Positions 1 to 39,413 of a DNA stretch of 39,413 nt are shown here, piece after piece. Position 1 is the stretch's first letter, and every line of letters begins with the position of its first letter. The stretch spans positions 941 to 40,353 of the forward strand of contig NZ_JAEHJZ010000023.1 of the NCBI RefSeq assembly GCF_016469035.1, given 5' to 3'. Source of the DNA: Gelidibacter salicanalis. GTDB taxonomy: Bacteria; Bacteroidota; Bacteroidia; Flavobacteriales; Flavobacteriaceae. The position numbers and the translations under genes were made by a program. The notes beneath the pieces were generated by a model. That model was given only the letters and a program-made list of their open reading frames with translations, was not told where the DNA came from and searched no databases.

Positions 1-66
1 AAAAGGAACTTCTACTTGATACCTCATACCCTTGGGTCGAGGTTGTTCATTTAAGTTCTATACTGT

Positions 67-120
67 TGTCGTGATGACTGGCCAGGGTCTTTTGTGAAAT
101 TTGATGCTGTCGTCACGACA
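67..120. repeat. imperfect inverted repeat at window start
   Basis: The arms TGTCGTGATGAC (67-78) and GTCGTCACGACA (109-120) are reverse complements with one mismatch and are separated by 30 bases. I see no coding frame in 1-150 and cannot tell what this belongs to; the upstream context lies outside the window. Confidence 0.3.
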
Positions 121-151
121 TACATTTGTGTTATTTAAGCGGCACTAGAAC

Positions 152-176
152 AAAAAAAACACTCCAATAAAGAGTG
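152..176 (-). terminator. intrinsic terminator of the FadL-like porin gene
   Basis: Read on the minus strand, the stem CACTC/GAGTG (172-176 and 160-164) with a 7-base loop is followed by eight T (159-152). It lies about 30 bases after the stop codon of the porin gene, the expected place for a Rho-independent terminator. Confidence 0.65.
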
Positions 177-206
177 CTTTTTAATGCTGTATATTAAATA
201 AGAGAC

Positions 207-1730
207 TTACAGAGTAAACCCTAAAGTTAAGGTTACGTTGTTGACTTTTGTGTCAATTTGCGCAGCATCCGTAAGACCTACGGTATATAGTTGCTGATTA
301 TATTCTCTTTGAGAATGCTCATAAGCTAAATCTAAATTAAGATTCCCAAAATTATATCCGAAACCTAGAGAGTAACCATTTAGATCTCCATAAAAAGAAT
401 CCTTTTCATAAGGACTTTCTTCCAGTCTGTAACCACCTCTTAAACTGATTTGCTTAATTCTATATTCACCACCAATTCTGTAGGTAGAAGCGTTCTTCAA
501 AACGTCATTCATAATTCCATTTTGAGTAGAAAAATAGGTGTCAGATGTCGGTTTGAATTTTGTATTGCCGTAATCTTTTCTCGAATAATCAAAACTGATC
601 AAGCCTTTATCGCTAAAAATATAGGCCAAACTTCCTGTGATTTTTCCTGGGGTTTGTAATTTATAATCTGGGAAAACATTCACCACAAGCGGATCAATGA
701 TTTGAGTTAGGTTAGAGCCATTTTCATTTCTTACGGTACCAAGATATTGTGTGGTTTCATCAGAGATGGTGTACCATGTAGGAGAGTTATAAGAGAGTCC
801 CACACGTAAAGCTTCGTTTATTTTTGCAATAGCACCTACTTGAAACGAAAACCCACTTCCATTAGTAGAAAGTCCATTTTGAAAACGTACCTCTTTGACT
901 AAAGAACCGGCGTTGGTATTGGTTTCGTATAAATCTGTAAATTTTTCGTAATTGATAAAATGTGAATTTAGATTCAATCCAAAATAAAAATTGTCGCCGT
1001 ATTGTGTGGAGGCATTAAAACTAAATTTACCGTTGTAGCCTGTGGAAGCATAGGTGTATTCTTGATCAAAATTATTCCCAACAATATTTGAATAATATAA
1101 GGTGTTGGCGTCATCATTCGAGTTTGGCTCAACTATATAAGATTCAAAACCTAAAAAACCTTGTTGATTGCCAAATCCATAAGTGCTATTGATATCAGCA
1201 TAAGCGGAAGACAGACTTTCATCTTCAAAAGCTGATATTTGATCTAATCTCAACCCTTGTGCATAGCCGAGAAAATAATCGCCAATAGATTGCGCATTGG
1301 TGTTGACGCCTCTAACATTCCAAGCATTCTCAAAATTTGAAATTTTATCATAGGCAACCCCTAACGTGAATTTTCTCCAAGGAGAATTTATATTTGTGTT
1401 ATTAAATACGAACGCTGCACCCGTTTGGTTCAAATCAAACTTAGAGTCTGATGATGAGTTAGCCCCGTTAAAATAATTGATAGTATTGTTGGTATCCAAA
1501 TTGGATATGGAAATAGAGGCATGGCTATTCATAAAAATTGATGACCCAGCAGGATTGATACTCACCGCCGACATGTCGCCCCCGAGAGCCCCAAAAGCGC
1601 CTCCCATACTTCTAAATCGTGCAGTTCCCTGAACTTCATCTTGTGAATATCTTACGGCATCAGCGATGTCCTGACCCATCATACTAGACATAGATAGGGC
1701 TGCTATGAATAGTAAATTTAACTTTTTCAT
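207..1730 (-). CDS. FadL/OmpP1/TodX-family outer membrane protein
   Basis: This is a predicted outer-membrane beta-barrel of the FadL/OmpP1/TodX family, whose members import hydrophobic molecules such as long-chain fatty acids; the substrate here is unknown. The frame is open upstream to 1787, but the ATG at 1728-1730 starts a typical signal peptide (MKKLNLLFIAALSMSSMMGQ), and the 19 residues before it overlap the upstream gene, so I take 1730 as the start. The mature N-terminus (DIADAVRYSQDEVQGTARFR) and the following MGGAFGALGGDMSAVSINPA stretch are typical of flavobacterial members. The rest is rich in alternating aromatic and polar strands and ends in a beta-signal-like LTLGFTL. The gene lies 28 bp downstream of a lipoprotein gene on the same strand and is probably co-transcribed with it. 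Family is clear; ligand is not. Confidence 0.88.
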   Translation of the reverse strand: MKKLNLLFIAALSMSSMMGQDIADAVRYSQDEVQGTARFRSMGGAFGALGGDMSAVSINPAGSSIFMNSHASISISNLDTNNTINYFNGANSSSDSKFDLNQTGAAFVFNNTNINSPWRKFTLGVAYDKISNFENAWNVRGVNTNAQSIGDYFLGYAQGLRLDQISAFEDESLSSAYADINSTYGFGNQQGFLGFESYIVEPNSNDDANTLYYSNIVGNNFDQEYTYASTGYNGKFSFNASTQYGDNFYFGLNLNSHFINYEKFTDLYETNTNAGSLVKEVRFQNGLSTNGSGFSFQVGAIAKINEALRVGLSYNSPTWYTISDETTQYLGTVRNENGSNLTQIIDPLVVNVFPDYKLQTPGKITGSLAYIFSDKGLISFDYSRKDYGNTKFKPTSDTYFSTQNGIMNDVLKNASTYRIGGEYRIKQISLRGGYRLEESPYEKDSFYGDLNGYSLGFGYNFGNLNLDLAYEHSQREYNQQLYTVGLTDAAQIDTKVNNVTLTLGFTL

Positions 1731-1758
1731 ATGTTTAATTTTTTTATAATTGTGATTA

Positions 1759-2940
1759 TTATCTACTGCCACGTCTTGAAGTTCCACCAGAACTTCTTGC
1801 TGGCGCTGATGATCTTGAAGGAGTACTACTTGAGCTTCTTGCCGATGGGGAGGAACTAGAACTAGAACGTGAAGGCGAATAGTTTGAATTGTTATTAGAC
1901 CTTACTGGTGTTGAAACATTGTTACCGCTTCTTCTGCTTGAGCTACCACTTCTGGTGCCCGAGCTATTGCTTCTAGATCTTGTAGTAGGCTGCGCTCTAT
2001 TTTGAGTTCTCGTTCTTGTCGCGGGCTGAACTGACCTGTTAGGAGAAGTACTTCTTACCCTATTGGTGGTATTGGTACGAGATGGGGTAGTATTGCTTCT
2101 TCTATACGTGTTAGTCGAATTTACTCGCGATCTCGATTCAGTAGAATTCACGGAGCTACGCCTACCAACATTAGAGTTGGTTCTGTTAATGCTAGAATTG
2201 CTTCTATTTAAAGTTGAAGAACGTCGATTTATTGTAGAGGACGCATTTCTGCTTAAAGTAGAGCGAGAGGTGTTTGTATAGGCGCTTCCGCGTCTGCTAT
2301 TACTATAAGACACATTTCTGTTATTGTTGTAATATTGGTTATTATAGTTATAACCGTAATACGGATAATGACCGTAGCCATAATTGTGACCGTAGCCATA
2401 ACCATAACCATAATAAGGATAGAAACCACCATAATACCCATAAGGCATATATGGGTCATAAAACCCTGAGTAGCCCCAACCTGCATAGCCCCAAGTACGG
2501 TAAGGACTGTAATAGCCGTATCTGCTATATGGGTACCAGCTGTTCGTGTTGAAATGGATATTAATGTCTACATCCTGACTGTCTTGTCCCCATCCAGCAT
2601 AACCCTCTTCATAAACAATATCACCTTGGTCGTCAGTATAATCACCTTGATAGGCGTCAATATCCGTGAAGATCACGTTGTCGTCTTGGGCAAGATTTTG
2701 AAACTCTTGAGATTTCTGACCGAAATAGTCTTTATAATAGCTGTTATTGTTGGCTTTTACATCGTCATAATAGCCTCGAGGGGCTTCTTCATAGCGTTGT
2801 TCTTGAGGAGCTTCTGATCTATATATGCCATCATTGTCATAACCAGCGTATTGGTATGAACCACAAGAAGCTAAAATGAAAATAGAGCTTAGTGCAACAA
2901 AAAATGGCAATTTTTTATATAAGTAAGTTTTAAATTGCAT
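1759..2940 (-). CDS. Tyr/Gly-rich and Ser/Arg/Asn-rich lipoprotein
   Basis: A hypothetical protein of 393 residues. The N-terminus is a lipoprotein signal: a charged start, a hydrophobic stretch, then the lipobox LASC with lipidation Cys at about residue 26. Residues 30-120 are acidic and Tyr/Asp rich, about 140-205 is a run of YGYG-type motifs, and about 215-393 is almost entirely Ser, Arg, Asn and Thr (many RSS, SRS and NRS steps) and very basic. The basic tail is predicted to be disordered and could bind polyanions such as LPS or DNA, but that is inference. It sits directly upstream of the FadL-like gene and is divergent from proS. I know of no assigned function; the coding call rests on lipobox, length and context. 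Confidence 0.75.
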   Translation of the reverse strand: MQFKTYLYKKLPFFVALSSIFILASCGSYQYAGYDNDGIYRSEAPQEQRYEEAPRGYYDDVKANNNSYYKDYFGQKSQEFQNLAQDDNVIFTDIDAYQGDYTDDQGDIVYEEGYAGWGQDSQDVDINIHFNTNSWYPYSRYGYYSPYRTWGYAGWGYSGFYDPYMPYGYYGGFYPYYGYGYGYGHNYGYGHYPYYGYNYNNQYYNNNRNVSYSNSRRGSAYTNTSRSTLSRNASSTINRRSSTLNRSNSSINRTNSNVGRRSSVNSTESRSRVNSTNTYRRSNTTPSRTNTTNRVRSTSPNRSVQPATRTRTQNRAQPTTRSRSNSSGTRSGSSSRRSGNNVSTPVRSNNNSNYSPSRSSSSSSPSARSSSSTPSRSSAPARSSGGTSRRGSR

Positions 2941-2955
2941 ATCTATTTGTTTTTA

Positions 2956-2986
2956 TTGTTGAACATTACAAAAATAGTTAGTTTTG
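2956..2986 (+). promoter_or_regulatory. proS promoter (Bacteroidota type)
   Basis: The -33 element TTG (2956-2958), a 20-base spacer and the -7 element TAGTTTTG (2979-2986) fit the TTG/TAnnTTTG consensus of Bacteroidota sigma-ABfr. The predicted transcription start is near 2993, giving a leader of about 48 bases. Confidence 0.6.
2969..2976 (-). promoter_or_regulatory. -7 element for the lipoprotein-porin operon
   Basis: CAAAAATA on the plus strand reads TATTTTTG on the minus strand, an exact TAnnTTTG match, with the lipoprotein ATG about 30 bases downstream. No TTG is seen at the matching -33 position. It lies two bases from the divergent proS -7 element. Confidence 0.4.
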
Positions 2987-3012
2987 TCGAACTAATTATT
3001 TATTTAACATAA

Positions 3013-3027
3013 GCACAATTTTTGTGC
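3013..3027. repeat. perfect palindrome in the proS leader
   Basis: GCACAA (3013-3018), a TTT loop and TTGTGC (3022-3027) form a perfect 6-bp stem 13 bases before the proS ATG. It could be an operator half or an mRNA hairpin close to the start codon; nothing further can be said. Confidence 0.3.
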
Positions 3028-3040
3028 CAAAAGACAGGCA

Positions 3041-4519
3041 ATGAGTAAAAATCTTACAAGCAGAGCGGAAGATTATTCCAAATGGTACAATGAACTCGTA
3101 GTGAAGGCTGATTTGGCTGAAAACTCGGCAGTTAGAGGGTGTATGGTGATCAAACCATATGGCTACGCAATATGGGAAAAAATGCAAGCTGAGCTAGATA
3201 GAATGTTCAAGGAAACTGGTCATCAAAATGCCTATTTTCCACTTTTTGTTCCTAAAAGTCTGTTTGAGGCAGAAGAGAAAAATGCCGAAGGCTTTGCAAA
3301 GGAATGTGCAGTGGTCACACATTACAGGTTGCAAAATGACCCTGATAATCCGGGAAAATTGCGTGTGGATCCGGAAGCAAAATTAGAAGAAGAGCTTGTG
3401 GTAAGACCCACCAGTGAGGCTATTATATGGAGCACTTATAAAGGTTGGATTCAAAGTTATAGGGATTTACCGATCTTAATTAACCAATGGGCCAACGTGG
3501 TGCGATGGGAAATGCGCACACGTTTGTTTTTAAGAACCGCTGAGTTCTTATGGCAAGAGGGGCATACGGCTCATGAAACTCGTTCAGAAGCTTTGGCCGA
3601 GGCGCAATTGATGAATCAGGTCTATGCTGATTTTGCTGAAAATTTTATGGCTATTCCGGTCATTCAAGGGGTGAAAACAGAAAGCGAACGATTTGCTGGT
3701 GCTGAAGAAACCTATTGTATTGAAGCGTTAATGCAAGATGGTAAAGCGCTGCAAGCTGGAACATCGCATTTTTTAGGGCAAAACTTTGCCAAAGCTTTTG
3801 ATGTGAAATTCACAAACAATGAAGGGAAGCTGGATTATGTGTGGGCCACCTCGTGGGGTGTTTCGACACGTCTGGTAGGTGCTTTGATAATGACGCATAG
3901 TGATGATAAAGGATTAGTGCTGCCTCCTAATTTAGCACCAATTCAGGTGGTCATTGTGCCCATCCATAAAACGGATGAGCAGTTAAAGCAAATAGGAGAT
4001 GTGGCTAAAAACTTGATTACCGAATTCAAATCAAAAGGAATCAGTTGTAAATATGACGATCGTACAACACAGCGTCCAGGAGCTAAATTTGCGCAGTATG
4101 AGCTGCAAGGCGTGCCTTTAAGAATTGCAATAGGACCAAAAGATCTCGAAAACAAAACTGTTGAACTAGCGCGCAGAGACACCTTGTCAAAAGAAAATGT
4201 GGCACTTGATGGTTTGGCGGACAAGATTGACGGTTTGCTTAAAGAAATTCAAGATACTTTATTTAAAAAAGCACTTGATTTTAGAAATTCGCACCTTACA
4301 AAGGTCGATACTTTTGAGGAGTTTAAAACTGTTTTAAACTCTAAAACAGGTTTTATCTCAGCACATTGGGATGGTTCTCCTGAAACAGAAGATAAGATTA
4401 AAGAGCTAACAAAAGCCACCATTAGATGTGTGCCTTTAGACCAAGAAAAAGAAGCAGGAGCCTGCGTGTTTACTGGAAAACCTTCTGTTGGTAGAGTGTT
4501 GTTTGCCAAGGCTTATTAA
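3041..4519 (+). CDS. proS: prolyl-tRNA synthetase
   Basis: Cytoplasmic class II aminoacyl-tRNA synthetase that charges tRNA-Pro with proline. At 492 residues it is the shorter archaeal/eukaryote-like ProS form common in Bacteroidota, without the editing insertion of the long E. coli form. Visible landmarks are the N-terminal FTSRAEDY-like start ([16 protein letters not shown]), class II motif 2 around [20 protein letters not shown], the [16 protein letters not shown] segment, motif 3 around [18 protein letters not shown], the anticodon-binding domain from about residue 300 (VVIVPI), and the C-terminal zinc-binding-like domain ending [11 protein letters not shown]. The ATG follows a well-placed promoter. 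Assignment is essentially certain. Confidence 0.97.
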
Positions 4520-4547
4520 AATTTTTCAAAAAAAGTTGATTTAGGTG

Positions 4548-4577
4548 TTGCAACATTTAAAAATAGTTGTATTTTTG
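4548..4577 (+). promoter_or_regulatory. distal promoter of tRNA-Glu/rpsT
   Basis: TTG (4548-4550), a 19-base spacer and TATTTTTG (4570-4577) match the Bacteroidota consensus exactly. The transcript would carry a leader of roughly 120 bases with two small hairpins (ACATGA/TCATGT at 4591-4613 and TCACA/TGTGA at 4622-4639) before the tRNA. Confidence 0.65.
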
Positions 4578-4654
4578 CACCCGCTGAAAGACATGAATAG
4601 TCAATAGTCATGTTAGACAGTTCACAATAAATAGTGTGAGTTCATTTGAAATGG

Positions 4655-4685
4655 TTGCATATTGATAAAAAAAGTTATTAATTTG
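4655..4685 (+). promoter_or_regulatory. proximal promoter of tRNA-Glu
   Basis: TTG (4655-4657), a 20-base spacer and TTAATTTG (4678-4685, one mismatch to TAnnTTTG). The predicted start near 4692 lies about 13 bases before the tRNA, so this is probably the main stable-RNA promoter. Confidence 0.55.
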
Positions 4686-4704
4686 CACTTGAAATAAATT
4701 AAAT

Positions 4705-4776
4705 GGCCCGTTCGTCTATCGGTTAGGACGCCAGGTTTTCATCCTGGTAAGAGGGGTTCGATTCCCCTACGGGCTA
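4705..4776 (+). tRNA. tRNA-Glu (TTC)
   Basis: A full cloverleaf can be drawn: acceptor GGCCCGT/ACGGGCT (first pair G-U), a D arm containing GGTTAGGAC, anticodon stem CCAGG/CCTGG with loop TTTTCAT (anticodon TTC), T arm GGGG-TTCGATT-CCCC, and discriminator A. The 3' CCA is not encoded (the sequence continues CAA). It is followed 26 bases later by rpsT and probably shares its transcript. Confidence 0.95.
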
Positions 4777-4802
4777 CAATTTTTTAATAAGAAAGAAAGA
4801 AA

Positions 4803-5054
4803 ATGGCAAATCATAAGTCAGCATTAAAAAGAATCAGAAGTAGTGAAGCTAAGCGTTTAACCAATAGGTATAAACACAGAACAACTCGTAATGCTATCAA
4901 AAAATTACGTGAATTGGAAGATGCAAAGGCAGCTCAAGAAATGTTACCTGCAGTGTCTGCAATGATTGATAAATTAGCTAAGAAGAATATTATTCATTCT
5001 AAGAAAGCGGCTAATTTGAAATCAGGTTTGGCACTACACATTGCTTCTTTATAA
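4803..5054 (+). CDS. rpsT: 30S ribosomal protein S20
   Basis: Primary 16S rRNA-binding protein of the small ribosomal subunit. The 83 residues begin MANHKSALKRIRSSEAKR, the standard S20 N-terminus. The protein is strongly basic and helical throughout, with the conserved central TRNAIKKL and the C-terminal KKNIIHSKKAANLKSGLA segment; length is normal for the family. It lies just downstream of tRNA-Glu and is closed by a clear terminator. Confidence 0.97.
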   Translation: MANHKSALKRIRSSEAKRLTNRYKHRTTRNAIKKLRELEDAKAAQEMLPAVSAMIDKLAKKNIIHSKKAANLKSGLALHIASL

Positions 5055-5086
5055 TAAAGGAACAGCGTTTAAATCCTATACAAACT

Positions 5087-5114
5087 AATCCATTCATATA
5101 GAATGGATTTTTTA
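5087..5114 (+). terminator. rpsT terminator
   Basis: The stem AATCCATTC (5087-5095) and GAATGGATT (5101-5109) with a 5-base loop is followed by T6. It begins 33 bases after the rpsT stop codon. Confidence 0.85.
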
Positions 5115-5185
5115 TGCTTTATATTGAAAAATTGAATCACCCTAAGCATGTAGAGTTTTAAGAAAATGCTTTTTATCACAATGAG

Positions 5186-5908
5186 TTAGGGGAGGCGTTT
5201 TATATTGAGTTGCCCATTCAATTGAGGTGGACAACGATCTCCTTTTAAATAAGGATCCTCCATATCTCTATGTCTTATAAAACGTGCAGGGGCGCCATAT
5301 ACTACGGTTTTTTCCTCCACATCCTTGACTACCATAGCACCAGCGCCAACAACGCTATGTGTCCCTATGTTAATGTTTTCTATAACATTAGCGCCTAGAG
5401 ATATGGCTGAAAACCCACCCAGCATTAAATTTCCTCCTGTACATACCCCTGAAGAAATACTGGAATAGTCTTCCATTGTGCCGTCATGGCCCAATGACGA
5501 ATTGGTGTTCAGTATGCAAAAATCGCCAATTTTAGAGTTGGAGTTCACTATGGCACTAGGCATAATAACGGTGCCCTTACCAATTTGAACATTCCTACTT
5601 ATTACCGCACTCGGGTGAATTGTTGAAACAAAATTTAAATCGGGGGTTATTTCAATTAATTTATCCACCATCTTCTTTCTTGTCCAATTATTCCCTATAG
5701 CTACTATTACACCATAAAGATCATGTTCTTCTATTAGTTTAGGAATGTCCTGTTCGTTGCCCAATATTTGCAATCCACTATAATAAGAATCTTTTTCCTT
5801 GTACGAGTCTAAGAACCCTAAAACAGAATACTTGGCTTCTTTCTCAATACAATCTAATAACATCCCTCCGTGACCAGATGCTCCTATTATTACAATTTTT
5901 CGTTTCAT
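5186..5908 (-). CDS. NeuD/PglD-like sugar O-acyltransferase
   Basis: A 240-residue acyltransferase of the sialic-acid O-acetyltransferase NeuD family, which acetylates nucleotide sugars or surface glycans using acetyl-CoA. The N-terminus (residues 4-15) holds the Rossmann-like nucleotide-sugar motif IVIIGASGHGGML; residues about 85-225 are a left-handed beta-helix made of hexapeptide repeats (for example NVQIGKGTVIMPSAIVNSNS). The catalytic-type His in SSLGHDGTMEDYSSIS and the typical end VYGAPARFIR are present. It lies 239 bp from a CapK-like ligase on the same strand, which suggests glycan or exopolysaccharide work. The acceptor sugar cannot be read from the sequence. Confidence 0.85.
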   Translation of the reverse strand: MKRKIVIIGASGHGGMLLDCIEKEAKYSVLGFLDSYKEKDSYYSGLQILGNEQDIPKLIEEHDLYGVIVAIGNNWTRKKMVDKLIEITPDLNFVSTIHPSAVISRNVQIGKGTVIMPSAIVNSNSKIGDFCILNTNSSLGHDGTMEDYSSISSGVCTGGNLMLGGFSAISLGANVIENINIGTHSVVGAGAMVVKDVEEKTVVYGAPARFIRHRDMEDPYLKGDRCPPQLNGQLNIKRLP

Positions 5909-6147
5909 TTCATTTGGATTAATCTCGTTTTACCCATCGTCTTGAATAAAATATAATTCTTAAATATACTTATTCTTCTTAAAAGGTCTCAAACTAAATC
6001 AGTTATTTGCATAAATTAGCTTTAGAAGCACCTAACGGATTTTTTATTCATTTTGAAAGTGCTTCAAATTCTTCCTTGTAATTACATCTTTAGAATTAAG
6101 GATATTTATGGGAAATGTGCATATGGATCAATAAAAATTTCATGACA

Positions 6148-7470
6148 TTACACGTGCTCTTTTTCTTTACCCCCTCTGAATTTATTAATCACAAATTTTC
6201 GTTTTCCAGAAGAAAGTAAAGGAATGTCATCTACATAGTCTAAAGAAATTTCGGCGTCACTACCCAAGTGCTTTTTAAATTCAGTCACAATATTATCAGC
6301 ACTTCGGAATTCAGGTAGAACATTAAGTTTTAATTTGTATTGGGTCTTATTTTCTTGAATAAATTGGTACTGTCTGATATGTGGATATTTTAATATATGA
6401 TAGACCATAAAAGGAGACGTCATTTCTCCATTGGTTTTATAGATCATATCCATTTTCCGGCCTTCCACTCTTTCCAGAATCCTATGCTTTGCGCCATTCT
6501 TATGAGAAATGGACAACTGTCCTATATCTCCAGTATCATATCTAATCATTGGCATGCAATAATTATATAAATCCGTGATTACAATACGACCAAAAACTCC
6601 AGGCTTGACAGGAGCATTGGTATGCATATCCAATATTTCTAATAAATAACTGGCCCAATTAATTTGATACTCTCCAGACGCTGCGTTCTTTTGTGCCAAA
6701 ATTCCGTTTTCCACATTAGAGTAGCGTGAGACCACAGGTACTCCAAAATAGTGTTCCGTACTCAATTTGGCGTCTTCTTTTAAAGATTCAGAAATGGCGA
6801 TTATAGATTTTACATTTTTAACCACGGGTTTAGGATGTGGGCCTTCGAGATAAGTTTTTAATTCATCCAGAACAGAGGCATAGCACATAATTCCTTTAGG
6901 AGAATTGTCTTCAGACATATCCCGCAATAAAATCTCCAAATCGGTTTTGGATAATTTTGAAACGGGGTGCATATATATATTCTTAATTCTTGCCATCCAA
7001 AGTTTAGGGCTGTTATATTGATCCCAGTGTCTTACATAATATAACTTATGACCAATCTCAAATCCTGCTTGCTGAGCAAAGTAAATAACGTCTGCAGAAT
7101 TTCTGTTGCGCTTATTTTTATCGTGCAACAATGTAAACGGCGTACCGGTAGAGCCACTGGTATAAACAGAATATTTTTTTTTATTTTTATATGCTGAAGA
7201 CTTAAAATCCTCATAATAATCCCGGATGATATTTTTGTCAATCACCGTAAAATCATCCAACCCCTTATAGTTATAAAAATTTTTATAAAAAGGAGTGGTA
7301 GTGACTGCATGCTTCAAAAGTTGGTCTAAACTTTCGGCTCTTCTATTTTTTGATTCATCAGAATCTATATCTGTGAGAATAAGATTGATGTCATTATAAT
7401 GTATTCTTATCCTTCCCCCTTTTAAGGCGTCCAATGACCAAAAAATCTTTTTCTTAATCGACTGTAGCAT
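6148..7470 (-). CDS. CapK/PaaK-like AMP-binding ligase family protein
   Basis: A 440-residue member of the phenylacetate-CoA ligase-like family that includes CapK-type proteins of capsule loci. The adenylate-forming signature is visible at about residues 103-115 (YSVYTSGSTGTPFTLL), and the family motif MIRYDTGDIGQL is in the second half, followed by a C-terminal ligase domain of about 100 residues ending in an SSGKRKFVINKF stretch. Genes of this kind with a NeuD-like acyltransferase are typical of flavobacterial polysaccharide clusters, where the exact reaction is generally unknown. Here the pair stands alone, without glycosyltransferases, so it may be a remnant of a larger locus or a stand-alone modification system. 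Confidence 0.82.
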   Translation of the reverse strand: MLQSIKKKIFWSLDALKGGRIRIHYNDINLILTDIDSDESKNRRAESLDQLLKHAVTTTPFYKNFYNYKGLDDFTVIDKNIIRDYYEDFKSSAYKNKKKYSVYTSGSTGTPFTLLHDKNKRNRNSADVIYFAQQAGFEIGHKLYYVRHWDQYNSPKLWMARIKNIYMHPVSKLSKTDLEILLRDMSEDNSPKGIMCYASVLDELKTYLEGPHPKPVVKNVKSIIAISESLKEDAKLSTEHYFGVPVVSRYSNVENGILAQKNAASGEYQINWASYLLEILDMHTNAPVKPGVFGRIVITDLYNYCMPMIRYDTGDIGQLSISHKNGAKHRILERVEGRKMDMIYKTNGEMTSPFMVYHILKYPHIRQYQFIQENKTQYKLKLNVLPEFRSADNIVTEFKKHLGSDAEISLDYVDDIPLLSSGKRKFVINKFRGGKEKEHV

Positions 7471-8446
7471 GTTTTTTTATTTTATTATAAACTACAAATA
7501 TTAAACTTGTGAAAACGGAGACGCTGATTATGTACTCCAAATGCGAAAGTCGTAGCAAATTCATTTTATTTGTTACGTTTTAAATCGAAACTTAATACGC
7601 AAGACAATCAGTCTTTTAGCTCTTGATTTCTAGGTTTCAAAGTTAATAAATATGATCTGATAATTCTATCAAAAACGTATGAATTGATGTTAATGTTATA
7701 CAAAATGAGTGTTAAATATTTTAAGAGACATCAGCGTTAGTCCTTAACATCTTATAATTTTAGCTTACTGTCATGATATGTTTCAGTCTGTCATTTGATA
7801 TTTTTTTACGCAAGCACGCGTAAATGTGTGTAGGAAATTGCATTATAAGTACAAGAGGATTAATTGAATGGATCAAAAAATGATATGGGTACTGGATTTC
7901 AATAGTATTAAGACACGCCCACAATTAAAGCTAAATGTGCGGTTTAAAAACTACAATGGGAGAAAGCCTTTGGTAAATTGCGTTCCCATATCAGCGTTGA
8001 GCGAGCATGGGCTCTGAAAATCGGAGTTATAGGTATCTTCCATCTCCTGATCATAATTTGTAGATTACAAGGAAGAGTGAATTTTAACCCTGTAAAATTT
8101 CAGATTATCATAGGTTGGTTAAACAATTTCTTTGGAGTTTCTATCTGTAAACAGTAAATTAATAGGCTATAAATACCTTTGGTGGATCATTCTTTATAAA
8201 AAAGAATATAGTTATTCTTAGGGTTCACAATCCGCTCTAAAGTTTCTTTGTATTCTGATTTAAGTGAAAACACCTTCATCTAACTCCCAGATTTTTATGT
8301 GTTCATAATTTGTATTTGAACGTTAAACGTTTTGTTTTCAACGAATAAATATCAGATTTATTCGAGCTTTTTTTTTAAAGGTTATATTTATTACGCCATT
8401 ATAAATAAACCCCATAAAATTAGACCATTACTTAACCTCCTTGATT
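7471..8446. other. 976-bp non-coding, possibly decayed region
   Basis: No convincing gene in any frame. Structures seen: a hairpin CGTAGCAAAT/ATTTGTTACG (7551-7577, one G-T pair) followed by TTTT; a perfect inverted repeat TTTACGC/GCGTAAA (7805-7824); and a plus-strand frame open for about 70 codons, from about 7948 to a TAA near 8159. That frame reads KLQWEKAFGKLRSHISVERA and onwards, has no credible start, and could be the eroded end of a transposase or other gene (weak). AACGT/ACGTT (8319-8331) and a terminator-like hairpin (8342-8376) precede the large gene. Confidence 0.5.
8342..8376 (+). terminator. terminator-like hairpin upstream of the giant gene
   Basis: A perfect 9-bp stem, CGAATAAAT (8342-8350) and ATTTATTCG (8356-8364), with loop ATCAG is followed within three bases by a run of nine T. 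It lies about 70 bp before the ATG of the large secreted-protein gene. It could end a lost upstream gene or act as an attenuator. A degenerate -7 element TATATTTA (8383-8390) lies just after it. Confidence 0.55.
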
Positions 8447-11400
8447 ATGAAAACAACATTATTCCAGAACCTTAATTTTTTAATAACCCATTTTTTTAAA
8501 TTTATTTTAATAAGTAAATATAATCGTAAGGTAAATGACTTGGGTATTTTAAAACCACGACTCTCTTTTATTTTTATTTGTCTATTCATTACAGTGGTGG
8601 CGGGAGTGAATGCTCAGCTTCCAATTGTCAATCAGAATAAATTTCAGCAAGTAGATTTGCTCACTGGTTTAAGAAATTCAACCACTATGAAATTTGCTCC
8701 TGATGGGAGAATTTTTATTCTTGATAGATATGGTGAACTATTAATTTATAAAACGGACACCCAAACCTCTATATCCGCTGGTTCACTATCAGTTTTTCAT
8801 GAATTGGAGGACGGCTTACTTGGGATTGCCTTTGATCCAAATTTTCAGAACAATTCTTTTATTTACTTAACCTATTCTCCAGCTGCAAAAAGTGTTAATC
8901 GGGTCTCTCGATTTAAGATGGATGGCGACGACCTTAATTTGGGGTCGGAAAGTATACTGTTGGAATGGGTAACATCACGTACAGCAAAATTTCATTCTGG
9001 AGGTGGTATGGACTTTGATTCTCAAGGTAATCTTTATATCGCAACGGGAGACAATGCAGGGTATGACAACTTATATGCGGCATGGAATGAAGACAACTCA
9101 GATTATAGCGCGGAAAAATCTTCCTCTAATACCAATGATTTAAGAGGGAAAATTTTGCGAATTAAACCAACGGCAGATGGTGGATTCACCATCCCAACAG
9201 GTAATCTTTTTCCTCCGGGAACTCCATTGACTAAACCAGAAATTTATGTCATGGGCGCTCGTAATCCTTATAGGATATTTGTAGATAAAGAGGACACAGA
9301 TTGGCTTTTTTGGGGAGACGTGGGGCCCGATGCCAGTAAAGAGGACCCAAACCTGGGGCCAGAAGGGTTGGATGAGATTAATTTGACCCAGACGGCAGGC
9401 AATTATGGATGGCCCTATTTTGCGGGCCAGGATAATGATGCGTATGGCATTCCTTATAGAACTCCGGCCAAAAGCTCTCCGGCTGCTCCAGAAAATAAAT
9501 CGAAATGGAATACTGGTGCCAAGGTGTTGCCTCCTGCAAAACCGGCTTGGATTGAAATCTTCCATAAAAGCTTTTTTGCAGGTCCAAGATATCATTATGA
9601 TTCAAGTTTAACTGATGCGCAAAGACTTCCAATAGAATTTGATAGCGCTTTTTTTTATTACGATTTTAATACTAGTAAAATATGGGCTGTAAAAATGGAT
9701 GCTCAAGGTAATATTATTACAAATGAAAGATTTGCTCCTGGTGTTTTTCCTGGTAATTCAACAGCGTTCAATGGGTTTATAGATATGGCAATAGGCCCTG
9801 ATGGCAAAATGTATATCTTGGCGTATGGTGCTGGATGCTGTCCTCAAAATGTGGGTACAGGACGGTTAATTAGGGTAGATTATACTGGTATAACCACCAA
9901 TGCACCGCCAAATGTGAAAATTGCCGCAGACAAAACTAACGGATCTTTGGATCTAACTGTGCAATTTTCTAGTGAAGGAACCACTGATCCTAACGGAGAT
10001 ATGCCTTTGTTCTATGAATGGGATGTTGACGGTAACGGAACTATTGACTATATAGAAGCCAACCCTACACATACCTATACTGTTGCGGGAACCTATGAAG
10101 TACAATTGAGGGTAAGAGATGGGAAAGGTGGTGTTGGTGTGAATAATATTACAATTCATGCAGGAAATAATGCCACCAATTTTACCTTCATTTATCCTCC
10201 AGATGGTGGATTGATGAATTGGCAAGATGATATTGACGTAGAGCTCAAAGTTACCGATGATGAAGATGGTGCTATTGATTGTGAGGATGTGAAACTAGTT
10301 CCTTCCTTAGGACACTTAAATCACTTTCACGATGAACTTACACTCACCGGCTGCCCAACCATCTTGACTTTGGATGCTGATAATACACATGGCGCTGATG
10401 GAGAAATGGATATTTTCTACGTCTTAAACGCCAATTATACGGATTCTGGTGGATTGACAGCATTTGATCAAATTCAATTGCACCCAAAAAGAAAGGAAGC
10501 GGAGTTTTTTGACACCCAAAATGGAACAACCATTATTGCTAATACCGATCCTTTAGAAGGAGGGGCTGAGGCTGTTCAGGTTAATAAAAATGGATATATA
10601 TCATTTTCCGGTAGAAATCTACATAATATTAAGGCAGTAAAATATAAAGTGGCATCAGCCATGAGTGGTGGCACTATAGAACTTAGAGTGGGCGGTCCAA
10701 ACGGCTTATTATTAGCGGCTACACGTGTTCCATCCACTGGTGGTTTAGACTCTTGGGTTGCGGTAGAATCAGAGATTATTGATCCAGGAGGAAAGAACGA
10801 TCTTTTCTTCGTTTTTAAACACGCTACTGCTAACCAAAATATATTCCACTTGAATTATGTGGAGTTTATGGGTGAAGGAGTATCTAAAGATAATTCACCA
10901 CCCCTTATAGGTAGTGTAGAGCCCATTGGTACATCACAAGTCAAGGTTGTTTTTACGGAATATGTAACAAAAACTACTGCAGAGCAACTTAAAAATTATA
11001 TGCTAGACAATGGAATCAGTATCACTTCCGCTGTTCTTCAATCAGATGGTCGTACGGTCATTTTAAATGTATCTCCTTTACGTTCGGGTGTAGTCTATAA
11101 TCTTAAAATCAGTAATGTCCAAAATCTTTCAGGAATGGCTGTCGTTACAGGAAATTATACTTTTTCCACCATGGGTTCCATACGGATTAATGTTGGTGGT
11201 CCTGAAACCACATTGGATTCTGAGATATTTAGTGAAGACAAACATTTTTTAGGTGGTAAACTATATGCCAATATAACCCCGATTGCAGGAACTGATGACG
11301 ATGCTTTGTATCAAACAGAACGTTACGGGAGTTTCTCTTACGCTATCCCTGTGCCTGTTGCTGGTGAATATGACATACGGCTGCATTTTGCTGAGTTATA

Positions 11401-14400
11401 TTTTGGAGTAGGGAGTAATTCAGGGGCCGCTGGAGATAGAATTTTTAGTGTAAGTATTGAAGGTGTAACTGTTTTGAATAAGTTCGATATTTTGGCGGAG
11501 ACTGATCCAGCCACCGCACTTAAGAAAGAATTTAATAATATTTCTGTGACAGATGGAGTAGCTAATATTCAATTTACGTCCTCTGTAAATAGTGCTAAAT
11601 TATCTGGAATAGAAATTCTCTCTCCGGATGCATTTAAGGTTGAACCTAAAATAAGCATTTTAAGCCCTCAGGACGGTTGGAATATAAATGAGACTTTTGA
11701 GGTTAGTTTTTCTGTTGAGAATTGGACAATTGCTGAAGGGGATACCCATATGCACTATTCCATAGACGGGGTAGTGGTAGGACCTCACTATAATTATGGG
11801 CCTATTACTATTGAGAATCAGAAGTTGGGCAGCCATATAATCCGCTTAGAACTTTATACGGAGAATCACATTCCAACAGGTATATATGAAGAGATTATGA
11901 TAGCGGTTACTGATCAAGGGACTTGTAATACCACGTTATTTCCTGATTCTTGGGTAGTCCATCAATTAGAAGCAAATTCTTATACGGCAGTTTATACTAT
12001 TCCAGATTATGATCTAAACGGAGACGGCTTAAAGGACATTGTAACCGGAGGTTGGTGGTACAAAAACCCTGGTTCAGCATCTGGCAATTGGGTAAAAAGT
12101 ACGATTGGTAATGGTTTTGGCAATGTGGTACATGTATATGATTTTGATGGCGACGGCCATATGGACCTCTTGGGAACAGCCTTAGGATCAGGTGCAGGTA
12201 ATGAGTATAAGAGTGCCCAATTGCTATGGGCCAAGAATGATGGCTCAGGGAATTTTACGGTGTACAATAATATTCCAGCTGGAAAAACAACTTATAATGA
12301 ACCGTTTTTAGCAGGTATTGCCGGTGGCAATTATGGTCAAGGTGTTCCTTATCAGATGGCTATCAATTGGAATGGTGCGGAATCAACAAAATCGCCAGTA
12401 CAATTGCTGACGCCTTCTAATGACCCCTCCACTGGCACCTGGACTTTGGTAGACATCAGTAACGATTCCTCAGGAGAGGATATCAAGGCGGGAGATATAG
12501 ATGGGGATGGCGACTTAGATCTTTTCCAAGGAATAAACTGGCTAAGAAATGAGGGCAACGGCATCTGGACCACCTTTTCTACTGGTATTACATATGTAAC
12601 TACTCCGGATAGGGTACAATTGGCTGATTTTAACGGTGATGGAAGATTAGACGGAGTGGTAGGTCAATTAGGGCTTGGAAGCAATCCCAATCGCTCCGAA
12701 TTCGCTTGGTTTGAAGCACCTGCAGATCCGACCAAACCTTGGATAAAACATAAATTGAGTGATTCGGTTAAGGGGAGTCTTAGTGTGTTTGCGATAGATA
12801 TTGATTTTGATGGAGACATGGACATTGTGGTGGGAGAATGGCTGGGAAGTAAGCGCCTGATTGCTTTTGAGAACGACCTTTGTAATTCTGGAACCTGGAT
12901 AACCCGTATACTTGATGACGGCACTTTAAACCTCGAACACCATGATGGTGCCATGGTAACGGATATAGATAATGACGGCGATTTGGACGTGATCTCCAAC
13001 GGATGGCTCAAAAACAAAGTGCCACGAATCTATGAGAATACCACACTTTCTTCAGAGAATCGAGAACCTGTGGCAAATGCGGGAGAGGACCAAACCCTAG
13101 CACTGCCTGCCAACAGTATTGTATTGAATGGCACGGGAAGTGATGTCGATGGAGGAATTGTAACTTTCATGTGGACGCAGACTAGCGGCCCTGATACGGC
13201 CACATTAAGTGGAAGCGATACTAAAGAGCTTACGGCTAGTAACCTTATTGCAGGAGATTATGTATTTAGGCTGACAGTTACCAACGATGAAGGCGTTACA
13301 ACCTTTGACGAGGTTACAGTAAGCGTATTAGCGGAAGTATTGGCGATTAGGATTAATTCTGGAGGACCTGAATATACATTTGAAGCTATTGAATGGTCTG
13401 AAGATCAGTATTTCAGTAGCGGGAGTACATTTATGCAACCAATTAGAATAGCCAATACGGCCAACGATCAATTGTATCAAACAGAAAGATATCTTACTAA
13501 GGGTAATATGGTTTATAATATTCCTGTTGCATCGGGTATTTATGATATCAACCTTCATTTTGCGGAGATCTATTTTGGAATATCTGGTCCGGGATCAACT
13601 GGAGGAGAAGGGTCAAGAGTGTTTAACGTGAATATAGAAAATGGACAAAAACAACTTAGTAACTATGATATAATAGTGGCTGCAGGAGGAAGTGCAACGG
13701 CAGTAATTGAACATTTTACGGGTATTACTGTAGATGATGGATTTTTAACCATAACGTTTACTTCAGTTGTGGACTTTCCAAAAGTATCAGGAATAGAAGT
13801 TATGCTTAGTGGTGGTAGTTCGCTTCCACCTATTGTTGATGCGGGAGGCAATAGAACTATTTCACTACCGAGCACTTCTGTGGTATTGGACGGGTCTGCC
13901 TATGATCCAGATGGTGGTTTTATAACCAGCTATCAATGGAGCCAAATTAGCGGACCAAATACCGCAATCATTACAAATGAAAAAACAGACGACCTTTCAG
14001 TCTCTAATCTGATTGAAGGTGACTATGTTTTTCGACTAACAGTTAAAGATGATGATAACCAATCTGCATCAAATGATATGGTATTAAGGGTCACCAGAGC
14101 AAAATCAGCGGTACGTATAAATTCCGGAGGTCCAGATTTAAATTTTAATGGAGAGATTTGGAATGCGGATCAGTACTTTTTAGGAGGTACAGTAAGCCAA
14201 AATCCAACCGCTGCTATTGCAAATACTGAGAACGATGCCTTATATCAAACGGAACGATTTAGCACAAGTACAGATGGTTTAATCTATGAAATCCCTGTTG
14301 AGAATGGATTACATAATATAAGTTTACATTTTGCTGAGATTTATTTTGCCGTAGCGGTACCCGCTTCTGCTGGAGGAGTGGGATCGAGAGTGTTCCATAT

Positions 14401-15676
14401 AGATATAGAGAACGGCACTCAGCGTATAGATAATTATGATATTGTCATTGCGGCAGGAGGCGCTGCTACAGCAGTTGTTGAAACCTTTTTAAATATATTG
14501 GTAACAGACGGAAACTTAACGGTTAAACTGATACCAGTAAAACAATTCCCTAAAATCTCAGGATTGGAAATTGTTGAATCTCGTTCTCCCTCTGTTAACG
14601 CGGGGTTAGATCAAACCATTGTTTTGCCTGTAAATACAATTACTCAAAATGGATCAGGGAGCGATCCTGATGGGGGTGCGGTGACCTTTTTATGGACACA
14701 AATCAGTGGTCCAAATACAGCATCATTGATAGGAGCTGACACTCCAAATCTCACTGCCAACAATTTGATTTTAGGAACATATGTGTTCAATTTAATGGCT
14801 ACTGATGATGAAAATAATTCTAGTAGTGACCAAGTAACTATTACGGTAGTCTCAGACTCAACAAATATGCCTCCCGCGGTCACCAATCCAAATACTCAGA
14901 CCAGTGTTGAGGGAGATGTCATCACATTGCAAATAAGTGCTACTGATCCTGAAGCGGGTAGTATCTCATATGCTGCTACGGGGCTTCCAAACGGATTATC
15001 TATAGATGCAACTACAGGACTTATCAGTGGAACAATCTCCATAGGAGCTTCGTCTAACAGTCCGTACACAGTAGAAGTAACGGTAGTGGATGACGGTACG
15101 CCCCAACAATCTACAATGGTCACTTTTATTTGGAATGTAACGACTGCTGGGGGCAACCAAGCGCCTGTAGCTATTATTACTGCGGATGAAATTGTGGGAA
15201 CAACACCTTTTGCAGTATCATTTACAGGAAGTAATTCTACTGATGATATAGGAATAATTAGTTATTTTTGGGACTTTAAAGACGGAAGCACAAGTGAGGA
15301 CAGTAATCCTATACATATTTTTGACGAACCTGGTACTTATACGGTAGAGCTTACCGTTTCCGATGGATTGCTAACCGATACTGAGTCTATAATAATTACT
15401 GTGAACAAGTTTGAACCATTAAAGGCTATTATCGCACCAAATCCAGCCAAAGGTATTGCTAGGGTATATGTGTTAAATGCCACCAGTAAAGATGGTGTTG
15501 AGAAAATTTATCTTCATGATACCGCAGGGAAATTCATTGAAACTATATCAAATCCCCAAGTGGTTGCTGACTATTACGCGGTTCCTGTACACACTTTACA
15601 AAATGGTGTATATTACCTGACCTTAATGTTGAGTTATAACAGGAAACTCTTAGTGGAGCTGGTAGTGCAGAATTAA
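8447..15676 (+). CDS. giant secreted multidomain protein: sugar dehydrogenase-like, malectin, PKD, FG-GAP, T9SS sorting
   Basis: About 2409 residues. The ATG at 8447 is preferred to the TTG at 8441; a further TTG at 8540 would give a neater signal peptide ending near VVAGVNAQ, since the first 31 residues look like an extension. Approximate domain order (residues): signal; 60-480 glucose/sorbosone dehydrogenase-like beta-propeller (GLLGIAFDPNF, ATGDN, GARNPYR, GNYGWP); 489-574 PKD; 580-685 linker domain; 685-811 CBM6-like; 817-910 SbsA-type Ig-like; 910-1060 malectin; 1070-1165 Ig-like; 1185-1536 FG-GAP/VCBS repeats with Ca-binding DxDxDGD motifs; 1540-1631 PKD; 1634-1790 malectin; 1796-1885 PKD; 1889-2046 malectin; 2050-2138 PKD; 2143-2236 putative Ig; 2238-2321 PKD; 2324-end T9SS type A sorting domain. 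Likely exported by T9SS, surface-anchored or released, acting on or binding carbohydrate. The substrate and whether the head is PQQ-dependent are not visible. Confidence 0.9.
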   Translation: MKTTLFQNLNFLITHFFKFILISKYNRKVNDLGILKPRLSFIFICLFITVVAGVNAQLPIVNQNKFQQVDLLTGLRNSTTMKFAPDGRIFILDRYGELLIYKTDTQTSISAGSLSVFHELEDGLLGIAFDPNFQNNSFIYLTYSPAAKSVNRVSRFKMDGDDLNLGSESILLEWVTSRTAKFHSGGGMDFDSQGNLYIATGDNAGYDNLYAAWNEDNSDYSAEKSSSNTNDLRGKILRIKPTADGGFTIPTGNLFPPGTPLTKPEIYVMGARNPYRIFVDKEDTDWLFWGDVGPDASKEDPNLGPEGLDEINLTQTAGNYGWPYFAGQDNDAYGIPYRTPAKSSPAAPENKSKWNTGAKVLPPAKPAWIEIFHKSFFAGPRYHYDSSLTDAQRLPIEFDSAFFYYDFNTSKIWAVKMDAQGNIITNERFAPGVFPGNSTAFNGFIDMAIGPDGKMYILAYGAGCCPQNVGTGRLIRVDYTGITTNAPPNVKIAADKTNGSLDLTVQFSSEGTTDPNGDMPLFYEWDVDGNGTIDYIEANPTHTYTVAGTYEVQLRVRDGKGGVGVNNITIHAGNNATNFTFIYPPDGGLMNWQDDIDVELKVTDDEDGAIDCEDVKLVPSLGHLNHFHDELTLTGCPTILTLDADNTHGADGEMDIFYVLNANYTDSGGLTAFDQIQLHPKRKEAEFFDTQNGTTIIANTDPLEGGAEAVQVNKNGYISFSGRNLHNIKAVKYKVASAMSGGTIELRVGGPNGLLLAATRVPSTGGLDSWVAVESEIIDPGGKNDLFFVFKHATANQNIFHLNYVEFMGEGVSKDNSPPLIGSVEPIGTSQVKVVFTEYVTKTTAEQLKNYMLDNGISITSAVLQSDGRTVILNVSPLRSGVVYNLKISNVQNLSGMAVVTGNYTFSTMGSIRINVGGPETTLDSEIFSEDKHFLGGKLYANITPIAGTDDDALYQTERYGSFSYAIPVPVAGEYDIRLHFAELYFGVGSNSGAAGDRIFSVSIEGVTVLNKFDILAETDPATALKKEFNNISVTDGVANIQFTSSVNSAKLSGIEILSPDAFKVEPKISILSPQDGWNINETFEVSFSVENWTIAEGDTHMHYSIDGVVVGPHYNYGPITIENQKLGSHIIRLELYTENHIPTGIYEEIMIAVTDQGTCNTTLFPDSWVVHQLEANSYTAVYTIPDYDLNGDGLKDIVTGGWWYKNPGSASGNWVKSTIGNGFGNVVHVYDFDGDGHMDLLGTALGSGAGNEYKSAQLLWAKNDGSGNFTVYNNIPAGKTTYNEPFLAGIAGGNYGQGVPYQMAINWNGAESTKSPVQLLTPSNDPSTGTWTLVDISNDSSGEDIKAGDIDGDGDLDLFQGINWLRNEGNGIWTTFSTGITYVTTPDRVQLADFNGDGRLDGVVGQLGLGSNPNRSEFAWFEAPADPTKPWIKHKLSDSVKGSLSVFAIDIDFDGDMDIVVGEWLGSKRLIAFENDLCNSGTWITRILDDGTLNLEHHDGAMVTDIDNDGDLDVISNGWLKNKVPRIYENTTLSSENREPVANAGEDQTLALPANSIVLNGTGSDVDGGIVTFMWTQTSGPDTATLSGSDTKELTASNLIAGDYVFRLTVTNDEGVTTFDEVTVSVLAEVLAIRINSGGPEYTFEAIEWSEDQYFSSGSTFMQPIRIANTANDQLYQTERYLTKGNMVYNIPVASGIYDINLHFAEIYFGISGPGSTGGEGSRVFNVNIENGQKQLSNYDIIVAAGGSATAVIEHFTGITVDDGFLTITFTSVVDFPKVSGIEVMLSGGSSLPPIVDAGGNRTISLPSTSVVLDGSAYDPDGGFITSYQWSQISGPNTAIITNEKTDDLSVSNLIEGDYVFRLTVKDDDNQSASNDMVLRVTRAKSAVRINSGGPDLNFNGEIWNADQYFLGGTVSQNPTAAIANTENDALYQTERFSTSTDGLIYEIPVENGLHNISLHFAEIYFAVAVPASAGGVGSRVFHIDIENGTQRIDNYDIVIAAGGAATAVVETFLNILVTDGNLTVKLIPVKQFPKISGLEIVESRSPSVNAGLDQTIVLPVNTITQNGSGSDPDGGAVTFLWTQISGPNTASLIGADTPNLTANNLILGTYVFNLMATDDENNSSSDQVTITVVSDSTNMPPAVTNPNTQTSVEGDVITLQISATDPEAGSISYAATGLPNGLSIDATTGLISGTISIGASSNSPYTVEVTVVDDGTPQQSTMVTFIWNVTTAGGNQAPVAIITADEIVGTTPFAVSFTGSNSTDDIGIISYFWDFKDGSTSEDSNPIHIFDEPGTYTVELTVSDGLLTDTESIIITVNKFEPLKAIIAPNPAKGIARVYVLNATSKDGVEKIYLHDTAGKFIETISNPQVVADYYAVPVHTLQNGVYYLTLMLSYNRKLLVELVVQN

Positions 15677-15698
15677 TGTGATATTAAAATCCAATATA

Positions 15699-15738
15699 AA
15701 TGGGAGTAGCAAATAAATTGTCTACTCCCATTTTTTTT
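15699..15738 (+). terminator. terminator of the giant gene
   Basis: AATGGGAGTAG (15699-15709) pairs perfectly with CTACTCCCATT (15722-15732) across a 12-base loop and runs into T8. It starts 22 bases after the stop codon. The following bases, to about 15954, hold no gene that I can see. Confidence 0.9.
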
Positions 15739-15954
15739 GCTATCCGTTTTACTAAACTTGATGTATGTTGAGAATTAGGACAGACAAACTTTAAAAAACA
15801 ATATTTTTTTTGTGCATTGGCACTAGCGCAAGATTGACAGGGAATTTAGTTATTTAAAAGGAGTCTTATCTTTTTTTCTGTAAATCTCCAACAGCTCTAT
15901 ATTAGAATTATGTAGAGGTTAATCAGAATGAAGTATGTCCGTGGTCTATAAAAC

Positions 15955-15988
15955 AAAAGCCCCAGAACCTTACGGTTCTGGGGCTTTT
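15955..15988 (-). terminator. rho terminator
   Basis: A perfect 15-bp stem AAAAGCCCCAGAACC/GGTTCTGGGGCTTTT with a TTAC loop, 20 bases after the rho stop codon in the minus direction. The A/T flanks make it potentially bidirectional. Confidence 0.9.
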
Positions 15989-16008
15989 AACTATATTATA
16001 ACTCTTAC

Positions 16009-17766
16009 TTATCCATTCATAGATAATAAAAACTCTTCATTATTTCTGGTTTTTTTGAATCGGTCGTTAATGAATTCCATAGCTTCCACAGGATTCATAT
16101 CTGCAAGATATTTGCGCATCACCCACATTCTTTGGATGGTATTTTCATCCAACAATAGATCATCTCTACGAGTGCTTGACGACGTCAAATCAATAGCAGG
16201 GAAAATACGACGGTTAGATATTTTTCTATCCAATTGCAATTCCATGTTACCAGTTCCTTTAAATTCTTCAAAGATCACTTCGTCCATTTTAGAACCTGTT
16301 TCAGTTAATGCAGTTGCAATAATGGTTAATGATCCACCATTTTCAATATTACGGGCAGCACCGAAGAAACGTTTTGGTTTGTGTAAGGCATTGGCATCAA
16401 CACCACCACTTAATATTTTACCAGAGGCAGGTTGAACGGTATTGTATGCTCTTGCTAAACGGGTAATTGAATCCAATAATATCACCACATCGTGTCCACA
16501 CTCTACCAAACGTTTTGCTTTTTCTAAAACAATGTTGGCAATTTTAACGTGCTCATGGGCTTCTTTATCAAAGGTAGAGGCAATAACTTCACCTCGTACA
16601 TTACGTTGCATGTCTGTAACCTCTTCAGGACGTTCATCAATCAATAGGATCATTTGATATACTTCAGGATGGTTGGCTGCAATTGCATTCGCTACATCCT
16701 TTAATAGCATTGTTTTACCTGTTTTTGGTTGTGATACAATCATACCACGCTGTCCTTTACCAATTGGAGAGAACAAATCCATAATTCGGGTAGAAATGGT
16801 ACTCTGTCTTTCCGCAAGATTGAATTTTTCTTGAGGGAATAAAGGGGTTAGGTGCTCAAAAGATACGCGATCTCTAACAACTTCCGGTTTTTGACCATTA
16901 ATTCTGCTTACTTTAATTAAAGGGAAATACTTTTCACCTTCTTTAGGGGGTCTCACATGCCCAAGAACAGTGTCTCCAGTTTTCAAACCAAATAATCTTA
17001 TTTGTGACTGTGATACATAAATATCGTCAGGAGAAGAGAGGTAGTTGTAATCTGAAGAGCGTAAAAACCCGTAGCCATCTTGCATGATGTCTAACACGCC
17101 TTCACTTTCAATAATAGCATCAAATTCAAAATCCGGTTCTCTGTAACGGTTCCGGGTATCTTTATTCCCGTTGTTTACTTTTGAAGATGCATGCGCACTA
17201 TTATCACGATTATTGTTGTCTCTAGGGTTTGATTTGTTCCCATTAGTGTCATTAGAGCGCTGTTGCCTGTTGTCTTTAGCTTGAGGTTTGTTGGTAGCGT
17301 CCTTGTCTTTTGGGGTATGTTGTTTTTTCTCGCGATGCTCAGCTTTTTTTACACGAGGCGTTTCTTTCTTATCCGTATGGGCAACCGGAGTTGGTGCAGC
17401 TACGGGAGCAGCAGCCTTTGGTTCTGGTTTCTTAGTTTCTGATGGCTGAGCCTGAGGTTTTGTGTCTTCAGCTTTAAGGTCAGGCAGCTCCATTTTTTGT
17501 TGAGGCTGATCTGATGCTGGTTTTTTCTCAACACGCTCTCTTTTTTTCTTTGGAGGTGTTTTTGATGTTTTTGGCGTTTCAGCCTTAACATCAGTGGTTG
17601 CGGCGATTTCTGTTTTTACTACATCCGGATTAGCGGCCTGCACATCAAGAATTTGATATACTAAGTCTAGTTTTTTGAGCGTACGGTATTTGGGTACATT
17701 TAATTTTTGAGCTATTTCCTGTAAATCAGAAAGCTTCTTTTCTTTTAATTGCGAAATTTCAAACAT
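16009..17766 (-). CDS. rho: transcription termination factor Rho with long N-terminal insert
   Basis: Hexameric RNA-dependent ATPase that ends transcription of untranslated RNA. At 585 residues it is about 165 longer than E. coli Rho. Residues 1-45 are the N-terminal helical domain ([20 protein letters not shown]); about 46-220 is a low-complexity insert rich in Lys, Pro, Gln and Asn (runs such as DNNNRDN); about 222-290 is the cold-shock RNA-binding domain ([20 protein letters not shown]); then the ATPase core with P-loop PKTGKT (about 347-352), Walker B VVILLDS (Asp about 432), Q-loop, and the R-loop region [20 protein letters not shown]. Such inserts are known in Bacteroidota Rho and reported to drive phase separation in Bacteroides; the role here is inferred. 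Divergent from the DUF4293 gene. Confidence 0.97.
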
Positions 17767-17955
17767 GTATGTTTATGAATATTATTATAAAATTGAAATT
17801 GGACTTGTTCCGATGCTTATTTAGAATTAAGAAGAGGAAAAATCGAATGTAATTTTTTGAAGATTTAACAGCCTATCACTCTGCGAGTAACACAATGTTA
17901 TTGCAATAATACAATTTTATTTTAAAAATTACGGTATGTTTTAAAAAGAAACTAT

Positions 17956-17963
17956 TAATTTTG
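17956..17963 (+). promoter_or_regulatory. -7 element of the DUF4293 gene
   Basis: TAATTTTG matches TAnnTTTG, 24 bases before the ATG. No TTG is found at the expected -33 position, so the call is tentative. Confidence 0.35.
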
Positions 17964-17987
17964 AGCTTTAATTTTTTAGAATAACTC

Positions 17988-18398
17988 ATGTTACAGCGCA
18001 TTCAAACCGTATACTTACTTATAGCAGCCATCTGTTCTTGCGGCTTGATATTTGTATTCCATTTGTGGACCAATACTCACGAGGTGCTTGTGTATGCTAA
18101 GGACGAAATGTTATATTTAGCTATGTTTTTTGGTTCAGCTGCATTATCTTTGATTTCAATATTTAACTATCAAAACAGGAAGTTCCAATTTGTATTGGGA
18201 CGACTTAATATCATATTAAACTTTATTTTATTAGGATTATTTGTGTATCAATTGCTAATGGCGCCTGGAGAAAGTCAAATTTCAGAGAAAGGCGTTGGGA
18301 TTTTTATTCCTATTTTAACTATCGTGTTTTTGGTGTTAGCCAACAAGGCCATAAAAAAGGATGAAGATCTTGTAAAATCTGTCGATAGATTACGATAA
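17988..18398 (+). CDS. DUF4293 family membrane protein
   Basis: A 136-residue inner-membrane protein of the DUF4293 family, found in Bacteroidota and often next to rho. It begins MLQRIQTVYLLIAAICSCGL, the typical family start, and has four hydrophobic segments (about residues 6-26, 42-60, 72-90 and 103-120) and a charged C-terminus (KKDEDLVKSVDRLR). No catalytic motif is visible. The gene is divergent from rho and ends at a strong terminator. Function unknown. Confidence 0.85.
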   Translation: MLQRIQTVYLLIAAICSCGLIFVFHLWTNTHEVLVYAKDEMLYLAMFFGSAALSLISIFNYQNRKFQFVLGRLNIILNFILLGLFVYQLLMAPGESQISEKGVGIFIPILTIVFLVLANKAIKKDEDLVKSVDRLR

Positions 18399-18426
18399 CC
18401 CTTATATCTTAATTTTGTTAGTGCGT

Positions 18427-18456
18427 AAACCCGAGGTGAAGATCTCGGGTTTTTTT
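18427..18456 (+). terminator. DUF4293 gene terminator
   Basis: AAACCCGAG (18427-18435) pairs with CTCGGGTTT (18444-18452) and runs into T7, 29 bases after the stop codon. Confidence 0.88.
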
Positions 18457-18471
18457 AGTGAAACCCAAAAC

Positions 18472-18870
18472 CCAAAAGCCGAAGGCGCATTGGGTTTTGC
18501 TGGTTGAACTAATCCCGCTGCAAAGCGGGATCTCTTCAATTAGTTCTATGATTCCAAAAGCCGAAGGCGCATTGGGTTTTGTTGGTTGAACTAATCCCGC
18601 TGCAAAGCGGGATCTCTTCAATTAGTTCTATGATTCCAAAAGCCGAAGGCGCATTGGGTTTTGCTGGTTGAACTAATCCCGCTGCAAAGCGGGATCTCTT
18701 CAATTAGTTCTATGATTCCAAAAGTCGAAGGCGCATTGGGTTTTGCTGGTTGAACTAATCCCGCCGCAAAGCGGGATCTCTTCAATAATTCAGTGGTTTA
18801 AAAAGCCGAAGATGCATTGAAAAATCCAGAATGAAATCGTCCCCGCTATAAAGCAGCTTTTAGTATCTAG
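18472..18870. repeat. 82-bp tandem repeat, four copies plus a degenerate fifth
   Basis: Copies start at 18472, 18554, 18636 and 18718, all exactly 82 bp apart and nearly identical; a degenerate fifth begins at about 18800. Each unit holds a hairpin ATCCCGCT-GCAA-AGCGGGAT (a GNRA tetraloop if transcribed on the plus strand). In the first three this is enclosed by a second inverted pair GAACTAAT/ATTAGTTC, with a small GCC-GAA-GGC hairpin at the unit start. The open frames across it are by-products of the repeat and do not look like protein. Confidence 0.9.
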
Positions 18871-18889
18871 TTAAAGGTTAAAACCCTGC

Positions 18890-18907
18890 TCCCGATAGCT
18901 ATCGGGA
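18890..18907. repeat. 18-bp perfect palindrome
   Basis: TCCCGATAGCTATCGGGA is a perfect palindrome. From memory, this core is a frequent intergenic palindrome in flavobacterial genomes, so it is probably a REP-like element. Confidence 0.6.
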
Positions 18908-18950
18908 TTCATTGCAGTTACTTTAGTTTATATAAACTTTTAAGAGCATG

Positions 18951-19034
18951 TTGTCATTTCGACAGAGCGAGGAACGAGTGACGAGAAATCTTATAATAAT
19001 ATAATTCCTCTTCGTGCCTCATTCGGAATGACAA
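18951..19034. repeat. 84-bp REP/MITE-like element
   Basis: It is bounded by TTGTCATTTCGA and TTCGGAATGACAA, inverted with one mismatch (perfect outer 8 bp: 18951-18958 and 19027-19034). The inner sequence includes a GACGAGAAATCT block. Elements of the form GTCATTTCGAC...GAAATGAC are, from memory, widespread non-autonomous repeats in Bacteroidota. No target-site duplication is obvious. Confidence 0.65.
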
Positions 19035-19071
19035 ACTAGTATCAGAAAAGAATTTCATTCTTTTGTTTAAA

Positions 19072-19094
19072 ACTATGGATTTCCAATCCATAGT
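19072..19094. repeat. perfect 10-bp inverted repeat
   Basis: ACTATGGATT (19072-19081) and AATCCATAGT (19085-19094) are separated by TCC. A further hairpin, TTTCATGT/ACATGAAA (19151-19173), lies between it and the phosphoesterase gene. Neither has a convincing T-run, so these look like palindromic repeats more than terminators. Confidence 0.6.
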
Positions 19095-19224
19095 GGTTTA
19101 TTGAATTATCATAGTCTATCAGCTGACTGATCTTATTAATACCCAATAACTTTCATGTTTATGATACATGAAAATTAAAAACAGAATGAATTCATCACCT
19201 GAATTGTTCATAAAAAATCAATCC

Positions 19225-19716
19225 TTACTTCTTAAACTCTATCACTTCCAAATTATCAATCTTACTCCCATCAATGGTAAAACGAAGCATGGTCCTTACG
19301 TTTTGAAACCCATGCTTCCCTGCAGCACCCGGATTCATATGCAACAAGTTTAATTGTTTGTCCGGCATCACTTTAAGAATGTGCGAGTGTCCGCAGATAA
19401 AAAGTTTCGGAGGATTTTGATATAGTAATTCCCGAACCCGCTGGTTATACTTTCCGGGATAACCACCAATATGAGTCATGAGAACATCAACACCTTCGCA
19501 CATAAATCGGTTGTTTTCAGGGAATTCCATACGGGCTTGTGTGTCATCAATATTTCCGTAAACAGCCCTCAGTGGTTTTAGTTTTTTTATGGTGTCTGTA
19601 ACATCTAAGTTGCCAATATCGCCCGCATGCCACACTTCATCTGCGTGTTTAACATGCTTTAAAATAGCGTCATCAATATAGCTATGAGTATCTGAAAGTA
19701 GAAGTATTTTTTTCAA
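19225..19716 (-). CDS. YfcE/MJ0936-family metallophosphoesterase
   Basis: A 163-residue calcineurin-like phosphodiesterase of the small YfcE group, whose members cleave phosphodiesters with two metal ions; the cellular substrate is not known. All metal-binding motifs are present in order: SDTH (residues 8-11), GDIG (about 32-35), GNID (about 54-57), TH (about 81-82) and GHSH (about 108-111). The start is a TTG (19714-19716): no ATG lies in frame upstream and the protein begins correctly at MKKILLLSDTHS. It is divergent from truA and convergent with the repeat-filled interval. Confidence 0.9.
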   Translation of the reverse strand: MKKILLLSDTHSYIDDAILKHVKHADEVWHAGDIGNLDVTDTIKKLKPLRAVYGNIDDTQARMEFPENNRFMCEGVDVLMTHIGGYPGKYNQRVRELLYQNPPKLFICGHSHILKVMPDKQLNLLHMNPGAAGKHGFQNVRTMLRFTIDGSKIDNLEVIEFKK

Positions 19717-19796
19717 GTTGGTGTATTTTACTTTAAATTTATTATGAAACCGCTGAGGTTTATAAGACCTGTACGATTTTAAAACGTAAATCTAGT

Positions 19797-19804
19797 TATC
19801 TTTG
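19797..19804 (+). promoter_or_regulatory. -7 element of truA
   Basis: TATCTTTG matches TAnnTTTG exactly, with TSS expected near 19811. The -33 region holds TTT instead of TTG. Confidence 0.4.
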
Positions 19805-19903
19805 CAAATCACAAAAATAGTGATAAAGGCATTAATTTATCCGTAAGTAGCGTTTTATCCCGTGTCAGAGCTTCGTTCTTTCAGAGATAAGTGTATCGGA
19901 CGT

Positions 19904-20689
19904 ATGTCTGATGTAACTTTCAAATCTACCACAGTCACGTTGAGATATTTTATCGAATTGTCATATAACGGAAAAGCCTATCATGGTTGGCAAAATCAGC
20001 CAAATGCTATTTCTGTACAACAAGTTTTAGAACATGCATTGATCACCTTATTGAGGGCTCCTATAAAAATTATGGGTGCAGGACGTACGGATGCCGGGGT
20101 TCATGCTTCACAAATGTTTGCGCATTTTGATATGGAAGACCCATTTGATATTGACACGCTGATTTTTAAGATCAATTGGTTTTTACCGCATGATATTGCC
20201 ATCCACCGCATTTTTGAGGTAAGAGATAAAGCACATGCCAGATTTCATGCGCTGAGCAGAACCTATAAGTATCGTATTTCTAATACCAAAAATGTGTTTA
20301 CCCACGATTTTGCATATAAAATCCATCTGCCATTAGATCTTGATAAAATGAATGAAGCCTGCAAAATATTATTGCAGTATAAAGATTTTCAATGCTTTTC
20401 TAAAAGCAATACTGACGTAAAAACGTATTATTGTGATATTAAAGAAGCAGCTTGGGTATTGCAAGATACAGAATTGACCTTTACCATAACTGCCGATCGT
20501 TTTTTAAGAAATATGGTACGCGCCATTGTGGGTACCATGGTCAATATTGGTTTGGGAAAACTGGAGGTGGCGCAATTGCATGACATTATCAAATCTAAAA
20601 GTAGGGGAGAAGCCGGCTTTTCGGTTCCGGCTCAAGGCTTATATTTAACGGATATTCAATATCCTGATACCATTTTTAACGCTATATAA
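19904..20689 (+). CDS. truA: tRNA pseudouridine(38-40) synthase TruA
   Basis: Converts uridines 38, 39 and 40 in the anticodon arm of tRNAs to pseudouridine. The catalytic motif GAGRTDAGVHA is clear (catalytic Asp within RTDAG), as are the N-terminal RYFIELSYNGKAYHGWQNQP and the late motif DRFLRNMVRAIVGTM. The start is uncertain: GTG at 19862 opens the frame, ATG at 19904 is the only ATG before the domain, and TTG at 19940 would give the usual short N-terminus (MRYFIELSY). I use the ATG. The stop codon is one base before the next ATG, so it forms an operon with the ABC exporter gene. Confidence 0.94.
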   Translation: MSDVTFKSTTVTLRYFIELSYNGKAYHGWQNQPNAISVQQVLEHALITLLRAPIKIMGAGRTDAGVHASQMFAHFDMEDPFDIDTLIFKINWFLPHDIAIHRIFEVRDKAHARFHALSRTYKYRISNTKNVFTHDFAYKIHLPLDLDKMNEACKILLQYKDFQCFSKSNTDVKTYYCDIKEAAWVLQDTELTFTITADRFLRNMVRAIVGTMVNIGLGKLEVAQLHDIIKSKSRGEAGFSVPAQGLYLTDIQYPDTIFNAI

Positions 20690-20690
20690 T

Positions 20691-22460
20691 ATGAGTGCCA
20701 AAAAGAAAACCAAAGTTTATGACGTGAACCTCTTCAAGCGCTTGATGCAATACATCAAGCCCTATAAACTCGTGTTTACATTTACTTTACTGTTTGTTAC
20801 GGGTTTGGCTGTTTTTGGAGCGTTGAGACCTTATGTATTGCAACAGGCAATTGATAATCATATTGAACTTCAACAATATGATGGGTTTATGTACTACATC
20901 ATCATCATGATTGTACTGTTGATGCTTGAGGTGGTGTGTCAGTTGCTGTTTATCTACAATTCCAGTTGGTTGGGGCAATCTGTCGTTAGAGATATTAGAG
21001 TGAAGCTGTTTAAGCACATCATGAGTTTTAAAATGAAATATTTTGATAACTCTTCTGTAGGGGTCTTAATTACCAGAACGGTGACCGACATGGAGCGAAT
21101 CTCCGATATTTTTGGTGAAGGACTTTTTATGATTTTTAGTGATATTCTCAAAATGTTGGTTGTAGGTGGCGTCATGTTATTTATGAATTGGAAGCTCGGT
21201 CTATTGGTCTTTACAACCTTACCAATTGTGCTTTTTGCAACCAAAATCTTCCAACGCTACATGAAGGTTGCCTTTGAAGATGTCCGTAATGAAGTTTCCA
21301 ATCTCAATTCTTTTGTGCAGGAACGTGTTACGGGAATGAAAATATTACAGTTGTTTACAAGAGAAGACACCGAGTATAGAAAGTTTAAGGAAATCAATGC
21401 ACGCCATAAAAAAGGATGGTTAAAAACAGTATGGTATAACTCTGTGTTTTTTCCAATTGCCGAATTTTTATCGTCCTTGACTTTAGGTCTTGTGGTGTGG
21501 TATGGCGGACTGAATATTATTTCTGATGATTTGGCCTCTCAAGGCGATTTGTTCGCTTTTATTATGATGATCCCAATGTTGTTTAGACCCTTAAACCAAA
21601 TCGCTAATAGATTTAATACGTTGCAAATGGGCATTGTAGCCGCCAACCGTGTTTTTGATGTGTTGGATACCACATCTCAAATTGACGATGTAGGTACCAT
21701 TGAAGCCGCCCACTTTAAAGGCAACATCAAATTTGAAAATGTACATTTCTCTTACATTGATGATGAAGAAGTTTTAAAAGGGATTTCATTTGACGTAAAT
21801 TCAGGCCAAACCATTGCTATAGTTGGTGCCACGGGTGCAGGAAAATCGACTATTATTAATCTGCTGAACCGTTTTTACGATATTCAAAAGGGAACTATTT
21901 ACGTTGATGACGTGAATATCAAAGAGATGACCTTGCACTCCTTAAGAGCGCAGATTGCGGTGGTGCTTCAAGATGTGTTTCTTTTTGCTGATACTATTAT
22001 GAATAATATCACGCTCAATAATCCTGGCATTACTGAAGAGCGGGTAAAGCAGGCCGCAAAGGATATTGGCATTGATGAGTTTATTATGAGTTTGCCAAAC
22101 GGTTACGATTATAACGTTAAAGAGCGTGGGGTGATGTTGTCTTCCGGCCAAAGACAGTTGATTTCGTTTCTGAGAGCCTACGTGACCAATCCGAGTATTT
22201 TAATTTTAGATGAGGCCACTTCTTCTGTAGATTCCTATTCTGAGCAATTGATGCAAGTTGCCACAGATAAAATAACAAAAGGGAGAACCTCTATTGTTAT
22301 TGCGCATCGTTTGGCCACAATTCAAAAAGCGGATAGTATTATTGTTATGGATTCTGGACGTATTGTGGAACAAGGAACACACCATCAGTTACTTCAAAAT
22401 AAAGATGGATATTATAAAAATCTTTACGAGGTGCAGTTTTTGAAGACGGAAACAGTCTGA
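20691..22460 (+). CDS. ABC exporter, fused permease and ATPase (MsbA/MdlB type)
   Basis: A 589-residue half-transporter that would work as a dimer in the inner membrane. Residues about 20-320 form the six-helix transmembrane domain; about 345-585 form the nucleotide-binding domain with Walker A GATGAGKST (from about 379), Q-loop VLQDVFLFADT, the signature LSSGQRQ (Ser where LSGGQ has Gly), Walker B ILILDEATSSVDS and the switch His in VIAHRLATI. Homologues export lipids, peptides or drugs; the substrate cannot be read. It is translated directly after truA with a one-base gap. Confidence 0.92.
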   Translation: MSAKKKTKVYDVNLFKRLMQYIKPYKLVFTFTLLFVTGLAVFGALRPYVLQQAIDNHIELQQYDGFMYYIIIMIVLLMLEVVCQLLFIYNSSWLGQSVVRDIRVKLFKHIMSFKMKYFDNSSVGVLITRTVTDMERISDIFGEGLFMIFSDILKMLVVGGVMLFMNWKLGLLVFTTLPIVLFATKIFQRYMKVAFEDVRNEVSNLNSFVQERVTGMKILQLFTREDTEYRKFKEINARHKKGWLKTVWYNSVFFPIAEFLSSLTLGLVVWYGGLNIISDDLASQGDLFAFIMMIPMLFRPLNQIANRFNTLQMGIVAANRVFDVLDTTSQIDDVGTIEAAHFKGNIKFENVHFSYIDDEEVLKGISFDVNSGQTIAIVGATGAGKSTIINLLNRFYDIQKGTIYVDDVNIKEMTLHSLRAQIAVVLQDVFLFADTIMNNITLNNPGITEERVKQAAKDIGIDEFIMSLPNGYDYNVKERGVMLSSGQRQLISFLRAYVTNPSILILDEATSSVDSYSEQLMQVATDKITKGRTSIVIAHRLATIQKADSIIVMDSGRIVEQGTHHQLLQNKDGYYKNLYEVQFLKTETV

Positions 22461-22527
22461 ATTACTTCAGGCAAGACTTTAGAGAGCACCACTCCAATTA
22501 GTCCTGTCGTTGATGGCTATTAGTAAT

Positions 22528-23310
22528 TTATGCCAAGTCTTTTCTAATTATATCTATGAGTTCGGCATTGTCTTTAAACATCACAAATTCACCATTTTTT
22601 ATATAGCTGATTTGTCCTGTTTCTTCACTTACGGCAATTGCCAAAGCATCTGTTTTCTCAGTAATTCCAACGGCAGCTCTATGGCGTAGCCCAAAACGTT
22701 GCGGAATGTTACGTTCATTACTCACCGGAAGAATCACGCGAGTGGCCTTAACTGTGTTATTGGCAATCACAATGGCGCCATCATGTAACGGGCTGTTTTT
22801 GAAAAATATACTTTCAATGATGGGTTGGGTAACCTTAATATTCATTTCATCACCAGAGCTGGTCAAAAAATCGAGATTATTACTGCGTTCCAATACAATT
22901 AGCGCGCCTGTTCTGGTAGAAGCCATTTTATGGCATGCAGATATGATAACTTCCACATCTGTCTGGACCTGTTCTTCTGTCTTCAAAAAATTAAGGTGTC
23001 TTAAAAATTTGCGCTTATTTCCAAAATTTGTAGAACCCACCATCAGTAAAAACTTCCGTATTTCAGGTTGAAAGACCACAATCAGCGCAATAATCCCTAC
23101 ATCCATAAAACCACTAAAAATGGTACTCAACAGTCCCATTTTGAGAAAAGTGGTCAGTTTCCAGACAAAATAAATGATAATGATGCCAATAAAGATATTT
23201 ATGGCAACGGTACCCTTTACGAGTTTGTAAACATAATATAGAAGGATGGCAACGAGAAAAACATCTATAAAATCTATGATGCCGAAATCCCAAAATTTAA
23301 GCTGGTCCAA
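22528..23310 (-). CDS. cdaA: diadenylate cyclase CdaA
   Basis: Membrane-anchored diadenylate cyclase that makes c-di-AMP from two ATP; c-di-AMP usually controls osmolyte and potassium balance. Three N-terminal membrane helices (about residues 12-80) are followed by the DAC domain with both signature motifs, DGA (177-179, in NSPLHDGAIVIAN) and RHR (209-211, in FGLRHRAAVG). The start is a TTG (23308-23310), since no in-frame ATG lies between it and the upstream gene and the product starts where relatives do. It is last in an operon with folP and a lipoprotein gene, 36 bp after the latter. Confidence 0.95.
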   Translation of the reverse strand: MDQLKFWDFGIIDFIDVFLVAILLYYVYKLVKGTVAINIFIGIIIIYFVWKLTTFLKMGLLSTIFSGFMDVGIIALIVVFQPEIRKFLLMVGSTNFGNKRKFLRHLNFLKTEEQVQTDVEVIISACHKMASTRTGALIVLERSNNLDFLTSSGDEMNIKVTQPIIESIFFKNSPLHDGAIVIANNTVKATRVILPVSNERNIPQRFGLRHRAAVGITEKTDALAIAVSEETGQISYIKNGEFVMFKDNAELIDIIRKDLA

Positions 23311-23346
23311 TGCTGAATTGTTTTTTGTAAAATTAAAAAAATATGC

Positions 23347-24027
23347 TTAATAAATGAATTCGTTTTCGTTGAGGGTAATTTTGGATGAATCTATCTTGGA
23401 TAAAATCGATTTAAATGAAATATAATCTTGAAAAGTCAACTTGTCGTTGATATTTAGAATGAGTTCATATGATCCTTCCTGTGGTAAATTTTCAATATCG
23501 TCTTTTAATGTTTGTAGTGTCGATTTTTTGAGGATTGAATCTTTTAAAATCGTTACTAATTTTATGTCCTGTGAACTGCTAAAATCAAGAATAATTCTAT
23601 GTTCCCTGGGGTTTTCATAATCTGAAGCAACATTAGGGGATACATAATCGGTTTTATAAATTACGTTTGTAAACTCCAAAAATCCGAGGTTTTTAATACT
23701 AGTGTCGTTACAGGTATAAAAGTTTTTGGCGTTTTCGTTTTTATGGACTTCAGCATCCCGCTTCTTATTCTGTAACATGATGATTCTGGGAATAACCTGA
23801 TCTAAAGTGAGCCGTTTGTCAACATTAACAAGCCAATTGGTGGTGCTGATCAAGTTGCCTCTGTTCATCTCAATACTGTCTGTTTTTGTTTCATCATAAA
23901 AGAGATACGCCGGTGAAACATCCGTGACTTGTGTGATGGTTGCATTGGTTATTTCAGGTAATAGGACCGATTTTTCCTTGGAACAGGAAAAGGTCAAAAG
24001 AATAAAAAAGAATAGTATATGCTTCAT
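23347..24027 (-). CDS. hypothetical lipoprotein
   Basis: A 226-residue protein with a short lipoprotein signal: MKHILFFFILLTFSC, with the lipidation Cys at residue 15 followed by SKEK. The rest is predominantly polar with mixed strands and helices and no motif I recognise; a second Cys occurs in YTCND. It starts three bases after the folP stop codon and lies just before cdaA, so the three genes are probably co-transcribed. Function unknown; the coding call rests on the lipobox and operon spacing. Confidence 0.75.
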   Translation of the reverse strand: MKHILFFFILLTFSCSKEKSVLLPEITNATITQVTDVSPAYLFYDETKTDSIEMNRGNLISTTNWLVNVDKRLTLDQVIPRIIMLQNKKRDAEVHKNENAKNFYTCNDTSIKNLGFLEFTNVIYKTDYVSPNVASDYENPREHRIILDFSSSQDIKLVTILKDSILKKSTLQTLKDDIENLPQEGSYELILNINDKLTFQDYISFKSILSKIDSSKITLNENEFIY

Positions 24028-24030
24028 GGC

Positions 24031-24855
24031 TTATGCTGTTAGTTGTTGGGTAAGATGAATGCATTCCATGGCTTCTTTAACGTCATGGACGCGCAATATT
24101 GAAGCGCCTTGTTGCAGACCAATAGTATTTAAAACTGTGGTGCCGTTTAGAGCTTCAGTGGCTGAGGCGTTTAGCACTTTATAGATCATGGATTTTCTTG
24201 AAAAACCAACCAAAATTGGTTTTTCAAGTATTTTAAAAGAATTCAAGTGTTTTAATACGTCATAATTTTGAGCGGTTGTTTTCGAAAACCCAAAGCCTGG
24301 ATCTACAATTACATCAATAATGCCTACAGCTTTTGCGGCAGCAATGCGTTCAGAGAAATAAAACAGAATGTCCTTTAGGATGTACTCGTAGTCCACGTGT
24401 TGTTGCATGTCCTGTGGCGTGCCTTTCATGTGCATCATCACATAGGGTACATTAAGGTTTGCTACAGTTTCCATCATCTTGTCGTCCATTTTACCTGCAG
24501 AAATATCATTGATCATACAAGCGCCGGCATAAATAGATTGTTTGGCAACCTCACTCCGGAAGGTGTCAATAGAGATCAGAATATCAGAAAATGTAGAGGT
24601 CAACAACTTTAACACCGGAAGTAAACGCTTTAACTCTTCATTTTCACTAATGTGTTTGGCATTTGGTCGAGAACTGTAAGCGCCTAAGTCAATAAAAGTA
24701 GCGCCTTCGTTTAACATTTTTTCAACCTTCTTTAAAATAGTAGATTCGCTTTTATAAACACCGCCATCATAAAAAGAATCGGGAGTAAGGTTCAAAATAC
24801 CCATGACTTTCGGAACTGTTAAATCAATAAGCGCTCCCTTGCAATTTATGGTCAT
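24031..24855 (-). CDS. folP: dihydropteroate synthase
   Basis: Joins p-aminobenzoate to 6-hydroxymethyl-dihydropterin diphosphate in folate synthesis and is the sulfonamide target. The 274 residues show the family signatures MGILNLTPDSFYDGG (about 18-32), FIDLGAYSSRPNA (about 56-68), ISIDTFRSEVA (about 95-105), MINDISAG, YVMMHMKGTPQDMQ, the DPGFGFSKT motif and GFSRKSMI (about 218-225). Length is normal. It is the first gene of the folP-lipoprotein-cdaA operon and divergent from the DUF1599 gene. Confidence 0.96.
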   Translation of the reverse strand: MTINCKGALIDLTVPKVMGILNLTPDSFYDGGVYKSESTILKKVEKMLNEGATFIDLGAYSSRPNAKHISENEELKRLLPVLKLLTSTFSDILISIDTFRSEVAKQSIYAGACMINDISAGKMDDKMMETVANLNVPYVMMHMKGTPQDMQQHVDYEYILKDILFYFSERIAAAKAVGIIDVIVDPGFGFSKTTAQNYDVLKHLNSFKILEKPILVGFSRKSMIYKVLNASATEALNGTTVLNTIGLQQGASILRVHDVKEAMECIHLTQQLTA

Positions 24856-24908
24856 GATGTTTTTTCCGATTTTAAAGGTTAAAATTAGAGCTTGATATGG
24901 TCAAAATT

Positions 24909-24916
24909 CAAATTTA
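24909..24916 (-). promoter_or_regulatory. -7 element of folP
   Basis: CAAATTTA on the plus strand reads TAAATTTG on the minus strand, matching TAnnTTTG, about 55 bases upstream of the folP ATG. No clear -33 TTG. Confidence 0.35.
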
Positions 24917-24952
24917 TAGATTTTAACTAAAATTTTGTTCTATATCTACAAA

Positions 24953-24980
24953 ACTTTGAACTCTGAACTTTGAACTCTGA
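24953..24980. repeat. two tandem copies of a 14-bp unit
   Basis: ACTTTGAACTCTGA occurs twice in direct succession (24953-24966 and 24967-24980), with ACT following, in the folP/DUF1599 divergent interval. It could tune promoter spacing or be a simple slippage-prone repeat. Confidence 0.7.
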
Positions 24981-25018
24981 ACTATTTAGGCGAAATTTAC
25001 GCAAAATTACCAGTTTCT

Positions 25019-25558
25019 ATGCAAGATACCTCAAAACAATATGATGCCGTTATTGAAAAATGCAGAAATCTCTTTGTTAATAAAATGTCCGATTATGGCA
25101 GTGCATGGCGCATTTTGAGGCTTCCATCACTTACTGATCAAATTTTCATAAAGGCACAACGCATCAGAGGGTTGCAGCAAAATGCAGAACGCAAGGTGGA
25201 TGAAGGGGAGGAGAGTGAATTTATGGGCATCATCAATTATTGTTTAATGGCACTGATACAGTTAGATCGGGGTGTTGTAGAAAAACCGGATATTTCTCTT
25301 GATGAAGCTAGCGAGCTTTATGACGAAAAGGTAGCTGTGTCTAAAGCGCTGATGATGAATAAAAATCACGATTATGGTGAAGCGTGGCGCGAGATGAGAG
25401 TGAGCAGTTTGACCGATCTTATTTTGCAGAAATTATTGCGAGTAAAACAAATTGAAAATAACGCTGGCAAAACGCTGGTGAGTGAAGGGATTGATGCCAA
25501 TTATCAGGATATGATTAATTATGCTGTGTTTGCCTTAATCTTGCTTAAACAAGGTTAA
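25019..25558 (+). CDS. DUF1599 domain protein with duplicated domain
   Basis: A 179-residue cytoplasmic protein made of two similar halves. Residues about 5-82 (KMSDYGSAWRILRLPSLTDQ) and about 98-178 (KNHDYGEAWREMRVSSLTDL) share the DYGxAWR and SLTD motifs and an Asn-Tyr near the end (IINYCLMALIQLDRG, MINYAVFALILLKQG). This is the DUF1599 family, which I recall being linked by context to nucleotide modification; no catalytic chemistry is evident. It is first in a same-strand run of six genes reaching clpS with gaps of 38-73 bp. Confidence 0.85.
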   Translation: MQDTSKQYDAVIEKCRNLFVNKMSDYGSAWRILRLPSLTDQIFIKAQRIRGLQQNAERKVDEGEESEFMGIINYCLMALIQLDRGVVEKPDISLDEASELYDEKVAVSKALMMNKNHDYGEAWREMRVSSLTDLILQKLLRVKQIENNAGKTLVSEGIDANYQDMINYAVFALILLKQG

Positions 25559-25596
25559 GTAAACTGAAGAAGTAAAAAACCAAATTCCAATACGGC

Positions 25597-25947
25597 ATGG
25601 AGCAGCGATCACATCATCTTGAAAAACGAGCTTTTAAGTTTGCAAATGATTGTAGGGATCTCGCTAAAACGTTGACTACTACAGTCTCAAACGCTGAAGA
25701 TTGCAAACAATTGATCAGATCTTCAGAAGCTATTGTCGCAAACTATATAGAAGCAAATAAGAAAGTGGGAGATAAGGATTTTTTATTGAGATGTAAAACA
25801 GCTCATGTAGAGGCAAAAGAATGTGGGTATTGGTTACGGATGTTAGAGCCTTTTAATCAAGAACAATCCGTAGAAATTGAAACATTGATCATTGAATCGG
25901 AAGAATTAAAAGGGATGTTATCAGCAATAATTAATAAAGTAGAGTAG
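25597..25947 (+). CDS. four-helix bundle protein (23S rRNA intervening-sequence protein family)
   Basis: A 116-residue helical protein of the four-helix-bundle family first noted as ORFs within intervening sequences of 23S rRNA genes. Recognisable features are LEKRAFKFANDCRDLAKTL, the SNAEDCKQLIRSSEAIVANYIEA segment (usually Q..R.s.Si..NiaEg) and the KTAHVEAKECGYWLRML segment (usually SL.EleTqL). It lies between the DUF1599 and DoxX genes, not in an rRNA operon. The biochemical role is unknown; family assignment is fairly secure. Confidence 0.85.
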   Translation: MEQRSHHLEKRAFKFANDCRDLAKTLTTTVSNAEDCKQLIRSSEAIVANYIEANKKVGDKDFLLRCKTAHVEAKECGYWLRMLEPFNQEQSVEIETLIIESEELKGMLSAIINKVE

Positions 25948-25995
25948 TTTTTCAAATCTTGTATCGGATTTTTGAATTTAAAATTTTGAGTTTTT

Positions 25996-27090
25996 ATGAA
26001 ATATCTAGTTACCATCAGTAGAATAGTAGTTGGCCTTCTGTTTGTCATTTCGGGTTTTGTCAAGCTGAATGATCCTTTGGGTTTTGCTTATAAGCTTCAA
26101 GAATATTTCAGTACAGCGGTTTTAAACATTCCGTTTTTGGAACCGTATGCTTTAGGCATTGCGATTATTGTTGTGGTCTTTGAGGTTGTTTTGGGCATCT
26201 TTCTACTCATGGGCTATAAGCCCAGATTTACAGTATGGAGTTTGTTGTTGATGATCATCTTTTTCACGTTTCTTACCTTTTATTCGGCATATTTTGATAA
26301 AGTGAAAGACTGTGGATGCTTTGGGGACGCCATGCCGCTGACGCCGTGGCAGAGTTTTACCAAAGACATCATCTTATTGTTCTTTATACTCATTCTCTTT
26401 TTGGGCGTTAAACATATTAAGCCTATTTTTAGTAAATTAGGGACAACCGTTGTCGCGCTCCTTAGCTTTTTGGTGTCACTTTCATTTGCGTATTATGTGC
26501 TTATGCATTTGCCTGCTATTGATTTTAGAGCTTATAAAATTGGTGATAACCTTCAAGAAAACATGCAACTTGCACCTGATGCCAAGAGAGCGATTATTGA
26601 TTATGAGTGGACCTATACGCTCAATGGTGAAGAAAAAGTATTGACAGACCGCGGACAAGGGCCAGCTGAATACGATGATATTATCAACGTAGAAACCAAA
26701 GAAATTCAAGCCGCTGATATTCCTAAAATCCAAGATTTCTCTATAGAATCAGAAGATGAAGATTTGACGTCCTATTTCCTGGAAAAGGATAAGTTGATGA
26801 TGATTGTGGCTTACAATCTGAAATCATCAGAAAAAGAAGGAATGGCAAAATTGAAGGCGCTGTCAGATGAAGCGCTTAAAAAAGGATATACCGTTATTGG
26901 CATGACCACTTCTGACGAAGCCACCAAACAGGAGATCAAGGCGAAGTATGACTTCGATTTTGATTTTTATCTGTGCGATGAAAAGGTACTAAAAACCATT
27001 GTACGTGCAAATCCTGGTGTGGTCATTTTAAATAAAGGGACCGTGATGCAGAAAAAACATTGGAACGATATTGAAGATTTAAAATTATAA
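25996..27090 (+). CDS. DoxX/MauE-type membrane protein with thioredoxin-like tail (BT_3928 family)
   Basis: A 364-residue protein with an N-terminal DoxX-like membrane domain (four or five helices within residues 5-175), carrying a CGCFGD motif (DCGCFGDAMPLTPWQ at about residues 103-117) like that of MauE redox proteins. A soluble domain (about 180-364) resembles a thioredoxin fold without an evident CxxC. It probably takes part in envelope disulfide or electron chemistry, but partner and substrate are unknown. It sits 48 bp after the four-helix-bundle gene and 58 bp before tpiA. Confidence 0.85.
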   Translation: MKYLVTISRIVVGLLFVISGFVKLNDPLGFAYKLQEYFSTAVLNIPFLEPYALGIAIIVVVFEVVLGIFLLMGYKPRFTVWSLLLMIIFFTFLTFYSAYFDKVKDCGCFGDAMPLTPWQSFTKDIILLFFILILFLGVKHIKPIFSKLGTTVVALLSFLVSLSFAYYVLMHLPAIDFRAYKIGDNLQENMQLAPDAKRAIIDYEWTYTLNGEEKVLTDRGQGPAEYDDIINVETKEIQAADIPKIQDFSIESEDEDLTSYFLEKDKLMMIVAYNLKSSEKEGMAKLKALSDEALKKGYTVIGMTTSDEATKQEIKAKYDFDFDFYLCDEKVLKTIVRANPGVVILNKGTVMQKKHWNDIEDLKL

Positions 27091-27148
27091 ACCATAATAT
27101 TAATTAAATACAGAAGTCCGTTCAATTGAAATGGATTTAAATTAGGAT

Positions 27149-27898
27149 ATGAGAAAAAATATAGTAGCAGGAAATTGGAAAATGAACAATGATTTATCGG
27201 AAACCGAAACATTGATCAGAGAATTGAAATTGCAAAACAACCCGTCTGATGTTGAAGTCATGATTGCGCCATCCTTTACAAATCTTTGGCAAGCGTTCAA
27301 CACCCTAAAAGAGCATCCTATTGAAGTGATTGCACAAAATATGCATTTTGCTGATTCTGGAGCTTACACGGGTGAGGTTAGTGCCCCAATGCTCAAAAGT
27401 CTCGGCATTAAAACGGTTATTTTAGGACATAGTGAGCGCCGTGCCTATTTTAATGAAACAGATGCCATTTTAGCAAAAAAGGTTGATGCCGCTCTAAAAA
27501 ATGAATTGCGGATTATTTTCTGTTTTGGAGAAGAATTAAAAGACAGAAAATCTGACAACCACGAAACTGTCGTTGGCAATCAAATTAAAAACGCCTTATT
27601 TCATTTAGATGCCTCGGCACTTAACAGTATTGTATTGGCCTATGAGCCTGTTTGGGCAATTGGGACGGGAGAAACAGCAAGCCCAGAGCAAGCTCAAGAT
27701 ATGCATGCTTTTATTAGAAAAACATTAGCTGCCAAATACGGCAATGATTTTGCAAATGAAGTCTCTATTTTATACGGGGGTAGTGTTAAGCCAAGCAACG
27801 CCAAAGAGATTTTCTCTAAACCGGATGTAGATGGTGGATTGATTGGCGGTGCAGCGTTAAATGCTGAAGACTTTTTTGCCATTGCGAATGCGTTCTAA
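27149..27898 (+). CDS. tpiA: triosephosphate isomerase
   Basis: Interconverts dihydroxyacetone phosphate and glyceraldehyde 3-phosphate in glycolysis. All active-site elements are present: NWKMN with Lys11, the electrophilic His94 in GHSERR, the catalytic base Glu166 in AYEPVWAIGTG (also the flexible loop), and the phosphate-binding LYGGSVKP and GGLIGGAAL motifs. The 249-residue length is standard. It is the fourth gene of the DUF1599-clpS run. Confidence 0.98.
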   Translation: MRKNIVAGNWKMNNDLSETETLIRELKLQNNPSDVEVMIAPSFTNLWQAFNTLKEHPIEVIAQNMHFADSGAYTGEVSAPMLKSLGIKTVILGHSERRAYFNETDAILAKKVDAALKNELRIIFCFGEELKDRKSDNHETVVGNQIKNALFHLDASALNSIVLAYEPVWAIGTGETASPEQAQDMHAFIRKTLAAKYGNDFANEVSILYGGSVKPSNAKEIFSKPDVDGGLIGGAALNAEDFFAIANAF

Positions 27899-27971
27899 TT
27901 TTTAATAAAATCATGTTGTGGCGGGTTGATGTTTTCAACTCGGTGGATCATCATCAAATTGTGTATCATAA

Positions 27972-28808
27972 ATGTCAAATACCATCTATATCGGTTATCA
28001 GTTTAAAGTGGCGCCTTTGCAACCCGGAACAGAGATTCTAATTGCAGAATTGGGCTATGCAGGCTTTGAAAGTTTTGTGGAAACTGAAGAAGGCGTTACA
28101 GCCTACATTCAGAAGGACGAATGGAATGCCAATATTCTTGAAGAGATCCAGATTTTAGATTCTGATGAATTTGAAATCACATATACCTTTGAAGATATAG
28201 AACCCACCAATTGGAATGAAGAATGGGAAAAGAATTTTAATCCTATTGTGGTGGATGGTGTGTGTTCAGTACGAGCACCTTTTCACGAAAAACCAGATAC
28301 TGCGTACGATATTATTATTGAGCCAAAAATGAGTTTTGGAACAGGGCATCATGAAACTACACACATGATGATTCAGCATATTCTTAAGAACGATTTCAAG
28401 GATAAATCTGTTTTAGATATGGGCTGTGGGACAGGCGTTTTAGCTATTCTTGCTGAAATGAAAGGCGCAAAACCTATTGATGCCATTGATTATGACAACT
28501 GGTGTTATTTAAACAGTATGGAAAATGTGGAGCGTAATAATTGCGAACACATTACGGTATTGGAAGGCGATGCAAGCCTGTTAAAAAATCAAAAATATGA
28601 CGTGGTGATTGCCAACATCAACCGAAACATTCTTTTAAATGATTTGGGAGCCTACGCAAAATGTATGAATCCGAATGGAACAATGTTTCTAAGTGGCTTT
28701 TATGTTGACGACATTCCTGCCATTAAAGAAGAATGCAATAAACACGGATTATCCTACGTTGAAAGATTAGAAAAAAACAAATGGGTTGCTCTAAAATTCG
28801 TAAATTAG
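27972..28808 (+). CDS. prmA: ribosomal protein L11 methyltransferase
   Basis: SAM-dependent methyltransferase that trimethylates ribosomal protein L11. The N-terminal substrate-recognition domain (residues 1-90) is followed by the signature FGTGHHETTHMM (about 117-128), the SAM motif VLDMGCGTGVLAI (about 144-156), AIDYDNW, and the catalytic-region motif ANINRNIL (about 214-221). Length (278) fits the family. It lies 73 bp after tpiA and 62 bp before clpS. Confidence 0.96.
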   Translation: MSNTIYIGYQFKVAPLQPGTEILIAELGYAGFESFVETEEGVTAYIQKDEWNANILEEIQILDSDEFEITYTFEDIEPTNWNEEWEKNFNPIVVDGVCSVRAPFHEKPDTAYDIIIEPKMSFGTGHHETTHMMIQHILKNDFKDKSVLDMGCGTGVLAILAEMKGAKPIDAIDYDNWCYLNSMENVERNNCEHITVLEGDASLLKNQKYDVVIANINRNILLNDLGAYAKCMNPNGTMFLSGFYVDDIPAIKEECNKHGLSYVERLEKNKWVALKFVN

Positions 28809-28870
28809 TTACACCCAATAGCGTATAATTATCAACTGCAGGCTAATATCTGTATAATGAAGACTAAAAA

Positions 28871-29146
28871 ATGAGTACTAAAGAGAAAATTCAAGAAGAC
28901 CTTCTCGTTGATACCCAAGAAGACAAACTAAACGAGATTGTGCTGTACAATGATGAGGTCAATACGTTTGACTATGTTATAGACACCTTAATCTACGCCT
29001 GCGATCATACGCCAGAACAAGCGGAGCAATGTTCCATATTAGTACATTACAAAGGAAAATGTACTGTAAAAACGGGTTCGTATGACGATCTTGAGCCACG
29101 TTGTTCCAAGCTTTTGCAAGCAGGGTTGAGTGCCGAGATAGTTTAG
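28871..29146 (+). CDS. clpS: ClpS adaptor of the Clp protease
   Basis: Delivers N-degron substrates to the ClpAP/ClpCP-type protease. The 91 residues include the ClpS signature VLYNDEVNTFDYVIDTL, with the substrate-binding Asn-Asp, then the His/Cys-rich helix ACDHTPEQAEQCSILVHYKGKC and GSYDDLEPRCSKLLQAGLSAEI. It is the last gene of the run and ends at a strong bidirectional terminator. Confidence 0.96.
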   Translation: MSTKEKIQEDLLVDTQEDKLNEIVLYNDEVNTFDYVIDTLIYACDHTPEQAEQCSILVHYKGKCTVKTGSYDDLEPRCSKLLQAGLSAEIV

Positions 29147-29170
29147 ACAATGACATACTTTTACAAAACT

Positions 29171-29207
29171 AAAAGACCTCACATGTTTTAAATCTGTGAG
29201 GTCTTTT
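29171..29207. terminator. bidirectional terminator between clpS and the sulfur operon
   Basis: AAAAGACCTCACA (29171-29183) and TGTGAGGTCTTTT (29195-29207) form a perfect 13-bp stem with T-tracts in both directions, between two convergent transcription units. Confidence 0.92.
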
Positions 29208-29246
29208 GCAATTATATATGATTTCAGTTCTTAAAACTGACTCTTT

Positions 29247-30653
29247 TTATAAAGTTGAAGGACAGACAAACTCTGTAGTTATTAAATCAGTTTCCTTAAT
29301 GGCTGCAAATCCGCCGGCTACATCCACCAAGTTATCAAATCCTCGTGCTTTTAAGATAGACGCCGCAATAACAGAACGGTAACCACCAGCGCAATGAAGG
29401 AAATAAGTTTTCTTAGCATCTATTTGATTCATATTCTCATTGATGAAATCGAGAGCAAAATGTTGTGCATCTTCTAAATGGGACGAATTGTATTCGCCAT
29501 CTTTTCTCACATCAAGAATATTAATGTCTTGCGATTTTGCTTTATTAACAAATGCTTCCACAGAAATGGATTCCAAAGTCCCCACATCTTTACCAGCAGC
29601 TCTCCAAGCCTTAATTCCACCTTCTAAATAACCCAATGTGTTGTCGTAGCCCACACGGGATAAACGGGTCACAGCTTCTTCGCTTTTACCTTCAGGAACC
29701 ACCAGAATCAACGGTTGCTTCAAGTCGGTTATCAAAGCCCCAACCCACGGAGCAAATTGTCCGTTCAAGCCTATAAATATAGAATTAGGTACATGGCCTG
29801 AAATAAAATCTTCTTGAGTTCTGACATCCAGGACCAAAGCATCTTCATGGTTGGCCATGGTTTCAAAATCCTCTGGACTTAACGGCACATTTCCGGTTTC
29901 TAAAACCTGCTCAAAAGCGTCGTAGCCCGTTTTGTTCAGCATCGCATTTTTTGCAAAATACTGGGGTGGTGGAGGCATACCGTCCAACACTTCTTTTACA
30001 AATTCGTCTCTAGTCATATCAGCACGAAGGGCATAGTTGGTTTTTTTCTGATCGCCAATAGTGCCCACGGTTTCTTTGCTTAAATTTTTTCCACATGCAG
30101 AACCAGCACCATGTGCGGGATACACAATAACGTCATCAGCCAAGGTCATAATTTTTGTACGAAGTGAATCGTAGAGCATTCCTGCTAAATCTTCCTTGGT
30201 TAAATCAGATTTAATGGCTAGATCTGGTCGTCCCACATCGCCTAAAAACAGGGTGTCACCTGAGAAAATAGCATGATTGTTTCCATTTTCATCTATCAAC
30301 AGAAAGGTAGTCGATTCTAGAGTATGTCCAGGGGTATGTAAGGCTTTGATCTTGATTTTTCCAATTTTGAATTCTTCGTCATCTGTAGCAGAATGAATGT
30401 CGTAGCTTGTCTCAGCTCCAGGGCCGTAAACAATAGTCGCGCCGGTTGTATTAGCTAAATCAACGTGTCCAGAGACAAAATCGGCATGAAAATGCGTTTC
30501 AAAAACATATTTGATGATGGCATTTTCAGCATTGGCTTTATCCATATAAGGTTGGATTTCTCGCAACGGATCTATAATGGCCACTTCACCATCAGATTCA
30601 ATATAATATGCCCCATGGGCCAAACAACCTGTATATATTTGTTCTATTTTCAT
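29247..30653 (-). CDS. metallo-beta-lactamase/double-rhodanese protein (persulfide dioxygenase-sulfurtransferase, CstB/Blh type)
   Basis: A 468-residue sulfide-detoxification enzyme. Residues 1-240 are a persulfide-dioxygenase-type MBL domain with metal ligands in THFHADFVSGH (H54, H56, D58, H63), HTPGHT and FSGDTLFLGDVGRPDL. Two rhodanese domains follow: the first (about 260-350) has no catalytic Cys in its loop (LILVVPEGKSEEA), while the second (about 365-460) has Cys421 in YFLHCAGGYRS. This layout matches CstB, which oxidises persulfides and makes thiosulfate. It is the distal gene of a sulfur operon, 111 bp after the TauE gene. Domain assignment is firm; exact substrate is inferred. Confidence 0.92.
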   Translation of the reverse strand: MKIEQIYTGCLAHGAYYIESDGEVAIIDPLREIQPYMDKANAENAIIKYVFETHFHADFVSGHVDLANTTGATIVYGPGAETSYDIHSATDDEEFKIGKIKIKALHTPGHTLESTTFLLIDENGNNHAIFSGDTLFLGDVGRPDLAIKSDLTKEDLAGMLYDSLRTKIMTLADDVIVYPAHGAGSACGKNLSKETVGTIGDQKKTNYALRADMTRDEFVKEVLDGMPPPPQYFAKNAMLNKTGYDAFEQVLETGNVPLSPEDFETMANHEDALVLDVRTQEDFISGHVPNSIFIGLNGQFAPWVGALITDLKQPLILVVPEGKSEEAVTRLSRVGYDNTLGYLEGGIKAWRAAGKDVGTLESISVEAFVNKAKSQDINILDVRKDGEYNSSHLEDAQHFALDFINENMNQIDAKKTYFLHCAGGYRSVIAASILKARGFDNLVDVAGGFAAIKETDLITTEFVCPSTL

Positions 30654-30764
30654 AAATTTTTATTTTTGAATTCCCTCAAAAGAGAAGCTTAATTTTTAAA
30701 GACACTTCCGGGCTCAAAGCTGCAACATCCATCGCGGTGCTATTGTAACGTTGGTTACCCTTTA

Positions 30765-31556
30765 TCAGGTCAATTCCATATACATGATGTAGCACGCCAT
30801 GATTAAGGTGAAATAACCAAACCCTCGTTTTAAACTTTGATTGGAAACGTATTTGGAAGCGTATCCTCCTAAAATTATGCCAATTATGGTCAATCCTGAA
30901 AAAGTGAGTAGGAAGGTCCATCCTATAGCAATGTTTTGAATGTCGCCCGTAAATCCGATAAGCGAATTTAACGTGATGATCACCAATGATGTGCCTACCG
31001 CTTTTTTCATTGGAAGGTTTGCCCAAAGCACCAAAGCTGGTACGTATAAAAATCCGCCACCCGCACCGATCAGTCCAGTAATGGTTCCGATAATGAGGCC
31101 TTGGATAAACGTGAGGTGGTAAGGTTGATTTTTGTGAGGTCCTTCAACTTCTTTTTTCTTTCTGATCATTGAAATTGAAGATAACAACATGATAATTGCA
31201 AAAAACAACATGATGGCCACTTCTTTGGTCAGTGTGAAGTCATTCCATTGGAAAAATGTATCGGGGAGTCCAGGTACCAAATAGCGTCGGGTTAAATAGA
31301 CGGCCACAAATGATGGAAACGAAAAAATTAAGCCTATTTTAAAATCGACCAGTTTTTTCTTGTGTTTTTGGAACGTTCCAACCAAAGACGATGATCCCAC
31401 AATAAATAAGGAATACGCCGTAGCAATAATAGGATTAAACCCTAATAGATACACTAAAATAGGCACTGTTAATATGGAACCGCCGCCACCAATTAGCCCT
31501 AGCACGAAGCCAACTAACAACGCTCCAATAAAACCAAAAATGTGCAGTGTATCCAT
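30765..31556 (-). CDS. TauE/SafE (DUF81) sulfite/sulfoacetate exporter family
   Basis: A 263-residue polytopic inner-membrane protein of the TauE/SafE family, known to export sulfite, sulfoacetate and other organosulfur anions. The two family repeats are visible: GLIGGGGSILTVPILVYLLG (residues about 20-39) and GLIGAGGGFLYVPALVLW (about 155-172), each followed by AxxTSL-like stretches. About seven or eight helices are expected. It starts two bases after the stop of the YeeE-like gene, so it is co-transcribed. By context it probably exports sulfite or thiosulfate produced by the CstB-like enzyme. Confidence 0.92.
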   Translation of the reverse strand: MDTLHIFGFIGALLVGFVLGLIGGGGSILTVPILVYLLGFNPIIATAYSLFIVGSSSLVGTFQKHKKKLVDFKIGLIFSFPSFVAVYLTRRYLVPGLPDTFFQWNDFTLTKEVAIMLFFAIIMLLSSISMIRKKKEVEGPHKNQPYHLTFIQGLIIGTITGLIGAGGGFLYVPALVLWANLPMKKAVGTSLVIITLNSLIGFTGDIQNIAIGWTFLLTFSGLTIIGIILGGYASKYVSNQSLKRGFGYFTLIMACYIMYMELT

Positions 31557-31558
31557 AA

Positions 31559-31972
31559 TTACTGCGGTAGTTTATCTCTAAAAACGCCATAGGCATAAGT
31601 GCCTAATATAGCAGCTAAAATAACGATGATTATTGTAAAAAAGCCAGTGCCAACCAGAATGTACATCGGGCCTGGACAAGCGCCGGACAAAGCCCAGCCC
31701 AATCCGAATAGCGTGCCGCCAACAATATAGCGGGTCAGACCTTTTTCTTTATTGGGTACGCTCATTAAGCCACCCTCTATGTTTTTGAACTTGAATTTTT
31801 TTGTAATGAGCATCAACAGTATTCCTATGACCACAGCCGACCCAATAATACCATACATGTGAAATGATTCAAAACGGAACATTTCATAAATGCGATACCA
31901 AGATACGGCTTCGGATTTTACCAGAACAATCCCAAAGACAATTCCAACGAGTAAGAATTTTATAAATTTCAT
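31559..31972 (-). CDS. YeeE/YedE-type membrane protein, small half (DUF6691-like)
   Basis: A 137-residue inner-membrane protein related to one half of YeeE/YedE (DUF395) thiosulfate transporters. The ATG at 31970-31972 (MKFIKFLLVGIVFGIVLVKS) is preferred over a TTG eight codons upstream. Four membrane segments are visible; the family motif GLGWALSGACPGPM (Cys near residue 98) carries the conserved Cys that handles sulfur in the pore. It is paired with the following half-size protein, with which it probably forms the full channel. It sits 2 bp before the TauE gene. Confidence 0.88.
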   Translation of the reverse strand: MKFIKFLLVGIVFGIVLVKSEAVSWYRIYEMFRFESFHMYGIIGSAVVIGILLMLITKKFKFKNIEGGLMSVPNKEKGLTRYIVGGTLFGLGWALSGACPGPMYILVGTGFFTIIIVILAAILGTYAYGVFRDKLPQ

Positions 31973-32049
31973 TTGTGTGTTTTTTATGTGGTGCAAAGGT
32001 CAGAAGCAATTTCCGTGTCAACTTTTTGAGTAATCTAGGGCTTGCAAAT

Positions 32050-32059
32050 TGACATGTCA
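32050..32059. repeat. short perfect palindrome inside the sulfur operon
   Basis: TGACATGTCA is a perfect 10-bp palindrome just after the stop of the larger YeeE gene. A related TGACATGTGA lies upstream of the operon near 32779. Either could bind a regulator; the evidence is slight. Confidence 0.2.
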
Positions 32060-32061
32060 TG

Positions 32062-32622
32062 TTAACCGAAAATTAATGGGAATACTAAATGAATCATGAT
32101 TAATCCACCTAAGAAAAAACCGATAACGGCAATTAATGACGGCAATTGTAAAGTGCTGAGTCCTGTGATGGCGTGACCAGAAGTACAACCTGCTGCGTAA
32201 CGTGTTCCAAAACCAACCAAGAAACCACCAATAATTAAAATAGACAATCCTTTTAAGCTTAAGGCCGACTCCCAACTAAAAAGCTCTGCTGGCAACAGTG
32301 ATTTTCCAGCATTTTCAAACCCTAATTGTGATAGGCTTTCAACAGTTACAGGATTTAAATCCATATCAGTTGGTACAGAGAGTAAAAAATGAGCGATAAA
32401 TCCGCCGATTACTGCTCCTAAAACCACTGTGAGATTCCATTTCTGAGCTTTCCAATCGAAGTCAAAGAATTTTGTTTTTTTACCGGCTCCTGCAATGGTG
32501 CAAAAGGTTTTTAAATTTGAAGACATGCCAAATGTTTTCCCAAAATAAATAAGAGTAAACATAATAAGTGCCATCATTGGGCCGGCAACATACCAAGGCC
32601 AAGGTTGTAAAATGTGGTTCAT
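32062..32622 (-). CDS. YeeE/YedE family sulfur transporter, larger half
   Basis: A 186-residue inner-membrane protein of the YeeE/YedE (DUF395) family. The motif GFGTRYAAGCTSGHAITGLS (Cys near residue 150) is the conserved Cys-containing pore motif of this group, which in YeeE passes thiosulfate by transient Cys hydrogen bonding. Four or five helices; N-terminus NHILQPWPWYVAGPMMAL. It is the first gene of the four-gene sulfur operon, with 89 bp between it and the smaller half. Transport direction is not determined. Confidence 0.88.
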   Translation of the reverse strand: MNHILQPWPWYVAGPMMALIMFTLIYFGKTFGMSSNLKTFCTIAGAGKKTKFFDFDWKAQKWNLTVVLGAVIGGFIAHFLLSVPTDMDLNPVTVESLSQLGFENAGKSLLPAELFSWESALSLKGLSILIIGGFLVGFGTRYAAGCTSGHAITGLSTLQLPSLIAVIGFFLGGLIMIHLVFPLIFG

Positions 32623-32641
32623 TAAAATTTTAAATTTAATG

Positions 32642-32649
32642 CAAATGTA
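32642..32649 (-). promoter_or_regulatory. -7 element of the sulfur operon
   Basis: CAAATGTA on the plus strand reads TACATTTG on the minus strand, an exact TAnnTTTG match 20 bases upstream of the first ATG. No TTG is found at -33, consistent with a promoter that may need an activator. Confidence 0.4.
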
Positions 32650-32982
32650 AGGGTACTAAAGATGATTTATAAATTTTGTAGGCTAAAAAAAGCCTTTTTG
32701 ATAGCTGCTTACTACTATTTTTAGAATCCAGGAAATGTATTTTAAATATGACCTGATGATTTAAAGAGTGCTAATAATGATGATATTTGACATGTGATTC
32801 CCTCTAAGACGTTTTGATTTAGTGTTTTAAGTGTTTTTTAAAAGTTCTAGTTTTGCGTTTAACCTATTAGAAAAGTTCAGAATTCTGGGGCTGCAGGCTT
32901 TAAAAGAGAAACATTTACAATTTTGGATTAAAATGTTTGGTAGTATTTTAATAAAAGTATTATATTTGCAGCCACTTTAAAA
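32650..32982. other. intergenic region between sulfur operon and tRNA-Arg
   Basis: No gene is seen. It separates the divergent sulfur operon from tRNA-Arg and holds the tRNA promoter near its right end. The AT-rich middle (32690-32930) shows no strong hairpin or repeat. Confidence 0.5.
32937..32968 (+). promoter_or_regulatory. tRNA-Arg promoter
   Basis: TTG (32937-32939), a 21-base spacer and TATATTTG (32961-32968) match the Bacteroidota consensus. The tRNA begins 15 bases after the -7 element. Confidence 0.65.
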
Positions 32983-33056
32983 GGCCTCGTGGCGCAACTG
33001 AATAGCGCACTTGATTACGGCTCAAGAGGTTACTGGTTTGAATCCAGTCGAGGTCA
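32983..33056 (+). tRNA. tRNA-Arg (ACG)
   Basis: Cloverleaf: acceptor GGCCTCG/CGAGGTC, D stem GCGC/GCGC, anticodon stem CTTGA/TCAAG with loop TTACGGC (anticodon ACG, normally deaminated to ICG), T arm ACTGG-TTTGAAT-CCAGT, and discriminator A. CCA is not encoded. An integrase gene follows, so its 3' end is the probable attachment site of the downstream island. Confidence 0.95.
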
Positions 33057-33081
33057 CTCAAGGCTTTATCAAAAAGCACCA

Positions 33082-33122
33082 AAACCGCGCAAATCCTAGA
33101 ATTTGCGCGGTTTCTTGTTTTT
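33082..33122 (+). terminator. tRNA-Arg terminator
   Basis: AAACCGCGCAAAT (33082-33094) pairs perfectly with ATTTGCGCGGTTT (33101-33113) and is followed by a T-rich tract (TTTCTTGTTTTTT). It starts 26 bases after the tRNA. Confidence 0.88.
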
Positions 33123-33149
33123 TGGGAATTCATATAATTTGATGTTTTA

Positions 33150-33208
33150 TGGTAGCTTATGGTAGCTATTCGGTAAGTTCAGATTATAAATGGTAGCTTT
33201 AGCTACCA
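33150..33208. repeat. iterated TGGTAGCT sites before the integrase gene
   Basis: TGGTAGCT occurs at 33150, 33160 and 33191, and inverted as AGCTACCA at 33201-33208. The last two form a perfect 8-bp inverted repeat around TT. The first two are 10 bp apart. The position between the tRNA and int suits integrase arm-type or excisionase sites, or an int operator. Confidence 0.6.
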
Positions 33209-33300
33209 CGAAGGGATTCAACATAAGGTTGAATATTGGTTATTATTTTAGGTTTGATTTGACTTTCGCGATGATTCAAGTTTAATTTAAAGCCAAAGTT

Positions 33301-34665
33301 ATGCGTACTTCAAAAACATTTTCCATTCAATTTTGGATGGATACAAAGAAATCCAAGAATGGAGAGGGTCTCATTTATGCCAGAATTAATGTAGATCAAA
33401 AAAGATTGAGCATTAGTCTCAAAAGAAAGTTAGCCATGGAACAATGGGATTTCAAAACCCAGAAACATCAAGGTGCCTCACTGACCGCTAAGGAATTTAA
33501 CCGTTATTTGGATTTATCCAAATCGAAACTTTTTAGGTGTTATCAAGAGCTGCGTGATAACGGCGAGGAAGTGACCAGCAAAGCCATCAAGAATCTCTTT
33601 TTAAATGAAAATTCGAATGGCCACACTCTTCAGGATCTTATAGATTATCATTCAAAGAAAATTGAGAATACCCATGCTATTGGGTCAATTAGAAATTTCA
33701 AAGTTACTGAAGGTTATATTGAGCGGTTTTTAAAGAAGAAACGACTTGTGGATATTTCTCTATCAGGTTTGAATTTTGAGTTTTTGTGTGATTTTGAAAA
33801 CTTTCTCAATGCCTACTATCCAAAAGGCCATCCAAAAGCAATGAGTCATAATACCGTAACTAAACACATTCAACGCTTCCGAAAAATAGTAACGCTTGCA
33901 TACAATCTTGAATGGATAAAGGATGATCCCTTCCGTAGATGGAAATCGACATTTGACAAAGTGGACCGAGAGTTTTTGTCCGATAGCGAACTTTCTAAAC
34001 TGGCAACACATCATTTCCAGGTTGACCGACTGGACCGTGTACGGGATCTTTTTGTTTTCAGTTGTTACACGGGCATTTCATATGTTGATATCAGAAATTT
34101 AACTAAAAAGAATGTTTGGATTGGCGATGATGAGGGCAATAAATGGATTACCACTTTTAGGCAAAAGACGAATACTAAAATCAAGATTCCGTTATTGTTT
34201 CGTGCTGAACAGATCCTGAATAAATATGAAACCCATCCAGTCACTGAAATATCTGGTACCCTTTTGCCCTCTATAACAAATGAGAAGGCAAATCTTTATC
34301 TTAAAGAAATTGCTACTGAGGTTGGTATTGAAAAAAATCTGACCTTTCACATGGCACGTCACACTTTTGCAACAACGGTCGCTCTAAGCAATGGAATGCC
34401 TATTGAAACCGTTTCCAAAATATTAGGACATTCGAAAATTACAACCACTCAAATTTATGCTCGTGTCATGGATCACAAAATTAAGTCAGACATGGATGCC
34501 GTTCAAGAAAGGCTCAATGAAAAGGCGAGAAAACTTGAAGAGGAAAAAGAACTTATGCATTTACGGGAAAAGATTATTGCGGCCGAAAAGAAAAACTATT
34601 CCCATATGACGAAAGAAGAACTACTTAAGAAATTGAACAAAATAATGAACGAAAAATCGGATTAG
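33301..34665 (+). CDS. tyrosine site-specific integrase
   Basis: A 454-residue tyrosine recombinase that would integrate and excise the element beginning at tRNA-Arg. The N-terminal arm-binding domain (about 1-100) and SAM-like core-binding domain (about 108-215) precede the catalytic domain. Catalytic residues: H350-x-x-R353 (HMARHTF), H377 (ILGHS) and nucleophile Y386 (TTTQIYARV). The first Arg of the usual TGLR motif is Ser260 (CYTGISYVDIRNL), as in the IntDOT group of Bacteroidota elements. The last 50 residues are a Lys/Glu-rich coiled-coil tail. The gene points away from the tRNA. Function is secure; element type is not known. Confidence 0.93.
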   Translation: MRTSKTFSIQFWMDTKKSKNGEGLIYARINVDQKRLSISLKRKLAMEQWDFKTQKHQGASLTAKEFNRYLDLSKSKLFRCYQELRDNGEEVTSKAIKNLFLNENSNGHTLQDLIDYHSKKIENTHAIGSIRNFKVTEGYIERFLKKKRLVDISLSGLNFEFLCDFENFLNAYYPKGHPKAMSHNTVTKHIQRFRKIVTLAYNLEWIKDDPFRRWKSTFDKVDREFLSDSELSKLATHHFQVDRLDRVRDLFVFSCYTGISYVDIRNLTKKNVWIGDDEGNKWITTFRQKTNTKIKIPLLFRAEQILNKYETHPVTEISGTLLPSITNEKANLYLKEIATEVGIEKNLTFHMARHTFATTVALSNGMPIETVSKILGHSKITTTQIYARVMDHKIKSDMDAVQERLNEKARKLEEEKELMHLREKIIAAEKKNYSHMTKEELLKKLNKIMNEKSD

Positions 34666-34867
34666 AAATGATGTGGTATTTCTAATTTTTCTGTTTTCTT
34701 GACGGACAATTAATAGTAGGATATTTAGTTCAGCCTCAGCATTTTAATTTGTATGAGGTTAAAATAGAATGCCCTGAATACAGCTTGGTAAATATGGCGA
34801 ATAAGGAAATGTTTGCTGATAGGCATTTGTGATTGATACTTCAGTGGTTTACAGGTTAGGCCGGTAA

Positions 34868-35363
34868 TTACCATTTGTTTTTCTCTTTCATATATTCAAC
34901 ACCGTTGAATGCGGCCATCTTTGCTTGGTCGATATTCTCAAATTGTTTTGTACCTAAAACGTCGGAAATATTAACTTTGAACTTTTTTGTGAATCTGTCT
35001 TGATAAATGACAATTAAATGATTCGTTATTTTTAAGTATGAATTGCCTTTCTTGCTAACCTTCCATTCTTTTTTTTAGCCAGTTGATGCGCCTGTGAGAT
35101 TTATTTCTTAATTGGTTTTCGCGCTTTTTGGGATTTACATAATCATTGGTCATTTTCTCAGCACAGACACATCCAACTTTAAATTCCTCTCCAAAATCCC
35201 TGTGGCTTACAACGTGTACATACCGTATGCGCTCGTTGTTACACATCATGCACGTTTCATATTGGGTATCATCCGCAGATTGTCCCTCAGCTCTGATGTC
35301 ATAAACCTCTTCTAAAATCCATCCCTTATGTGGAACACCCAATATATTCCAATAATTACTCAT
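34868..35363 (-). pseudogene. zinc-ribbon small protein interrupted by a frameshift at an A8 tract
   Basis: The intact first part runs from the ATG at 35363 to a TAG at 35055 (102 residues: MSNYWNILGVPHKGWILEEV onward). It holds a zinc-ribbon-like set C38-x-x-C41 and C65-x-C67. Just before its stop the coding strand has eight A (35076-35069). Omitting one A joins the frame to a protein-like extension ending at TAA 34868-34870 (KEWKVSKKGNSYLKITNHLI to MKEKNKW), for 164 residues. The join gives NWLKKEWKVSKKGNSYLK, which looks continuous with the family as I remember it. So this is a frameshift mutation, a sequencing error or a slippage-expressed gene. No function known; it lies between int and hsdM. 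Confidence 0.75.
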
Positions 35364-35413
35364 TTTGATACGTCTCGATTTATAAATATACGAATTACAA
35401 GATGATAAATTTT

Positions 35414-35431
35414 TGGTTTACTATGGTTTAC
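35414..35431. repeat. 10-bp-spaced direct repeat upstream of the zinc-ribbon gene
   Basis: TGGTTTAC occurs at 35414 and again at 35424, one DNA turn apart, about 50 bp upstream of the zinc-ribbon ATG. It could be a regulator site; support is limited to spacing. Confidence 0.3.
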
Positions 35432-35578
35432 GGTTTGAAATTGATAAATTATCGTCTTCCTGAATTCCATAAATGTTCGACCTTCCTAAAATTCACTTCC
35501 ATTATTAATTTGAGCTTATAATAATTCCCTGTAGCCCTTTTATTATCACATATTTTCTTAGTTTTAACTTCTTATACA

Positions 35579-37183
35579 ATGACCAAACTATTTATGACCC
35601 AAAACACTTCAAAAGCGGATATCAATTTTGAACAGGAATTATGGAAAGCTGCCAATGAGCTCCGCGGTGCTGTTGCAGAAAATCAATATAAAGATTTCGT
35701 ACTTCCTCTTATATTTCTAAAACACATTTCTGAACGCTACGAGATACGGCATGATCACTTGTTGGATCTTTTGAACGATAAAAAATCTGATTATTACACC
35801 TTAGATAAAGAAGAGCAACTTTACGTATTGGAAGATCCGGATGAATATCTTTCAAAGAATACCTATATCATTCCAAAAGAGGCGACATGGCAATTTTTAC
35901 AGGATAATGCAGAACAGGATAATATAAAAGTCCTGGTAGATGATGCCTTTGATTTGTTAGACCAGACTGTTGCTAATTTCAGACCCGATTTAAAAGGAAT
36001 CTTACCACGAATTTTCGTAAAAAGCCAATTGACCTCAAGACAGGTGGGCGGCCTTATTAATTTGTTGGCAAATCCTAAACTATCAGTTAAAGAAAATCCA
36101 GAGAGTGATATTCTTGGACGGGTTTATGAATATTATATTGGCAAATTCGCCATAGCTGAAGGCTCTGGTGCGGGACAGTTTTTTACGCCTGGCAGTATTG
36201 TAAGGTTGATGGTAGAAATGATTGAGCCTTTTGAAGGTAAAATTTTTGATGCTGCTTGTGGTTCTGGTGGCATGTTTGTACAATCTTTAAAATTCTTGCA
36301 GGCACATGGTGGCGACAAGCGCAATATTTCCATTTACGGGCAGGAACGTTATGATGGCACCTTGCGTTTATGTAAAATGAATTTGGCCTTACGTGATCTG
36401 TCTTTTGATGTGCGCTTGGGCGATTCATTATTGCAGGATAAATTCCCTGACTTGAAAGCGGATTTCATTATTGTTAATCCGCCCTTCAACGTGAGCCAAT
36501 GGCATCCCGAGGATCTGCCAGAAAATGATCCACGACTTTTTGGTCCTAAAGAAGAGTTTACTACGGATGGCAATGCCAACTATATGTGGATGCAGACTTT
36601 TTGGAGCCATTTGAGTGATAGGGGTACAGCCAGTGTAGTTATGGCAAATGGTGCGATGACTTCCAATAATAGAGGCGAAAAGAATGTGCGCCAGTTTATG
36701 GTGGATCATAGCATGATTGATTGTATTGTGAGGTTGCCGGATAAATTGTTTTTGACCACGGGCATTCCAGCATGCATTTTCATCTTGAGCAAAAACAGAG
36801 ATGGAAAAGATGGCACCCACAGAGAACGGACTAATGAAATCCTTTTCATTGACACCTCAAAGATGGGCACTATGGAAAGCCGTAAACTGAGAGTGTTTAC
36901 TGATGATGATATTGATAAAGTTACCGAAGTCTACCATAGTTGGCGGAACATAAACGCTTCCTATGAAAATGTTGATGGCTTTTGCTACAATGCCACTATT
37001 GACGAGGTTATAAAACAGGATTACAAATTAACGCCGGGGATCTACGTGGGCACCGAAGCAGTTGAAGACGATGGGATTCCTTTTGAAGATAAAATGGCCG
37101 ATTTAAAAATCCAATTGAAAGCACAATTTGAAAAAGGCAACACATTGCAGAAAAAAATAATAGAAAATTTTGAAAAATTTTAA
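35579..37183 (+). CDS. hsdM: type I restriction-modification methyltransferase subunit HsdM
   Basis: Adenine-N6 DNA methyltransferase subunit that needs HsdS for sequence recognition. Residues about 15-150 are the HsdM N-terminal helical domain (ELWKAANELRGAVAENQYKD); then the SAM motif FDAACGSGGMF (about 222-232), QERYDGTLRLCKMNL, and the catalytic NPPF at 300-303 (preceded by DFIIVN). The C-terminal HsdS-interacting region follows, with DGKDG and YKLTPGIYVG motifs; 534 residues is normal. The ATG at 35594 (MTQNTSKAD) is an alternative start. It is followed by an AbiE toxin-antitoxin pair in place of hsdS. Confidence 0.95.
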   Translation: MTKLFMTQNTSKADINFEQELWKAANELRGAVAENQYKDFVLPLIFLKHISERYEIRHDHLLDLLNDKKSDYYTLDKEEQLYVLEDPDEYLSKNTYIIPKEATWQFLQDNAEQDNIKVLVDDAFDLLDQTVANFRPDLKGILPRIFVKSQLTSRQVGGLINLLANPKLSVKENPESDILGRVYEYYIGKFAIAEGSGAGQFFTPGSIVRLMVEMIEPFEGKIFDAACGSGGMFVQSLKFLQAHGGDKRNISIYGQERYDGTLRLCKMNLALRDLSFDVRLGDSLLQDKFPDLKADFIIVNPPFNVSQWHPEDLPENDPRLFGPKEEFTTDGNANYMWMQTFWSHLSDRGTASVVMANGAMTSNNRGEKNVRQFMVDHSMIDCIVRLPDKLFLTTGIPACIFILSKNRDGKDGTHRERTNEILFIDTSKMGTMESRKLRVFTDDDIDKVTEVYHSWRNINASYENVDGFCYNATIDEVIKQDYKLTPGIYVGTEAVEDDGIPFEDKMADLKIQLKAQFEKGNTLQKKIIENFEKF

Positions 37184-37187
37184 AATC

Positions 37188-37327
37188 TGTTCATTATAAA
37201 TTGATGTTCATGGAAACTGGACAGTCGTTAGAGTTGAACAAAAGTGCGATAATTCAGTAAAAATCAATATATGTTCATTATATTTGATTGTTCATGTAAC
37301 ATGAACAAAATTAAAAATTGAACAAAA
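37188..37327 (+). promoter_or_regulatory. 84-bp-spaced double operator of the AbiE pair
   Basis: The bipartite motif TGTTCATTATA-N6-TGTTCATG occurs at 37188-37212 and 37272-37296, exactly 84 bp apart. TTGAACAAAA also recurs 84 bp apart (37234 and 37318), so the interval is a diverged tandem duplication. The second copy continues into a perfect inverted repeat TTGTTCATG-TAA-CATGAACAA (37288-37308). It lies directly before the antitoxin ATG at 37327. AbiEi antitoxins are known to bind repeats upstream of their genes and repress them, so an autoregulatory operator is the natural reading. Confidence 0.7.
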
Positions 37328-38349
37328 TGGAGTTTGTTAAGTTAAAAGATTGGTTTCAGAATTTGGATTTTGAGGTGGCCATCAAAAAGATTCAATCGCA
37401 TGACGGCGTTGTGGACTTAGTGATAAGCCTTAATGACGAAAAGGTATATGCTGAATTGAAAAGGGAAGTGCGGCCACAGCACCTTGCCATTTTCGAAGGA
37501 ATGGCCGAGCAGAGAACGCCTTTTTTGGTCGCTGCCGATTATATTACGCCCAATGCCAAAACACATTTAAAAGCTAAGAAAATCAATTATATTGATAGTT
37601 TCGGCAATGCATATATCGACTTAACCCATCTTAAAGTATATATTGAAAAAGATAATGCAAGACCTATTAACAGTGAGCACTCCAATGTATTTACGCCCAC
37701 TGCAGGACAAGTCATTTTTCAGCTTCTTAAAAACCCAGAACAGATCAATGCCACCCAAAGGCATTTGTCTCATGTCAGCAATGTGTCCTTAGGTAGTGTC
37801 AGCAAATGTTTGCAAGGTCTGATTGATGAAGGCTATGTGGCAAAGTGGAGTGAAGATCAAAAATATCAGTTGGTAAGAAAAGAGGAATTATTGGACAAAT
37901 GGATCATTCTATTGAACGAAAAAATTCTTCCAGCTCACAAAATCGGAACCTATAAGTTTTCTAAAAGCCATGCAGAACGTTGGAATGAACAGTTTATAAA
38001 TAGCGGCGTGCTTTGGGCAGGAGAACCTGCTGCAGCATTATTGACCAACTATCTGAATCCTGAAATGTTTTCATTATTCACTAACACCAGAAAACATAAT
38101 ATTACAAAGGACTTGAGGTTGCTTCCCGATGCCAACGGCGATATAAATGTTTATAAACCTTTTTGGGTGGACGATGAAATGATGGGGCAATCTAAAAATT
38201 ATATGAGTCACGAAAACGTGGTCCATCCATTGATTATATATGCCCAATTAGTATACAGCGGTAATAACAGAAATATAGAAACAGCACAACTACTATTTAA
38301 TGAGTACATCCAACCCAACTTACAAGGACTATTCCTTTCAAAACCATAG
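37327..38349 (+). CDS. abiEi: AbiEi-family type IV antitoxin with restriction-endonuclease-like N-domain
   Basis: A 340-residue transcriptional regulator/antitoxin of the AbiEi group. The frame opens with TTG at 37318, but the ATG at 37327 (MEFVKLKDWF) is the better start. Residues about 1-110 look like a PD-(D/E)XK fold with a plausible catalytic set, D30 (VVDLVIS) and E43-x-K45 (AELKRE), and the segment LKAKKINYIDSFGNAYIDL. About 122-190 is a winged helix-turn-helix (NATQRHLSHVSNVSLGSVSK), and about 205-340 is the AbiEi-type C-terminal domain. It precedes, and overlaps by 50 bp, the AbiEii toxin gene. Whether the nuclease-like domain is active is unknown. Confidence 0.85.
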   Translation: MEFVKLKDWFQNLDFEVAIKKIQSHDGVVDLVISLNDEKVYAELKREVRPQHLAIFEGMAEQRTPFLVAADYITPNAKTHLKAKKINYIDSFGNAYIDLTHLKVYIEKDNARPINSEHSNVFTPTAGQVIFQLLKNPEQINATQRHLSHVSNVSLGSVSKCLQGLIDEGYVAKWSEDQKYQLVRKEELLDKWIILLNEKILPAHKIGTYKFSKSHAERWNEQFINSGVLWAGEPAAALLTNYLNPEMFSLFTNTRKHNITKDLRLLPDANGDINVYKPFWVDDEMMGQSKNYMSHENVVHPLIIYAQLVYSGNNRNIETAQLLFNEYIQPNLQGLFLSKP

Positions 38350-39151
38350 TGAAGTCTATAAACCTCTAAAGCAGATATTCTCCAATTACGGTATCACGTA
38401 TTATCTCATTGGTGCCAACGCCAGGGATGTACATTTGTATAAAAGCGGCATCAAACCTATACGCGCTACGGCGGATATAGATTTCGCAATCATGGTACCG
38501 GATTTTGTTAGTTACAATGCCTTGATAACAGAATTGTGTACGATGGGGTTTAGCCGCGTAGCTGAGCCTTACCGGATCGTTTATGATAAAACAAACACCA
38601 TATTGGATTTAATGCCTTATGGCGAAATTGAAGAGGCCTATACTGTTAATTTCACGGAAAGAGCGGTGTCTCTATCGGTTTTGGGCTTTAAAGAAGTAGG
38701 GGAGCATATCCAACATATTGACATCCCCGAAGAAGGCTATTCATTACCAGTCACACCTATTGAAGGGATGTTTATTTTAAAATTATTGGCTTGGAATGAT
38801 AAACCAAGTTTTAGGACAAAAGATCTTGATGATTTGTCTTTTTTATTGAAACACGCTTGGGATATCTATGAAGAAGAAGCATATACCGAACATTTGGAAG
38901 TTTTTGACGATAATCAATTTAATACACAAACCGCAGCGGCAAAAATAATTGGCAAAAAAATGGGGCTTATATTAGCTGAAAATGAAATTTTAAATCAAAC
39001 CATTTCCACAATTCTTACTGAAGCAATAAAAGACGATGGCAAAGCCAAAAATCCAGAGTTGGCCGTGGCCCAAAATTTGGATATCAGCATTGAAAAAGCT
39101 AAAAATATTTTAACCTACCTCCTTGCGGGTATCAATCAAAACAGAGTATAA
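38300..39151 (+). CDS. abiEii: AbiEii/AbiGii-family nucleotidyltransferase toxin
   Basis: A 283-residue nucleotidyltransferase toxin of the AbiE type IV toxin-antitoxin family; studied members transfer nucleotides to tRNA acceptor ends and stop growth, often upon phage infection. The polymerase-beta-like motif is visible as GANARDVHLY (from G38) with the acidic pair D59-x-D61 in ATADIDFAIMV; a downstream Lys-containing helix (GMFILKLLAWNDKPSFRTKDLDDL) matches the family. The ATG lies inside the end of the antitoxin gene (50-bp overlap), pointing to coupled translation. Its stop overlaps the hsdS ATG (TAATG). Confidence 0.9.
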   Translation: MSTSNPTYKDYSFQNHSEVYKPLKQIFSNYGITYYLIGANARDVHLYKSGIKPIRATADIDFAIMVPDFVSYNALITELCTMGFSRVAEPYRIVYDKTNTILDLMPYGEIEEAYTVNFTERAVSLSVLGFKEVGEHIQHIDIPEEGYSLPVTPIEGMFILKLLAWNDKPSFRTKDLDDLSFLLKHAWDIYEEEAYTEHLEVFDDNQFNTQTAAAKIIGKKMGLILAENEILNQTISTILTEAIKDDGKAKNPELAVAQNLDISIEKAKNILTYLLAGINQNRV

Positions 39152-39243
39152 TGCCGAAAAATTGGAAAACATATAAGCTTGGAACGGTAGCAGATATTCA
39201 AAACGGATATGCTTTTAAATCTTCTGAATTAGTCGAACCTTAA
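39151..39243 (+). pseudogene. hsdS: hsdS 5' fragment, cut by an insertion sequence
   Basis: The ATG overlaps the toxin stop codon. The 30 codons read MPKNWKTYKLGTVADIQNGY-AFKSSELVEP, then TAA. This is a typical N-terminus of the first target-recognition domain of type I specificity subunits (WK.xKLGxVAxIQNGxAFKS). Normal HsdS is about 400 residues. The frame is lost around 39235-39245, where sequence unlike hsdS begins and leads to a transposase start, so an insertion sequence appears to have interrupted the gene. The rest may lie beyond the window. Confidence 0.8.
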
Positions 39244-39300
39244 CTACACGGCAACGACCTAAATATCAGTCATTTATATTAAAAATATCACTAATAATTC

Positions 39301-39331
39301 TTGCCTAAAAGACAAGGATTTTGTATCTTTC
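39301..39331 (+). promoter_or_regulatory. transposase promoter
   Basis: TTG (39301-39303), a 20-base spacer and TATCTTTC (39324-39331, one mismatch to TAnnTTTG). The predicted start near 39338 lies 12 bases before the transposase ATG. Confidence 0.55.
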
Positions 39332-39347
39332 TATATAAAACCTTGTC
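39311..39347 (+). repeat. inverted repeat spanning the transposase promoter
   Basis: GACAAGG (39311-39317) and CCTTGTC (39341-39347) are perfect inverted arms with 23 bases between, ending two bases before the transposase ATG. Confidence 0.55.
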
Positions 39348-39349
39348 AA

Positions 39350-39413
39350 ATGCGTTCAAAAAAGAGACCTACCGGACAGCTGAATTTTCTTTCCCCCACC
39401 TTAAAGGAACAAC
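39350..39413 (+). mobile_element. insertion sequence: transposase 5' end (partial, runs off the window)
   Basis: The ATG at 39350 opens a frame reading MRSKKRPTGQLNFLSPTLKE and continuing to the window end. This N-terminus resembles IS5/IS1182-type DDE transposases, in which a QLxFLSPxLxExLxP segment is followed by a dimerisation/DNA-binding region. Only 21 codons are visible, so the family is tentative. The left end of the element must lie around 39235-39245, within hsdS; no terminal inverted repeat or target duplication can be confirmed from one end. Confidence 0.7.

Follow-up and report, generated by a model that had tools for sequence, protein, structure and literature searches.

The window, by which we mean the whole analysed stretch of 39,413 nucleotides from a Gelidibacter salicanalis contig, holds a predicted AbiE toxin-antitoxin gene pair (type IV) behind a type I restriction-modification gene, with two copies of a nested inverted repeat in the gap between them, all on the forward (+) strand. 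The gene upstream of the repeats, hsdM (35579..37183), encodes the methyltransferase subunit (PF02384, E=1.7e-94; HsdM_N, E=4.1e-20), and its stop codon ends at 37183. Beyond the gap lie abiEi (37327..38349), for a predicted antitoxin and regulator of 340 aa (PF09952, E=1.5e-21, 77.7 bits against a cut-off of 21), and abiEii (38300..39151), for a nucleotidyltransferase toxin (PF08843, E=5.6e-7, 30.2 bits against 22.5). The two reading frames share 50 nt, and the two profile matches bear out the AbiEi/AbiEii pair that a preliminary description had placed here; no AbiE model in PADLOC or NCBIfam matched either protein. The ATG of a probable hsdS start (39151..39243, assigned by eye) overlaps the abiEii stop codon, and the frame is broken off after 30 codons. 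In Gelidibacter pelagius, whose AbiEi homologue is 94% identical to the window's, abiEii is followed by a decayed frame with an hsdS-like start (by eye). A tRNA-Arg adjoins a tyrosine integrase gene within window positions 32983-34665, which gives the hsdM-abiE block the look of an integrated island.

The AbiEi_2 domain forms the C-terminal part of AbiEi, a winged helix is probable around residues 123-173, and a MarR_2 match reached 24.7 bits, under its cut-off of 27. When residues 1-120 (window 37327-37686) were searched alone they matched Mrr_cat (PF04471) at 22.6 bits against a cut-off of 21, and the N-termini of three other AbiEi proteins gave one sub-threshold Hjc match and two without any match. 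One N-terminal lysine is nearly invariant among 28 AbiEi homologues, but by eye its acidic partner is not, and this restriction-endonuclease-like, Mrr_cat-like domain is therefore probably inactive.

The preliminary description reported TGTTCATTATA-N6-TGTTCATG twice, and these copies do begin at 37188 and 37272, exactly 84 bp apart; TTGAACAAAA likewise recurs at exactly 84 bp (37234 and 37318). That observation is real but captures half of the pattern, as its two direct-repeat parts belong to a larger unit of 53 bp, TGTTCA-N11-TGTTCA-N7-TGAACA-N11-TGAACA, in which two direct half-sites at 17 bp are followed by two inverted half-sites at 17 bp (start-to-start spacings 17/13/17 bp for half-sites of 6 bp). 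What had been read as direct repeats plus one palindrome is thus a single inverted repeat of four half-sites, and direct repeats alone can be dismissed as the unit, since homologous loci show all four. Units were scored against a 24-position half-site template. The distal unit (37188..37240, 23/24) begins 4 nt past the hsdM stop codon and has the half-sites TGTTCAT at 37188, TGTTCAT at 37205, a degenerate CTGGACA at 37217 and TTGAACA at 37234. A linker of 31 bp (37241..37271) completes the 84-bp period, and the proximal unit (37272..37324, 24/24), with TGTTCAT at 37272, TGTTCAT at 37289, ATGAACA at 37301 and TTGAACA at 37318, stops 2 nt short of the abiEi ATG. The next-best score in the window is 17, for a position overlapping the proximal unit, and 300 dinucleotide shuffles of the 700-bp region gave a maximum of 17; allowing up to three mismatches, the whole genome holds only the two window sites, and none for the reversed pattern. 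The central palindrome had been described as confined to the proximal copy, which is so in the window but not in G. pelagius, where the third distal half-site reads CTGAACA rather than CTGGACA, the distal half-sites are kept and the distal copy also scores 24/24. TAnnTTTG is the -7-type promoter consensus of Bacteroidota; an element of this kind, TATATTTG (37279..37286), lies between proximal half-sites 1 and 2, and the distal unit has no TAnnTTTG.

The unit recurs upstream of abiEi well beyond this genus. With spacers allowed to vary by one base, and an upstream stretch of up to 600 nt (less was covered for L089, L024, L097 and L015), a unit scoring at least 20/24 was found upstream of abiEi in 54 of the 56 best-matching homologous loci, all in Bacteroidota and not all independent of one another; by comparison, 600-nt coding controls gave three matches of 18 or more among 56. 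AbiEi identity to the window's protein is as low as 26% among the 28 aligned homologues. In the template-scanned loci, 1-24 nt separate the end of the unit from the next ATG; the last spacing is 16 rather than 17 bp in one clade, and the centre is 8 bp in another. The two exceptions are L113, which carries a TGTACA version, and L110, where nothing convincing was found. Not counted among the 56 are L011-L014 and L037, which are weak or fragmentary, L085, a duplicate, and L004, the locus of the window itself; of these, L012 has a 24/24 unit, and L011, L013, L014 and L037 have none scoring 17 or more. Given this distribution, the repeats are very probably the antitoxin's operator, as the preliminary description had proposed.

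A wider sample sets a limit on that conservation. Twenty further AbiEi matches from the phylum were examined, 13 strong (E<=1e-30) and 7 weak. A clear unit (at least 21/24) lies upstream in 6 of the 13 strong ones, and the remaining seven score 16-20/24, the same range as shuffles in a free-word scan, so the TGTTCA operator is not universal in the AbiEi family, and the claim of family-wide conservation was lowered on this recount. The weak matches score 12-17. The seven strong homologues without a clear TGTTCA unit (L241-L244 and L246-L248, from genomes G1103, G890, G833, G1066, G1084 and G789) may use another operator. Our estimate for the operator at the window itself is unchanged, because the clade of the window's AbiEi keeps the unit throughout.

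Searching from the motif rather than from the protein, we found the pattern within two mismatches in 30 of 397 genomes of the family, and its reversed control in none. A protein search detected AbiEi in 22 of the 30, two more have AbiEi remnants at the site (G627, by profile, as fragments; G447, by eye only), and the search for AbiEi found none in the other six. Conversely, four of 26 AbiEi-bearing family genomes are without the pattern, two having broken genes and two an 8-bp centre. Operator-like units also stand beside hipB/hipA-like genes (by eye) at L072:5064-5116 and L075:5073-5125, in genomes where no AbiEi was detected. Eight of the 37 plasmid records with an AbiEi match were compared. 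The Diaphorobacter plasmid, which is betaproteobacterial and so outside Bacteroidota, has a 24/24 unit, as do the Hymenobacter and Persicobacter plasmids, and each of these three units overlaps the annotated abiEi start by 7 nt; the Paraburkholderia plasmid, also from outside the phylum, has a unit of 20/24, those of Vibrio gigantis and of the cyanobacteria Synechococcus and Crinalium have none (best score 16 or less), and the Spirosoma record is cut at the annotated start.

Of 51 cellular operators, 28 have TAnnTTTG at +7 or -6 relative to the start of the unit, either inside it or overlapping it, and 23 lack the element. The residue aligned to Ser157, which probably sits in the recognition helix, covaries with the base that follows the inner-left TGTTCA: T goes with Ser (16/18), C with Asn (16/20), A with Thr (13/14) and G with Ser (3/3). 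The Ser157 column ranks third of 286 by strength of association, but the mean association within the winged helix (0.317) is not above that of the rest of the protein (0.329). Because the winged helix is no more strongly associated than the remainder of AbiEi, descent explains part of the link between residue 157 and the base, which is confounded by clade.

From these sites, their conservation and their link to abiEi we infer, with high confidence, that the four-half-site unit is the operator of PF09952-type AbiEi, and that the protein most likely binds the proximal 53-bp unit. Both the -7-like element and the predicted start of transcription lie within that unit, so that AbiEi bound there would repress the operon that encodes it. 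The distal unit, which lies 84 bp further upstream in helical phase and has no promoter element, would most likely be an auxiliary operator, raising occupancy or letting two bound units touch. Taken as a whole, the region is probably an AbiE promoter-operator with a proximal unit for autorepression and a distal auxiliary one; that the distal unit actually works in this way is put forward tentatively, as a close call.

Doubling is rare, and the 84-bp period is not general. Besides the window and G. pelagius, both with 84 bp, two units were found in one other genus (G468, 74 bp, with a distal unit of 22/24 and a proximal unit whose last spacing is 18 bp) and in one other family (G970, 54 bp, with units of 22/24 and 21/24). 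No second unit of 20 or more appeared in the other loci of the 56, within an upstream stretch of up to 600 nt; in G486 a partial unit of 20/24 stands 1014 bp upstream. The conserved 84-bp spacing anticipated in the preliminary description is thus excluded as a shared trait, most homologues having one unit and the other doubled loci being spaced differently. At 10.5 bp per turn, spacings of 84, 74 and 54 bp amount to 8.0, 7.05 and 5.14 turns, all near whole turns, which fits binding on the same face of the helix but comes from just three independent cases; a looping or graded switch, as had been suggested, may operate here. Compared with G. pelagius, the window shows a single half-site change in 56 positions, which falls in the distal unit, against 10 changes in the 81 other bases (one-sided Fisher p=0.022). 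Within the window, distal and proximal units agree at 26 of 28 half-site positions and at 11 of 25 spacer positions. Set against the drifted spacers, half-sites so alike imply that the two copies are not fresh and that the half-sites seem to be maintained.

The strongest competitor to an auxiliary site is that the distal unit is a non-working relic, left by an earlier abiE insertion in the hsdM-hsdS gap, with the proximal unit acting alone. At L071:5060-5112, in genome G370, a 23/24 unit immediately follows an hsdM with 84% identity to that of the window and precedes an ATPase-like gene (by eye); no AbiEi was detected in that genome. It is this lone unit behind a related hsdM that keeps a relic in play, and the degenerate third half-site of the window's distal unit points the same way. 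Against it, the distal half-sites are nearly intact although the spacers have drifted from those of the proximal unit, the G. pelagius distal unit is a perfect match, and the two units are a whole number of helical turns apart. We regard a relic as a possible origin that falls short of an even chance. The distal unit could instead act on the gene upstream, with bound AbiEi blocking restriction-modification read-through into abiE and hsdS, in keeping with the position of a unit immediately behind the hsdM stop codon both in the window and in G370, and with the hsdS-like remnant (by eye) after abiE at both Gelidibacter loci. This is unlikely, since only 2 of 29 HsdM homologues are followed by a unit (the window's and that of G370), and G. 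pelagius keeps its distal unit with only the tail of hsdM left. The same count excludes the unit as a general hsdM-linked element.

Beyond the cellular loci, exact copies of the motif occur in at least 120 viral stretches (IMG/VR contigs, L116-L235), and controls with the reversed word or with 15-bp spacings returned none. Close variants turned up less often: an 8-bp centre in 13 cases, a last spacing of 16 bp in 10, spacings of 18 bp in 6 and TGTACA words in 3. Among the 120 loci collected (at least 120 exist), the search for AbiEi found it in one and not in the other 119; it is also present at two of the six loci with 18-bp spacings (L288 and L290). We searched 49 viral records of 20-340 kb over their whole length (those listed above about 20 kb, apart from L175 and L196-L235; some may be fragments), and each of the 49 holds exactly one site at up to three mismatches, with AbiEi in one of them by both PF09952 and the family profile. 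The 120 loci form 50 blastn groups and range in GC from 0.22 to 0.60.

The viral sites lie mostly between genes. Only 12 of 90 distinct sites fall inside ORFs of 100 aa or more, whereas 66% of random positions do. Among the remaining 78, a gene 3' end is found within 15 nt of 11 sites (14%, as against 4% at random) and a gene 5' end within 30 nt of 2 (5.4% at random). A tRNA or tmRNA is present at 36 of the 120 loci (again of at least 120), and within 15 nt of the site at 27, which make up 8 blastn groups. Twenty-two of these 27 sites lie 1-3 nt past a tRNA 3' end, and the L160 site overlaps a tRNA by one base. Such closeness is not rare by chance in tRNA-rich loci: for the near cases, 2.5-62% of random positions in the same locus are as close. 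A common gene beside the sites can be discarded, the largest cluster reaching 10 of 120 loci, and so can a structured RNA at sites without a tRNA, as Rfam run on 15 of the 84 loci lacking an ARAGORN tRNA returned a single tRNA at a distance of 3 kb. When the surroundings of eight viral sites were compared with named phages by blastn, two gave no match and six only partial similarity, to tRNA, terminase, lysin, endonuclease or unannotated stretches. A search for AbiEi relatives gave no match among named phages and no lead among viral contigs.

As the viral copies were collected as exact matches, half-site constraint among them cannot be read, and the informative positions are those outside the search pattern. 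Spacer positions 7-10 are A/T-rich even in the 20 GC-rich viral loci (0.82 vs 0.46 locus-wide), and the viral and cellular spacer profiles correlate at r=0.87. In the class with an 8-bp centre, all 13 viral sites, of which several are identical copies, have C/G at base 7, and so do the three cellular ones. TAnnTTTG is rare at viral sites (10 of 240 orientations); as it is a Bacteroidota-type element, its lack says little about phages of other hosts. The viral copies look like bare binding sites for AbiEi-type proteins. Mimicry, with the site as decoy or sensor, seems to us likelier than chance or an unrelated protein: phages might carry mimics of the AbiEi operator whose replicating sites titrate or redirect the host's AbiEi, disarming or sensing a tRNA-attacking toxin, a proposal that we advance with reserve. 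On the chromosome, the distal unit of the window may correspond to such a bare phage site.

Loci of this kind also raise the question of whether the unit belongs to some other DNA-binding protein, the abiEi genes being merely neighbours. The virtual absence of detected AbiEi from the viral loci and the six motif-bearing family genomes where none was found would suit such a protein; we consider it very unlikely, given that 22 of the 30 motif-bearing family genomes have AbiEi and two more its remnants, and that the viral sites share no gene family, the cluster of 10 loci noted above being the largest within 4 kb. That the repeats form an RNA hairpin (an attenuator) in the leader is hardly credible: the inner half-sites are complementary, but recognition as DNA is suggested by the 17-bp direct repeats and the common half-site code, and if transcription began a few nucleotides downstream of TATATTTG, the left arm would be only partly transcribed.

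If AbiEi does read this unit, PF09952-type AbiE systems have a specific DNA code by which they can be found, grouped and tested. The covariation of one half-site base with one residue of the probable recognition helix makes the code testable by mutation. Should the viral site, single and bare on contigs of 22 to 60% GC, work as a decoy, phages would be countering the defence by mimicking its operator, and AbiE would be linked to phage tRNA arrays.

In the open-licence literature we found no described operator for AbiE of the PF09952 type, which we take to correspond to COG4861, and no report of phage operator decoys. By Pfam, which assigns PF09952, the window's AbiEi does not appear to be of the COG5340 type, its unit of 6-bp half-sites at 17/13/17 bp does not have the COG5340 layout of paired 23-bp inverted repeats, and a profile search of PDB sequences returned none named AbiEi or Rv2827c among 11 matches at E<=1. 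The available passages on AbiE of Streptococcus agalactiae name COG4861-COG4849 as another class, without describing an operator for it (PMC3985639). In the S. agalactiae system itself, according to those passages, a COG5340 AbiEi binds inverted repeats in its own promoter and represses it (PMC3985639). The two systems are alike in having an AbiEi/AbiEii bicistron, and the autorepression through inverted repeats established there is what we would predict here; they differ in that the S. agalactiae repeats are two of 23 bp, 3 bp apart, with TGTTGCTTTTA, whereas here there are four TGTTCA half-sites, and in the antitoxin family, COG5340 there and PF09952 here (PMC3985639). The cooperative, DNA-bending AbiEi that the preliminary description took as its model is likewise a COG5340 protein, whereas the window's matches PF09952. 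The closest parallel to the doubling is Rv2827c-Rv2826c of Mycobacterium tuberculosis, where, in the portion of the report consulted, two pairs of 23-bp inverted repeats lie upstream of a type IV antitoxin (PMC7319586); we calculate from that description that the pairs are 63 bp apart, or 6.0 turns. Both loci thus have a doubled operator upstream of such an antitoxin, but in M. tuberculosis the antitoxin is of the COG5340 family, the repeats are others and negative cooperativity was measured, whereas the case made here is drawn from sequence (PMC7319586). Finally, phage tRNAs have been proposed, in the excerpted text, as decoys, either bait or backup, against AbiE toxins (PMC7725324). That proposal, like ours, ties phage tRNA genes to AbiE resistance; unlike it, the observation made here concerns what appears to be the repressor's DNA site itself, carried by phages and sometimes placed inside their tRNA arrays (PMC7725324).
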